Assembly: GCA_017436255.1 (NCBI GenBank) | Contig: JAFSDK010000016.1 | Span: 1 to 48,714, forward strand | DNA: 48,714 nt | Direction: 5' to 3' | DNA from: Clostridia bacterium | Lineage (GTDB): Bacteria > Bacillota > Clostridia > Oscillospirales > Acutalibacteraceae | Shown here: positions 1-48,714 of the stretch, piece after piece | How positions within the stretch are numbered: the stretch's first letter is position 1 | Layout of the letters: each line of letters starts with the position of its first letter | Made by a program: the position numbers and the translations under genes | Notes under the pieces: generated by a model | What the model saw: only the letters and a program-made list of their open reading frames with translations | Databases searched by the model: none | What the model was told of the DNA's origin: nothing

Positions 1-83
1 ATTACTACAACAACGAAAGAATTTCCTTAAAACTAAAAGGAATGAGCCCGGTACAATACCGAACTCATTCACAATTAATTTAA
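1..83 (+). pseudogene. 3' end of an IS3-family transposase (partial, cut by window edge)
   Basis: Reading from base 3, the frame gives YYNNERISLKLKGMSPVQYR followed by THSQLI and a TAA at 81-83. The NNERI...LKGMSPVQYR ending is the characteristic C-terminus of the rve-type integrase (OrfB) of IS3/IS150 elements, which carries out DDE cut-and-paste transposition. Only the last 26 residues are inside the window, so whether the element is intact cannot be judged. The A+T-rich bases that follow, to about 120, should include the right end of the element, but the terminal repeat cannot be fixed without the other end. Confidence 0.8.
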
Positions 84-186
84 TATTTAATTTTGTCTAA
101 ACTTTGGGGTTCACTTCATATGCGCCGGGTTCTAAAGGACAGTTTTTACTAATGAAATACTAACTGAACAAACGACTACTGCCAGA

Positions 187-310
187 GGCTCCCTTGTGTA
201 AAGGGAGCTGACGCCGAAGGCGGCTGAGGGATTGTTTTACAAAGGATTTTAGTTTTTTACAATCCCTCCGTCACGGCGAGACGTGCCACCTCCCTTTACA
301 CAAGGGAGGC
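187..310. repeat. MITE-like palindromic repeat element
   Basis: The left arm GGCTCCCTTGTGTAAAGGGAG (188 onward) is matched, inverted, by the right arm ending at 310, which reads GCCTCCCTTGTGTAAAGGGAG on the other strand. Inner arms also pair: TGAGGGATTGT near 225 with ACAATCCCTCCG near 259. The whole 124-base unit can fold into one long imperfect hairpin and has no coding capacity. Such units are usually non-autonomous mobile repeats. It lies between an IS3 remnant and an XRE gene, which fits an insertion-prone spot. Confidence 0.75.
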
Positions 311-377
311 TTTTTCTTGCCCGTAAGTGCGCACTTACCCACCACCGAATGTGGCAGTGCAATTACATAAAGTATAA

Positions 378-408
378 GCCTCCGGCAAGGATTTTCCATG
401 TCGGAGGC
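378..408 (-). terminator. probable terminator hairpin of the XRE gene
   Basis: GCCTCCG at 378-384 pairs with CGGAGGC at 402-408 around a 17-base loop. It sits 20 bases beyond the stop of the minus-strand regulator. The run of T after the stem on the minus strand is weak, so this is a plausible rather than a strong terminator. Confidence 0.45.
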
Positions 409-427
409 TAAAATTTTGTTGCACAGG

Positions 428-1618
428 TTAATTAGTTGATATTTCTCTGCAAACAACGCATTTATCCAATCTCTCAAAAAGCACATCAAAGCGTTTGTCT
501 GCCCTCATAGTGTCAAACCAAGCATGCTTAAAGGCTTTTTGATAATCAAGAGGAATGATCCAATTCCACCAATCATTATACTGTAGACTGATTTCCTTGT
601 ATTCCTTGCCGTCTTTCTCAAGCCAATTGATTTTGGATTCCAAAGCAAAGCCTTCAAGTGCTGGAGATGAACAGCCTATCTTGAACTCGTCATCTGTGAT
701 TGACATGATCTGTTCAATCACGCGTATTGTGTCTTCAAAGGCATCATAAGCTTCATCCATTTTTCCAAGCTTGGCAAAAGAAGCCGAATAGCGTATTCCA
801 AGCTGTATTCTTTCCTCACACCACAAATCCGGACCTGTTCCACCGCTGATCAAATACTTCTTATCGGGAGACAAATTGTTTACTGCGTTGAGATAGCCAA
901 GCTGTGTTTCGCAAAACCAAATAAAATGATTAGGATCCTTGCAAAGATATACTTGCCAATCATTCGCCGCAGTTAGAATATGCGAAAGCTCATACCACAG
1001 AATGCCATGCCTTACAGGTTCAATTTTATCAAGCTCCTCACGCATTTTGTATCTTCTAAACAGCAAGCTTGATCGTGCCATATCCTCTCGGCTGGCATAT
1101 GCATCCAAGAAAGCGGAAATGTGCTCATCATCCTCCATATACGACATGCATTCAATAACTTGATAATGCTGTTCTTTAGGACACACACTGAATATTTCTT
1201 CTGCTAAAAGACGCATTTCTTCGAGAACCTTCTCGTCTCGAAACAAACGGACTTTCCAAATCTCGGTATACAATCCCCAAAACCAATAGTGCTGATATTC
1301 TTTGAGATTGCGTCGTATTTCTCGCATGATATCGATAGTTTTCTGAACATCCTTTGCACGGACAGCGGTTTCAAAAGATTGTTGAAGCTCAATGCAAAAC
1401 TTTTCTTTTTCTTCCTCGGTAACTCCAAGCAACGCATCTACCGACATTTCAAAAAACGATGCGATCATTGGCAGCATTTCGATATCAGGGTAGGTCGCAC
1501 CTATTTCCCACCGAGAAATAGCCTGTGGAGATGTCCCGAATTTTTCCGCTAATTGTTCTTGAGTAAGGTTCATGCGTCTGCGGTTTATACGTATTTGGTT
1601 TCCTAAGTTCAATTTCAT
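428..1618 (-). CDS. XRE-family transcriptional regulator with long C-terminal helical domain
   Basis: A 396-residue protein. Residues about 4-60 are a clear XRE/Cro helix-turn-helix (IRINRRRMNLTQEQLAEKFG, then TSPQAISRWEIGATYPD). The remaining 330 residues are helical and TPR-like in look, as in many Firmicutes regulators that sense a ligand or peptide through the C-terminal part. The start was placed at 1618 because GGAG lies just upstream at good spacing; an upstream ATG at 1642 would add eight residues but has no such site. The gene stands alone with its own promoter and terminator. The target is unknown; the inverted repeat at 1722-1744 is a possible operator. Confidence 0.8.
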   Translation of the reverse strand: MKLNLGNQIRINRRRMNLTQEQLAEKFGTSPQAISRWEIGATYPDIEMLPMIASFFEMSVDALLGVTEEEKEKFCIELQQSFETAVRAKDVQKTIDIMREIRRNLKEYQHYWFWGLYTEIWKVRLFRDEKVLEEMRLLAEEIFSVCPKEQHYQVIECMSYMEDDEHISAFLDAYASREDMARSSLLFRRYKMREELDKIEPVRHGILWYELSHILTAANDWQVYLCKDPNHFIWFCETQLGYLNAVNNLSPDKKYLISGGTGPDLWCEERIQLGIRYSASFAKLGKMDEAYDAFEDTIRVIEQIMSITDDEFKIGCSSPALEGFALESKINWLEKDGKEYKEISLQYNDWWNWIIPLDYQKAFKHAWFDTMRADKRFDVLFERLDKCVVCREISTN

Positions 1619-1674
1619 ACTATATCTCCATTCTGTCAGCATCTGCGCAGGGCTTATGTTTTACCGGTGATAAT

Positions 1675-1703
1675 AGTATACCATATTATGTAGCCATAAT
1701 CAA
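1675..1703 (-). promoter_or_regulatory. sigma-A-type promoter of the XRE gene
   Basis: On the minus strand TTGATT (1703-1698), a 17-base spacer and TATACT (1680-1675), with an extended -10 (TGG before TATACT). The start codon at 1618 lies about 50 bases downstream of the expected start site. Confidence 0.6.
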
Positions 1704-1721
1704 GCGCACAGTTTGTGAGAT

Positions 1722-1744
1722 TTTTTCTCAATTTATGAGAAAAA
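1722..1744. promoter_or_regulatory. inverted repeat upstream of the XRE promoter
   Basis: TTTTTCTCA (1722-1730) and TGAGAAAAA (1736-1744) are a perfect 9-base inverted repeat around five bases. It lies between the XRE promoter and the end of the aspS operon. It could be an operator or part of an intergenic hairpin; the sequence alone does not decide. Confidence 0.35.
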
Positions 1745-1751
1745 CAAATTC

Positions 1752-1783
1752 AGCCTCGGAAGGGAGGATTCCCAGCCGAGGCT
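1752..1783 (-). terminator. terminator of the mgsA-hisS-aspS operon
   Basis: AGCCTCGG (1752-1759) pairs with CCGAGGCT (1776-1783). Read on the minus strand the stem is followed by GAATTTGTTTTT, a T-rich tract. It lies 56 bases beyond the aspS stop. Confidence 0.6.
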
Positions 1784-1838
1784 TTTAACTATTCAAAACT
1801 GTCCTTAAGAACACGCGCCATATAGTTCGGGTTTTTTG

Positions 1839-3623
1839 TTATTCTTCGTTTTTAGTTATCGCGATTGATAGGTCGGTAAGCTGAACCTCGTCAACGTTGC
1901 CGGGTGCACCCGACATAAGCTCACTCGAATTTGAAACCTTCGGGAAGGCGATTACGTCACGCAGATTATCGGCACCGCACATAAGCATAACAAGGCGGTC
2001 AAGACCGATACCCATACCACCGTGAGGCGGTGCGCCAAAGCGGAAGGCGTCGGTTAAGAAGCCGAATTTTTGGTGTGCTTCCTCGTCACTCAGCCCCAAA
2101 GCTGTAAACATCTGCTTTTGTAGCTCGGGGTCGGTTATACGAATAGAGCCCGAGGACAATTCAATGCCGTTAAGCACCAAGTCGTATGCCTTGGCAAAGA
2201 CCTTTTCGGGTGCGCTTTCAAGATACTGTACGCACTCGTCAAGCGGTGAGGTGAAGGGGTGATGCATAGCATCCCAGTTGCCCGTTTCCTCGTTATATTC
2301 AAAGAAGGGGAATTCGGTTATCCACAAGAAGTTAAAGGTGTCGGGGATAATGTCGAGACGCTTAGCAACGGTTAAACGTAGTGCGCCAAGCACCGAGAGT
2401 ACCGTCTTTTTACGGTCGGCACAGAAGAGCACAACGTCACCCTTTTCGGCGCCTGTTTTCTCAATTATGGCCGCCATTTCATCCTCAGTCATAAATTTCG
2501 AGAAGGAGCAGGTGGGTACATCCTCAACCCAACGAATAAAGGCAAGACCCTTAGCGCCAATACCCTTTGCTTCTTCGGTGAGTTTATCAATTTCTTTTCG
2601 GGTATATACGTCGGCAGCGTTTTTAGCGGTAATTGCACGAACGGTACCACCGTTTTTAACTGTATCGGCAAATACGCCAAATCCGCAATTTTCAACAATA
2701 TCCGAAACATCGGTTATATTCATATCAAAACGGGTATCGGGTTTATCCGAACCGTAGTTTTCCATAGCTTCGGTATAGGTAAGGCGGGGTAGGGGTGTAG
2801 TGATGTCAACGTCTAATACTTCTTTGAAGAGGCGCTTAACAAAACCTTCACCGATAGAAAGAACGTCTTCCATCTCAACAAATGACATCTCAAGGTCAAT
2901 CTGTGTAAATTCAGGTTGACGGTCGGCACGTAGGTCTTCGTCACGGTAGCAACGAGCCAACTGCATATAGCGGTCAAAACCTGAGAGCATAAGCAACTGC
3001 TTGTAAAGCTGAGGTGACTGCGGAAGAGCAAAGAAAGAGCCCTTGTGTATACGCGAAGGCACTAAATAGTCGCGTGCGCCCTCGGGTGTAGATTTAATAA
3101 GGGTAGGTGTTTCTATTTCAATAAAGCCGTTTTCGTCAAAATAGTCACGTGTTACCTTGGTGATTTTATGGCGCATCATAATATTCTTCTGAAGTGGTGC
3201 ACGGCGGAGGTCAAGGTAGCGGTATTTAAGACGTAAATCTTCTTTAACGTCGGTTTCGCTTAAAATTTCAAAGGGAGGGGTTTCCGATTGACCAAGAACC
3301 CTTAAATCGGTAACCTCAATTTCGATATGACCTGTGGGTATGTCGTTATTAACCGATGAGCGTGCTCTTACAAGACCGCTTGCCATAACAACGTATTCAC
3401 TACGGACAGCAAATGCCTTATCGAAAATTTCCTTTTCGGTGGTATCGTCAAATGCAAGTTGAACTATACCCGTGCGGTCGCGAAGATCTATAAATATGAG
3501 CGCTCCTAAGTCGCGTTGGCGTTGTACCCAACCGCAAACAGTAACGGTTTTACCAATATCACCATCACGCAGAACACCGCAGTAGTGGGTGCGCTTTAAA
3601 GAATTCATTCTATCAAGTTTCAT
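1839..3623 (-). CDS. aspS: aspartyl-tRNA synthetase
   Basis: This cytoplasmic class II synthetase charges tRNA-Asp with aspartate using ATP. The 594-residue length is normal for the bacterial type. Visible in order are the N-terminal OB-fold anticodon domain (VTVCGWVQRQRDLGALIFID, then LRDRTG), the catalytic core with the motif 2 region (FTQIDLEMSF), the bacterial insert region with GSDKPDTRF, and motif 3 near the C-terminus (GAPPHGGMGIGLDRLVMLMC). The start at 3623 follows AGGAG at good spacing; an internal ATG at 3608 is less well placed. It lies 11 bases after hisS and is the last gene of the operon. Confidence 0.96.
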   Translation of the reverse strand: MKLDRMNSLKRTHYCGVLRDGDIGKTVTVCGWVQRQRDLGALIFIDLRDRTGIVQLAFDDTTEKEIFDKAFAVRSEYVVMASGLVRARSSVNNDIPTGHIEIEVTDLRVLGQSETPPFEILSETDVKEDLRLKYRYLDLRRAPLQKNIMMRHKITKVTRDYFDENGFIEIETPTLIKSTPEGARDYLVPSRIHKGSFFALPQSPQLYKQLLMLSGFDRYMQLARCYRDEDLRADRQPEFTQIDLEMSFVEMEDVLSIGEGFVKRLFKEVLDVDITTPLPRLTYTEAMENYGSDKPDTRFDMNITDVSDIVENCGFGVFADTVKNGGTVRAITAKNAADVYTRKEIDKLTEEAKGIGAKGLAFIRWVEDVPTCSFSKFMTEDEMAAIIEKTGAEKGDVVLFCADRKKTVLSVLGALRLTVAKRLDIIPDTFNFLWITEFPFFEYNEETGNWDAMHHPFTSPLDECVQYLESAPEKVFAKAYDLVLNGIELSSGSIRITDPELQKQMFTALGLSDEEAHQKFGFLTDAFRFGAPPHGGMGIGLDRLVMLMCGADNLRDVIAFPKVSNSSELMSGAPGNVDEVQLTDLSIAITKNEE

Positions 3624-3634
3624 TTAAACATCTC

Positions 3635-4939
3635 CTAAAACATCGACTCGGTGAGATTATCCAAAGCGAGTGTATTAATAAGCTTGTAAAAATCTTCTAC
3701 TATATTTTCGGCATTAACTTCTGTTTCCTCACCATTTTGCATATTTTTAATACGCAAAATACCGCATTTGACTTCGTCCTCACCTAAAACACAGGTAAAT
3801 TTTGCACCAATTTTATTAGCATATTTAAGTTGAGCGCGAAGTCCGCGTCCGTTTATATCGCTAAGTGCTTCAAAACCCTCGGCACGTAAAATAGCGCAAA
3901 GTTTAGTTGCAAAAACCTGTTCGTTTTCACCCATCGGTGCAAAATAGATATCACAGGTTGCTTTTTCGGGGAATTCGGCATTTTGTGCCCCTAATACCAT
4001 CATAAGTCTTTCAAGACCCATAGCAAAACCTACCGACTGAACTGCAGGACCGCCAAGTTGAGCGATAAGTCCGTCGTAACGGCCGCCGCCACAAACGGTT
4101 GACTGTGCACCAATATCGCCTGATACAAACTCAAAAACGGTTTTGGTGTAGTAGTCAAGTCCACGTACAATTTGCGGATTAACGGTATATTTAAGACCTG
4201 CGGCATCAAGGTGAGCCTGTAATTGAGCGTGATGTTCCTTACACTCGTCACACAAAAAGTCAAGTACAACAGGCGCGCCTTCGGCAATACCTTTACAAAC
4301 GGGTGATTTACAGTCAAGTATACGCATGGGGTTGCGCTCAAGTCTGTCTTTACAGGTGCCGCAGAGTTCTTCGCTGTTGTCGGCAAAATATGCCTTTAAT
4401 GCCTTGTGATATTCTGCACGGCAGGTAGGACATCCAATAGAGTTAATCTCAAGTGAAAGATTTTTTATGCCTATATCGGATAACACCTGATTAGCAAGCA
4501 ATATAACCTCGGCATCGGCGGCAGGGGTGTTGGCACCGATACACTCAATACCGAATTGGTGAAACTCACGAAGTCTGCCTGCCTGAGGCTTTTCGTAGCG
4601 GTAGCAACCGCCGATATAACAAGCCTTAACCGGCAAAGTGCCGTTAACAAGACCGTTTTCAATAGAACTTCTTACAACGCCTGCGGTAAATTCAGGACGA
4701 AGAGTTATTGAGCGACCGCCCTTGTCATCAAAGGTGTACATTTCTTTTTGTACAACGTCGGTTGTATCACCCACACCGCGCGAGAAAACCTCGGTATGCT
4801 CAAAAACGGGTATGCGAATTTCGCGATAGCCGTAGAGCAAAGCGGTGTTAAGCATTGTCTGCTCAACGTATTGCCATTTATAACTGTCATCAGGCATTAC
4901 GTCACAGGTACCCTTAATAGCTTTTATGATTTCAGCCAT
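3635..4939 (-). CDS. hisS: histidyl-tRNA synthetase
   Basis: A class II synthetase of 434 residues that loads histidine on tRNA-His. Supporting motifs are IKGTCDVMPDDS at the N-terminus, motif 2 (SITLRPEFTAGVVRS), the histidine-binding loop (QIVRGLDYYTKTVFEF), STVCGGGRYDGLIAQLGG, and motif 3 (SVGFAMGLERLMMVL), followed by an anticodon-binding domain. A Cys-rich stretch at about residues 160-230 with several CxxC pairs (GCPTCRAEY, CGTCKDRL, DFLCDECKEH) occupies the insertion domain and looks like a metal-binding knuckle, as in some clostridial HisRS. GGAG precedes the ATG. The hisS-aspS pairing is common in Firmicutes. Confidence 0.96.
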   Translation of the reverse strand: MAEIIKAIKGTCDVMPDDSYKWQYVEQTMLNTALLYGYREIRIPVFEHTEVFSRGVGDTTDVVQKEMYTFDDKGGRSITLRPEFTAGVVRSSIENGLVNGTLPVKACYIGGCYRYEKPQAGRLREFHQFGIECIGANTPAADAEVILLANQVLSDIGIKNLSLEINSIGCPTCRAEYHKALKAYFADNSEELCGTCKDRLERNPMRILDCKSPVCKGIAEGAPVVLDFLCDECKEHHAQLQAHLDAAGLKYTVNPQIVRGLDYYTKTVFEFVSGDIGAQSTVCGGGRYDGLIAQLGGPAVQSVGFAMGLERLMMVLGAQNAEFPEKATCDIYFAPMGENEQVFATKLCAILRAEGFEALSDINGRGLRAQLKYANKIGAKFTCVLGEDEVKCGILRIKNMQNGEETEVNAENIVEDFYKLINTLALDNLTESMF

Positions 4940-4967
4940 AAAAAATCTCCTATCAAATTACATCACA

Positions 4968-4991
4968 AATCCAGCCCTTACGGACTGGATT
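4968..4991 (-). terminator. hairpin between mgsA-like gene and hisS
   Basis: AATCCAG (4968-4974) pairs with CTGGATT (4985-4991). It lies in the 60-base gap after the mgsA-like stop. The tract after the stem on the minus strand (TGTGATG) is not a T run, so it probably acts as a weak attenuator or processing site rather than a full terminator. Confidence 0.35.
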
Positions 4992-4999
4992 ATATTTTC

Positions 5000-5401
5000 T
5001 TATTTATTGTGTACAATCTCGCGCCAGTCAAGGTCACCGCGTTCAAGACCGTGAATAAGCATTTCGGCGGTTGCGATATTTGTGGCAACGGGGATGTTGT
5101 GTACGTCGCAAAGTCGAAGTAAAACATTTTCGTCGGGCTCATTAGGTTTTGGATTGAGCGGATCACGGAACAGTAGCAGTAGGTCAATTTCATCACAACC
5201 TATGCGAGAAGCAATCTGTTGCGAACCACCTTGCGAGCCGGCTAAAAATTTAATTATTTGTAAACCGGTTGATTCTGATACAAGTTTACCGGTTGTACCC
5301 GTCGCAAGAAGAGTGTGTTTACTTAAAACGCCGCAATAAGCAATACAAAACTGTACCATAAGTTCTTTTTTGGCGTCGTGCGCAATTAAAGCGATGTTCA
5401 T
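5000..5401 (-). CDS. mgsA: methylglyoxal synthase family protein with altered active site
   Basis: The family converts dihydroxyacetone phosphate to methylglyoxal and phosphate as a glycolytic overflow bypass. The 133-residue protein matches it along its length: IALIAHDAKKELM, ATGTTGKL, FRDPLNPKP and a C-terminal ATNIATAEMLIHGL. However, the GGDQQ loop that carries the catalytic aspartate (Asp71 in the E. coli enzyme) reads GGSQQ here, with Ser60 encoded by TCG. The active-site histidine (E. coli His98) is Asn87. Asp80 and Asp90, matching Asp91 and Asp101, are kept. Activity is therefore doubtful. AGGAG precedes the ATG. It is the first gene of the operon with hisS and aspS, behind its own promoter. 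Confidence 0.85.
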   Translation of the reverse strand: MNIALIAHDAKKELMVQFCIAYCGVLSKHTLLATGTTGKLVSESTGLQIIKFLAGSQGGSQQIASRIGCDEIDLLLLFRDPLNPKPNEPDENVLLRLCDVHNIPVATNIATAEMLIHGLERGDLDWREIVHNK

Positions 5402-5433
5402 TTATATCAACTCTCCTTATATTTAGTAAAATT

Positions 5434-5463
5434 ATAATATCATAAAAAAGGGATGTTTGTCAA
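5434..5463 (-). promoter_or_regulatory. promoter of the mgsA-hisS-aspS operon
   Basis: On the minus strand TTGACA (5463-5458), an 18-base spacer and TATTAT (5439-5434) with TGA before it (extended -10). The -35 abuts the stop codon of the upstream PBP gene, so the operon starts immediately behind the mre cluster. Confidence 0.7.
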
Positions 5464-7434
5464 TTATTCAAGGACAACATATGGTAAAATTTCGTCGCCA
5501 TCATTTTTTGCAGCAAAGAAGTATTGGTCAAATACTGCCTTGGCTACCGACGTAACACCAAAGGTAGAACTGCCGTGTTCTAATACAACGGCAACAACTA
5601 TTTCGGGATTTTCATACGGTGCAAAGGAAACGAAAACGCTGTGGTCGGCGCCGTTGTCGGTTTGCGACGTACCCGTTTTACCACCGATTTTTATAGGATA
5701 TGATGCAAATACTGCACGTCCTGTACCGTCTTCTGTAACCGAAAGCATGCCTTCTTTAACGGCGGTTAGGGTTGATTCTTTAATACTAACTTTACCAGCG
5801 ACCTCTGCCTTACCTGAAAAATAGGTTTCGCTTTGGTCTTGCGAAAGGATTTTATCGATAAGTGTCGCCTTATAGCGTGTACCGCCATTGGCAACGGTAG
5901 ACGTATATACTGCCAACTGTAGCGGTGTAAATGCATTTAGCTGACCGATTGCTACCTGAATGGTATTTCCCGAGTCGCTATCATATTCGGTAAGCAGACC
6001 TGCCGAGTCGTTAACCTCAACGCCGGTTGCAACCCCAAGACCAAAGTCTTTAAAATATCGGTTTAATTTTTTTATACCAAGACGTCTGCCAACCTCAAAG
6101 AAGTAGTAGTTGCAAGAACGAGAAATAGCTGTTTTTAGCGCAATTCTACCATGGAAGTGCATACATTCAGGTTGGAAGTCGCCAAAATAGGTGTAGGTTC
6201 TTTTACAGTAGATTGATTCACTTTTTGTAACCTTGTTATTTTCAAGCGCCGCAATGGCAACGGCAGGTTTTATGGTTGAACCTATGGGGTAGATGCCCTT
6301 GAATGCTCTGTCAAGAAGAGGCGTATTTTTATCGTTTACAAGTTTATTGTAGTTTTTTGAAAGTGTCGCAAGGTCATAAGACGGATAGTTTGCGGAGGTT
6401 AAAACGCCACCGTTTTTAATATCCATAACAACAACGGCACCACCTGTAACCGAGCCACCCTCACCTTGCAGTTTTTTTATGTTTTGCTCAAGAATTTTTT
6501 GTGTTTGTTTTTGTAGATTTTTGTTGATGGTTAACATAATGGTTTTACCCGGAATGGGTTCTTTGGTTACTTCACTTTTAATTATGTTGCCATCTTTATC
6601 AAGGATGTGTGTTATTTCGCCGTCAATACCATGAAGTTGTTCTTCGGCGTAAAGTTCAATACCGCTTTTTCCAACCTTGTCATTATATGAATAACCCTTT
6701 TTGTTGTATTCTTCCCACTCTTCTTCATAAATGGGACCAATTGTACCGATAAGGTGGGGTGCTAAATCAGTGACAGGATAGTAACGATATGGTGTAACCT
6801 CAACCGTTACACCGGGCATACTGTGGCCGAGTTCTGAAATAGTGAGCATAAGGTTATCATTTATATCTTCGGCAAAGGTGTAAGGTATCGATACCGAAAA
6901 GGATGCCTTATCCATAGAGTATCTTACGCCCATTATTTTTCTTTGCATATCCTTTGAGTAACCGTTAAGGTCATATTTTTCAACAAAGCGATCAAAACAG
7001 TTCTCAGCGGTTGCATAGTTTGCAAGGTTTAAAAATGAAATAATCTTTTCATCGGCAACGTCATCGGTAAATCCGTAAGGTGATGTTTTGTTAAGCGGTA
7101 GAGCATCTACGTATTCGCACTTTTCTTTTTCGCACAACTCAATAAGACGGACGATTAGTGCATTGATGTTTTTTAAATTCATATTCTGTCGGTTAAAAAC
7201 AATGTCGTAACCGTCACGGTTTATGGCAATTTGTCTGCCGTCGCAATCAAGTATTTCACCACGCGGTGCTTTAAGTACGCTGGTTATCTGTGTAGCGCCT
7301 GATATTTGATTACTGTATTTTTCTCGGCTAAGAACCTGAAGTGAAAAAATGCGTACAGCATAAAAGGCTATAACAATGGCTAAAATAATCGACAAAACGG
7401 TTATAAACGGGCGTTTGTCCTTGTTGAACGGCAT
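5464..7434 (-). CDS. mrdA: penicillin-binding protein 2-like transpeptidase (class B PBP)
   Basis: This class B PBP cross-links peptidoglycan during cell elongation, working with the MreBCD complex. Residues about 10-30 form the single membrane anchor. The dimerisation domain follows (APRGEILDCDGRQIAINRDG). The transpeptidase domain has all three signature motifs: SxxK at Ser386-Thr-Ile-Lys389, SxN at Ser440-Cys-Asn442, and KTG at Lys586-Thr-Gly588. At 656 residues it is of normal length. The start has AAAGGATG just upstream. It is the last gene of mreB-mreC-mreD-PBP, which supports a role in side-wall synthesis. A spore-cortex SpoVD-type role is less likely because there is no PASTA domain. 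Confidence 0.93.
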   Translation of the reverse strand: MPFNKDKRPFITVLSIILAIVIAFYAVRIFSLQVLSREKYSNQISGATQITSVLKAPRGEILDCDGRQIAINRDGYDIVFNRQNMNLKNINALIVRLIELCEKEKCEYVDALPLNKTSPYGFTDDVADEKIISFLNLANYATAENCFDRFVEKYDLNGYSKDMQRKIMGVRYSMDKASFSVSIPYTFAEDINDNLMLTISELGHSMPGVTVEVTPYRYYPVTDLAPHLIGTIGPIYEEEWEEYNKKGYSYNDKVGKSGIELYAEEQLHGIDGEITHILDKDGNIIKSEVTKEPIPGKTIMLTINKNLQKQTQKILEQNIKKLQGEGGSVTGGAVVVMDIKNGGVLTSANYPSYDLATLSKNYNKLVNDKNTPLLDRAFKGIYPIGSTIKPAVAIAALENNKVTKSESIYCKRTYTYFGDFQPECMHFHGRIALKTAISRSCNYYFFEVGRRLGIKKLNRYFKDFGLGVATGVEVNDSAGLLTEYDSDSGNTIQVAIGQLNAFTPLQLAVYTSTVANGGTRYKATLIDKILSQDQSETYFSGKAEVAGKVSIKESTLTAVKEGMLSVTEDGTGRAVFASYPIKIGGKTGTSQTDNGADHSVFVSFAPYENPEIVVAVVLEHGSSTFGVTSVAKAVFDQYFFAAKNDGDEILPYVVLE

Positions 7435-7467
7435 TTTTTCACATCCTTTCTTTAATTACAATTTAGT

Positions 7468-7980
7468 TTATTGCGGATACTTAATTTTACTTACAAGTAT
7501 GCCAAAGAAGTAAAACGGAATAATAAAGAGCGCCGAATAAACGGCAGAGGGCACTGCATAGAAAAGCAGATAATCGGCGGCATCATTACTACCAAGGAAA
7601 AGATACTCAACAAGCCATTTAGCCCCAAAATATAGAATATTGGCAGATAACGATAAAACACCTGCCGCGTAAATGTTTTTATTAAGTATATAGGTCATAA
7701 GCAGACCCGCAATAAGACCTATAAGCATTAGTAAAATAGTGTTAAACCCTGTAAGTTGTGATGAAACGGCATCGGCGAAAATTCCGGCAATGAGACCGCT
7801 CCAAAATCCAAGCCATTCACCATAGTAAAATGCCACCGTTACAACTGCGGCAACAAGCGGCATAGGTGACGCGTTGGCAATGCGAAGAGGCAAAATCTCG
7901 GTATAGTTTATTAAAAAAAGCAATGCAAAGAAAATTACGTATAACACGATGTGCAGATAATGGTTTTTTTGGTTAGTCAT
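7468..7980 (-). CDS. mreD: rod shape-determining membrane protein MreD
   Basis: A 170-residue, very hydrophobic protein with about five membrane helices; the stretch LVAAVVTVAFYYGEWLGFWSG and the SQLTGFNTIL loop are typical of MreD. It is the integral membrane partner of MreC and MreB in the elongasome. Its ATG overlaps the mreC stop by one base (TAATG), implying translational coupling. MreD sequences diverge strongly, so the call leans on topology and position. Confidence 0.9.
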   Translation of the reverse strand: MTNQKNHYLHIVLYVIFFALLFLINYTEILPLRIANASPMPLVAAVVTVAFYYGEWLGFWSGLIAGIFADAVSSQLTGFNTILLMLIGLIAGLLMTYILNKNIYAAGVLSLSANILYFGAKWLVEYLFLGSNDAADYLLFYAVPSAVYSALFIIPFYFFGILVSKIKYPQ

Positions 7981-8828
7981 TATTTGCCACCGCCTGTTTT
8001 TCCCGAGAAATCTGTTATTACCATAACCTGACGAATTTCTCTTACGTTTACAAAAGGCTCAATCTCTGCATAAAGTGAGGTTTTAAACTCTTCTTGCGAA
8101 ATGTTGCTGATTTTACCAATGAGCAGTCCCTTAGGGAAAACACCGCTACCCGATGTTACAACATAGTCACCGATAGCAACAGATGAGGTGCGGCGTATGT
8201 TGTACATACGTGTTTTGCCGCTTGAAGTAAGGGTTAAATTACCGCCTATTATGCCGGCATCACTTGTTCGGCTATCAATAGCACCGACCGAAATGTTTGG
8301 ATCTAAAATAGTGGTGACTTTTGAGGTGGTAAGACCAACACTTGAAACGTAACCCACAAGACCTGCATCGGTAATTACGGGGTCGTGCACCTGTATACCG
8401 TCTACCGAGCCCGCATCAATTGTAAATGCGCCGTATTCATCATTTGAGTCGCGTGAAATAATAACGGCACTCTCAAACTGAAAATCGGGATGTGCATCTT
8501 TGATTTCAAGATAGTTTTTGTAAAATTCGTTTTCTGCCTTGATTTTTTCGTAATCGGCAATCTGTTCGTTAAGGTGGTTGATTTCATCCTGAAGTTCGCT
8601 TTTTTCGACAATCAAGGTTTCGTTATCCCTGAACTTTTGGGTGAAATCTCTAAAACCGTTGGAAATAGAGGTTGCTATTCTTTGGAAAGGTGAGGAAATT
8701 ACACCGGAAAGGCTTGATTGAGGCGCAAAGATACCACCCGCTATCCATGCAATTAAGGTTAGCGAGAGTATAACCGCCGTTACGGCGCTAATTATTTTAA
8801 ATTTTCGGCTACGAAAGAAAAAGCGCAC
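7980..8828 (-). CDS. mreC: rod shape-determining protein MreC
   Basis: A 282-residue bitopic protein. One membrane helix lies at about residues 12-33, then a coiled coil at about 65-110 (ELQDEINHLNEQIADYEKI), then the paired beta-barrel domain (VIISRDSNDEYGAFTIDAGS; GLVGYVSSV; VVTSGSGVFPKGLLIGKI). MreC links cytoplasmic MreB to periplasm-side PBPs. Translation starts at GTG (8828) behind AAAGGAC. It sits directly downstream of mreB. Confidence 0.95.
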   Translation of the reverse strand: MRFFFRSRKFKIISAVTAVILSLTLIAWIAGGIFAPQSSLSGVISSPFQRIATSISNGFRDFTQKFRDNETLIVEKSELQDEINHLNEQIADYEKIKAENEFYKNYLEIKDAHPDFQFESAVIISRDSNDEYGAFTIDAGSVDGIQVHDPVITDAGLVGYVSSVGLTTSKVTTILDPNISVGAIDSRTSDAGIIGGNLTLTSSGKTRMYNIRRTSSVAIGDYVVTSGSGVFPKGLLIGKISNISQEEFKTSLYAEIEPFVNVREIRQVMVITDFSGKTGGGK

Positions 8829-8850
8829 GTTAATCGTCCTTTCTTAAAAA

Positions 8851-9873
8851 TTATCTGTATCTTTTACCGCGACGGAAGGTGTAGTTTCCAAAGCCTTCGT
8901 CATCGTCAAGTCTTTTAAGTGTGCCAAGTACAACGCAATCAAGTGGATTTTTAGCAACCGTTACAGGTATGCCGATTTCATCAGCAATAAGTTGTGAAAA
9001 ACCTCTAAGCAATGCGCCGCCGCCTGTAAGGGTAATGCCTCGGTCAATAATGTCTGCAGCCAACTCAGGCGGAGTTTTTTCAAGGGTAAGACGTATTGCA
9101 TCAACAATCTGCATTAGTGGGTCCATAATTGCTTCGCGTACTTCTTCAGATGATATAATAACGTTTTTAGGTAGACCGTCAACAAGGTTTCTGCCCTTGA
9201 TTTCAACACTGGATTCATTTTCATAAGGTAGAGCAGAGCCTAAATCTATTTTAATTTGTTCAGCGGTGCGTTCACCTATAAGCAAATTATGCTTTTTGCG
9301 TATGTAGGCAATAATAGCCTCGTCAAAATCGTCACCCGCCGTTCTAACCGATTGCGCGGTTACAATGTCCCCAAGAGAAATTACGGCAACTTCACTTGTG
9401 CCACCGCCGATATCAACAACCATATTACCTGTTGCATCCGAAACGGGAAGTCCCGCACCAACTGCCGCTGCCATAGGTTCTTCAATTAAGTCAACCTCGG
9501 TAGCGCCTGCAAGTTTTACGGCATCGTAAACGGCACGGCTTTCAACCTCGGTAACACCTGCAGGTATACAAATAACAACACGTACGCGTGAAATAAGTGA
9601 GCCTTTAAGTGCTTGCTTTATAAATCTTTTAAGCATTGCTGCAGTAACGTCAAAGTCGGCAATAACACCGTCTTTAAGGGGACGAACGGCAACTATCGAG
9701 CCGGGCGTACGACCAATCATTTCTTTAGCCTCGGTACCAACGGCGCGAACAGCATCGTTTCTAACGTCGTAGGCAACAACCGATGGCTCGCGCATAATTA
9801 TACCTCTGCCTTTTACACTGACTAAGGTATTTGCGGTGCCAAGGTCTATGCCAACATCTCTTGTGAACAACAT
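8851..9873 (-). CDS. mreB: rod shape-determining actin homologue MreB
   Basis: A bacterial actin that forms membrane-bound filaments guiding elongation. The 340-residue protein carries the phosphate 1 motif (DVGIDLGTANTLV), phosphate 2 (NMVVDIGGGTSEVAVIS) and the adenosine motif (ITLTGGGALLRGF). Two in-frame ATG codons, 9879 and 9873, share the same GAGG site. 9873 is preferred because it gives the family-typical MLFTRDVGIDLG and a spacing of ten rather than four bases. First gene of the mreB-mreC-mreD-PBP operon, with its promoter at 9918-9946. Confidence 0.96.
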   Translation of the reverse strand: MLFTRDVGIDLGTANTLVSVKGRGIIMREPSVVAYDVRNDAVRAVGTEAKEMIGRTPGSIVAVRPLKDGVIADFDVTAAMLKRFIKQALKGSLISRVRVVICIPAGVTEVESRAVYDAVKLAGATEVDLIEEPMAAAVGAGLPVSDATGNMVVDIGGGTSEVAVISLGDIVTAQSVRTAGDDFDEAIIAYIRKKHNLLIGERTAEQIKIDLGSALPYENESSVEIKGRNLVDGLPKNVIISSEEVREAIMDPLMQIVDAIRLTLEKTPPELAADIIDRGITLTGGGALLRGFSQLIADEIGIPVTVAKNPLDCVVLGTLKRLDDDEGFGNYTFRRGKRYR

Positions 9874-9917
9874 AAACATTTATCCTCATTTCCGAAAAAT
9901 ACAAAGTATAATATATT

Positions 9918-9946
9918 ATTATACAAAATATTATTTACTTTAACAA
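9918..9946 (-). promoter_or_regulatory. promoter of the mreBCD-PBP operon
   Basis: On the minus strand TTGTTA (9946-9941), a 17-base spacer and a perfect TATAAT (9923-9918). The mreB start is about 40 bases downstream of the -10. Confidence 0.65.
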
Positions 9947-9956
9947 CTGTAAATTT

Positions 9957-10964
9957 TTATTTTCTATAATTTATGGGTAAAGTTGCGGTGGCGTTGAGTG
10001 AAGCATCGGCAATATTGCCGCTTTGGTACTCATAAATACCTTGGGCACCAACCATTGCGGCATTATCGCCACAAAGACTCAAAGGTGGGTAGTAGAGGGA
10101 GAAACCATTTTCATCACACGCTGCTTTAAGGCGGCTTCTCAGTTCGCTGTTAGCTGAAACACCGCCGGCTAAAACAATTTTTTCTATCTGTAATTCTTTG
10201 GCGGCAGATATTGTGTGGTCAATAAGTATATCGCATACCTTTTTGCGAACGGTGGCACAAAGCGCGCCAACGTCAATTTCCTCGCCCTTTTGTGACGCGT
10301 TGTGAACTAAATTAACGACCGCCGTTTTAAGTCCCGAAAAACTAAAATCATATTTGTTTTGGGTGTGTGGTGTGGGTAACGGATACTTTTTCTCGTCGGC
10401 TACCGTAGCGGTTTTATCAAGGTTAACGCCGCCCGGATAGGCAAGTCCCATAATTCGGGCCGCTTTATCAAGACATTCGCCTGCAGCATCGTCGTTTGTT
10501 TGACCAATAATTTCAAAATCGGTATAATCACGCACGTAGGTAATTACGGTATTGCCACCCGAAACGGTAAGGCATAAAAAGGGTGGTTTTAGGTCTGTAT
10601 GTTCTAAATAATTAGCGGCTATATGTGAGCGTAGGTGATGTACCGGTATAAGAGGCACACCGAGTGAAAGGCTAAGTCCCTTTGCATAGTTTACACCCAC
10701 AAGCAATGCACCTATAAGACCTGGTGCATGGGTTACGGCTATAGCATCAATATCGCCGTATGTAATACCCGCATCGGTAATGGCCTTTTCTACCACTGCA
10801 CTTATATTTTCACTGTGGCGGCGTGATGCGATTTCAGGCACAACTCCACCATATTTTTTGTGTTCCTCAACCTGTGTGTTTATCACACTTGATAGAATTT
10901 TTCTACCCTCAACAACTGCGGCGGCGGTTTCATCACAGGATGATTCAATGGCTAGTATTTTCAT
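9957..10964 (-). CDS. tsaD: tRNA N6-threonylcarbamoyladenosine (t6A) transferase subunit TsaD
   Basis: TsaD transfers threonylcarbamoyl to A37 of ANN-decoding tRNAs, with TsaB and TsaE. The 335-residue protein begins MKILAIESSCDETAAAVVEG and carries the ASKHA-type metal-binding HHLRSH around residue 112, LTVSGGNT, CLDKAARIMGLAYPGG, VLAGGVSANSELR and SLCGDNAAMVG. It overlaps the upstream phosphatase/acetyltransferase gene by 20 bases, indicating coupled translation. Neither tsaB nor tsaE is in the window. Confidence 0.95.
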   Translation of the reverse strand: MKILAIESSCDETAAAVVEGRKILSSVINTQVEEHKKYGGVVPEIASRRHSENISAVVEKAITDAGITYGDIDAIAVTHAPGLIGALLVGVNYAKGLSLSLGVPLIPVHHLRSHIAANYLEHTDLKPPFLCLTVSGGNTVITYVRDYTDFEIIGQTNDDAAGECLDKAARIMGLAYPGGVNLDKTATVADEKKYPLPTPHTQNKYDFSFSGLKTAVVNLVHNASQKGEEIDVGALCATVRKKVCDILIDHTISAAKELQIEKIVLAGGVSANSELRSRLKAACDENGFSLYYPPLSLCGDNAAMVGAQGIYEYQSGNIADASLNATATLPINYRK

Positions 10965-11802
10965 CTTTAAACCTCTTTGTCATAATTAAAGCGTTTTCTA
11001 GTGGGTTAGTGTAAAAGTTTTTACGCTCACCTTCAGGTGTATAACCTAACTTTTCATAAAGTTTAATTGCAGGGGCGTTACTTAGGCGCACTTCAAGTGA
11101 AACAAACGAAAGGTTTTTACCTTTTGCCAATGTATCAATCTCTTTTAAAAGCGACGACGCAACACCTTTTTTTCGGTGCTTGGGTTTTACGGCAATATTG
11201 GTAATATAACCTTCGTCTAAGACGGTGTTAATACCGCAGTATCCCGCAAAATCGTCACCTATTTTTGCTACAAAAAAGGCAGTTCCGTTGTTAAAAGATT
11301 CGTGTATAGCATCTTCGCTCCAAGGTGAAGAAAAACAAACTTTTTCAAGTTCGGCTATGTTTTTAGCATCAAGGTTTGTCATATCACTTTTAGTTACTTT
11401 AATTTCGTTAAAAAGTGTATCAATGGCGCTGAAAATTTCATCACGGCATTTTCTATATGTTTCAATATCACCACCGTACGGGTCGGCAATGCCGCCGCCT
11501 AAAACCGATAACTTTTCTTCGGCTACACCGTAACCTAAAAGTATTTCTTTATGTGACGGTGAAATACAGATAATTTTATCAACTTCGTTGCAAAGTGCTT
11601 CGGTTACGGGGCAAGAAATATGGTCGGACATATCAATGCCTTTCTCGGCCAAAACGGCATAACTATTTTGACTTATAGGCTCACCAAAAGCGCAAATACC
11701 TGCGCTTACCGCAACAACACCATCAAGTTTTTTTGAGTTAAGATAACCCTCTGCCATAGGGCTACGGCAGGTGTTACCTGTGCAAACAAAAAGTATATTC
11801 AT
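10945..11802 (-). CDS. fusion of YwlE-type arginine phosphatase and RimI-type N-acetyltransferase
   Basis: Two domains in one 285-residue frame. Residues 1-135 are a low-molecular-weight phosphatase: the P-loop is C7-TGNTC-R13-S14 and the general acid is Asp107 in DPYGG. Thr11 in the loop is the residue linked to phospho-arginine preference in YwlE, where tyrosine phosphatases have a bulkier residue. Residues 140-280 are a GNAT acetyltransferase with the acetyl-CoA loop RKKGVA at 210-215 and the RimI-like SLEVRLSNAPAIKLYEKLGY. RimI acetylates the N-terminus of ribosomal protein S18. It starts two bases after polA stops and runs 20 bases into tsaD. Separate rimI and tsa genes are often adjacent in Firmicutes; the phosphatase fusion is the unusual part. 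Confidence 0.88.
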   Translation of the reverse strand: MNILFVCTGNTCRSPMAEGYLNSKKLDGVVAVSAGICAFGEPISQNSYAVLAEKGIDMSDHISCPVTEALCNEVDKIICISPSHKEILLGYGVAEEKLSVLGGGIADPYGGDIETYRKCRDEIFSAIDTLFNEIKVTKSDMTNLDAKNIAELEKVCFSSPWSEDAIHESFNNGTAFFVAKIGDDFAGYCGINTVLDEGYITNIAVKPKHRKKGVASSLLKEIDTLAKGKNLSFVSLEVRLSNAPAIKLYEKLGYTPEGERKNFYTNPLENALIMTKRFKDENTSH

Positions 11803-11804
11803 GT

Positions 11805-14363
11805 TTAATCCTTTGCTTCATACCAGGTTTTGCCGGAGTGCGCATCAACACTAAGCGTCACCTTCATTTTAGCGGCAGAGCGCATTTCTTCTTCCAAAAT
11901 TGCGCAAACCTTATCACAAATATTGTCTTTGCATTCAACTATAAGTTCGTCGTGTACCTGTAAAATAAGGCGTGCATCCAGTTTTTCCTTTGTAAGACGT
12001 TCGCTTACTCTAATCATCGCAATTTTAATTATATCGGCGGCGGTGCCCTGAATCGGTGCATTTCTTGCCACACGTTCGCCAAAACCTTGCAACATTTTGT
12101 TTGAAGAAGCAAGTTCGGGCAGGTATCTGCGACGGCCAAAAAGGGTAGACACGTAACCGTCGGCTTTAGCCTGTTCAATAACGGCCTTCATATAGTTGTT
12201 AACACCGGGGTATGCCGCAAGGTAGCCCTTAATATATCGGTCGGCTTCGGCACGTGTAACGCCAATGTCCTTAGCAAGTGAAAATGCACCTATGCCGTAA
12301 ACAATACCAAAGTTTACCGCTTTTGCGCGTGAGCGCATAACGGGTGTTACCATATCAATAGGCATGTCAAATGCCGTAGCGGCGGTAAGGGTGTGAATGT
12401 CGGTACCACCTTCAAAAGCGGCAATCATATTTTGGTCGTTGGCAATGTGTGCAAGCACTCGCAGTTCAATTTGCGAGTAGTCGGCATCGCAAAGGCTATA
12501 ACCGTCTTTTGCTATAAAGAATTTGCGTAAAATTTTACCTTCATCACGGCGAACGGGTATGTTTTGAAGATTTGGTTCAAGCGAAGAAATACGTCCCGTT
12601 CTCGTTTCGGTTTGGTTAAAGGTTGAATGTATTCTGCCGTCAGACGCTACTGCGGCACAAAGGCCGTCGCAGTAGGTAGATTTGAGTTTTGCAAGCGTAC
12701 GATATTCAAGTAAGAGTGTCACGGCGGGATGTTCATTTTTAAGTTCTTCAAGCACGTCGGCCGAGGTACTGTAACCGCTTTTGGTCTTCTTTTTGGCGGG
12801 TAGTCCTAATTTTTCAAATAGGGCCACGCCCAACTGTTTGGGTGAGTTAAGGTTAAATTCATAACCTACAAGCGTATGAATTTCGTTTTGAATATCGGCT
12901 ATTCTTTTCCCTAATTCTTCACCATATTGTGCAACGCCGTCGGCATCAATTAAAAATCCGTTAAGTTCCATTTCACCGAGAACTGCCGCCAAGGGTAGTT
13001 CAATATCGGTTAAAAGGTCAAGTTGACCATTGATTTTTAGTTCTTCGGTTAATTTATCACAAACCGAAGTGTGAATAGCGGCGGCGTTTAAAAACTCATA
13101 CGAGTCGCCGTCGATTTTGGGCATTTCAGCGTGGTATTCCTGAGCGAGTCGGCTTACGTCGTAACTTGAAGCCGAGGGGCTTGCAAGATAACCTGCAAGC
13201 ATACTGTCAAATACAATATTTACGGGGGTAATGTCGTTTTGCTTTGCCCATTTGTAAAGGGTTTTATAATCATAAACACGTTTACTAATAGCGGCATTTT
13301 CAAGTAATTCTTTTATCTTCGCAATATTTTCACTAATGCCAATATCGGCAATATTGTCCCCCGATACAATGCCCATTCTGTCTGACTCAAAGTCGGCATA
13401 AAGGTCGGCGGTTTTGGTCACCGTAAAATCCGAATTGCCAACAAAACGTAGGGTTTTAAGGTTGCTTGCGGGTTCAATCGTTTCAATCATATCAGCACTA
13501 AGACCCATAGTTTCAATTAATTTGAACAGTTCAAGCCTTGCCATAAAAGATACAAGCTCGGCAGTTTTTTGTTCGCGCGGCATATAGTGGGTAATGTCGG
13601 TATCAATCGGCACTTCGCGATTTATGGTGCCAAGCCAACGGCTTAAAAAGGCGTTTTCTTTACCCGCAATTAACTTATTTTTAACGGCATCTTTAATATC
13701 GAGCGAATCGATATTTTCGTAAATATAGTCAATGTTTTTGTACTGCTGAATAAGTGCCGATGCCGTCTTTTCACCAACGCCTGCAACACCGGGGATATTA
13801 TCCGAACTGTCGCCCATAAGTGCCTTAAGTTCAATCATTCCATCGGGTGTCACGCCATACTTTTCGTAAAGTGCGGCAATATCGTAGCTAAAAAGTTCGG
13901 GGTGGCCTGCTTTTGTTGCGGTAAGGAGTACACGTGTATTGCTTGAAACGAGTTGAAGTGCATCGCGGTCACCCGTAGAGATAACACACTCGTGAGAGCC
14001 TTTGTCGGCGGCGGCAGCAAGGGTGCCCAAAATATCGTCGGCCTCATAACCCTCAAGTTCAATACAATGGTAACCCATTAAATTAAGCCACTCTTTAAGT
14101 AGCGGCATCTGACTTCTAAGTTCGTCGGGCATACCCTTTCGTCCTGCTTTGTAAAGGCTATACTGCTTGTGACGAAAAGTTGGTGCGTGTAGGTCGAACG
14201 CAACCGCAACACCGTCGGGATTTTCAAGTGCGATAAGTTTATTTAAAATATTTATAAAACCATAAATACCGTTGGTATACTGTCCGTCTTTGGTAGTTAG
14301 CAGACGTATTCCGTAAAAAGCGCGGTTTATTATGCTGTTTCCGTCAATGGCGAGTAGTTTCAT
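11805..14363 (-). CDS. polA: DNA polymerase I
   Basis: Repairs DNA and removes RNA primers. The 852-residue protein has a 5'-3' exonuclease domain at about 1-290 (LLAIDGNSIINRAFYG, EGYEADDILGTLA, STGDRDALQLV, GDSSDNIPGVAGVGEKTA). A middle exonuclease-like domain spans about 320-470. The polymerase domain has motif A (DADYSQIELRVLAH), motif B (RSRAKAVNFGIVYGIG) and motif C (LQVHDELIVE). In the middle domain the DxE pair of the first proofreading motif is still visible (YADFESD), but the second motif is not clear, so proofreading is uncertain. GAGG precedes the ATG. It heads a three-gene operon and is divergent from dus. Confidence 0.96.
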   Translation of the reverse strand: MKLLAIDGNSIINRAFYGIRLLTTKDGQYTNGIYGFINILNKLIALENPDGVAVAFDLHAPTFRHKQYSLYKAGRKGMPDELRSQMPLLKEWLNLMGYHCIELEGYEADDILGTLAAAADKGSHECVISTGDRDALQLVSSNTRVLLTATKAGHPELFSYDIAALYEKYGVTPDGMIELKALMGDSSDNIPGVAGVGEKTASALIQQYKNIDYIYENIDSLDIKDAVKNKLIAGKENAFLSRWLGTINREVPIDTDITHYMPREQKTAELVSFMARLELFKLIETMGLSADMIETIEPASNLKTLRFVGNSDFTVTKTADLYADFESDRMGIVSGDNIADIGISENIAKIKELLENAAISKRVYDYKTLYKWAKQNDITPVNIVFDSMLAGYLASPSASSYDVSRLAQEYHAEMPKIDGDSYEFLNAAAIHTSVCDKLTEELKINGQLDLLTDIELPLAAVLGEMELNGFLIDADGVAQYGEELGKRIADIQNEIHTLVGYEFNLNSPKQLGVALFEKLGLPAKKKTKSGYSTSADVLEELKNEHPAVTLLLEYRTLAKLKSTYCDGLCAAVASDGRIHSTFNQTETRTGRISSLEPNLQNIPVRRDEGKILRKFFIAKDGYSLCDADYSQIELRVLAHIANDQNMIAAFEGGTDIHTLTAATAFDMPIDMVTPVMRSRAKAVNFGIVYGIGAFSLAKDIGVTRAEADRYIKGYLAAYPGVNNYMKAVIEQAKADGYVSTLFGRRRYLPELASSNKMLQGFGERVARNAPIQGTAADIIKIAMIRVSERLTKEKLDARLILQVHDELIVECKDNICDKVCAILEEEMRSAAKMKVTLSVDAHSGKTWYEAKD

Positions 14364-14401
14364 TTTTGTCCCTCAAATATTAAATATATTTATACATAAT
14401 A

Positions 14402-14430
14402 ATTATACCAAGAATATGCCGTTTTGTCAC
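14402..14430 (-). promoter_or_regulatory. promoter of the polA operon
   Basis: On the minus strand GTGACA (14430-14425), a 17-base spacer and TATAAT (14407-14402) with TGG before it (extended -10). It lies back to back with the dus promoter. Confidence 0.7.
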
Positions 14431-14448
14431 TATATTCTTGCAAAAAAA

Positions 14449-14477
14449 TTGACAATAAATCAAGATAAGTATATAAT
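14449..14477 (+). promoter_or_regulatory. perfect-consensus promoter of dus
   Basis: TTGACA (14449-14454), exactly 17 bases, TATAAT (14472-14477). The expected start site, 14483-14486, is only two to five bases before the ATG at 14488, so the transcript should be leaderless or nearly so. Confidence 0.75.
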
Positions 14478-14487
14478 TATTAACGTT

Positions 14488-15459
14488 ATGAAAATTGGTA
14501 ATTTAGAAATAGGCGGTTATGCCGCATTGGCTCCTATGGCAGGTGTTGCCGATAGGGCCATGCGAGAAATATGTAGGTCGTTCGGTGCCGCATATACGGT
14601 GGGCGAATTGACAAGTAGTAAAGGTGTGAGTCTGGGGGACAGAAAGTCAGGCTCGTATTTGGCATGCTTTGATGACGAACGTCCGTTTTGCTCGCAACTT
14701 TTTGGCTCAGAACCCGAAATTATGGCCGATGCTGCACGTCACGCTGCAAAATTTAATCCCGATTTTATTGATATAAATATGGGCTGTCCTGCGCCCAAGG
14801 TTGCAGGCAATGGTGGGGGTAGCGCATTACTTAGAAATCCCGTTTTAGCAGGAGAAATAGCGAGGGCGGTTGTTAATGCGGTAACTCTTCCCGTTACGGT
14901 TAAAATCCGCACGGGTTGGGATAGCGACAGCGTAAATGCCGTAGAAATTGCCAAGCGGGTAGAAAATGCGGGTGCGGCGGCAATAACGGTGCATGGCAGA
15001 ACAAGAAAACAGATGTATGCGCCGGGTATTGATTATAAAACAATAGCCGAAGTAAAACGCGCGGTTAGTATACCTGTAATCGCCAATGGTGACGTATGTG
15101 ACGGAGAGAGTGCCAAGTATATGTACGATGTAACGGGTGCCGATTTTGTTATGGTAGGACGCGCCGCTATGGGTAATCCCTTTGTTTTCGAGCAGATAAA
15201 CGCCTATATGAAGGACGGAACTGTTTTACCGCCACCGTCAATGGAAATGCGCCTTCAAACAATGCTTAAACAAATAGAACTTATGCTAAAATATAAAGAA
15301 CCACACAACGCACTTATGGAATCGCGCAAGCATACCGCGTGGTATCTAAAGGGTATGCGTGGTGCGGCGGGGCTTCGACGTATGTGCGGCGAAATATCAA
15401 GTTTAGACGATATAAAAGTGATATGTGAAAAAGCACTTGAAGGTAATAGAGATTTGTGA
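14488..15459 (+). CDS. dusB: tRNA-dihydrouridine synthase
   Basis: A flavin enzyme that reduces uridine to dihydrouridine in tRNA D-loops. The 323-residue protein has the FMN-binding barrel start (LAPMAGVADRAMREICRSFG), the catalytic-cysteine signature (DFIDINMGCPAPKVAGNGGG), VTVKIRTGWD, ITVHGRTRKQMYAPG and PVIANGDV, and a helical tRNA-binding C-terminus. The start at 14488 was chosen from the family N-terminus; upstream in-frame residues precede the promoter and cannot be translated from it. There is no Shine-Dalgarno sequence, fitting a leaderless message. The DusB assignment among Dus types is by likeness to Firmicutes sequences. yebC follows after 39 bases. Confidence 0.9.
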   Translation: MKIGNLEIGGYAALAPMAGVADRAMREICRSFGAAYTVGELTSSKGVSLGDRKSGSYLACFDDERPFCSQLFGSEPEIMADAARHAAKFNPDFIDINMGCPAPKVAGNGGGSALLRNPVLAGEIARAVVNAVTLPVTVKIRTGWDSDSVNAVEIAKRVENAGAAAITVHGRTRKQMYAPGIDYKTIAEVKRAVSIPVIANGDVCDGESAKYMYDVTGADFVMVGRAAMGNPFVFEQINAYMKDGTVLPPPSMEMRLQTMLKQIELMLKYKEPHNALMESRKHTAWYLKGMRGAAGLRRMCGEISSLDDIKVICEKALEGNRDL

Positions 15460-15498
15460 TAAAATAATTAGGTTAATATGATTTAAAGGGGTATATTT

Positions 15499-16230
15499 AT
15501 GTCCGGACATTCAAAATGGAACAATATTAAGCGTAAAAAGGAAAAAACCGATGCCGCAAAGGCTAAAATCTTTACCAAAATGGGTAGAGAAATTGCGGTT
15601 ATCGTAAAACAGGGTGGTCCTAACCCGGCAGAAAACAGCAAACTTAAGGATGCTATTGCCAAGGCAAAGGCAGCCAACGTGCCTAACGAAAATATTGAAA
15701 GAATTATCAAAAAGGCGGCAGGCGAGGGCGATGCTACCAACTATGAAGAACTTGTATACGAGGGTTACGGCCCTAATGGTGTTGCCGTTATCGTTGAAAC
15801 CCTGACCGATAACCGCAACCGTACCGCAGGTGAGATGCGCCATTACTTTGATAAGTGCGGCGGTAATCTCGGTCAGTCGGGCTCGGTAATGTTCATGTTT
15901 GACCGCCGTGGTCAGATAGCCATTGAGGCCGAGGGTCTCCAAGAAGATACCGTTATGGAAGATGCGCTTGAGGCAGGTGCCGAAGATTTTAATTTTGACG
16001 GCGACGTATTTGTTATTGATACCGACCCCAACGAAATGGGCAATGTACGTGATGCTTTGGAAGAAAAGGGTTACACCTTTGTTTCGGCAGAGGTTGCCTA
16101 CGTACCGCAGACTACCACCGTTATTGATGATGAAGATGCGGTAGCAAAAATGGAAAAACTTATAGATTTACTTGAAGAAAACGATGACGTTCAGGAAATC
16201 TGGCACAACTGGGAAATGCCCGAAGAATAA
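15499..16230 (+). CDS. yebC: YebC/PmpR-family protein
   Basis: A 243-residue member of the YebC/TACO1 family, with the classic start MSGHSKWNNIKRKKEKTDAA, then KIFTKMGREI, NIERIIKKAAGE, YEGYGPNGVAVIVETLTDNR, RTAGEMRHYF and GNLGQSGSVMFMFDR. Family members were first described as DNA-binding regulators. More recent work links some to easing ribosome stalling at proline-rich sequences. AAAGGGG lies ten bases before the ATG. It is probably co-transcribed with dus and ends at a strong terminator. Confidence 0.95.
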   Translation: MSGHSKWNNIKRKKEKTDAAKAKIFTKMGREIAVIVKQGGPNPAENSKLKDAIAKAKAANVPNENIERIIKKAAGEGDATNYEELVYEGYGPNGVAVIVETLTDNRNRTAGEMRHYFDKCGGNLGQSGSVMFMFDRRGQIAIEAEGLQEDTVMEDALEAGAEDFNFDGDVFVIDTDPNEMGNVRDALEEKGYTFVSAEVAYVPQTTTVIDDEDAVAKMEKLIDLLEENDDVQEIWHNWEMPEE

Positions 16231-16241
16231 AAAAAGATAGC

Positions 16242-16272
16242 AAAAAGGCACCATTTCAAACGGTGCCTTTTT
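16242..16272. terminator. bidirectional terminator after yebC
   Basis: AAAAAGGCACC (16242-16252) pairs with GGTGCCTTTTT (16262-16272). The A run before and T run after the stem let it serve both yebC and the convergent small XRE gene, whose stop is five bases away. Confidence 0.85.
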
Positions 16273-16276
16273 AAAT

Positions 16277-16504
16277 TTATCTTTTTGGATATTTTAAATT
16301 TTCGGGTAAGCCAAGAATGTAATCGGCAGAGACACCATAAAATTTACAAAGTGCGGCTAAGTGTTCTATGGGTAATTTACGGTTGCCATTTTCATACTCG
16401 CTATAGTATTGCTGTGTAGTACACAATAAATCGGCAATATCTTGCTGGGTGGTTTTGGGTTCGCGGTCCTCTCGGAGCATTCGCAATTTTTCATTATAGT
16501 CCAT
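16277..16504 (-). CDS. small XRE-family DNA-binding protein
   Basis: A 75-residue protein that is almost entirely a helix-turn-helix domain (TTQQDIADLLCTTQQYYSEY, ENGNRKLPIEHLAALCKFYG), ending in the typical SADYILGLPEN tail. AAGGAT precedes the ATG at 16504. It is divergent from a ribbon-helix-helix gene, with two similar palindromes in the 116-base gap, so the pair probably regulates that gap. Small XRE proteins of this type usually act as repressors in mobile or toxin-antitoxin-like loci; no toxin is visible here. Confidence 0.8.
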   Translation of the reverse strand: MDYNEKLRMLREDREPKTTQQDIADLLCTTQQYYSEYENGNRKLPIEHLAALCKFYGVSADYILGLPENLKYPKR

Positions 16505-16546
16505 ATGTTAAATATCCTTTTTTATATATTCTTTAATTTATTATCG

Positions 16547-16592
16547 TACATCATAATTCATGTATTGACTTTTACATCACAACTGGTGTAAA
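16547..16592. promoter_or_regulatory. two similar imperfect palindromes in the XRE/RHH divergent gap
   Basis: Site 1 is TACATCATAATTCATGTA (16547-16564) and site 2 is TACATCACAACTGGTGTA (16573-16590, extending to 16571-16592 as TTTACA/TGTAAA ends). Both are 18 bases, share the left half TACATCA and start 26 bases apart. Site 2 fills the spacer of the plus-strand promoter, an ideal repressor position. Site 1 lies upstream of the minus-strand XRE gene. The binding protein is inferred to be one of the two flanking regulators. Confidence 0.6.
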
Positions 16593-16594
16593 AT
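16565..16594 (+). promoter_or_regulatory. promoter of the ribbon-helix-helix gene
   Basis: TTGACT (16565-16570), 18 bases, TAAAAT (16589-16594). The spacer is occupied by the second palindrome described above. Confidence 0.6.
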
Positions 16595-16620
16595 GTTAAA
16601 AACATAAAAGGAGTGTGTAT

Positions 16621-16782
16621 ATGAAGAATAAGAAATTTAGTATTGCTGTTGACGATAAGGTTTATTATAAAGCTCGCTCAGCGGCGAAGGCGGAAAATCG
16701 CAGCGTAGCGGGGCTTATAAGATATTTGCTTAATCGATACTTAGAGAATTATGAGCGAGAAAAAGGAAGCATTAAATTTTGA
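16621..16782 (+). CDS. small ribbon-helix-helix (CopG/Arc-like) protein
   Basis: A 53-residue open frame behind a good AGGAG (16610-16614). It begins MKNKKFSIAVDDKVYYKARS and ends near YEREKGSIKF. The short beta strand (KFSIAVDD), followed by helix RSAAKAENRS and helix VAGLIRYLLNRYLENY, is the ribbon-helix-helix plan of Arc/CopG/MetJ-type DNA-binding dimers. It has its own promoter, an operator-like palindrome and a terminator. It may be an autorepressor or an antitoxin-like protein, but no partner is encoded downstream. Too short for many gene callers. Confidence 0.75.
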   Translation: MKNKKFSIAVDDKVYYKARSAAKAENRSVAGLIRYLLNRYLENYEREKGSIKF

Positions 16783-16804
16783 TATGGAAAAGAGCAAGTT
16801 TGAA

Positions 16805-16836
16805 AGAAGTGTAGAATTTTCTGCACTTCTTTTTTA
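16805..16836 (+). terminator. terminator of the ribbon-helix-helix gene
   Basis: AGAAGTGTAG (16805-16814) pairs with CTGCACTTCT (16821-16830), with one G-U pair and a six-base loop, followed by a run of T. Confidence 0.8.
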
Positions 16837-16856
16837 TTTTAATTTTGATAAAAGAT

Positions 16857-17051
16857 AGTGATATTCTTTGCTTTGCAAAGAGTGATATTTTTGATAAATC
16901 AAAAGTGATATTAAAACCTGTGGTTTTAGTGATATTTTATTCGCCTTAAACTGCCGAAGGCAATAACACTTGTCATAAGACAAATATCACTGTGAAGCAA
17001 TATAACTCGCCGTAGGCGAATAAAACTGCCCAAGTGTTCAACACTTGGGCA
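16857..17051. repeat. array of short hairpins joined by a 9-base separator
   Basis: AGTGATATT occurs at 16857, 16881, 16904 and 16928, and its reverse complement AATATCACT at 16983. Between the direct copies lie three different perfect hairpins: CTTTGC-ttt-GCAAAG (16866-16880), TTTGAT-aa-ATCAAA (16890-16903) and AAAACC-tgt-GGTTTT (16913-16927). The second half has TGCC-gaa-GGCA (16952-16962), TTGTC-ataa-GACAA (16970-16983), TCGCC-gta-GGCGA (17007-17019) and an 11-base stem at 17027-17051. The last has TGCCCAAGTGT as its left arm and runs into CTTTTTTT. Degenerate separators such as AATATAACT lie between the later hairpins. There is no coding capacity. The final stem with its T run would also act as a terminator ahead of spoIIIAA. 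Confidence 0.8.
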
Positions 17052-17104
17052 AGGCTTGTTCTTTTTTTACTGCCTGTCTCATAGGATAGAATGGGGTTGA
17101 TAAA

Positions 17105-18034
17105 ATGACGGATATAAATTTAGAGCGATTTGATTCCGCACTATATGCCTTGCCTTACGGTGTTGCAAATTTATTGAAAGCCTTACCTTCTAAAATCAAA
17201 TCGCAAGCACAGGAAATAAGGCTACGCGCCGATAAACCTTTGACGTTAACTATTGGTGCGCGTGTAGCATTTGTGGATAAAAACGGTTGTGTTAGTTTTA
17301 TTAAAACAAATAATTTATTTTTGGTAACCCCTAACGATATTGTCAATACCGTTAAGAACCTATGCAACAATTCAATGTACTCGCATACAGAAGAAATAAA
17401 GCAGGGTTTTATTGCTATGCGGTACGGTCACAGAGCGGGTATTGCGGGTAATTTTTCGGGGGACAGCGTTTACGATTTTTCGTCGGTAAATATACGAATT
17501 GCGCGGCAGATTTTCGGCGCGGCAGATTTTTTGTGTGAACGGTATTCGTCGGGGGGAGTGCTTATAGCAGGTCCGCCCGGCTCGGGCAAAACTACTGTTT
17601 TGCGAGATTTTATACGGCAGTTGTCCGACGGGAAAAGCGGTAAATACAGGCGCGTAGCGGTGGTGGATACACGCGGTGAAATTTCGGCATGCCATAGCGG
17701 TAAAATACAGAATGATTTAGGTGACAATACCGACGTTTTGTATGGGATAGAAAAGGCACGAGGTGTAGAGATAGCTTTGCGTACGCTTGGCCCAGATATT
17801 ATTGCGTTTGACGAAATTGGTACCGAAGCAGAACTTGGTGCGGTGGCGCAGTGTATGGGCGGTGGCGCCGACGTGGTGCTTACTGCACACATAGGTAAAC
17901 TTTCAGAACTTGCCACTCGCAGTATAACACGCAAACTGTTAACTCAAAACAACGTTAAACTCGTAGCGATGTTATCGTGTGAAAAGTCACCCGAAATATA
18001 TTCAAGAAGGGAAATTGAACGATGCCTTTTTTAA
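17105..18034 (+). CDS. spoIIIAA: stage III sporulation protein AA (secretion-type ATPase)
   Basis: A 309-residue AAA-type ATPase related to type II/IV secretion ATPases. It powers the SpoIIIA-SpoIIQ channel from the mother cell into the forespore. The Walker A motif is GPPGSGKT at 156-163, and Walker B lies in RTLGPDIIAFDEIGTEAE. The conserved VVDTRGEISA and VVLTAHIG stretches are present. GGGG precedes the ATG. First gene of the eight-gene spoIIIA operon; the end overlaps spoIIIAB by 13 bases. In Bacillus the operon is read by sigma-E; here CATAGGAT at 17080-17087 is the only -10 candidate and no convincing -35 was seen. Confidence 0.96.
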   Translation: MTDINLERFDSALYALPYGVANLLKALPSKIKSQAQEIRLRADKPLTLTIGARVAFVDKNGCVSFIKTNNLFLVTPNDIVNTVKNLCNNSMYSHTEEIKQGFIAMRYGHRAGIAGNFSGDSVYDFSSVNIRIARQIFGAADFLCERYSSGGVLIAGPPGSGKTTVLRDFIRQLSDGKSGKYRRVAVVDTRGEISACHSGKIQNDLGDNTDVLYGIEKARGVEIALRTLGPDIIAFDEIGTEAELGAVAQCMGGGADVVLTAHIGKLSELATRSITRKLLTQNNVKLVAMLSCEKSPEIYSRREIERCLF

Positions 18035-18483
18035 TAAAAGTTATTGGTTTTTGTTTTATAGTGTCTGCCACAACTCTTTTTGGCATTTCGCTTTCAAAGG
18101 ACCTAAAAGGGCGTATGCAGTCGCTTAATTGGTTTGTAAATTTAACCGATGAAGTCGCTGAAAAAATACGCTACAGTTCGGCAGAACTACCGCAAATTGT
18201 GCGAAGCATCTATAACTATGATACATATTTATCGGTAGACGAGCCTTTTCGGGTATGTCTTAAAAATACGGGTCTTGATAATGATGATAAAAGGATGATT
18301 GAAGAGTTTTTTGCGGGTCTTGGACTTGGTGACACAGAGTCGCAAATAAAGAGATGCGGTATATATAAAAGGCAACTGCTTCGCAGATACGAGAATGCTG
18401 ATAGGCAGTATACAGAAAAATCCAAGTTATACAAAAAACTCGGTTTTTTTGGTGGTCTTACTATAGTAATTATCCTTATATAG
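18022..18483 (+). CDS. spoIIIAB: stage III sporulation protein AB
   Basis: A 153-residue membrane protein with an N-terminal helix (LIKVIGFCFIVSATTLFGISL) and a C-terminal one (LGFFGGLTIVIILI), between which lies a helical soluble part similar to GspF-type platform proteins. SpoIIIAB is the inner-membrane platform partner of the SpoIIIAA ATPase. It overlaps spoIIIAA by 13 bases and fits the fixed operon order. Confidence 0.93.
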   Translation: MPFLIKVIGFCFIVSATTLFGISLSKDLKGRMQSLNWFVNLTDEVAEKIRYSSAELPQIVRSIYNYDTYLSVDEPFRVCLKNTGLDNDDKRMIEEFFAGLGLGDTESQIKRCGIYKRQLLRRYENADRQYTEKSKLYKKLGFFGGLTIVIILI

Positions 18484-18493
18484 AGGTAATAAA

Positions 18494-18688
18494 ATGGATG
18501 TAGATTTTATCTTTAAGGTAGCGGCAATAGGTATAATTGTTACGGTGCTTCATCAGGTGCTTGTGCGCTCGGGACGCGAAGAACAGGCAATGCTTACTAC
18601 GCTTGCAGGACTTGTTGTGGTATTGCTTATGATAGTAAACGTCATAGCCGACCTGTTTGACACCGTAAAAAATATTTTTGGTCTTTAA
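18494..18688 (+). CDS. spoIIIAC: stage III sporulation protein AC
   Basis: A 64-residue protein with two membrane helices around VRSGREEQAMLTTLAG, the conserved loop of SpoIIIAC. With SpoIIIAD it forms part of the membrane channel base. It begins ten bases after spoIIIAB and ends two bases before spoIIIAD. Confidence 0.95.
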   Translation: MDVDFIFKVAAIGIIVTVLHQVLVRSGREEQAMLTTLAGLVVVLLMIVNVIADLFDTVKNIFGL

Positions 18689-18690
18689 AA

Positions 18691-19083
18691 ATGAAGATTT
18701 TCAGTATGTTGGCATTTTGCCTTATAAGTGCCGTTTTTGCCTTGGTATTAGGGCAATATAAAAAGGAATATTCCGCTATTATATCGATTGGTGCTGCCTC
18801 TATAATTTTTGTGTCGGTAATTAGCAGCATAGCGTCGCCGCTCACAGAGGTTGTTAACAAATTGCAGTCGGCAGGGGTTGATGCTGAGTTGTTTTTTGTT
18901 GCCTTAAAGGCATTGGGGATTGGCTACATTACACAGTTTGTAGCCGACACCTGCCGTGATTTCGGTCAGACTTCGCTTGCGGCAAAGGCCGAGTTTATCG
19001 GACGAGTTTCAATATTTATAATTTCGCTACCTCTCGCGAATACATTGTTTGATGCGGTGGTTAGTTTAGTGGGACAAAAATGA
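18691..19083 (+). CDS. spoIIIAD: stage III sporulation protein AD
   Basis: A 130-residue protein with about four membrane helices and the conserved LKALGIGYITQFVADTCRDFGQTSLAAKAEF region (seen around residues 71-101), which matches SpoIIIAD. It partners SpoIIIAC. The stop overlaps the spoIIIAE start by four bases (ATGA). Confidence 0.95.
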   Translation: MKIFSMLAFCLISAVFALVLGQYKKEYSAIISIGAASIIFVSVISSIASPLTEVVNKLQSAGVDAELFFVALKALGIGYITQFVADTCRDFGQTSLAAKAEFIGRVSIFIISLPLANTLFDAVVSLVGQK

Positions 19084-20195
19084 AAAGGATAGTTGTTTTA
19101 ATTGTACTGATTTTTTCTTTTTCGGTTACGGTGAATGCTGCAGGAGTTGAAGATTTCTACACTTCACAACTTGAGAGTAGCGGCTTTGACAAGGTCGAAG
19201 ACTCCTTGACAGACGAGGTGCGCACCTTCTTAAGAGATAATGATATTAATGTTTATGATGCGGATTGGGTGGAAAACCTAGGCGGTGCAAATGCATTTAA
19301 AATGATATGGTCATTTGTGAAGACGGGCGGTAAACGCCCATTATTAGCACTTGCCGAAATCATGGCAATAATAATTATTTATGCCGCTATAAATACCTTT
19401 ACCGATGAAAATAGCGGTATGGCGTCGTCGTTAAATTATATTTTTTCGGTTATTATTGCTTTAACACTTATAAAAAATATAATTACCGCAGTGGGCGGTG
19501 CTGTTGCTGCTATTAAGGGTACGGGTGTGTTTATGCTATCATTTGTGCCGGTGTATGCGGGTATAATTACGGTTAGCGGTGCACCTGCTACCGCTACGTC
19601 GTCAAGCACACTTTTACTCGCTGCGGCAGAATTCACGGTGCAGGCGTGCGCATTTTTGATAGTTCCGCTTATGAGTTCGTATTTAGGATTAGGCATTGCA
19701 ACGGGTGTTTCACCGCTAGTTAAAGATAGCGGTATAGCAGAGATGATAAAGAGGGTTACGATGTGGGTTTTATCCTTCTGTTTTACAGTTTTTATGGGAC
19801 TTTTATCTATGCAAACCTCAATAAGTGCATCGGCAGATACATTATCGGTAAAGACTGCAAAATTTATGGTGGGTTCATTTGTTCCTGTCGTAGGTTCGTC
19901 GCTTAGCGAAACGCTTACAACAGTTATAAGCTCAGTTTCACTTCTTAAAAATTCGGTTGGTATATATGCTGTAATTGCTATAGTTGTAATGCTATTACCT
20001 ATTGTTACAGAACTGCTTTTATGGCGCATAATTATTATATTTTGTCAATCGTCATCTGCTATGTTTTCACTTCCTAAAACATCTCAAATATTAAAGGCGG
20101 TTGACTCAGTATTGGCGCTACTTATAGGCATAATTCTTTTTGTTGGTGCGCTTTTTATAATTGCGCTTGCCGTAGTTTCAAGGGTAGGTGGATAA
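19080..20195 (+). CDS. spoIIIAE: stage III sporulation protein AE
   Basis: A 371-residue polytopic protein with an N-terminal signal-like helix (IVVLIVLIFSFSVTVNAAG), an extracellular segment and about eight membrane helices. The ATATSSSTLLLAA stretch and the C-terminal FCQSSSAMFSLPKTSQILKA are typical of SpoIIIAE, the largest membrane component of the sporulation channel. It is translationally coupled to spoIIIAD. Confidence 0.95.
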   Translation: MKRIVVLIVLIFSFSVTVNAAGVEDFYTSQLESSGFDKVEDSLTDEVRTFLRDNDINVYDADWVENLGGANAFKMIWSFVKTGGKRPLLALAEIMAIIIIYAAINTFTDENSGMASSLNYIFSVIIALTLIKNIITAVGGAVAAIKGTGVFMLSFVPVYAGIITVSGAPATATSSSTLLLAAAEFTVQACAFLIVPLMSSYLGLGIATGVSPLVKDSGIAEMIKRVTMWVLSFCFTVFMGLLSMQTSISASADTLSVKTAKFMVGSFVPVVGSSLSETLTTVISSVSLLKNSVGIYAVIAIVVMLLPIVTELLLWRIIIIFCQSSSAMFSLPKTSQILKAVDSVLALLIGIILFVGALFIIALAVVSRVGG

Positions 20196-20196
20196 A

Positions 20197-20625
20197 ATGA
20201 CATATATCACCCAAATTGTTATGGGACTTAGTGCAGCCGCAATTTTTATTGGCGCTTTATTTATGTTGTCGCCATCGGGCAATATGAATAAATCGGTGAG
20301 ATATATTTTTACCCTTGTGTTTTTATGCGCTTGTGTTTCACTATTTTTAAAAACAGGTAAGGTCGACTTTAAAAGTTTTTCATCAGAAAGGAAAATTGAT
20401 TATACGTCGGCACTTAAACTTACCGAAACGCAAGCAGAACGTATATGTGCGGCAGCACTTAATGATAATAATATTTCTTTTAATAAAATTTCGGTTATTA
20501 CGGATATTAATGAGTCGAGTGGCATATTTATTAGTAATGTATTTATTAGGTCGGATGCAAACCCTGACCAAATTAAAAAGATAATTAAGCAAACGGTAAT
20601 TACAAAAGAGGTGACGGTTGAGTGA
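20197..20625 (+). CDS. spoIIIAF: stage III sporulation protein AF
   Basis: A 142-residue protein with two N-terminal membrane helices (IVMGLSAAAIFIGALFMLSP; YIFTLVFLCACVSLFL) and a soluble ring-building-type domain. The start at ATG 20197 was preferred over an in-frame GTG at 20188, because AGGGTAGGTGG then serves as the ribosome site and the ATG directly follows the spoIIIAE stop. Confidence 0.9.
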   Translation: MTYITQIVMGLSAAAIFIGALFMLSPSGNMNKSVRYIFTLVFLCACVSLFLKTGKVDFKSFSSERKIDYTSALKLTETQAERICAAALNDNNISFNKISVITDINESSGIFISNVFIRSDANPDQIKKIIKQTVITKEVTVE

Positions 20626-21168
20626 ATGAATGAAAAAATTAAAGGTATAATTTCACGCTTAAAAAATGGCAAATTAATTTTTATTTTAGGCATATGCGGA
20701 ATTTTGCTTATTTTTGTTTCGTCATTTTTCTCGTCAACAGAAAGGGATAAAAAGGTAACAGATACAGAATTTTGCATTGATACGTATCGTCAAACTCTTG
20801 AGAAGAACACGGCGGATATTGTTAAATCTATAAGCGGAACTAAGAAGGTTTCGGTCATGATAACGCTTGATACGGGCATTACGTATAATTATGCCGACGA
20901 AACTAAATTTAATAAAAGTGACCGCCAAAGCAGTGATACTACCGACGTATCTACCGATAGTGAGAATAAATACATAATTATAACCGATTCTGATGGTAAT
21001 GAAAAACCACTTGTTATAAATGAGCAACTGCCTATTGTAAGGGGTGTTGCGGTAATCTATTCGGGTAGTGGCTCTGTGTATGTAAAAGAGCAAATTGAGC
21101 AGGCGTTGGTGGCAACACTGGGTGTTACAACAAAACGAATATATATAACTGATACAGGAGGCAATTAA
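20626..21168 (+). CDS. spoIIIAG: stage III sporulation protein AG
   Basis: A 180-residue protein with one membrane helix at about residues 17-36, then a domain in which the ring-forming motif region (ISGTKKVSVMITLDTGITYNYA; VRGVAVIYSGSGSVYVKEQI) is evident. In Bacillus, SpoIIIAG assembles a large ring in the intermembrane space between mother cell and forespore. The ATG abuts the spoIIIAF stop, with GAGGTGA upstream. Confidence 0.94.
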   Translation: MNEKIKGIISRLKNGKLIFILGICGILLIFVSSFFSSTERDKKVTDTEFCIDTYRQTLEKNTADIVKSISGTKKVSVMITLDTGITYNYADETKFNKSDRQSSDTTDVSTDSENKYIIITDSDGNEKPLVINEQLPIVRGVAVIYSGSGSVYVKEQIEQALVATLGVTTKRIYITDTGGN

Positions 21169-21169
21169 A

Positions 21170-21700
21170 ATGAAAAAAGGTACTATTTTAGGCAAAAGCC
21201 AAATTATTTTAGCGGTTATGGTTATAGCCCTTGGCGCTGCCGTATGGTTTAATGTTAAATACTCGTCCGACTCAAAAAATGGTAATAAGTATTTGGGTCA
21301 GGCTGAGTATGTTGGCAATACGTCGGGTAATGCCATGCAGGTGGGAACCGAAACCGACTATTTTGTTACCGCTAAAAAGGAACGTGATGCGGCACGCGAT
21401 GAAACCAAGGCCGACCTGCAACAAACCATTAAAAGTGCAGGTAGCAATACCGATGCTGCAGCAAAGGCGGTAGATAAGGCATCGTCAATAGCGGCGCGAG
21501 AAACGGCAGAGCAGAATATAGAATCCCTTCTTAAAGCAAAGGGGTTTAAAAAAGTATTAGCAATAATCGGTGATAATGATATAAATATTGTGGTAAAAGC
21601 CGCTTCATTAACAGCGCAACAGACACTGCAAATTCAAGATATCGCATCGTCACAAAGTGGTTATACCGCAGATAAAATTAAAATTCTTACAGTAAAATAG
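21170..21700 (+). CDS. spoIIIAH: stage III sporulation protein AH
   Basis: A 176-residue protein with one N-terminal membrane helix (IILAVMVIALGAAVWFNVKY) and a YscJ/FliF-like ring domain at the C-terminus (AEQNIESLLKAKGFKKVLAII to the end). SpoIIIAH pairs with SpoIIQ across the septal membranes. GGAGG precedes the ATG at nine bases. Last gene of the operon; no spoIIQ in the window. Confidence 0.94.
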   Translation: MKKGTILGKSQIILAVMVIALGAAVWFNVKYSSDSKNGNKYLGQAEYVGNTSGNAMQVGTETDYFVTAKKERDAARDETKADLQQTIKSAGSNTDAAAKAVDKASSIAARETAEQNIESLLKAKGFKKVLAIIGDNDINIVVKAASLTAQQTLQIQDIASSQSGYTADKIKILTVK

Positions 21701-21728
21701 TTGTGTTTGCAAAAAAATGTGTTATAAT
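21701..21728 (+). promoter_or_regulatory. promoter of the Asp23-family gene
   Basis: TTGTGT (21701-21706), 16 bases, TATAAT (21723-21728), with TGT immediately before (extended -10). It directly follows the spoIIIAH stop, separating this gene from the sporulation operon. Confidence 0.65.
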
Positions 21729-21760
21729 AGAAAAAAAGAAGTCTAAAGGAGGATTTTCCT

Positions 21761-22105
21761 ATGAATAATAATTTGGGCGATCTTGGAATAAATACCGACG
21801 TTATAGAGAAGATTGTAGAGGTTGCAGCGTTAGAGATTGACGGTGTTGCAGGCCTTGCTAACAAGAGTCTTGATATTGCAGGTGTAATAAACACAGGCAA
21901 GGTTTTAAAGAGCGTTAGCGTTGTTGGCAAAAACGGCGGTGTTGATATTAACGTATATATTGTTGTTAAAGAGGGCGTTAAGGTAAAACCGATTGCTGAG
22001 GCTGTTCAGGCTAACGTTAAAGACCGCGTTCAAGATATGACCGGTAACGCCATAACACGCGTAAATGTTTTTATATCTGATATGATTTTAGAGCAGGCTG
22101 ACTAA
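21761..22105 (+). CDS. Asp23/Gls24 (DUF322) family protein
   Basis: A 114-residue soluble protein of the Asp23/Gls24 family (VIEKIVEVAALEIDGVAGLA; VDINVYIVVKEGVKVKPIAE; VQANVKDRVQDMTGNAITRV). The family is abundant in Firmicutes and linked to envelope stress or fatty-acid-linked functions, but its precise role is not settled. A very strong ribosome site (AAAGGAGG) and an extended -10 promoter suggest high expression. It is monocistronic, with a strong terminator. Confidence 0.9.
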   Translation: MNNNLGDLGINTDVIEKIVEVAALEIDGVAGLANKSLDIAGVINTGKVLKSVSVVGKNGGVDINVYIVVKEGVKVKPIAEAVQANVKDRVQDMTGNAITRVNVFISDMILEQAD

Positions 22106-22121
22106 TATATATTTACACTCA

Positions 22122-22152
22122 ACGGGTGACGTTCGTCACCCGTTTTTCTTTT
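22122..22152 (+). terminator. terminator of the Asp23-family gene
   Basis: ACGGGTGAC (22122-22130) pairs with GTCACCCGT (22135-22143) around four bases, then TTTTTCTTTTTT. Confidence 0.92.
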
Positions 22153-22182
22153 TTGACAATAGGTTTACATAAAACCTATAAT
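22153..22182 (+). promoter_or_regulatory. consensus promoter upstream of spoIIE
   Basis: TTGACA (22153-22158), 18 bases, TATAAT (22177-22182). TTTGACAAT over the -35 is an eight-of-nine match, on the minus strand, to the Spo0A box TTTGTCRAA. Confidence 0.55.
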
Positions 22183-22194
22183 GCTACACCGCCT

Positions 22195-22228
22195 TTTGAC
22201 AAAAAAAGTGAGGCAAGCCATGTATAAT
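22195..22228 (+). promoter_or_regulatory. Spo0A-type spoIIE promoter with 21-base spacer and 0A box
   Basis: TTGACA (22196-22201) and TATAAT (22223-22228) are separated by 21 bases, too far for plain sigma-A use. In Bacillus, spoIIE and spoIIG have the same wide spacing and need Spo0A bound over the -35. Here TTTGACAAA (22195-22203) read on the minus strand is TTTGTCAAA, a full match to the 0A box. Function is inferred from this match. Confidence 0.6.
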
Positions 22229-22268
22229 GGATGTAATTCACAAAAATAAGTTATGCGGTGGTGTTAAA

Positions 22269-24575
22269 ATGAAGGACGTTACAGAAATAAAAAGATTTAG
22301 TGGAAACTTGGCAGTAAGTGATATTGCCATTATACTTACTAAGCATTTAATTTTTGCTCTTTTTGGTTTTTTTACAACCAGAGCACCCGTGCTAAACGGC
22401 TTATTGCCGTTTGGTTTAAGTGTTGTGGGGGGCAGCGTTTTAAAATATTGTGCTGCATCGGTATTTGGTGCGCTGATTGGTTATCTGTTGCCAGCTGTAG
22501 AAATTTCAACCTTTAGATATGTAGCGGCGGCATTAGGTGTTGCTGCAATAAAGTTTTTAATAAGCGGAACCACTAAAGAAAATGTAAAACCCATTATTTC
22601 TGCGGTCATAGTTTTTGCTGTAGTGCTTTCGGTAGGCATAGTTACGGTTAAAAAGGATGTATACGATATGCTAACAGCACTAACTGAAGCGCTTTTGGCG
22701 GCTGGCGGGGCATATTTTGTTAAACGTAGCACACTTGCTTTTTCCCGTGAAGATATATCTCTTTCAGTTGAAGAATTAAGCGGATTCCTTATATGCGTAT
22801 CACTTTTATTGTCCGGTTTTTTTGGTATAACCATAATTGGAATTTCACTTGGCAGAATTTTGGCTATTGCGCTTGTTTTATCGGCGGCACGTTTCGGCTC
22901 AACAACTGTAGGTACGGTGTGCGGTGTGGCTTTCGGGTTTGCTTCGCTTCTTTGTACAGGTGATAGCACTGCCATTATTCTGTTTTCATTTGGTGGCTTG
23001 CTAAGTGGTGTTTTTTCTTTACTAGGTAAATATGCCGTAATAATTGCATTTTTAGGTTCAACCTTTATAAGCGTCGCGTTAACATACCATGAAACGTCTG
23101 TAATATACTTGATTGAGGCACTCATAGGTGCCATAATATTTTTATTTGTACCTAAAACTTTTGGCATTAAAATTGGTAAAATTTTAAGTCCTACCCCTGC
23201 TACCGAGGCGCCCGTAGGTCTTAAAAAAGCAGTAACAATGCGGCTTGGATTTGCGGCTAACGCACTTAGTGATGCCTCGCAAACGGTAGAACACGTTGCG
23301 GTTGAATTATCAAAAATTAATTCACCGGATTTTGACGGAGTTATAAAGGGCGTAGAGCGTGATGCCTGCAAAGGTTGCACACTACGTATACACTGTTGGG
23401 AGGCTAAAAGGCGCGAAACAACAGATGCACTGCTTGATATGACGCGTGCCGTTAAAAATGGTGAATATATGCCACAACTTTACGCTCCTGATGAGTTTAA
23501 GGGACGATGTTTAAGGACTGATTCGGTCGGTAATGCGCTTTTTAAAAATTATAGCGATTACGCTTCACGCATTGCGGCAGAAAATCGAGTGGATGAGGTG
23601 AGAAGCGTTGTAACCGACCAATTTGAAGGCATAAGTGAAATGCTAAATGATTTATGCCGTGAAATTGAAGAGGGCGAAATGTTTGATAACGCGAGTGCAG
23701 AAGCGGTTGCTGCCGCCGTTAAGAATATTGACTTAAGACCACGCGAGTGTTGTTGCAAGATAGATAAGTTTGGCAGAATGACGGTTGAAATTCGTATAAC
23801 CGATGCAAAGGATACCGTAATAAACCGCATACACGTTATGCGACAGGTATCTGCCGCGTGTGATAGAGATTTTGATGCTCCAACACTTACCAAAATAGGG
23901 GGCGAAACACTTATAACAATATGTGAGCGCCCTGTTTTAAAGGTAGACGTTGGTGTTAGTCAAATAGCTTGTTCAAATCATACGATGTGCGGTGATGCCT
24001 ACAACTATTTTCTTGATGGCAAGGGCAGAATGGTTATGGTTTTATCTGATGGAATGGGTACAGGCGGACGCGCGGCTGTTGATGGTGCGATGGCATCAGG
24101 ACTTATAGGGCGACTCATAAAAGCGGGATTTGGGTATGATTGTGCGCTTAGAATTTTAAACTCGTCAATGCTTTTTAAATCAACCGATGAGTCATTGGCT
24201 ACGGTTGATATTTCGGTAATAGACCTGTTTAGCGGTAAAACTGAACTTTTAAAGGCGGGTGCGGCACCTACACTTGTACGTCGTTCGGGTAGAACGGGCA
24301 AGGCGCAAAGTAGTTCGCTGCCTGTAGGAATTTTGCGTCAAGTAGGATTTGATAAAGCGGTAATACGTCTTAAAAAAGGCGATATATTGCTTATGATGTC
24401 CGATGGTGTAACGGGTGACGGCACCGAGTGGATATGTGCTGAACTTGAATCCTGGGGGGACGGAACTGCAAAAGAATTAAGTGAGCATATAGCGTTGTGT
24501 GCTAAACGGCGGCGCGAAGATAACCACGAAGATGATATAACGGTTCTGGCGGCAATTATAGATAAAGCGGTATAA
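22269..24575 (+). CDS. spoIIE: stage II sporulation protein E (PP2C-type phosphatase)
   Basis: This membrane phosphatase dephosphorylates SpoIIAA and so activates sigma-F in the forespore; it also takes part in asymmetric septation. In the 768-residue protein the first 300 residues form about ten membrane helices, then a central regulatory region with a Cys cluster (DACKGCTLRIHCWEAK). The C-terminal PP2C domain has metal-binding aspartates in SDGMGTGG (Asp594), SDGVTGDG (Asp712) and HEDDITV (Asp755-756). The start at 22269 has GGTGG upstream. The ATG at 22227 overlaps the -10 box of the downstream promoter and is unlikely to be used. Confidence 0.95.
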   Translation: MKDVTEIKRFSGNLAVSDIAIILTKHLIFALFGFFTTRAPVLNGLLPFGLSVVGGSVLKYCAASVFGALIGYLLPAVEISTFRYVAAALGVAAIKFLISGTTKENVKPIISAVIVFAVVLSVGIVTVKKDVYDMLTALTEALLAAGGAYFVKRSTLAFSREDISLSVEELSGFLICVSLLLSGFFGITIIGISLGRILAIALVLSAARFGSTTVGTVCGVAFGFASLLCTGDSTAIILFSFGGLLSGVFSLLGKYAVIIAFLGSTFISVALTYHETSVIYLIEALIGAIIFLFVPKTFGIKIGKILSPTPATEAPVGLKKAVTMRLGFAANALSDASQTVEHVAVELSKINSPDFDGVIKGVERDACKGCTLRIHCWEAKRRETTDALLDMTRAVKNGEYMPQLYAPDEFKGRCLRTDSVGNALFKNYSDYASRIAAENRVDEVRSVVTDQFEGISEMLNDLCREIEEGEMFDNASAEAVAAAVKNIDLRPRECCCKIDKFGRMTVEIRITDAKDTVINRIHVMRQVSAACDRDFDAPTLTKIGGETLITICERPVLKVDVGVSQIACSNHTMCGDAYNYFLDGKGRMVMVLSDGMGTGGRAAVDGAMASGLIGRLIKAGFGYDCALRILNSSMLFKSTDESLATVDISVIDLFSGKTELLKAGAAPTLVRRSGRTGKAQSSSLPVGILRQVGFDKAVIRLKKGDILLMMSDGVTGDGTEWICAELESWGDGTAKELSEHIALCAKRRREDNHEDDITVLAAIIDKAV

Positions 24576-24578
24576 ATT

Positions 24579-24610
24579 AAAAATCCCGAACTTATTGTTC
24601 GGGATTTTTA
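24579..24610. terminator. bidirectional terminator between spoIIE and the DUF6472-type gene
   Basis: AAAAATCCCGAAC (24579-24591) pairs with GTTCGGGATTTTT (24597-24609) around a five-base loop. Its 3' end covers the stop codon of the convergent small gene. Confidence 0.9.
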
Positions 24611-24778
24611 ATTTTGTTTTCTTACAATACCATATTCATCATCAAGTCTAAAATAGGGGCAACCCTTAAAATTTGAAGAAAGTAAACGTACATATTCGTC
24701 CTCATCTAAATTTGCGGTACAAACGTATTCCTCGGTGTCCTCATCGTATATGTAATTTACACAGTTTTCACAATTCAT
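24608..24778 (-). CDS. small acidic DUF6472-type protein
   Basis: A 56-residue frame with GGTGATG before its ATG. It starts MNCENCVNYIYDEDTEEYVC, continues with the acidic NLDEDEYVRLL, and ends FKGCPYFRLDDEYGIVRKQN. This pattern (MNC-x-NC-NY-YDE, C, NLDEDE, CPYF...DDEY-IVRKQ) matches a conserved clostridial small protein that I recall as DUF6472. Cys3, Cys6, Cys20 and Cys40 could bind zinc. The function is unknown. Easily missed because of its size. Confidence 0.75.
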   Translation of the reverse strand: MNCENCVNYIYDEDTEEYVCTANLDEDEYVRLLSSNFKGCPYFRLDDEYGIVRKQN

Positions 24779-24865
24779 AACATCACCAAAAATATTTTAT
24801 TATAGACAATAAGTGTTTCATCGAATTTAATATAGCATTTTTTGTTGTGGTTTTCAAGTAATATA

Positions 24866-24905
24866 AGAATAGAGTTATCTCAAAAATACAAGATAACTCT
24901 ATTCT
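24866..24905 (-). terminator. perfect 15-base inverted repeat after the SAP-domain gene
   Basis: AGAATAGAGTTATCT (24866-24880) and AGATAACTCTATTCT (24891-24905) are perfect complements around ten bases. It lies 18 bases beyond the minus-strand stop. The stem is A+T-rich and the following T run is weak, so it may be a terminator or a 3'-end stabiliser. Confidence 0.6.
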
Positions 24906-24923
24906 AAATTAGTACAATGTAAG

Positions 24924-26462
24924 TTATAAGTTTAATAGTTTTATATCAAACCTACCGTTTTGCTTAAAATATCCCAAATTAAATATTTCACCGTTATGTT
25001 TTTTATTCCACAATTCTGCAACGGTTTTTAACTCGTTTGCTGTGATGAGCAGTATTTGAGTGTCATTGTTTAAGGAATAGTCTACGCATTCTTGTATGCT
25101 CTGTGATGTAAAATCTGGAGCAATAACCATAAATACAACAACATCTTTATCAGAGGTTTTAATGTACTTATCAAATTGTTGTATGTGGTCTTTAAGATTT
25201 ACAGATGTTTCTTTTAATTTATTATCCCACATTATGTATTTATCTTTGAAAGATAATTTTCCATCGGGATGCTCTGTTCCAGTTAAAGTTAAAGGTTTGT
25301 TGAGCAACATTTTTTCAAATATGTAATTAGTAGCATCTTCAAAATAATGTTCGCACTGTAAATCTTTTTCTATGATATTGTTAGATCTCAAAAACTTTAG
25401 ATCTCTTTTTGCGAGTTCGTCATATACAGCAACAAGTTTTTCTCGGGTGTCTTCTGTTTTTAATTCGATTCTTCGCATGGAATCATAGTATTCTAAGATT
25501 CTTTCAATCAATACTTTTTTAGTACCAGAGCCGCTTAATCCTAAATTGCTACACCAATCATAAAGATCGTCCACATTCATTCCGTCGTAGGCTGAGAAAC
25601 CGCCGATTAAATTTGATGGCTGAATTGATTTTAAAATAATAGCCTTTAATTCATTAACGGTGGGATTGTTGGGGATTTCAACATTTGCTTTTTCATAGTG
25701 TTTACTTGCTTTTGTTACTATATCAATTAAATACTGTTTTTTGGTTTTCTTAACAACATAGTCAACCAATTTTTCATATCCGTAAGAACGAATTTCAATG
25801 TTATAGTATTTTCTAATTCCTTCGGCAATGTCATCAGGAATCATATCACACATAACACCATCTGCATTTTTTATACATACAAGTAAGCCTTTGGTCTGCA
25901 GTAATCTTCTTGCGGCATCAATATCGTCAAAAGTGTGCAAAACATTTTCAAAATTTGGGAATCTACCAGATTTTGCTTCCAAAATTTGCTGCTCCCGAAT
26001 GGTGATAGACAAGTACCTACGTAACGATTCTAATAAGTTCTTTTCATCTATAGAAATGTCATCGTTAAGTGCCCATGCTGTATCAAGCATGTGTTTAAAT
26101 AAAGCTAAATCTTTGGAAATTTTATTGATATCAAAATTATTAGATTCATCAATTATTTCTTTTTCATAGTTGAGAATCGCGGAATCTGTTTCTTTGCAAG
26201 ATGAGATAAAATCATCTTGATTAAGTAAATAATCGCGCAATAAAATAGGGGCGATTATTCTTACAGCTCTATTGCTGTCTAGTTTTAGTTCTTCCAAACG
26301 ATTATGTATGTTTTCAAAAGAAGTATATTGCTTTGCGGTCTTAATTAAAAATTCTTTAATTTCATCTAACTCTAAGCGTCTATAGTCTGCGACATATGCA
26401 GAAGCAATTCTTTTGGCTATGGTTATGTTGGGAATTTGTTGAACAAATTTGATAAAATCCAT
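24924..26462 (-). CDS. orphan SAP-domain protein with candidate PD-(D/E)XK nuclease end
   Basis: A 512-residue protein of unknown name. Residues about 100-150 (LDTAWALNDDISIDEKNLLES) look like a TerB-type helical segment. Residues about 280-325 match a SAP DNA-binding fold (VDDLYDWCSNLGLSGSGTKK, then VLIERIL). Near the end, H398-P-D400-G followed by WD413-N-K415 resembles the PD...DxK core of PD-(D/E)XK endonucleases, with a mixed alpha/beta tail (VVVFMVIAPDF; ILLITANEL). This suggests a DNA-cleaving, perhaps defence-related, protein. The start at 26462 is set by GAGGTGG. It has its own strong promoter. No methylase or partner gene is adjacent. The nuclease call is an inference from a short motif. 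Confidence 0.55.
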   Translation of the reverse strand: MDFIKFVQQIPNITIAKRIASAYVADYRRLELDEIKEFLIKTAKQYTSFENIHNRLEELKLDSNRAVRIIAPILLRDYLLNQDDFISSCKETDSAILNYEKEIIDESNNFDINKISKDLALFKHMLDTAWALNDDISIDEKNLLESLRRYLSITIREQQILEAKSGRFPNFENVLHTFDDIDAARRLLQTKGLLVCIKNADGVMCDMIPDDIAEGIRKYYNIEIRSYGYEKLVDYVVKKTKKQYLIDIVTKASKHYEKANVEIPNNPTVNELKAIILKSIQPSNLIGGFSAYDGMNVDDLYDWCSNLGLSGSGTKKVLIERILEYYDSMRRIELKTEDTREKLVAVYDELAKRDLKFLRSNNIIEKDLQCEHYFEDATNYIFEKMLLNKPLTLTGTEHPDGKLSFKDKYIMWDNKLKETSVNLKDHIQQFDKYIKTSDKDVVVFMVIAPDFTSQSIQECVDYSLNNDTQILLITANELKTVAELWNKKHNGEIFNLGYFKQNGRFDIKLLNL

Positions 26463-26481
26463 AATTTTCCACCTCAAAATT

Positions 26482-26510
26482 ATATTAACATAAAATATGC
26501 TTTTTGTCAA
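26482..26510 (-). promoter_or_regulatory. promoter of the SAP-domain gene
   Basis: On the minus strand TTGACA (26510-26505), 17 bases, TAATAT (26487-26482) with TGT before it. Confidence 0.65.
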
Positions 26511-26543
26511 AATAAGATATATCAATAACTATTGCAATTTTAA

Positions 26544-26572
26544 TTGTAAAATTGTTGGTTTTATGTTAAAAT
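26544..26572 (+). promoter_or_regulatory. promoter of lepA
   Basis: TTGTAA (26544-26549), 17 bases, TAAAAT (26567-26572) with TGT before it (extended -10). The lepA start is 33 bases further on. Confidence 0.6.
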
Positions 26573-26605
26573 AATTTCAAGTATATATTGATAGGAGAAA
26601 TTTAG

Positions 26606-28411
26606 GTGTCTTTTCCGCTTGATAAGATAAGAAATTTTTGCATAATTGCACATATTGATCACGGTAAATCTACCCTGGCAGACCGACTTCTTGAAAAAAC
26701 AAGTTCGGTATCCGAAAGAGAAATGGAAGAACAGATACTTGACAGTATGGATTTAGAGCGTGAGCGCGGTATCACAATTAAGTCGCACGCCGTTACGCTT
26801 TATTACACCGCAAATGATGGTGAGGAATATGAACTCAACCTAATCGATACCCCCGGTCACGTCGACTTTAACTATGAGGTTTCGCGTTCGCTGGCAGCCT
26901 GTGAGGGTGCAGTGCTTGTGGTCGATGCTTCGCAGGGTATCGAGGCGCAGACCCTTGCTAACACCTATTTGGCGGTTGACCATGGTCTTGAACTTTTACC
27001 CGTTATAAATAAAATTGACCTACCATCTGCCGACCCACAGCGTGTAATTAACGAGATTGAGGATATTATAGGTATACCTGCCGAAGATGCACCGCAGGTT
27101 TCGGCTAAGACAGGTATAAATATTGAGCAAGTGCTGGAGCGTATCGTTACCGATATACCCGCACCAAAGGGTGACCGTTCCGCTCCGCTTTCGGCACTTA
27201 TATTCGACTCATATTACGATGCCTATAAGGGCGTAATTGTTTACTTCAGAGTTGTTAGCGGTAGAATTAAAACAGGTGACGTTATTAAAATGATGGCAAC
27301 CGGTGCTACATTTGATATAGTTGAGCTTGGTCGCAAAAAGGCAACGAGTCTTGAACCGTGTGATTGCCTTGAAGCCGGTGAGGTAGGCTACTTGGCGGCT
27401 TCAATAAAAACCGTTAGTGAGGCGCGTGTGGGCGACACCATAACCTTGGCTCAAAATCCTGCACAAGAGCCGCTTGCAGGTTACCGCAAGGTAAACCCCG
27501 TTGTGTTCTGCGGTATATATCCTGCCGACGGTGCACACTATGAAGATTTGCGTGAAGCACTTGAAAAGTTGCAACTTAATGACGCATCTTTGCTTTATGA
27601 GCCCGAAACTTCAAAGGCGCTAGGCTTTGGTTTCCGTTGCGGTTTCTTAGGACTTCTGCACATGGAAATTATTGAAGAAAGACTTGAGCGAGAATATAAT
27701 CTTGATATAATCACAACGGCACCCAGTGTTATCTACAAGTTTGATTTATCAGACGGCACAACCGTTGACGTAGATAACCCAACAAACTACCCCGACCCCG
27801 CCATAATTACGGCGGCGTATGAGCCGGTGGCAGACGTGCATATTTATAGTCCGAGTGATTACGTTGGTGCTATCATGCAGTTGTGTGAAGAGCGGCGAGG
27901 CGTGTATACCGATATGAAGTATATGGGCGACCGCGTTGATATTCACTATATAATGCCGGTTGGTGAAATTATTTACGACTTCTTTGATGCGCTAAAATCA
28001 CGCACCAAAGGCTATGCATCGTACGATTATGAGATGAAGGGTTATGAAAAATCAAATCTCATAAAACTTGACGTTCTCATTGCAGGCGACGTTGTTGACG
28101 CCTTGTCCTTTATTGTTTTCTCGGACAACTCTTATTCAAGGGCACGCCGCATAGCCGAGAAGTTAAAAGACTATATACCACGTCAACTATTTGAAGTGCC
28201 TATTCAGGTTGCGGTTGGTGGTAAGGTTATTGCGCGTGAGACCGTTAAGGCGATGCGAAAAGACGTACTTGCCAAGTGTTACGGCGGTGATATCACCCGT
28301 AAAAAGAAGTTGCTTGAAAAGCAAAAAGAAGGTAAAAAGAGAATGCGTAAACTCGGTAGCGTAGAGGTGCCGCAGGAAGCATTTATGGCAGTATTAAAAT
28401 TAGATGAATAG
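26606..28411 (+). CDS. lepA: elongation factor 4 (LepA)
   Basis: A ribosome-bound translational GTPase of 601 residues, normal for the family. G1 is [15 protein letters not shown], the switch region is [14 protein letters not shown]3 is DTPGH, and G4 is NKIDLPSA. The C-terminal LepA-specific domain ends with the conserved [20 protein letters not shown] and [20 protein letters not shown]. Translation starts at GTG with AGGAG eight bases upstream. sstT follows after 12 bases, probably in the same transcript. Confidence 0.97.
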
Positions 28412-28423
28412 AGGAAGTAAAGA

Positions 28424-29650
28424 GTGAAAAAGTTAGTTAAATTTTATGTAGATACCCCACTTATTTTAAGAATTTTAATTGGTCTTATAATCGGTGCTTC
28501 TTTGGGACTATTTGTACCGCAGGCAGGGTTTATGACAATATTCGGTAACGTGTTTGTAGGCGCACTTAAAGCCATTGCCCCGATACTTGTATTTGTTTTG
28601 GTAATTGCTTCGCTGTCTTCAGCAGGTAAAGGCATAGGCGGCCGTTTTAAAACAGTAATTTTATTTTATATGTTAAGCACTTTTTTGGCGGCAACGGTTG
28701 CAGTAGTTGCAAGTTATTTATTCCCCGTAACAATCCCGTTGGCAGAGGCGGCTGAAGGTTATACTCCACCCGCTAATCTTGGTACCGTGTTTAGTGAATT
28801 GCTTGGTAAAATGGTTTCAAACCCTATTGCGGCAATTATTGAAGGTAATTACGTAGGCATTTTAACATGGGCAATAATATTTGGCTTGGCAATCAGAATG
28901 CTAGCAAGTGATAAAACCAAAGAAGTTTTAAACGATATTTCGTCTGCCGTTTCGAAGGCGGTATCTTGGGTGATCCAGTTGGCACCATTCGGTATTATGG
29001 GCCTTGTTTACGGCTCGGTTAGTGAGTACGGCATCGAAATATTTACCGATTACGGTAAGTTGTTACTACTGCTTATTGGTTGTATGTTGGCAGTAGCCCT
29101 TATTGTTGACCCGCTTATTGTGGGTATTGCCCTTAAGCGCAACCCGTATCCGCTTGTACTTAAATGCTTTAAAGAGTCGGGTGTTACGGCATTCTTTACA
29201 AGAAGTTCTGCCGCTAATATCCCCGTTAATATGAGCCTTTGCGAAAGACTTGGTCTTGACAAAGAGTTTTATTCGGTTGCCATACCGCTTGGCGCTACTA
29301 TCAATATGGATGGTGCGGCAATAACCATTACCGTTATGTCTTTAGCGGCTGCCTTCTCACAGGGCATCAGCGTTAATATCATTATCGCTATATTATTAAG
29401 CTTCGTTGCAACCTTGGGTGCTTGCGGTGCTTCGGGTGTTGCCGGCGGTTCACTATTGCTTATACCTATGGCTTGTTCATTACTCGGCGTACCAGGTGAC
29501 GTTGCAATGCAGGTTGTTGGCGTTGGCTTTATAATCGGTGTTGTTCAAGACTCGCTTGAAACTGCCATAAATTCATCGGGTGACGTTTTATTTGCGGCAA
29601 CCGCCGAATATCGAGAGTGGAAAAAGCAAGGCAAAGAAATTAAATTTTAA
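28424..29650 (+). CDS. sstT: sodium:dicarboxylate/serine-threonine symporter family protein
   Basis: A 408-residue membrane transporter of the DAACS (SLC1-like) family, most like SstT, which brings in serine and threonine with Na+. The reentrant-loop region is FTRSSAANIPVNMSLCERLG, and the transport motif region is VAIPLGATINMDGAAITITV. A final conserved segment with ETAINSSGDVLFAATAEYRE follows. Translation starts at GTG with GAGG nine bases before. It is downstream of lepA and ends at a bidirectional terminator. The exact substrate is inferred from likeness to SstT. Confidence 0.88.
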   Translation: MKKLVKFYVDTPLILRILIGLIIGASLGLFVPQAGFMTIFGNVFVGALKAIAPILVFVLVIASLSSAGKGIGGRFKTVILFYMLSTFLAATVAVVASYLFPVTIPLAEAAEGYTPPANLGTVFSELLGKMVSNPIAAIIEGNYVGILTWAIIFGLAIRMLASDKTKEVLNDISSAVSKAVSWVIQLAPFGIMGLVYGSVSEYGIEIFTDYGKLLLLLIGCMLAVALIVDPLIVGIALKRNPYPLVLKCFKESGVTAFFTRSSAANIPVNMSLCERLGLDKEFYSVAIPLGATINMDGAAITITVMSLAAAFSQGISVNIIIAILLSFVATLGACGASGVAGGSLLLIPMACSLLGVPGDVAMQVVGVGFIIGVVQDSLETAINSSGDVLFAATAEYREWKKQGKEIKF

Positions 29651-29662
29651 GATGCAAGTAAA

Positions 29663-29694
29663 AAATAAACCTTCCCAAACGGGAAGGTTTATTT
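29663..29694. terminator. bidirectional terminator between sstT and rnfB
   Basis: AAATAAACCTTCCC (29663-29676) pairs with GGGAAGGTTTATTT (29681-29694) around AAAC; both sides end in A/T runs. It serves the two convergent operons. Confidence 0.9.
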
Positions 29695-29699
29695 TTATT

Positions 29700-30485
29700 T
29701 TATTCATTTATTATTATACATTTTTGCGGACAAACTTCGGCACATTTACCGCAGTTGCTACACTTAGAAGTATCAATGTGAGCCAAGAAGTTTTCAACCG
29801 ATATAGCACCGGTCTCACATACTTTAGTGCACTTCATGCAACCGATGCAAGAAGCTGCGCATTTCTTACGAGAAATAGCACCTTTTTCAAGGTTGTGGCA
29901 ATTAACGGTTACCTTTGTATCATAAGGTATTAGCGAAATAACCGAATTGGGGCAAATTTTTGCACACTTAGCGCAACCTACACATTTGTCGCGATCTACC
30001 TTTGCAACACCGTCAACAACCTTAATGGCTTCGTAATTGCAAACGTTTGCACAGTCACCAAATCCAAGACATCCATATTTACATTGTAGCTGACCGCCAT
30101 ATAGCAATTTAGCCGATGAGCAGGACTGTCTGCCCTCGTAAAGATAATCACGGTTGGCTTTTTCGTTGCCGTGGTTACATCCTACAACAGCAACAAATTG
30201 TTCGGTTTTAATTTCAACACCCAACAAGTCTGAAAGTGCTTTTGAAGTGGTTGTGCCACCGGGCGTGCATTTGTAGGGCTCTGCTTCACCTGAAGCAATA
30301 GCCTCGGCGTATCCGTCGCAACCTGAATATCCGCAAGCACCACAGTTGGCACCGGGCAAGCAGGCTCTAATTTCAGATACCTTTTCGTCAACAGGCACGT
30401 GCATAATTACCGAAGCAACCGAAAGAATTATACCAAAAACAAAGCCAACGGCAGTTATGATTAAAATAGCATAAAGTATTTCCAT
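29700..30485 (-). CDS. rnfB: Rnf complex iron-sulfur subunit RnfB
   Basis: The ferredoxin-oxidising entry subunit of the Rnf ferredoxin:NAD+ oxidoreductase, which couples electron transfer to ion pumping. The 261-residue protein has an N-terminal membrane helix (about 3-27), then the Cys cluster CLPGANCGACGYSGCDGY beginning at Cys42. Several ferredoxin motifs follow (CVGCAKCAKICP, CIGCMKCTKVCE, CSNCGKCAEVCP), plus an extra CKYGCLGFGDCANVC group. ATG 30485 was chosen over TTG 30488 on spacing from GGAGG. Last gene of rnfCDGEAB. Confidence 0.95.
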   Translation of the reverse strand: MEILYAILIITAVGFVFGIILSVASVIMHVPVDEKVSEIRACLPGANCGACGYSGCDGYAEAIASGEAEPYKCTPGGTTTSKALSDLLGVEIKTEQFVAVVGCNHGNEKANRDYLYEGRQSCSSAKLLYGGQLQCKYGCLGFGDCANVCNYEAIKVVDGVAKVDRDKCVGCAKCAKICPNSVISLIPYDTKVTVNCHNLEKGAISRKKCAASCIGCMKCTKVCETGAISVENFLAHIDTSKCSNCGKCAEVCPQKCIIINE

Positions 30486-30489
30486 CAAC

Positions 30490-31071
30490 TTAACCTCCTA
30501 TTCCGGCAAAGCCAAGGAATGAAAGGGAAACAAGAGCCGCTGCAATAAGCGTAATGGGCAATCCCTTTAAAAATTCGGGAATATCACTACGGTCAAGACG
30601 TTCTCTAACACCTGCGAAAATTACCATAGCAAGCATAAAGCCAAGACCTGCCGCAAGGGCGTTTACAAGTGATTCAAAATAGTTGTAACCCTTTGTGAAG
30701 TTAAGCATTGTTATACCCAAAACCGCACAGTTTGTTGTGATAAGCGGTAGGTATATACCAAGTGCATTATAAAGACTTTTAATGTACTTTTTAAGCGTGA
30801 TTTCCAAAAGTTGAACGATTGCGGCAATTACAAGTATAAACAGAAGAGTCTGCAAATACTGAAGATTTAGCGGTGTTAAAACATATGCGTAAAGCGGATA
30901 GGTAACTGCCGTGGCAATTATCATAACAAGTGTTACTGCAACACTCATACTAAACGCCGTATCGATTTTTTTAGACGTGCCAAGGAAGGGGCATATACCC
31001 AAGAATTTAGATAAAATCATATTCTCGGTAAGCAGACCTGCAAGTAAAATCGGAATAACGTTACTGAGCAT
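30490..31071 (-). CDS. rnfA: Rnf complex membrane subunit RnfA
   Basis: A 193-residue protein with six membrane helices. The paired conserved loops LTENMILSKFLGICPFLGTS and YLPLITTNCAVLG carry the cysteines that hold the intramembrane iron-sulfur centre shared with RnfE. It overlaps the end of rnfE by 11 bases and precedes rnfB directly. Confidence 0.96.
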   Translation of the reverse strand: MLSNVIPILLAGLLTENMILSKFLGICPFLGTSKKIDTAFSMSVAVTLVMIIATAVTYPLYAYVLTPLNLQYLQTLLFILVIAAIVQLLEITLKKYIKSLYNALGIYLPLITTNCAVLGITMLNFTKGYNYFESLVNALAAGLGFMLAMVIFAGVRERLDRSDIPEFLKGLPITLIAAALVSLSFLGFAGIGG

Positions 31072-31750
31072 CTGTTGCCACCTCGCTTTCTATCTTACAG
31101 CTGTCCTTCATAGGACAGTTGCCGCAAGAATTACAATCAACAGTCTTTTTACCTTTAGCAGATGCCAATTTGTTTGAAACGGCAACAAGAATACCAAACA
31201 CGAAGAAACCGCCGGGAGGTAAAAGCATAACTATCATAGGATTTATAAAGTTTACGGTTACAGGTAAACCTAATAGTGTGCCTGCACCAATAAGTTCTCT
31301 AATAGCACCCATAAGTGTGAGTGTTGCGGTAAAACCGATTCCCATGCCCAAGCCATCTAAAACACTTGGTAAAACAGGATTTTTTGATGCAAACATTTCG
31401 GCACGACCCAAAATGATGCAGTTAACAACGATAAGCGGTAAATAAATACCGAGCGAAGCATCAATAGCGGGTAAAAATGCCTTAACCAGCATCTGAACTA
31501 TTGTTACAAAACCTGCAATAATAGTAATATATGCAGGGATTCTTACCTTGTCAGGAATTATGTTTCTAAGTAACGAAATAACAAGGTTAGAGCCGATAAG
31601 AACCAACGTAGCGGCAACACCCATACCAATACCGTTTATAGCGGCAGTAGTTACTGCCAAGGTAGGGCAGGTACCAAGCATAAGTCGGAGTACTGGGTTT
31701 TCTTTTATGATACCGTTGGTGAAAAATGATAAATATTTATTATTCTTCAT
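31061..31750 (-). CDS. rnfE: Rnf complex membrane subunit RnfE with Cys-rich tail
   Basis: A 229-residue homologue of RnfA with the matching half-sites (KENPVLRLMLGTCPTLAVTT; IYLPLIVVNCIILGRAEMFA) and six membrane helices. After the last helix it carries a hydrophilic tail with Cys206, Cys209, Cys212 and Cys218 (CNSCGNCPMKDSC), a metal- or cluster-binding pattern absent from the shorter proteobacterial RnfE. GGAGG precedes ATG 31750. An upstream in-frame TTG would add six residues that lie over that ribosome site. It overlaps rnfG by 11 bases. Confidence 0.94.
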   Translation of the reverse strand: MKNNKYLSFFTNGIIKENPVLRLMLGTCPTLAVTTAAINGIGMGVAATLVLIGSNLVISLLRNIIPDKVRIPAYITIIAGFVTIVQMLVKAFLPAIDASLGIYLPLIVVNCIILGRAEMFASKNPVLPSVLDGLGMGIGFTATLTLMGAIRELIGAGTLLGLPVTVNFINPMIVMLLPPGGFFVFGILVAVSNKLASAKGKKTVDCNSCGNCPMKDSCKIESEVATDAQ

Positions 31751-32375
31751 ATTGCACCTCCATATCAAATTCTATTTCAGGGGTTACCGGAGTTATTGAG
31801 TTAAGATAAACTTCAAGTTGCCCTAACGCTTCGTTTACGGCGTTTGTAACAGCGCGTGAAGTAATAGTAGCACCTGTAACAGCGTTTATTTCATTATTCT
31901 CAGCGCCGTTTTTAACCACCGTAACACCTGAAGTCTTATTTTTAAATTGATTATAAAAATCAGGCTTCGTTGCGTTTTGACCAAGTCCCGGTGTTTCATC
32001 TGCGGCACTTAAAATATTTACGCCTATAACCTTTTTATCACTTGAAACTGCCGTCATTACTTTGACGTCACCGCCATATCCTTTGGCGGCGGTAGTTACG
32101 ATATAACCGACGGTTGTATCGCCCTTGCTTACGGTGTAGATGTCAGCATTTTCAATTTCTTTAATATTTGAAAGATCGGTTTTTGTATATTCACCATTTG
32201 GAATTAAGGCTTCCATAGCGGCGGTAGCCGAAGCTCTTTCCATCTCGGCTATCTTGTCTTTAGTTATATTGTTTGTAACCGCCAAAGCGGCTGAAATAAC
32301 AAGGCATACAACCGTTAATACGATAATGGCCTTGAAAACATCAAAATATTTTTTAAAGAACAAAATACTATTCAT
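31740..32375 (-). CDS. rnfG: Rnf complex FMN-binding subunit RnfG
   Basis: A 211-residue bitopic protein with one membrane helix (about 15-35) and an FMN-binding domain. FMN is bound covalently to the second threonine of the TGAT motif, seen in NAVTGATITSRAVTNAV. The conserved ADETPGLGQNA loop is present. Ends overlap rnfD (8 bases) and rnfE (11 bases), so translation of the operon is coupled. Confidence 0.95.
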   Translation of the reverse strand: MNSILFFKKYFDVFKAIIVLTVVCLVISAALAVTNNITKDKIAEMERASATAAMEALIPNGEYTKTDLSNIKEIENADIYTVSKGDTTVGYIVTTAAKGYGGDVKVMTAVSSDKKVIGVNILSAADETPGLGQNATKPDFYNQFKNKTSGVTVVKNGAENNEINAVTGATITSRAVTNAVNEALGQLEVYLNSITPVTPEIEFDMEVQYEE

Positions 32376-33288
32376 TATTAGCCGCCTCCGTTCCGAATGG
32401 TTTGCGTGCGGTTAGACGGTTGATATGCGGTACTAAAATATTCATAAGAAGAATCGCATATGAAACGCCTTCGGGCAGGGCTGCAAATTCACGTATAATT
32501 ACGGTGAGAAGGCCGCAACCAACGCCGAAAATTATCTGACCCCAAGGCATAGCGGGACTTGTAACGTAGTCGGTAGCCATAAAGAATGCGCCGATGAAAA
32601 GTCCTCCGCTAAAAATTGCAGATATCGGGTCAGAACCGAGTATTAATGAGAAGACAAATACCGCACCGATAAAGCAACAGGGTATTGCGGGTGAAATAAC
32701 TTTGCGAAGTATAAGATATATACCGCCTATTAGAAGCAATAATGATGAAGTTTCGCCAATTGAACCTGCATGCATACCAAGCAAAAGGTCCTTAACGTTA
32801 TATGCGCCGGTTTCAGCAGCAAGAGGTGTTGCTGAACTTACAATTTCACCAAACGGCTCATAAAATTTAGTCATTGCCGCGGGGAAAGAAACAAGCAATA
32901 CAATACGTGCGGCTATAGCAGGGTTTACAAAGTTTTGTCCCAAACCGCCGAACATCTGCTTGACGATTATTATGGCAACAGCACTGCCTACCGCAGCCAT
33001 CCATAACGGCAGACTTGAGGGTAAATTCAGGGCTAAGAGTAAACCCGTAACAACAGCGCTTAAATCATACAAAGAATTTTCTTTTTTGGTGAGTTTGTTC
33101 CAAACAAATTCACTTAAGAGTGCCGAGACTATACTTACAAGTATGATTAAAGCGGCTCGGTAACCGAATATTATTATGCCGTATATCGTGGCGGGTAACA
33201 GTGCAATTATTACATCGAACATAATACCGCCTGTAGAGTCGGGTGTGTGCAAATGTGGTGACGAGGAAACAATAAATTTATTTTGCAT
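32368..33288 (-). CDS. rnfD: Rnf complex membrane subunit RnfD
   Basis: A 306-residue polytopic subunit with about nine helices. The SATPL stretch in EIVSSATPLAAE holds the covalent-FMN threonine. The FGGLGQNFVNPAIAARI, FFMATDYVTSPAMPWGQ and GVSYAILLMNILVPHINRLT segments are diagnostic. RnfD is homologous to NqrB and is thought to form part of the ion path. It overlaps rnfC by 11 bases. Confidence 0.96.
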   Translation of the reverse strand: MQNKFIVSSSPHLHTPDSTGGIMFDVIIALLPATIYGIIIFGYRAALIILVSIVSALLSEFVWNKLTKKENSLYDLSAVVTGLLLALNLPSSLPLWMAAVGSAVAIIIVKQMFGGLGQNFVNPAIAARIVLLVSFPAAMTKFYEPFGEIVSSATPLAAETGAYNVKDLLLGMHAGSIGETSSLLLLIGGIYLILRKVISPAIPCCFIGAVFVFSLILGSDPISAIFSGGLFIGAFFMATDYVTSPAMPWGQIIFGVGCGLLTVIIREFAALPEGVSYAILLMNILVPHINRLTARKPFGTEAANNE

Positions 33289-34612
33289 TTTGTAACCTCC
33301 TCAATTCAAATTTGCCTGTGCGCATTGCGGCAGTAAGCGGACGTCCTGCGGGACAAACGTAACTACAACTACCACATTCAATACAAGACATAACGTTTAG
33401 ATTTTCAAGATTTGTAAAGTTGTGGTCGATAGAGTGCTCTACCGCACCGGGCGCCAAGAACATAGGGCAGGCGGCGGCACAACGACCGCAACGTATACAA
33501 GGTGTTGTGCGAATAGGTTTGATGTTTTTAAAACATAAAACGGCGTTGCTTTGTTTTGCAATTACAGTTTCGGTATCCTTAATGGCCGAACCCATCATAG
33601 GACCGCCAAGTATGATTTTTTCGATGTTTTCATCTGCACCACCGCAAAAATCAATAATATCCTGAACAGAAGTGCCAATAGGTACAATTACGTTTTGCGG
33701 TTTTGCAATAGCATTGCCGTCAACCGTTACACGTTTTGAAACAAGCGGCATACCCGTTCTTATAAAGCGGTAAAGGGCAGAGATACTGGTTATATTCATA
33801 ACGGCGCAACCAACGTCGGCAGGAAGTTTGCCGAGAGGTATTTTCTTGCCCGTTGTTGTGTAGACAAGCATCTTTTCGGCACCCTGCGGATAACTTGTGT
33901 CAAGGCACATAAGTTTAACGTTGTCGGCCTCGTCTTGTATGTCGGATGCAACCTCATAAAGTTTTTCTATTGCTTTAGGTTTGTTACCTTCAATAGCGAT
34001 TATTACGTTTTTAAGTTCAAATATATCGCGTAAAAGGTAAACGCCGTTTAAAATATCATCGTAGTTTTCCATACATTCGCGGTAGTCACTTGTTATATAC
34101 GGTTCACACTCTGCACAGTTAATTATAAGTGTGTCAATTTCAGGCTTTAAAAGCGATTCAAGTTTAATATGTACGGGAAAACCTGCACCGCCAAGACCTA
34201 CAAGTCCGCACTCGCGACAAGCCTGAACGAGTTGTTTTGCAGTTTTAATCTTGCGCGGTTTAAGCGATGGGTCGGGCGTCATCTCACCGTCAGATTCAAT
34301 AACAATAGAGTTAACAACACCATTTGGTTGTGAGATTTTTTTAATCTCCTTAACGGTGCCCGATACCGATGAGTGAATAGGTGCCGATAGTGGGGCAGTA
34401 CTGTCAGCAATAACAGTACCTACAAATACTTTATCGTCCTTTTGTACTGTTGCAACACACTCTGCGCCTATATGTTGCTTAAGCGGTATTGTTACCGTAG
34501 CAGGCGCATCCATTACCACCGATTCAGCTTCGGCAGTATTTTTAAAATGAGGAATATGTGCGCCGCCCTTTAGTTTTGCAATTGGTTTAAGAATGGATTC
34601 TTTAAGACTCAC
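33278..34612 (-). CDS. rnfC: Rnf complex NAD(H)-binding subunit RnfC
   Basis: A 444-residue peripheral subunit that reduces NAD+. The Gly-rich nucleotide loop is GLVGLGGAGFPVHIKL. Two 4Fe-4S motifs lie near the end (CIRCGRCAAACPMFLAP and CIECGSCSYVCPAGRPL). An N-terminal barrel-sandwich segment (IGAECVATVQKDDKVFVG) is typical. Translation starts at GTG (34612) behind GGAGG. It is the first gene of rnfCDGEAB, the usual clostridial order, with a promoter that shares a gap with the divergent zur/fur gene. Confidence 0.96.
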   Translation of the reverse strand: MSLKESILKPIAKLKGGAHIPHFKNTAEAESVVMDAPATVTIPLKQHIGAECVATVQKDDKVFVGTVIADSTAPLSAPIHSSVSGTVKEIKKISQPNGVVNSIVIESDGEMTPDPSLKPRKIKTAKQLVQACRECGLVGLGGAGFPVHIKLESLLKPEIDTLIINCAECEPYITSDYRECMENYDDILNGVYLLRDIFELKNVIIAIEGNKPKAIEKLYEVASDIQDEADNVKLMCLDTSYPQGAEKMLVYTTTGKKIPLGKLPADVGCAVMNITSISALYRFIRTGMPLVSKRVTVDGNAIAKPQNVIVPIGTSVQDIIDFCGGADENIEKIILGGPMMGSAIKDTETVIAKQSNAVLCFKNIKPIRTTPCIRCGRCAAACPMFLAPGAVEHSIDHNFTNLENLNVMSCIECGSCSYVCPAGRPLTAAMRTGKFELRRLQNAK

Positions 34613-34664
34613 AAACCTACCTCCAATGTGATAATTGTATAATATGTAAAAATATACATCATAT

Positions 34665-34693
34665 ATAATAACATATTAAGCATTGTTTTACAA
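34665..34693 (-). promoter_or_regulatory. promoter of the rnf operon
   Basis: On the minus strand TTGTAA (34693-34688), 17 bases, TATTAT (34670-34665) with TGT before it. The gap between rnfC and the fur-family gene is 155 bases and holds two divergent promoters only eight bases apart at their -35 ends. Confidence 0.55.
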
Positions 34694-34700
34694 GATTTTG

Positions 34701-34729
34701 TTGACAATAGTCATAATTTACTATAAAAT
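34701..34729 (+). promoter_or_regulatory. promoter of the fur/zur-znu operon
   Basis: TTGACA (34701-34706), 17 bases, TAAAAT (34724-34729). The expected start site, near 34736, falls inside the palindrome at 34733-34749. Confidence 0.7.
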
Positions 34730-34732
34730 ATA

Positions 34733-34749
34733 AAAATGAAATTCATTTT
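34733..34749. promoter_or_regulatory. Fur/Zur-type operator over the transcription start
   Basis: AAAATGAA (34733-34740), one base, TTCATTTT (34742-34749) is a perfect 17-base palindrome lying on the expected start site of the metalloregulator-transporter operon. The AATGA...TCATT core resembles Fur-family boxes. Autoregulation is inferred from position. Confidence 0.6.
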
Positions 34750-34767
34750 CAAATTGAGGTGTTAAAT

Positions 34768-35184
34768 ATGAATTCTGCGGGTTATAAAACACGTCAAAAA
34801 GCGGTTATTGAAGATTTGCTTATTAAAAATGCTGATCGGCATTTAACGGCTGATGATATTACCGATATGCTTAAAGAGGGCGGCAATGACGTAGGCAGAA
34901 CAACGGTTTACAGAACCCTCGAAAGATTAGTAACCGATAATAAGGTGCGGCGTTTTTCAATGCCTCAAGGGGATAGTGCGTGCTATCAATACATATCAGC
35001 AGGTGAAACTTGTCATGAGCATTTTCACTTAAAATGTAACTATTGCGGTGCACTTTTACATATTGAGTGTGAGCAGATGTCGCTTTTAAGTGAACACATC
35101 GCTAAGCATCACGGTTTTGCGGTTGATAATTTGAAAACAGTTTTATACGGCGTATGCCAGAAATGTGCAGGTGAAAGAAAATGA
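34768..35184 (+). CDS. Fur-family metalloregulator, probably zinc-responsive (Zur)
   Basis: A 138-residue repressor with an N-terminal winged helix (YKTRQKAVIEDLLIKNADRH; GRTTVYRTLERLV) and a dimerisation domain with HEHFHLKCNYCG and CQKC, the two CxxC pairs of the structural zinc site. Zinc rather than iron sensing is inferred because the gene leads straight into znuACB. ATG 34768 follows GAGGTG; an in-frame GTG at 34759 overlaps that site. The stop overlaps the znuA start (ATGA). Confidence 0.88.
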   Translation: MNSAGYKTRQKAVIEDLLIKNADRHLTADDITDMLKEGGNDVGRTTVYRTLERLVTDNKVRRFSMPQGDSACYQYISAGETCHEHFHLKCNYCGALLHIECEQMSLLSEHIAKHHGFAVDNLKTVLYGVCQKCAGERK

Positions 35185-36065
35185 AAAAAGTTTTAAGTTT
35201 AGTTTTAATTTTAATATTGGTTTTAACCGTTTCGGGTTGTGCAGCGCAGCAGGATGACGGCAAAATCAAAATAGTAACAACAATATTTCCCGAGTATGAT
35301 TTTGCGCGTGCTGTAGTTGGCGCCAACGGGCATGTTTCAATGCTTATTCCGGAAGGAAGTGATATGCATTCTTTTGAACCGACAGCGCAAGATTTAGCCG
35401 ATATAAGTGAAAGCGATTTATTTATTTATGTTGGTGGTAAGTCGGATAAATGGGTTGAAAAGGTACTTGAAAACATTAATAAAAGAAAGACTAAAGTTTT
35501 AAAACTAAGTGACGTAGTATCTTTTGGCGATGAAGGAGAGTATGACGAACATATTTGGACGTCTCCCAGCAACGCTGCAAAAATAATAAACGCAATAAGT
35601 GAAAGTATATGCGAAATTGATGCAGAAAACGATATTTTTTATGAGAGAAATGCTGAAAAATATATCGACGAAATAGTTGACGTCGCAGAGCTTACCAAGA
35701 TTGTTATAGCCGCCGCAAAACACAAAAAAATAGTGGTTGCCGACCGTTTCCCGCTTAAATATTTTACCGAGTATTACGGCCTTGAGTATACTGCAGCATT
35801 TGGTGGATGCGAACACGATACCGATGCCGATGTTGAAACCGTAGCGCACCTTATAAACGATATTAAAAAGGATAAGTTATCGGCAGTTTTTCATATAGAA
35901 TTAAGCAATAAAAATCTTGCCGAAACGGTGGCAAAATCCACGGGTGCACAGGTGATTGAACTTCACTCGGCACACAATATATCGGCTGAAGATTATAAAA
36001 AAGGTGTTACCTACGTTGATATAATGAAACGTAACGCCTACGCCTTAGAGAAAGGACTTAACTAA
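35181..36065 (+). CDS. znuA: zinc/metal ABC transporter substrate-binding lipoprotein
   Basis: A 294-residue cluster A-I binding protein with a lipobox ending at Cys20 (LTVSGC). Metal-ligand histidines are seen at His63 (GSDMHSFEPT) and His124 (DEHIWTSP). The third usual histidine, in the position of HDAYGYF, is replaced by Asp188 (VVADRFPLKYF), and a GGCEHDTDAD stretch follows. I recall this variant from clostridial homologues. It captures zinc or possibly manganese outside the membrane for the ZnuCB pump. It is translationally coupled to the regulator gene upstream and overlaps znuC by one base. Confidence 0.88.
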   Translation: MKKVLSLVLILILVLTVSGCAAQQDDGKIKIVTTIFPEYDFARAVVGANGHVSMLIPEGSDMHSFEPTAQDLADISESDLFIYVGGKSDKWVEKVLENINKRKTKVLKLSDVVSFGDEGEYDEHIWTSPSNAAKIINAISESICEIDAENDIFYERNAEKYIDEIVDVAELTKIVIAAAKHKKIVVADRFPLKYFTEYYGLEYTAAFGGCEHDTDADVETVAHLINDIKKDKLSAVFHIELSNKNLAETVAKSTGAQVIELHSAHNISAEDYKKGVTYVDIMKRNAYALEKGLN

Positions 36066-36772
36066 TGGCGATTATAGCGGTTGAAAATTTAACCAAAAGA
36101 TTTTCGGGTAATCTGGTTTTGGACAACCTTAATTTTGCGGTAGAGAAGGGGGATACCCTTTATATCGTGGGCGAGAACGGTAGCGGTAAAACCACCCTTG
36201 TAAAACTGTTGCTCGGTCTTATGGACGCTTCATCCGGCAAGATAAAATTTGACGGGATAAATAAAAATCAAATAGGGTATATGCCGCAACAAAACGAGAT
36301 TCAGGCGGATTTTCCTGCAAGCGTTAATGAGATTATTATGTCGGGCTTTTTAAATCGTGCATCATTTATGCCGTTTTATAAAAAGGAACACAAGAATGAA
36401 GCGGTTCAACTGATGGAAAAATTGCATATTTACTCACTTAGAGATAGGTCGTTTCGCAGTCTTTCGGGCGGCCAAAAACAGAGGGTGTTGTTATGTCGTG
36501 CTTTATGTGCCGCAAACGGAGTTTTACTTTTAGATGAGCCACTTACGGCGCTTGACCCATTGGCATCGGCAGAATTTTATGACGTTTTATCCGATTTAAA
36601 GGCACAAGGCGTTACGGTAATTATAATCTCGCACGACGTTCAGTGTGCTGTAAAATATGGTGATAAAATATTGCATTTAGGCAGAAATGATACCTTTTTC
36701 GGCACCTCGCACGAGTATTGCCATTCTGAAATCGGCAAGCGTATGTTAGTGGAGGGTCATAGCCATGATTAA
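36065..36772 (+). CDS. znuC: zinc/metal ABC transporter ATP-binding protein
   Basis: A 235-residue ABC ATPase. Walker A is GENGSGKTT at about 36-44, the Q-loop is GYMPQQNEI, the signature is LSGGQKQRV, Walker B is GVLLLDEPLTALD, and the switch histidine is in IIISHD. Position between the binding protein and the permease marks it as the energy subunit of the zinc importer. It overlaps znuB by eight bases. Confidence 0.93.
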   Translation: MAIIAVENLTKRFSGNLVLDNLNFAVEKGDTLYIVGENGSGKTTLVKLLLGLMDASSGKIKFDGINKNQIGYMPQQNEIQADFPASVNEIIMSGFLNRASFMPFYKKEHKNEAVQLMEKLHIYSLRDRSFRSLSGGQKQRVLLCRALCAANGVLLLDEPLTALDPLASAEFYDVLSDLKAQGVTVIIISHDVQCAVKYGDKILHLGRNDTFFGTSHEYCHSEIGKRMLVEGHSHD

Positions 36773-37583
36773 GTATATTTTTTCCTTTTTTCAGTACGAT
36801 TTTATGCGCTATGCTTTAATTATTGGTTTATTTATTTCGGTTTGCTGTGCGCTTTTGGGCGTAAGTTTGGTGCTCAAAAGATTTTCAATGATAGGTGACG
36901 GACTTTCCCACGTAGGTTTTGGTGCATCGGCAATAGCTTTAGCGCTAGGATTCGCACCGCTTTATGTGGCAATACCTATAGTTATCATAGCGGCATTTTT
37001 AATGCTGAGAATAAATAAAAACAGTAAAATAAAGGGTGATGCGGCTATAGCCATTGTGTCAAGCAGTGCTTTAGCAATTGGTTATACTGTGGCTAAACTT
37101 TCGGGCAACGTAAATATTGATATTGGCAGCTATATGTTTGGCAGCATTTACACCGTAACGCTTGAAGATGTTATTATTACGGCTGTTTTGTCATTTGCGG
37201 TTATCGTTTTGTATGCGGTTTTTTATAATAAACTTTTTGCTGTCACATTTGATGAGGAGTTTGCGAGTGCTACCGGAGTAAAAACAGAGGCATACAACAC
37301 ATTGCTTGCATGTCTTACCGCGGTTACAGTTGTTGTGGGTATGCGAATGATGGGCGCGCTTTTAATTTCAAGCCTTATAATCTTTCCTGTGCTTACAGCT
37401 TCAAGGGTGTGCAAAAACTATCGTTCAGTTATTACGGCATCGCTTATAATTTCAGTTTTTAATTTTCTGGCGGGCCTTGTTTTTTCGATAGTTTTAAACA
37501 CTTCACCGGGATCAAGTGTAGTTATAGTAAGTCTTTCGGTTTTTGTAGTGTTTACGGTTGCAAGTAAGATTTTTAAAAAATAA
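36765..37583 (+). CDS. znuB: zinc/metal ABC transporter permease
   Basis: A 272-residue protein with about eight membrane helices of the ABC-3 family (LKRFSMIGDGLSHVGFGASA; ATGVKTEAYNTLLACLTAVT; VGMRMMGALLISSLIIFPVL). It forms the membrane channel of the importer with ZnuA and ZnuC. It ends on a bidirectional terminator shared with the tRNA. Confidence 0.93.
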   Translation: MIKYIFSFFQYDFMRYALIIGLFISVCCALLGVSLVLKRFSMIGDGLSHVGFGASAIALALGFAPLYVAIPIVIIAAFLMLRINKNSKIKGDAAIAIVSSSALAIGYTVAKLSGNVNIDIGSYMFGSIYTVTLEDVIITAVLSFAVIVLYAVFYNKLFAVTFDEEFASATGVKTEAYNTLLACLTAVTVVVGMRMMGALLISSLIIFPVLTASRVCKNYRSVITASLIISVFNFLAGLVFSIVLNTSPGSSVVIVSLSVFVVFTVASKIFKK

Positions 37584-37614
37584 AAAACACTCACCATATG
37601 GTGAGTGTTTTTTT
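37582..37614. terminator. bidirectional terminator between znuB and tRNA-fMet
   Basis: ACACTCACCAT and ATGGTGAGTGT form an 11-base stem extended by A and T runs on each side (37583-37612). The T run touches the encoded CCA end of the minus-strand tRNA, so one hairpin ends both transcripts. Confidence 0.92.
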
Positions 37615-37691
37615 GGTTGCGGGAGGCGGATTTGAACCACCGACCTTCGGGTTATGAGCCCGACGAGCTGACCGGACTGCTCCATCCCGCG
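37614..37691 (-). tRNA. initiator tRNA-fMet (anticodon CAT)
   Basis: On the minus strand the 78-base gene starts CGCGGGATGGAGCAG and ends TCCCGCA-A-CCA. The anticodon CAT is at 37656-37654. Two initiator hallmarks are visible: the unpaired C1 opposite A72 at the end of the acceptor stem, and three G-C pairs in the anticodon stem (TCGGG/CCCGA). The CCA end is encoded. The D-loop is one base longer than usual. Confidence 0.95.
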
Positions 37692-37717
37692 ATATATAAA
37701 CTCATTAGCGCTTAAGT

Positions 37718-37746
37718 ATTATACACTATCTATTATGATTTTGCAA
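37718..37746 (-). promoter_or_regulatory. promoter of tRNA-fMet
   Basis: On the minus strand TTGCAA (37746-37741), 17 bases, TATAAT (37723-37718), about 27 bases before the mature tRNA end. Confidence 0.7.
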
Positions 37747-37806
37747 GTCTTTTTTATGCTAAAATTTTAATTATTTTTTTCTTAAGTAGAAAAATCTCAA
37801 ATTATA

Positions 37807-37815
37807 TGATATAAT
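37807..37815 (+). promoter_or_regulatory. extended -10 promoter of the AAA ATPase gene
   Basis: TGATATAAT at 37807-37815 is a full extended -10 element. No good -35 lies 16-18 bases upstream. Confidence 0.45.
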
Positions 37816-37888
37816 CAGTCCTACGAAATTAGAATTTATTGAATTGCTGTATGTTGGCATAAATCAACACCGCCAAGGAGAATATGAA

Positions 37889-38647
37889 ATGATATCCGCA
37901 AATTATATAAGCAGTATCTTGTTTGATGATAAATTAGATAAAAACTCATATCTGAATGATTTGCCTATTATAAAGTATTTGTCAAAGGAGAAGGAACTTT
38001 GCTTTTCTTCAAGCGTGACTTTTTTTGTCGGAGAAAACGGAACGGGTAAATCCACATTGCTTGAAGCTATTGCGGTAGCATACGGTTTTAATGCTGAGGG
38101 CGGCTCTAAAAATTTTACTTTTTCAACAAACTCTACACATTCCGAGCTTTATGAGCATATCGCTATTGGGAAAAAAGGATTCGCAAAAGATGGATTTTTC
38201 CTTAGAGCGGAAAGTCTATACAATGTCGCCACTAATATTGACGATATGGATAAGCTCCCATCCTTTGATGCACCTATAATCGAAGGTTACGGCGGAGTTT
38301 CTTTACATAATCAATCTCATGGTGAGAGCTTTCTATCAATTGTTCAAAACCGTTTTTTTGGAAACGGACTTTACATATTGGACGAACCTGAAGCTGCTTT
38401 ATCACCAAATAGACTGCTATCTTTAATGGTTGAAATGAATTCTTTGGTAAAAAAAGATTCTCAATTTATAATAGCGACCCATTCACCGATTCTTATGACC
38501 TTTCCAAATGCGCAAATCTTAGAATTTTCGCAAGACGGTATTAAAAGTGTAAAATATCAAGATACGGAGCACTTTAGACTCACAAAAAACTTTTTAGAAA
38601 ATCCCGAAAAAATGTTGCATTATTTGTTGTTAAACAAAGATATCTAA
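37889..38647 (+). CDS. AAA-family ATPase (COG3910-type)
   Basis: A 252-residue stand-alone ABC-like ATPase. Walker A is VGENGTGKST, the signature-like stretch is SHGESFLSIV, Walker B is LYILDEPEAAL, and the switch histidine is in IIATHSPIL. The family is widespread in Firmicutes, often in accessory regions; its role is unproven. The start at 37889 has AAGGAG eight bases before it, whereas a longer frame from 37844 has no such site. The last codons and stop (GATATCTAA) are shared with a downstream repeat, so the C-terminal Asp-Ile may derive from that repeat. Confidence 0.82.
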   Translation: MISANYISSILFDDKLDKNSYLNDLPIIKYLSKEKELCFSSSVTFFVGENGTGKSTLLEAIAVAYGFNAEGGSKNFTFSTNSTHSELYEHIAIGKKGFAKDGFFLRAESLYNVATNIDDMDKLPSFDAPIIEGYGGVSLHNQSHGESFLSIVQNRFFGNGLYILDEPEAALSPNRLLSLMVEMNSLVKKDSQFIIATHSPILMTFPNAQILEFSQDGIKSVKYQDTEHFRLTKNFLENPEKMLHYLLLNKDI

Positions 38648-38694
38648 ATCGGTGCTACGTGCCAACAATGCGCACCGATTTAAGCTTCGGCGAA
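38639..38694 (+). repeat. palindromic repeat family, copy 1
   Basis: It starts GATATCTAAATCGGTGC and ends near TTAAGCTTCGGCG. TAAATCGGTGC (38645-38655) pairs with GCACCGATTTA (38672-38682). The stop codon of the ATPase gene lies inside the element. Copies 2 (39710) and 3 (42288) share the same words. Confidence 0.75.
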
Positions 38695-38699
38695 GAAAG

Positions 38700-38729
38700 C
38701 CCAGAAACTAAACGGTTTCTGGGTTTTTT
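38700..38729 (+). terminator. terminator of the AAA ATPase gene
   Basis: CCCAGAAAC (38700-38708) pairs with GTTTCTGGG (38715-38723), followed by six T. Confidence 0.88.
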
Positions 38730-38820
38730 CTTTCTGTTTTTTAAAGTTAAATTTTATAGATATCCTCCGTCCAAAACGTCTTTCGGGGAGGACTTGGACT
38801 AAAATATAGCGGTTTAATTA

Positions 38821-38849
38821 TTGAAATATAAGTCGTGATATGGTACAAT
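38821..38849 (+). promoter_or_regulatory. promoter of the membrane/TPR-like gene
   Basis: TTGAAA (38821-38826), 17 bases, TACAAT (38844-38849) with TGG before it (extended -10). Confidence 0.65.
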
Positions 38850-38887
38850 TAAGTGAATAAAATCCCATTCTTTAAAGGAGTTAATGT

Positions 38888-39718
38888 ATGAATCAAGTTA
38901 TCCAATCTAACGAGTACGATGCTTTAATTAAAAAAATTCAACACAAAAGAAAAGTAGTGATCGTATTAACGATTATTGCTGTACTGATAACTATTACTGC
39001 TTGCTCACCTATTTACATAGGCTTTCTAAATAAAACCATTATTGATTATAAAGGCATCAATCCCATTTTTACGGTATTGCTTGTATTGTTGATTTTCTTT
39101 TTTGAAATTATTGCTTATGTACTTGTTTCGACTCCTCTGACTACATCAATGGACTTGGAGTGTAATCCTCAAAAGCATTTAACACTTAACGTAGTTCTTA
39201 ATAAGCAAAAAAATATTGACCATATTTACGCTACTGATTTTATCTATATGGGAAATTTTGAAGCAGCACTAAATTATGCGAACAAAATGATTGCTAGCAA
39301 TAAGCCTGCGATGATGATTACAGGTCTTTTTAATAAGGCTCGTTGCGAGTTCTTTTTGGGTGATTTTGATTCCTTGAAAGCAACAGTTAAGCAATACGAA
39401 AGTGCTTTGAATAATATGAAAAAACTTAATCAAAAGGCAAAAGATGCGTATAATAAAATTCTCAAAATAATGAATTTGCTAGTTGCTATATCCGAAGAAA
39501 ATAAAGAAGCAATCTCTAACTTTAGTGGTATTGAAGTGTGGAATAATTCAAAGGCAACCCAAGGATATATTAACTATCTTAAAGGAATTGCTGCATATAT
39601 GGCAGAGGATAAAAATGAAGCTATCTACCGTTTTATGTCAGTGAAAGAAAATTGCGAAAAAACAGTTTTTGCAGAAAAATCACAACAATATCTTTTAAAA
39701 ATGAGTGCCGATATCTAA
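38888..39718 (+). CDS. membrane protein with TPR-like cytoplasmic tail, function unknown
   Basis: A 276-residue protein. Two membrane helices lie at about residues 22-45 (VVIVLTIIAVLITITACSPI) and 60-82 (FTVLLVLLIFFFEIIAYVLV). After them comes a long helical domain with repeat-like spacing (GNFEAALNYANKMIASNKPA; LGDFDSLKATVKQYESAL; GIAAYMAEDKNEAIYRFMSV) that resembles tetratricopeptide repeats. It probably serves as a protein-interaction scaffold at the membrane. I do not recognise a named family. AAAGGAG precedes the ATG. As with the ATPase upstream, the frame ends in Asp-Ile-stop provided by the repeat. Confidence 0.7.
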   Translation: MNQVIQSNEYDALIKKIQHKRKVVIVLTIIAVLITITACSPIYIGFLNKTIIDYKGINPIFTVLLVLLIFFFEIIAYVLVSTPLTTSMDLECNPQKHLTLNVVLNKQKNIDHIYATDFIYMGNFEAALNYANKMIASNKPAMMITGLFNKARCEFFLGDFDSLKATVKQYESALNNMKKLNQKAKDAYNKILKIMNLLVAISEENKEAISNFSGIEVWNNSKATQGYINYLKGIAAYMAEDKNEAIYRFMSVKENCEKTVFAEKSQQYLLKMSADI

Positions 39719-39770
39719 ATCGGTGCAACTTGCCAAAAAGACTTTGCTGAAAAGCAAGGTCTTTTCTTTT
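39710..39770 (+). repeat. palindromic repeat copy 2 (left part) joined to a terminator
   Basis: GATATCTAAATCGGTGC then AACTTGCCAA matches the left half of copies 1 and 3. The right half is replaced by AAAAGACTTTGCT (39736-39748) paired with AGCAAGGTCTTTT (39753-39765), followed by CTTTTT, a good terminator for the gene upstream. Confidence 0.7.
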
Positions 39771-39783
39771 TAATAAAAATTTA

Positions 39784-39930
39784 CTGCCACCGACCTGAGG
39801 GTTCCCGAGGTGACGTCGCGACCGCCCGCAGTGCGAGAAACAGTGAGCGTAAGGAAGCGCCGCGGTCGACAAGTGCGCTTCGCTTCAAGCGAGCGCAATG
39901 TCGGGTACCGCAAGAGGAGGAGACTTGGCG
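39784..39930. other. G+C-rich non-coding insert with a tRNA-like fragment
   Basis: About 150 bases markedly richer in G+C than both flanks, with no convincing gene. It contains CCACCGACCTGAGGGTT (39787-39803), identical at 15 of 17 positions to the tRNA-fMet gene at 37637-37653 in the same orientation. It also has a strong local hairpin around GCGCTTCGCTT/AGCGAGCGC (39875-39897). It touches the truncated end of the IS110 relic. Origin unknown. Confidence 0.45.
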
Positions 39931-39945
39931 AAATTAAGGATTATA

Positions 39946-40050
39946 TTAACAATTGCTAATGGTAAAGACATCGGCAAGAACTTCTCCTTCGGAACTTATG
40001 ATGAAGCAATCGTGCTTGTCCTTTGCAACATCAATTCCAACAAAGATCAT
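39946..40050 (-). pseudogene. N-terminal remnant of an IS110-family transposase
   Basis: On the minus strand, behind GGAGG, the frame reads MIFVGIDVAKDKHDCFIISS then EGEVLADVFTISNC and a stop: 34 residues of a protein normally near 400. GIDVAKDKHD is the start of the RuvC-like DEDD domain of IS110 recombinases, including the first catalytic aspartate. Everything after it is missing, so it cannot be active. Confidence 0.82.
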
Positions 40051-40265
40051 GTTTGTACCTCCGATAGAGTTATTTTGATGCTGTTTATCCACAGGGCACC
40101 TTGCTCTTGTAACCTCGTTTCAAATAAACCGTCGGGCGGTATCTAACTGATTAACAATACTGCAAAGGTCTGTGGTTGAAGCCTTTCAAAAACCGTCAAA
40201 CCGGTAGGATGTGAGAACCAATCCACAGCACCATTTACAGTGTAGCATATTGTCCTTGGAGAGGG
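40051..40265 (-). ncRNA. IS110 left-end leader, probable bridge-RNA region (relic)
   Basis: IS110-group elements carry a non-coding end upstream of the recombinase gene that is transcribed into the bridge RNA pairing donor and target DNA. The 215 bases ahead of the remnant ATG are non-coding. They contain possible pairings, such as GTCTGTGGTTGAAGCC with a nearby TTCAACCACAG on the minus strand, and sit exactly where that RNA is expected. The RNA boundaries and loops were not determined. Classification rests on position. Confidence 0.45.
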
Positions 40266-40363
40266 ACACTAAAAACTACTACTTTATTATACGAGCGGAT
40301 GTGAAGAATTGTCATTGCATCAAAGCCATGCTAGAGAATTCTTTAATTATGTGATACAATATT

Positions 40364-40381
40364 AAAAAGTTATAACTTTTT
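40364..40381. promoter_or_regulatory. perfect 18-base palindrome upstream of the sigma factor gene
   Basis: AAAAAGTTA and TAACTTTTT abut to form a perfect palindrome just after a possible extended -10 (TGATACAAT, 40352-40360). It would fall at the start of the message, as an operator or an early terminator. Confidence 0.45.
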
Positions 40382-40453
40382 TAAGACCAACGCCTAAAAA
40401 AACGTACTTAATTGGTGAAAGCGCTTTTAGGTCAGACAAGGGAGGTGGACAAC

Positions 40454-41008
40454 ATGGATGATATGAGAATCATAGAACTCTATTTTGAAAGAGACGAACA
40501 GGCAATTAAAGAAACAGATTCAAAGTACGGCAAGTTATGTCATAGCATTGCGTACAACATTCTAAACAATCGTGAAGATTCTAAAGAGTGTGTCAATGAT
40601 ACATATGTTGGAGTGTGGAATGCAATTCCACCAACAAGACCGAATAATTTTATGTGCTTTGTTTGCAAAATTGCAAGAAATCTGTCTTTGAAACGGTTGG
40701 AGTTTATTAAGCGAGAAAAGCGGTCGGCTGATATGCTTTTATCTTTTGAAGAACTCGCCGCAGTATTGCCAGATGAACGGTATGCACCAAATATAAGCGA
40801 TGAAGATATCGGCAAGGTTATCAGTAAGTTTCTTCGCAATCAAAATGAAGATGCTAAAAATGTTTTCATTCGCAAGTATTACTTTTTCGATTCTATCAGC
40901 GAAATTGCCAAGCGCTATTCTTTTACCGAGAGTAAGGTTAAGAACATGTTGTTCTACACCCGAAACAAGCTAAAAGACTATCTAATTAAGGAGGGCGTTG
41001 AAATATGA
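40454..41008 (+). CDS. ECF-like RNA polymerase sigma factor
   Basis: A 184-residue sigma-70-family protein. Region 2 is seen in IIELYFERDEQAIKETDSKYG then KLCHSIAYNIL and REDSKECVNDTYVGVWNAIP. Region 4 is at the C-terminus (YYFFDSISEIAKRYSFTESK, then VKNMLFYTRNKLKDYLI). It directs transcription of a small regulon, usually in reply to an envelope signal. GGAGGTGG precedes the ATG. The stop overlaps the next gene (ATGA), which encodes a single-pass membrane protein in the anti-sigma position. Confidence 0.88.
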   Translation: MDDMRIIELYFERDEQAIKETDSKYGKLCHSIAYNILNNREDSKECVNDTYVGVWNAIPPTRPNNFMCFVCKIARNLSLKRLEFIKREKRSADMLLSFEELAAVLPDERYAPNISDEDIGKVISKFLRNQNEDAKNVFIRKYYFFDSISEIAKRYSFTESKVKNMLFYTRNKLKDYLIKEGVEI

Positions 41009-42261
41009 AAACACCAAGAATTGTAAATGCTATTGAAAATATTGATGATGAACTTGTTTCCGGTGTTTTCGAGAGCAAGAAAAAGAAGAATTGGGTTAAG
41101 TGGGTAGCTTTAGCTGCGTGCTTTGCCGTGTTGGTTATTGCTGGGACTGCTATTTTACCATCATTACTTGAAAATGATATAATCAATCCTGTAGAAACGG
41201 ATGGAAGGTATAAAGATTTTACCATAAGTACCAAGAATGCTGCTATTGTATGGCCTTGGGAGTATTTAGCAGAATCCGAGAGACCTTACGAGATGGAACT
41301 TAATGGTGTGAAATACGAGAAAACAAGTGGTCGTACAGTATCGGAAGAATTGATTGGTGATAAAATAGGAAATTATAATATTGTAGGATACGATGGCATT
41401 ACAGATAAGCGACCTACAGTAGTTTGTGCTGTTTATCAGTTAAAAAATATCAGTCAAACTCAATTCGTCGCCGTTAAGATAACGGATAGCTATTATATTT
41501 TTAAAAACGCTGTTTATAACCCACCTCAAACCTTGGGAGAATTGTTTGAAAGGGTGGATTTATCTCAGTTTTTGAAATTAGAGCGCTTTTCTGAAAACGG
41601 TGACGGACCCGATGCAAAGCACTTTGTTTTAAATGATGATAAATATGTGTGGGAAGTTCTATCTACTTGCAAAAATGCCGCTTTTATAGACATGAACGAA
41701 GTATACTGGCATCCTTATGATAGAGAGTTTATATCCTTTACCATTTCTTCCGAGGCTTTGGGTATTTATAAGCGCGGCCTCTTAATAACTGCCGACGGGT
41801 ATTTAATGACAAATGCTTTTGATTGGGGATATCTTTACTATATAGGTGAAGAAGCCACAGGAAAAATCATAAAATACGCAATGGATAATTCCAAAGAAGC
41901 AGAGTATGAACCTTACGATAATAGTAATTCTATTTGTGGCAAGATTGTTGAAATTACTGACGATTACATCTTGGTTGATGATTCGATTTTGTGTAAGGAT
42001 GAGGCAGACGGTATAACTTATAAGATTTTGATTAACGATATCCGAATTTCTCGTTATGTGGATAGAGATATCATCGATGTTGGTGATACCGTGAAGATAT
42101 CATATAACGGTGAAATTGATGAGCAGAATTCAAATACTATTAGTAATGCCTTCTCAATTTCTGATGTTGATATACTCTACGAAGATGAGATTGAAGAACA
42201 AAATTATAATGCAGATAGTAGCAGTACCGTAAGTAAAGAAGTTGCTGCTATTTCCAAATAA
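41005..42261 (+). CDS. single-pass membrane protein, probable anti-sigma partner
   Basis: A 418-residue protein. A short cytoplasmic part (residues 1-30, rich in acidic and then Lys residues) is followed by one membrane helix (WVALAACFAVLVIAGTAILP, about 32-52). The extracytoplasmic domain of about 360 residues has no motif I recognise; its last part, from about residue 310, looks like a small beta domain (GKIVEITDDYILVDDSILC). Translational coupling to the sigma gene and this topology are the usual layout of a clostridial sigma/anti-sigma pair. The sigma-binding role is inferred. Confidence 0.7.
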   Translation: MKTPRIVNAIENIDDELVSGVFESKKKKNWVKWVALAACFAVLVIAGTAILPSLLENDIINPVETDGRYKDFTISTKNAAIVWPWEYLAESERPYEMELNGVKYEKTSGRTVSEELIGDKIGNYNIVGYDGITDKRPTVVCAVYQLKNISQTQFVAVKITDSYYIFKNAVYNPPQTLGELFERVDLSQFLKLERFSENGDGPDAKHFVLNDDKYVWEVLSTCKNAAFIDMNEVYWHPYDREFISFTISSEALGIYKRGLLITADGYLMTNAFDWGYLYYIGEEATGKIIKYAMDNSKEAEYEPYDNSNSICGKIVEITDDYILVDDSILCKDEADGITYKILINDIRISRYVDRDIIDVGDTVKISYNGEIDEQNSNTISNAFSISDVDILYEDEIEEQNYNADSSSTVSKEVAAISK

Positions 42262-42287
42262 CTATATGTTCGTTAAAGAGTGAGGCA

Positions 42288-42338
42288 TCTATTTCAGTGC
42301 CACTTGCCAACAAGTAGCACCGATTTAAGCTTCGGCGC
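42288..42338 (+). repeat. palindromic repeat family, copy 3
   Basis: ATTTCAGTGC (42291-42300) and GCACCGATTT (42317-42326) flank ACTTG-ccaa-CAAGT, then AAGCTTCGGCG. This copy shows the inner stem best. It follows the anti-sigma-like gene but here does not supply its stop codon, which lies 27 bases earlier. Confidence 0.75.
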
Positions 42339-42357
42339 AGAAAAGTCCGAAACAAAT

Positions 42358-42453
42358 AAAAGTGAAAAATATGACGTAGCGGTTATTGGCGGCGGTTTTA
42401 CAGGTGTTGCTGAGGCTTTTTGGGATGTTATGCCACTAGAAATTTATCTATAA
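42358..42453 (+). pseudogene. fragment of an FAD-dependent oxidoreductase
   Basis: The frame reads KSEKYDVAVIGGGFTGVAEA and then WDVMPLEIYL before a stop. YDVAVIGGGFTGVA is the dinucleotide-binding start of FAD oxidoreductases. No start codon, no ribosome site and only about 20 recognisable residues remain, so this is a relic left at the junction with the repeat. Confidence 0.6.
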
Positions 42454-42554
42454 AATAATCTACCCTAAAAATCGGTAAAATTAGTATATCACAATTTAGC
42501 GAAAATACATTTTGTATTTTTGAGAATTTTGCAAATACTACATTGGGTGGTATT

Positions 42555-42944
42555 ATGTTAAAATTTAAAAAATATGCAGTATTCTTTATAATAGGTGGTT
42601 TAGGCTACGCCATAATTGAACTTTTGTGGCGTGGCAGGACACATTGGTCAATGATGTTGGCGGGCGGTATATGTTTTATACTTTTTTCGGTTATAGCCGA
42701 AAAATTAAGGGGACAACGCCTTCTTTATAAGGCTATACTCTGTGCGCTTGCCGTAACTGCAGTAGAGTTTATATTTGGCATAGTGTTTAATATAATTTTA
42801 AGAATGCAGGTGTGGGATTACAGCGGTGTACCATTTAATTTTTTAGGTCAGATATGCCTATTGTATACTGTAATTTGGGGTATACTTGGACTTGTATTTG
42901 TGCCATTAGCAGACTTTTTAAACAAAAAAATGCAAAAAATATAG
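42555..42944 (+). CDS. small four-helix membrane protein (putative ABC-transporter type IV family)
   Basis: A 129-residue protein with about four membrane helices. FFIIGGLGYAIIELLWRGRT near the start, HWSMMLAGGICFILF, and the C-terminal VWDYSGVPFNFLGQICLLYT match the small membrane family I recall as 'putative ABC-transporter type IV' (PF06541). It is common in Clostridia and its function is not known. ATG 42555 follows GGGTGGT. The stop codon lies inside the terminator stem. Confidence 0.75.
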   Translation: MLKFKKYAVFFIIGGLGYAIIELLWRGRTHWSMMLAGGICFILFSVIAEKLRGQRLLYKAILCALAVTAVEFIFGIVFNIILRMQVWDYSGVPFNFLGQICLLYTVIWGILGLVFVPLADFLNKKMQKI

Positions 42945-42968
42945 CCATCAAACGATGGCTATATTTTT
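42939..42968. terminator. bidirectional terminator between the membrane protein and decarboxylase genes
   Basis: ATATAGCCATC (42939-42949) pairs with GATGGCTATAT (42954-42964), then a T run. It contains the TAG stop of the upstream gene and abuts the stop of the convergent one. Confidence 0.9.
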
Positions 42969-44295
42969 ATTTTATAACATCGATATGCGTAATGCCGTAA
43001 CTGCTCATAATTTTTATATCGTTTTCGGTTATACGTTCGCCACTTACAACTACGGGCACTGCGGGTGGGCAAGCAACGGTTGCGGCACCGCAAATCCTGC
43101 CAACACTATCGGCTAAACTTACAACCTCTTGCGGTGAGAAAACGGCATCGCGAAGCGATAGCACTCGTTTATGATAAGTAGGTTTAATAGTTTCCCTTTT
43201 AATAGACGGTTTAGCCTTAATACTTAAAAGAGCGTCTAACAGTTTTTCAAAATCACTGTCTTTATTTTGAGGGGTTGCCATTAAGACAATAAAGTCTTGG
43301 TCATAAAATTCAGGGATAACGTTATATTTTTTTAATTGTTCGCATAAATCGGTACCTAAGTATCCCGAAAGGGCCGCATTTATGACAATTTTAAGCGGTT
43401 CGCTTTTTTCTATTGCAAAGCCGTTTTCTGCCAAGCGGGTTTTGAGTGCGGTTATATTGTCGACACAGTTGGATAATTCTTGAGAAAATGACGTGGCAAG
43501 ATATTTATTACACAAATCGAGCGACTGCAATATAAGATATGAGGGACTGGTGCCGCTATGTATTTTAAAGGCTCTGCGACAAACATCAATATAATCATTA
43601 TCGCAGTTTTTAGATATGTGCAGATAGGCGCCACCTGTCAGCACGGGTAAGGTTTTATGCGCCGAGTCACAACACATATCAGCGCCTAAATCTAATGGAT
43701 GAAGCGAGTCTGTTAAAAATTTTAAATAAGATCCGTGTGCGTTATCAACAAGCAAAAGTATGCCGTACTTTTTACATACTTTACTTATTGCCGATATATC
43801 GGCTATATTTCCAAGATAATCGGGACTCGTAAGATAAACCGCGTCGGGAATACGTTTTGCATTTTTTATTGCAGTTTCAAGGTCGTTTTCATCAATATTG
43901 CAACTGCAAAGATGGGTATAGTTTTTAGGGTATATCCAATCAACGTCGACGTTAGCCAAGGCGCAAGCCATTATAAACGATCGGTGAACGTTGCGTGCCG
44001 CCAAAACGTACGGGTTTTTAAATTTTAAACTCAGTGCGCTTAGCATTACTTTGATGCATAGTGACGAGCCTTCAACCGAGTAAAAGGTTTTTAGAGAACC
44101 AAAAAGTTTTGATGTATTATTTTCACTTTCATTTATAATGCCATCACCCGAATAAAGTACGTCGGCACCATCAATTTCGGTTATATCAAGCGGCTCGCAA
44201 CCCAAAAAAGGCACACCCTTATGTCCCGGCATATGAAACCGAGACTGATTTTGGTCATTATAGTTTTTGACAAAATCAAAAATAGGTGTTTTCAT
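42967..44295 (-). CDS. Orn/Lys/Arg decarboxylase-family PLP enzyme
   Basis: A 442-residue fold-type I enzyme of the ornithine/lysine/arginine decarboxylase group. RFHMPGHKGVP is at the N-terminus, a DNAHGSYLKF stretch carries the PLP-facing aspartate, and the PLP lysine is Lys214 in DSAHKTLPVLTGGAYLH. The length is typical of the short clostridial members (YaaO/SpeA-like), which lack the wing domain of the large E. coli enzymes. The substrate (arginine, lysine or ornithine) cannot be fixed. ATG 44295 has GGAGG upstream and overlaps the stop of the SCIFF maturase by one base (TAATG), so the two are coupled. Confidence 0.88.
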   Translation of the reverse strand: MKTPIFDFVKNYNDQNQSRFHMPGHKGVPFLGCEPLDITEIDGADVLYSGDGIINESENNTSKLFGSLKTFYSVEGSSLCIKVMLSALSLKFKNPYVLAARNVHRSFIMACALANVDVDWIYPKNYTHLCSCNIDENDLETAIKNAKRIPDAVYLTSPDYLGNIADISAISKVCKKYGILLLVDNAHGSYLKFLTDSLHPLDLGADMCCDSAHKTLPVLTGGAYLHISKNCDNDYIDVCRRAFKIHSGTSPSYLILQSLDLCNKYLATSFSQELSNCVDNITALKTRLAENGFAIEKSEPLKIVINAALSGYLGTDLCEQLKKYNVIPEFYDQDFIVLMATPQNKDSDFEKLLDALLSIKAKPSIKRETIKPTYHKRVLSLRDAVFSPQEVVSLADSVGRICGAATVACPPAVPVVVSGERITENDIKIMSSYGITHIDVIK

Positions 44296-45668
44296 TATTC
44301 CTCCGATAGTGCTACCTGCATCATAACGGCGCATTCAATTCGTTTTTTAAATAATTCACAACCGTATTCGTATATGCCGTTTATATTGCCTGTTGCATGG
44401 TAGGCGTTAGCGGCACAACCACCCGAGCAATAGAGTTTTGCCCAACAATCTTTGCACTCGCTACGTGCGTAGGCGTTGCAAGAACGGAATTCGTCCTGAA
44501 CGGCGGTGTTGGTTACACCGTCCCAAATATTACCGAGTAGGTATTTTTGGTCACCAACAAATTGGTGACAGGGGTAAAGGTCGCCATGCGGAGTTACCGC
44601 CATGTATTCGGTACCGCTTCCACAACCTGTAATGCGTTTATAAATACAAGGTCCGTTTTGTAGGTCAAGCATATAGTGGTAGAAAGTAAAGCCATTACCT
44701 TTCTTTTTGCGGCGGATCATTTCTTTCGCTAAGATTTCGTACTGTTCTAAAAGTAGCGGTAAATCTTGCTCGGTTAGTGCATAGGGGTCATCAGGCGGAC
44801 AAACTACCGGTTCCATACTAAGTTCGGTAAAGCCTAAATCTGCCATATGGAAAATATCGTTTGTAAAGTCTACGTTATTGTGGGTAAATGTGCCGCGCAT
44901 ATAGTAGTCTTTGCCGCCGCGCTTTTCTACTAAACGTTTAAATTTAGGAACAATTGTATCATAACTGCCTTTGCCATTATAGTCTCTACGGAAGTGGTCG
45001 TTTATTTCTTTTCTTCCGTCGAGTGATAACACGACGTTGCTCATTTCTTTATTAGCGAAATCAATAACGTCATCATCAATTAATATACCATTGGTGGTAA
45101 GGGTGAAACGGAAGTTTTTATTGTGCTCTTTCTCAATTTCGCGAGCATATTTTACAAGGCGCTTAACAACGTCCCAATCCATAAGCGGTTCGCCACCGAA
45201 AAAGTCAACCTCAAGGTTTTTACGGGAACCCGAATTGGCAATAAGGAAATCGAAAGCCTGCTTACCTGTCTCAAAACTCATAAGTGCGCGCTCACCCTGA
45301 TATTTACCTTGGGCGGCAAAGCAGTATGAGCAGTTAAGGTTGCAGGTGTGAGCTACGTGCAGACACATAGCCTTTATTACCTTACTGTTGTTTTTATAAT
45401 CTATTGCAAGGTTTTCGTAAATATCATTTGAAAAAAGTTTGCCGTCTTTTTCCAGTGCCTTTACGTCCTCAATACATTCAAGTATTTCTTGTTCATTTAC
45501 GTCGGGAAGGTGAGCATATTTTTCTAAAATGCAGTCAACTATCTGCTTTTCACTTTTTTCTTTATATAAAGATATAATATCGTAGGCAACTTCATCTACC
45601 GTATGTACCGAGCCCGAGCAGGTGTCAAGCACAATATTATATCCGTTTAGTTTATACTGATGTACCAT
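44295..45668 (-). CDS. scfB: SCIFF peptide maturase, radical SAM/SPASM enzyme
   Basis: This enzyme installs thioether links between cysteines and other residues of the small SCIFF peptide (ranthipeptide class). The 457-residue protein has an N-terminal peptide-recognition (RRE-like) segment at 1-90. The radical SAM motif is Cys109-NLN-Cys113-SY-Cys116, followed by the FFGGEPLMDW loop. The C-terminal SPASM domain is rich in cysteines (GPCIYKRITGCGSGTEYMAV, YPCHQF, SECKDCWAKLYCSGGCAANA, YGCELF) for auxiliary clusters. AGGAG precedes the ATG. It is directly downstream of the precursor gene, separated by a hairpin. Confidence 0.95.
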   Translation of the reverse strand: MVHQYKLNGYNIVLDTCSGSVHTVDEVAYDIISLYKEKSEKQIVDCILEKYAHLPDVNEQEILECIEDVKALEKDGKLFSNDIYENLAIDYKNNSKVIKAMCLHVAHTCNLNCSYCFAAQGKYQGERALMSFETGKQAFDFLIANSGSRKNLEVDFFGGEPLMDWDVVKRLVKYAREIEKEHNKNFRFTLTTNGILIDDDVIDFANKEMSNVVLSLDGRKEINDHFRRDYNGKGSYDTIVPKFKRLVEKRGGKDYYMRGTFTHNNVDFTNDIFHMADLGFTELSMEPVVCPPDDPYALTEQDLPLLLEQYEILAKEMIRRKKKGNGFTFYHYMLDLQNGPCIYKRITGCGSGTEYMAVTPHGDLYPCHQFVGDQKYLLGNIWDGVTNTAVQDEFRSCNAYARSECKDCWAKLYCSGGCAANAYHATGNINGIYEYGCELFKKRIECAVMMQVALSEE

Positions 45669-45688
45669 AAATTTCTCCTAATAAAGAT

Positions 45689-45718
45689 AAAAGGTTGCCT
45701 TAAATAAGACAACCTTTT
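45689..45718 (-). terminator. attenuating terminator between SCIFF precursor and maturase
   Basis: AAAAGGTTGCCTT (45689-45701) and AAGACAACCTTTT (45706-45718) form a 13-base stem with one G-U pair in the minus-strand RNA, ending in TTTT. It lies after the precursor stop and before the maturase ribosome site, so it probably lowers maturase expression relative to precursor. Confidence 0.7.
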
Positions 45719-45733
45719 AAGGTAAATTTAAAA

Positions 45734-45883
45734 TTATTTGCTTTCCTTATTCTCGCACTGCTGATTAGCAACACCGCAAGAGGTTTTGCAGGCTGATTGG
45801 CAAGAGGTCTGGCACTCGCCACAACCGCCGTTATTTACGGTTTTTGTGATATCTTTAGTAGTAATAGTTTTAATTCTGCTCAT
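45734..45883 (-). CDS. scfA: SCIFF ranthipeptide precursor
   Basis: A 49-residue peptide. It starts MSRIKTITTKDITKTVNNGG and continues CGECQTSCQSACKTSC, then GVANQQCENKESK. The six cysteines (21, 24, 28, 32, 36, 43) and the ITTKDITKTVNNGGCGECQ leader/core junction are the signature of the 'six cysteines in forty-five' peptide found nearly throughout Clostridia. It is the substrate of the adjacent radical SAM enzyme; its role in the cell has been linked to quorum-like signalling in some species but is unsettled. CGGAGGG precedes the ATG. It has a strong promoter of its own. Too short for most ORF lists. Confidence 0.96.
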   Translation of the reverse strand: MSRIKTITTKDITKTVNNGGCGECQTSCQSACKTSCGVANQQCENKESK

Positions 45884-45902
45884 CGGTATACCCTCCGTTC
45901 AA

Positions 45903-45917
45903 AATGAAATTTTCATT
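45903..45917. promoter_or_regulatory. palindrome in the scfA leader
   Basis: AATGAAA, one base, TTTCATT is a perfect 15-base palindrome between the scfA -10 box and the ribosome site. It resembles the palindrome over the zur/fur start site (AATGAA/TTCATT), two bases wider. Confidence 0.4.
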
Positions 45918-45923
45918 AAATAA

Positions 45924-45952
45924 ATTTTATCATAGTAAACTTTAAATGTCAA
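45924..45952 (-). promoter_or_regulatory. strong promoter of scfA
   Basis: On the minus strand TTGACA (45952-45947), 17 bases, TAAAAT (45929-45924) with TGA before it (extended -10). Confidence 0.75.
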
Positions 45953-45963
45953 TAGGTAAGCAC

Positions 45964-46710
45964 TCAGTTTGTGTTTGATGATTTTTCTTTAATTTTATTT
46001 AAAGCGGTTATGCATTCTGCGGTGTAAAGTTCTATATTTTTTTCGTTTTCAATAAGGGTTCCTTCAACAATTCTGCGGCCTATAAAAAGGTTTTCGGGTA
46101 ACGTCAAATCCTTTTCCTCAAAGAATGTGTAGGTATCGGCCGGTAGGGGCGCCGAGTCAACAAAAAATTCATCAACCGATGTAAACACACTGTTAAGATG
46201 ATTATAGTTTTTCTCATCAACAATAAATAGTTGAACTGCACCGTCGCCCGTTAATACCGAGTTAAGTTTTGTGGCCATAGTGTTAGTATAGTCGCTATCA
46301 TATGTGCCGTTGGTTGTGTATGAACAGTCAATTATCTGCACTTTTACTTCGCCGTCGCCGTTAATATCGGTAAAGTACTGTGCCATATATTCGCTTAAAG
46401 CATTTGTGTGGCCGTCGTAATAGTAGGCGTTGGTGTACAAAACAATTTTTGCATCATATTCTTCACGGGCCGCACATTGTGTAACGCCTATAACTATTAC
46501 AATACACAAAAACAGGGCAAGTAGGGTGTGAATTTTATAGTGATACCAAAAGTTTTTAATTTTTTCTGATGGTGTCAAGGGTATAATAGCAACCTCACTT
46601 GGCTTTTTTTCGGGCGCTATTTCACCACTCTGCATTTTTTTAAGTTTTAAAAATTCTTCTTGGGCTTTTTTTCGTTGCTCAAGTGTATCACTATATTTTT
46701 TGTCAGACAT
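45964..46710 (-). CDS. conserved single-pass membrane protein of unknown function
   Basis: A 248-residue protein. The charged cytoplasmic start, with a short coiled coil (DTLEQRKKAQEEFLKLKKMQ), is followed by one membrane helix at about 60-80 (IHTLLALFLCIVIVIGVTQC). An extracytoplasmic domain of 165 residues carries a Ca-binding-like loop (FTDINGDGEVKV) and Tyr-rich stretches. I recognise no named family. AAAGGAAAG precedes the ATG. It lies 19 bases after the GH5 lipoprotein gene and is probably co-transcribed with it. Confidence 0.75.
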   Translation of the reverse strand: MSDKKYSDTLEQRKKAQEEFLKLKKMQSGEIAPEKKPSEVAIIPLTPSEKIKNFWYHYKIHTLLALFLCIVIVIGVTQCAAREEYDAKIVLYTNAYYYDGHTNALSEYMAQYFTDINGDGEVKVQIIDCSYTTNGTYDSDYTNTMATKLNSVLTGDGAVQLFIVDEKNYNHLNSVFTSVDEFFVDSAPLPADTYTFFEEKDLTLPENLFIGRRIVEGTLIENEKNIELYTAECITALNKIKEKSSNTN

Positions 46711-46729
46711 TTTAACTTTCCTTTATAAG

Positions 46730-47887
46730 TTATTTTTTTTGGAAAAGTGCATCAAGCACGTTTTGGCGCCAACTGCCACCTATTCCTAAAAATCCGCTTT
46801 TGTAAACACCAAAATCACCGTTGTAACACCAGTAGGTCCAAGGGATATTATTTTTTTCTGTATATTCAACAATGCGAGTAAGATATTTATTCACGTCTTC
46901 ATCGCTTATATGTCCGGTGGTGTTAAGACCGAACTCGTTAAGTATAACTTCACAACCCGTGCGGTCGGTAAATTCTTTAATAAGTATTAACTCTGCAGTT
47001 AAGGAGATAAGCATTTCAGTAGTAAGAGGAAGCTTTACGTCGGATGTACCCGCCCACGCCATACCCTGATGGGTAAAATCAAGTGGTTCATATATATGAA
47101 TTGCAACAATTATATTATCGTAATTTGGAACGGTAAAATTCTTTAGTGTCCAAGGTCCGTTCCATTCGGGCGCGGCAATAACAACTGTGCGCTCTGAGTC
47201 AATACTTCGTATTTGCTTTAACGCCTTCATTTGTAAAGCCATTAATTTAGTCATATCAAGGTCGCCATTTTCGGTTGTGTGCGGCTCATTTATAAGTTCA
47301 AACATAAGTTTATCGTTATTGCCCTTATAATGCTTGGCAAGGTCATTCCAAATAGCAAGGAACAACTTATCATCGCCGTTAGTGACATTTAAATTATACC
47401 AACCGTGAAAATCCAGCATCACAACAAGTCCTGTGTCATTTGCCATTTTAATTATCTTGTCAAGACGTTCATAAAAGGATTCTTTAATAACTCCGTTTTT
47501 GTCGGAATAGTTGCGAAAATCAACGGGCAGACGTATGTGGTCAAAGCCTTTAGAGGCTATATCGGTATAGGTCGTTTCTTTATCTAAAAATGAGTTTGTT
47601 TTTGTTGCGCCCTCAAGCGCTGATAAATTAAGTCCTTTTTTAAGTCCGTATTTTTTAACTACGCTGGTCCTTGTAGGTTTATTGTTAGACGGCTTTTGAG
47701 ACGACGTATTAGAAGAATTTGTTTCATTGTTTTGTGTTTCATCGTCGGGCAATGAGGAAGATAAATCAGGCGAGGGTGTAGATGGTGAGTCGGTATTATC
47801 TGCTACTTTGTCACCCTTGCAACCTGCAAATACTGAGAGTAAAAGAGATAAACACAAGACAATGGAAATAAATTTGTAAAATGTCAT
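46730..47887 (-). CDS. GH5-family glycoside hydrolase lipoprotein (endoglucanase-like)
   Basis: A 385-residue exported enzyme. The signal peptide ends at lipobox Cys23 (SVFAGC), then a Ser/Thr/Asn/Pro-rich linker at about 30-75, then a GH5 TIM-barrel domain. The acid/base is Glu201 in FELINEPH and the nucleophile is Glu318 in ILNEFG. HIRLPVDFRNY, DFHGWYN, AAPEWNGPW and HIYEPLDFTHQG are standard GH5 positions. It cleaves a beta-glucan or mannan at the cell surface; the substrate is not evident. GGAGG precedes the ATG and a full promoter lies upstream. Confidence 0.9.
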   Translation of the reverse strand: MTFYKFISIVLCLSLLLSVFAGCKGDKVADNTDSPSTPSPDLSSSLPDDETQNNETNSSNTSSQKPSNNKPTRTSVVKKYGLKKGLNLSALEGATKTNSFLDKETTYTDIASKGFDHIRLPVDFRNYSDKNGVIKESFYERLDKIIKMANDTGLVVMLDFHGWYNLNVTNGDDKLFLAIWNDLAKHYKGNNDKLMFELINEPHTTENGDLDMTKLMALQMKALKQIRSIDSERTVVIAAPEWNGPWTLKNFTVPNYDNIIVAIHIYEPLDFTHQGMAWAGTSDVKLPLTTEMLISLTAELILIKEFTDRTGCEVILNEFGLNTTGHISDEDVNKYLTRIVEYTEKNNIPWTYWCYNGDFGVYKSGFLGIGGSWRQNVLDALFQKK

Positions 47888-47924
47888 GTAAAAACCTCCA
47901 AAAATGTATTTACTCTATATTTTA

Positions 47925-47953
47925 ATTATATCAGTTATAGAGCAATATCGCAA
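47925..47953 (-). promoter_or_regulatory. promoter of the GH5 gene
   Basis: On the minus strand TTGCGA (47953-47948), 17 bases, TATAAT (47930-47925) with TGA before it (extended -10). Confidence 0.65.
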
Positions 47954-47961
47954 TATGATTA

Positions 47962-47991
47962 TTGAAAAAATAGGGTGCGATGTGATATAAC
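47962..47991 (+). promoter_or_regulatory. promoter of the isoprenylcysteine-methyltransferase-like gene
   Basis: TTGAAA (47962-47967), 18 bases, TATAAC (47986-47991) with TGA before it. Confidence 0.5.
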
Positions 47992-48023
47992 TAATATGCA
48001 AGTAATTTTAATGGAGAAATTTG

Positions 48024-48578
48024 ATGAACACTAAATTGTTTTTTGAAGCGGTTATAAAATTTTTGCTTGGCATTGTTTTGGTGGGTACGCTTATATTTTT
48101 ACCTGCGGGCACATTTTTATTTTTTAACGGTTGGCTTTTAATGAAAATACTGTTTGTGCCTATGTTTATTGCAGGAATTATAATGATGTTTAAAAACCCC
48201 GATTTGTTAAAAAGCCGCCTTAACGCAAAGGAAAAACAAAAAGAGCAAAGCGTTATCGTTGCTTCAAGCGGCGTTATGTTTTTGGCAGGATTTATAGTTG
48301 CGGGCCTTAATTTTCGTTTTAAATGGTTTATACTGCCGCGCAGTATTACAATAGTTGCGGCAGTGGTGTTCCTTTTGGCTTATCTAATATATGCCGAGGT
48401 ATTAAGAGAGAACGCTTATTTGAGTCGAACCATTGAAGTTAAAGAAAATCAAAGGGTTATAGATACAGGTCTTTACGGTATAGTAAGGCACCCAATGTAT
48501 ACTGCCACCATACTTTTATTTTTAACCATGCCGATAGTTTTAGGCTCGCTTTATTCATTTGTAATTTTTCTTGCATAA
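48024..48578 (+). pseudogene. isoprenylcysteine carboxyl methyltransferase-like membrane protein, 3'-truncated
   Basis: A 184-residue frame with four to five membrane helices and the family motif RVIDTGLYGIVRHPMYTATI, where the arginine and His-Pro-Met bind the SAM-side pocket of ICMT/PEMT-type enzymes. Family members continue for 30-40 more residues (a second Glu-rich SAM-binding stretch). Here the frame stops right after VIFLA, where the downstream palindromic repeat begins. The C-terminal part of the methyltransferase site is therefore missing and the gene is probably inactive. GGAG precedes ATG 48024. Confidence 0.7.
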
Positions 48579-48714
48579 GCAAACACGAATAATCCGAACC
48601 TGCCTAAAACGGCATTCTTTCGGCACTTTTCGGTTTGTCATCACCCGTAGGCGTTAGCCTGACGGATTCTTCCGCACCAAAAATCACTCGAAATTCTGCC
48701 CGTTTTAGGTCACA
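48579..48714. repeat. palindromic repeat element at the window edge
   Basis: CCTAAAACGG (48603-48612) is matched inverted by CCGTTTTAGG (48700-48709), with GAATG/CATTC and GTAGGCGTTAGCCTGAC hairpins inside. No coding capacity is seen. It starts at or just after the premature stop of the methyltransferase-like gene and may run past the window. Confidence 0.6.

Follow-up and report, generated by a model that had tools for sequence, protein, structure and literature searches.

What keeps short hairpins perfectly paired while their stems differ and the words between them stay fixed, and to what such an array belongs, is the question raised by one locus in the window, the whole 48,714-nucleotide stretch of Clostridia bacterium DNA that was analysed. 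The word AGTGATATT occurs seven times in the window against 0.41 expected, a count reached in 0 of 100 shuffles. Its exact direct copies start at 16857, 16881, 16904 and 16928 and are separated by three perfect hairpins with unrelated stems (CTTTGC-, TTTGAT- and AAAACC-), and the array of exact words and perfect hairpins reported in a sequence-only reading of this DNA is therefore real. That reading described the left side correctly but understated the right, where an exact inverted copy at 16983-16991 is accompanied by three degenerate inverted words (AATAACACT at 16962, AATATAACT at 16999 and AATAAAACT at 17019), with hairpins between them. The right-half hairpins comprise GCC/GGC, TGTC/GACA, one of 7 nt and CGCC/GGCG, followed by a 23-nt terminal hairpin. 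With one exact and three degenerate inverted words on the right, the plan is one of four words and four inverted words around a centre, in which TATTCGCC and a short linker separate the left half from the inverted half. The two halves occupy 16857-17027, within the interval first assigned to the array (16857..17051), but the feature is larger, spanning about 16799-17054 between two terminator arms (Table 1). Both strands of 16790-17070 fold far below dinucleotide shuffles (z of -9.4 and -10.1). A hairpin of the same GTGTAGAATTTCTGCAC type as that of the left module precedes the arrays on two other contigs of this genome, C32 and C45.

Table 1. Features of the array locus in the window, with positions counted from its first letter.
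Feature	Position	Strand	Remarks
Left arm of host terminator (AAAAGAGCAAG)	16788..16798	+	6 nt past the stop of the RHH-like gene
Putative inserted element, 256 bp, no cargo gene	16799..17054	+	Between the arms; in other copies the arms are sharper and there are empty sites
Left-module hairpin followed by T-run, terminator-like	16803..16832	+	14-nt arms, 93% complementary
Left half, word-h1-word-h2-word-h3-word (AGTGATATT)	16857..16936	+	Gut-1 match on +, 33.8 bits
Left-half hairpins h1, h2, h3	16866-16880, 16890-16903, 16913-16927	+	
Centre strand A (N + TATTCGCC)	16937..16945	+	Pairs with strand B; covariation at 16937
Right half, inverted words and h4-h7	16953..17027	-	Gut-1 match on - at 16958-17028, 47.2 bits; h4/h5 covariation
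Right-half hairpins h4, h5, h6, h7	16953-16961, 16971-16982, 16992-16998, 17008-17018		
Right-half inverted words (starts)	16962, 16983, 16999, 17019		
Strand B (GGCGAATA + N')	17015..17023	+	Pairs with A (16937-16945) or, via GGCG, with CGCC of h7 (17008-17011)
Terminal hairpin of right end	17028..17050	+	11-bp perfect stem
Right arm of host terminator and T-run	17055..17068	+	

An adjacent XRE/RHH gene pair had been proposed as part of the array. The RHH-like gene lies outside the arms, since the left arm begins only after its stop, and the other copies examined have other neighbours; both genes are probably neighbours and not parts of the element. An XRE-like ORF was found within 1.5 kb of a minority of loci (one cluster of 7 ORFs), which could be chance.

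Copies of the array were collected from the window's own genome and from relatives. Full arrays were present in the own genome (G000; 1.6 Mb, 74 contigs) on contigs C7 (the window), C32, C45 and C60, and no full inverted word pair was found close together in it. R1, a covariance model built from 32 sequences of the centre and right half, added contig C5 and three weak matches, giving five strong copies. R1 matched (E <= 1e-4) 77 of 245 genomes of the order, and a three-word pattern was found in 16 of 98 relatives, with none for the reversed control pattern among the matches listed. From 115 matches a set of 104 cores was chosen, over which counts are not independent because several copies are near-identical and strong matches were picked; the 11 omitted were mostly weak or cut (L349, L356 at 3205, L368 at 4461, L363 at 3083, L262 on the minus strand, L251 at 9908, L267, L269, L255 at 7699, L270 and L265). 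Many copies lie at contig ends (C45 and C60 of the own genome; contigs of G013, G082, G144 and G277), indicating that assemblies break at these repeats and that copy numbers are therefore underestimates. Up to 16 candidates per genome were scored for R1 and up to 18 for the Gut-1 family considered below, which caps the copy numbers. Exactly four left words were present in 79 of the 104 copies, and the terminal hairpin, variable in sequence, likewise in 79 of 104. One copy (L237, G003:C64, 4108-4228) carries additional inverted word-hairpin units, so unit number can change, and at L346, L396, L403, L414 and L417, which apart from L346 are canonical Gut-1 loci (see below), arrays are tandem or repeated at one locus. 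Hairpin arrays with other words (AATGATGTT/AACATCATT and AACTTCACT) were seen in the left element part of L368 (G070:C33) and in the left flank of L338, which suggests a larger superfamily of word arrays. A two-hairpin module (AGGGGTATGGGC..GCCC and GCATTTGTAAAACAAATGC) was observed in either orientation at L224-L231, L268, L362, L368 and L345, near the left end in cargo-less copies; elsewhere it is inverted, with a promoter-like site on one side and a cargo gene on the minus strand on the other. Another left module (CCTGCTTGTTAYGGTATGAGACAAA) stands ahead of many arrays (L027, L028, L233, L241, L253, L330 and L419), inverted in L419, where the array is a canonical Gut-1 one.

Slot by slot, the copies draw their hairpins from a common pool, for example GTGAGACAGGTCTCAC in slot 1 and TTTGATAAATCAAA in slot 2. 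Among distinct spacers of the 104 copies, a closing stem of at least 4 bp was kept in 40/43 (slot 1), 51/61 (slot 2) and 48/66 (slot 3), against 15, 10 and 19%, respectively, when spacer halves were swapped between copies, which upholds the earlier claim that selection acts on pairing and not on stem sequence. That claim had been staked on relatives having such arrays with covarying stems; arrays were found there and pairing was kept. The array is also not a CRISPR, as first stated, its words being 9 bases long and its spacers palindromic and common to several arrays. Beyond the spacers, the base after the fourth word (16937) and its partner were TA in 14, AT in 12 and CG in 6 cases, with 0 of 32 broken. 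Within the right half h4 and h5 covary, and the long-range stem A:B encloses this half. Where strand B instead closes the adjacent h7, 99% of cells are paired, and those four pairs hardly vary. The words of the two halves, taken as base pairs, did not covary (best z 2.3), and a ladder of four-way junctions formed by word-to-word pairing of the halves was rejected on this result.

A relation to a described RNA family was found by comparison with Rfam. On the minus strand the right half of the window feature matched Gut-1 (RF01706) at 47.2 bits (E 1.7e-8); on the plus strand the left half scored 33.8 bits (E 4e-5). Each half aligns over positions 1-77 of the 77-nt model, and both fall short of the gathering score of 50. 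That score was passed by the right halves of 3 of 9 other element-bearing loci (L232, 56.1; L330, 53.6; L241, 50.3). In Gut-1 as here, three hairpins with variable stems stand between fixed words, GUGAAAU in the former and AGUGAUAU in the latter; the window word GUGAUAU is one base off the GUGAAAU-like words of RF01706. Gut-1 matches were present in 105 of 245 genomes of the order (Oscillospirales-type) and in 73 of 77 R1 carriers; among 14 control genomes, E. coli matched below the cut-off. The option of a structured RNA, one of those first listed for the array, thus pointed in the right direction. Gut-1 is described in the available parts of Weinberg et al. (2010) as a non-coding RNA known from human gut sequences alone and is graded there as 'certainly' RNA and not cis-regulatory; Rfam files RF01706 as an sRNA. 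For Gut-1 only the 2010 paper was found relevant in the open-access literature (excluding subscription papers and preprints). The best canonical Gut-1 loci have the same 4+4 inverted plan as the window, with the word (A)GTGAAAT(T) and with centres unlike that of the window (AAATCCACCC, AAATAAATCC and AAATTCGTTC). Of 23 parses of canonical loci, 19 were forward-sense, all with 10-13 nt of A:B complementarity (control mean 7.35, inflated by shared sequences) and 18 also with a local hairpin of 6-7 bp at B; the remaining 4 were reverse-strand readings. Since canonical loci share the inverted two-half plan, the 2010 model covers about half of the structure. The available parts of Weinberg et al. 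(2010) describe Gut-1 as a single-strand non-coding RNA; in the present copies it makes up half of an element that consists of two inverted halves, has a long-range stem and is placed in terminator loops.

This placement was assessed by an arm test, in which the sequence past the terminal hairpin was scored for inverted repetition against that to the left of the array, with no T-run required. A score of at least 12 was reached by 33 of 95 copies with enough flank versus 10 of 731 mismatched left/right pairs, and a score of at least 14 by 17 of 95 versus 0 of 731; a few of the 33 are not terminators. When 31 such arm pairs were re-scored, the right arm was followed by a T-run in 28 and the left arm preceded by an A-run in 26, and these armed copies lie between convergent genes in 20 cases and in 18 follow an upstream gene that stops no more than 17 nt from the left arm. 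In the window the 11-nt arms at 16788-16798 and 17055-17065 are complementary with one G-U pair, and this pair alone scores 9, which is not above control; in a sister genome (G002) the terminator is intact and its right arm is the same. For 62 of the 95 copies, a search of 420 nt gave no arm pair scoring 12 or more; some of these copies may be old, cargo-bearing or of another class. In a second class, 17 of the 104 copies end on a hairpin with an A-run and a T-run, 9 of these with a tRNA (8) or tmRNA (1) gene at most 40 nt away and pointing toward the array; canonical Gut-1 loci are mostly of this appearance.

The boundaries were compared among six copies (L224, L225, L226, L229 and L231 of one genome and L255 of another) that are 82-96% identical over the element. 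In 15 pairwise alignments, 11 start no more than 7 nt from the left end and 9 end no more than 3 nt from the right end; the remainder run at most 26 nt beyond the element, and nothing else aligned in the 1.2-kb flanks. The outer stems of near-identical copies in one genome are unrelated. As in MITEs, copies are interspersed, homology stops at a defined boundary and no transposase lies inside. No consistent target duplication was seen by eye in the ends compared, where short loop bases could hide 2-3 nt. In several copies the left end resembles the inverted right terminal hairpin, as judged by eye without a control.

Empty sites were identified for two copies of the own genome. The filled C32 site reads TAA AAAAAATTCCCAAGTC, about 1 kb with a 164-aa ORF, and GACTTGGGAATTTTT; its orthologue in the sister G002 is empty, AAAAAATCCCGAGTC-TTGT-GACTCGGGATTTTTT, with the same antiporter gene before it and the same gene downstream. 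The C5 site in the sister reads AAAGAGGGC-TAC-GCCCTCTTTTTT (GAGGGC-TAC-GCCCTC), a short terminator before the same transporter gene. In both comparisons the downstream genes were matched by eye, and the stems resemble each other without being identical. G002 also has an orthologue of the window site, which is filled, and 1.2 kb from it the terminator AAAAGAACAAGCC-TTTCTAGTCGG-GCTTGTTCTTTTTTT stands intact ahead of a spoIIIAA fragment. About 1.2 kb before this array (L240, G002:C31), the 5' fragment of spoIIIAA is fused to the 3' end of yebC through a shared short stretch, with the full spoIIIAA alongside, which is either a recombination scar or an assembly chimera of empty and filled haplotypes. 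The locus L345 has its target terminator twice, once filled and, 261 nt upstream, once intact. One copy was found between perfect 13-bp arms on a phage contig from IMG/VR (with terminase, portal and major head genes), whereas the window element itself gave no blastn match in plasmid and phage record collections. On another phage-like contig (L117, IMG/VR, about 1400-1600) an array runs straight out of a head-tail gene and has no arms, which is possibly an assembly chimera.

Some copies seem, from their sequences, to carry a passenger gene. ORFs lie between a distant left arm and the array at C32 (164 aa), C5 (117 aa), L360 (221 aa) and L362 (102 aa), and further candidate cargo consists of a HAD hydrolase (L368), a methyltransferase with a 23S rRNA IVP protein (L317), and a small membrane-like ORF with a 92-aa ORF (L330). 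These genes are unrelated from copy to copy. The cargo of C32 and C5 is supported by the empty sites in the sister genome; for the other copies the support is an arm score between 13 and 17, and mismatched controls attain 14 in 4/150 and 12 in 6/150. A Pfam scan of nine cargo ORFs left five without a match at E <= 0.01, and the 92-aa ORF matched Imm33 weakly, under its cut-off. Proteins of the 23S rRNA intervening-sequence type (four-helix) were seen adjoining arrays at L263, L341, L317 and L365 (assigned by Pfam at L317 only).

If the element is mobile, its enzyme is probably supplied in trans. The 655 ORFs around the 104 cores were clustered, yielding ABC, XRE-like, 23S rRNA IVP-like and housekeeping clusters and false ORFs overlapping the arrays, with no recombinase recognised by eye; of the ORFs near the cores, Pfam covered the XRE and the nine cargo ORFs. 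The 104 copies had no recombinase or transposase inside or recurrently beside them and included no autonomous relative, with left flanks covered up to about 3-4 kb. Y1 transposase (PF01797) was found in 35 of 77 carriers versus 56 of 168 non-carriers (p 0.09), and in neither G211 (at least 14 copies) nor G118 (at least 13 copies). Reverse transcriptase was rarer in carriers (12/77 versus 56/168, p 0.004), with no RVT_1 match in the window's genome or in G233. Absence from a single genome is weak evidence, as the genomes are partly incomplete, though several carriers are 97-99% complete. As both enzymes were found in only part of the carriers, neither is a general mobiliser unless it has been lost, and both were rejected as the common one. 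Derivation from a group IIC intron is likewise not supported, reverse transcriptase having been found in only 12/77 carriers and no group II RNA fold having matched: at the gathering threshold, neither the window nor any of nine loci with the element matched an Rfam group II intron model.

Taken together, the array probably forms the structured portion of a mobile, non-autonomous DNA element. Comparison shows copies situated between the two stem arms, in the apical loop of intrinsic terminators, and no target duplication is obvious. We infer movement from the copies, the homology boundaries and the empty sites, and judging from these sequence comparisons the element is very likely mobile and targeted to terminator loops; the option of an element spread by an enzyme encoded elsewhere, raised at the outset, is favoured by the arms, empty sites and homology boundaries. 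The window feature is best accounted for as a cargo-less copy after the RHH-like gene. Surer than the role of the array is its place in the element; recognition in movement, an RNA role and protein binding are the candidates, and its service as the recognition structure for movement is offered tentatively. Any recognition role of the words is guesswork, since no pairwise covariation links the words of one half to those of the other. By the proposed mechanism, an enzyme encoded elsewhere would recombine the element precisely into terminator hairpins, possibly in the form of folded single strands. The hairpin-and-word array, folded or bound, would be what this enzyme recognises, with A:B and h7 as two alternative states, and the element's own terminator-like hairpins would keep the 3' end of the host gene functional.

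Each rival explanation accounts for part of these data. The words (AGTKNTATT, in both orientations) might be double-stranded sites for a regulator or transposase, like the repeated sites of Tn7-type ends: they are nearly fixed, vary alike in both halves (at the G/T and N positions) and show no pair covariation, and, as judged by eye, a -35-like box of an outward-facing promoter can directly adjoin the first. Double-stranded sites, however, need no perfect hairpins between them, yet most distinct spacers keep pairing, and word spacing ranges from 12 to 45 nt, which makes a protein-binding array a rather unlikely account. Somewhat less likely still is a stand-alone small RNA, in which a non-coding RNA gene, spread by gene duplication, would act in trans through its hairpins and alternative pairing. 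The Rfam listing and the grade given by Weinberg et al. (2010) argue for it, as do the strong covariation, the UUCG-like loops, the resemblance of A:B versus h7 to an RNA switch and the many copies that adjoin terminators; the halves are inverted, however, so that each strand bears only one half in the Gut-1 sense, and this account explains neither the precise insertion in terminator loops nor the empty sites or the cargo genes.

Growth of the array and its outer arms in place as one structure, a terminator-associated insulator or 3'-end stabiliser resembling REP or BIME whose outer stems vary as all its stems do, would fit the copies at 3' ends, the 20 of 31 armed copies between convergent genes, the 18 upstream genes that end no more than 17 nt from the left arm and the extra terminator-like hairpins within the element. 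It is improbable, given near-identical copies with unrelated outer stems near which homology stops, small intact terminators at orthologous sites and cargo genes in the loop; as an origin it is largely refuted, but insulation or stabilisation could be a present benefit. Template switching perfects imperfect palindromes, and a mutational artefact of this kind at quasi-palindromes could perfect hairpins without selection. That account leaves unexplained the fixed words, the 4+4 plan with four left words in 79/104 copies, the long-range A:B covariation and the placement in terminator loops, and is very improbable.

The preferred reading, a mobile element in terminator loops, shares features with several known systems. 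Integron cassettes consist of a gene and a hairpin-forming attC site whose fold is conserved rather than its sequence. The present element, in copies with apparent cargo, likewise combines a gene with a structured site in which fold is kept over sequence, but its copies are scattered and not arrayed, insertion is in terminator loops and no integrase was seen nearby. Group IIC introns are ribozymes that need a reverse transcriptase and target intrinsic terminator hairpins, inserting next to the stem; the target is of the same kind here, whereas the position in the hairpin differs and no RVT_1 match was found in the window's genome or in G233. REP, BIME and REPIN sequences with TnpA-REP (RAYT) are similar in their inverted palindromic pairs, intergenic spread and possibly trans-acting Y1 enzyme, but the present element is longer, has eight words and cargo genes, and Y1 is found in only 35/77 carriers. 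BOX elements of Streptococcus pneumoniae (also RUP and SPRITE) are, in the available part of the source, modular, non-autonomous and highly paired, with a varying number of inner modules and an uncertain mobiliser (PMC3049150), as here; BOX modules conserve sequence, whereas here stems are replaced and words stay, and neither a terminator-loop target nor cargo genes are described in that part (PMC3049150). No terminator-loop element of this kind was found in the open-access literature (excluding subscription papers and preprints).

These results offer an explanation for an orphan Rfam family that has been without a function since 2010: Gut-1 would be half of an inverted, apparently mobile element. 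Gut-1 might, though we hold this with less than even confidence, be less an RNA gene than the mark of mobile gene cassettes of a new class. These would take any small gene as cargo, use an unknown recombinase, enter terminator loops and sites beside tRNA terminators, and be recognised by a structural code (two inverted hairpin runs, in which pairing and not sequence counts, and the A:B versus h7 switch), with integron-like gene sharing in gut Oscillospirales and their phages. The pairs of empty and filled sites make the target testable at the base level, and the enzyme becomes a well-posed question, as the order offers both carriers and non-carriers for comparison. Integration in terminator loops would let DNA enter between genes without breaking them and, if cargo is truly carried, would amount to a way of shuttling genes, unseen by current annotation, within a dominant gut bacterial group.
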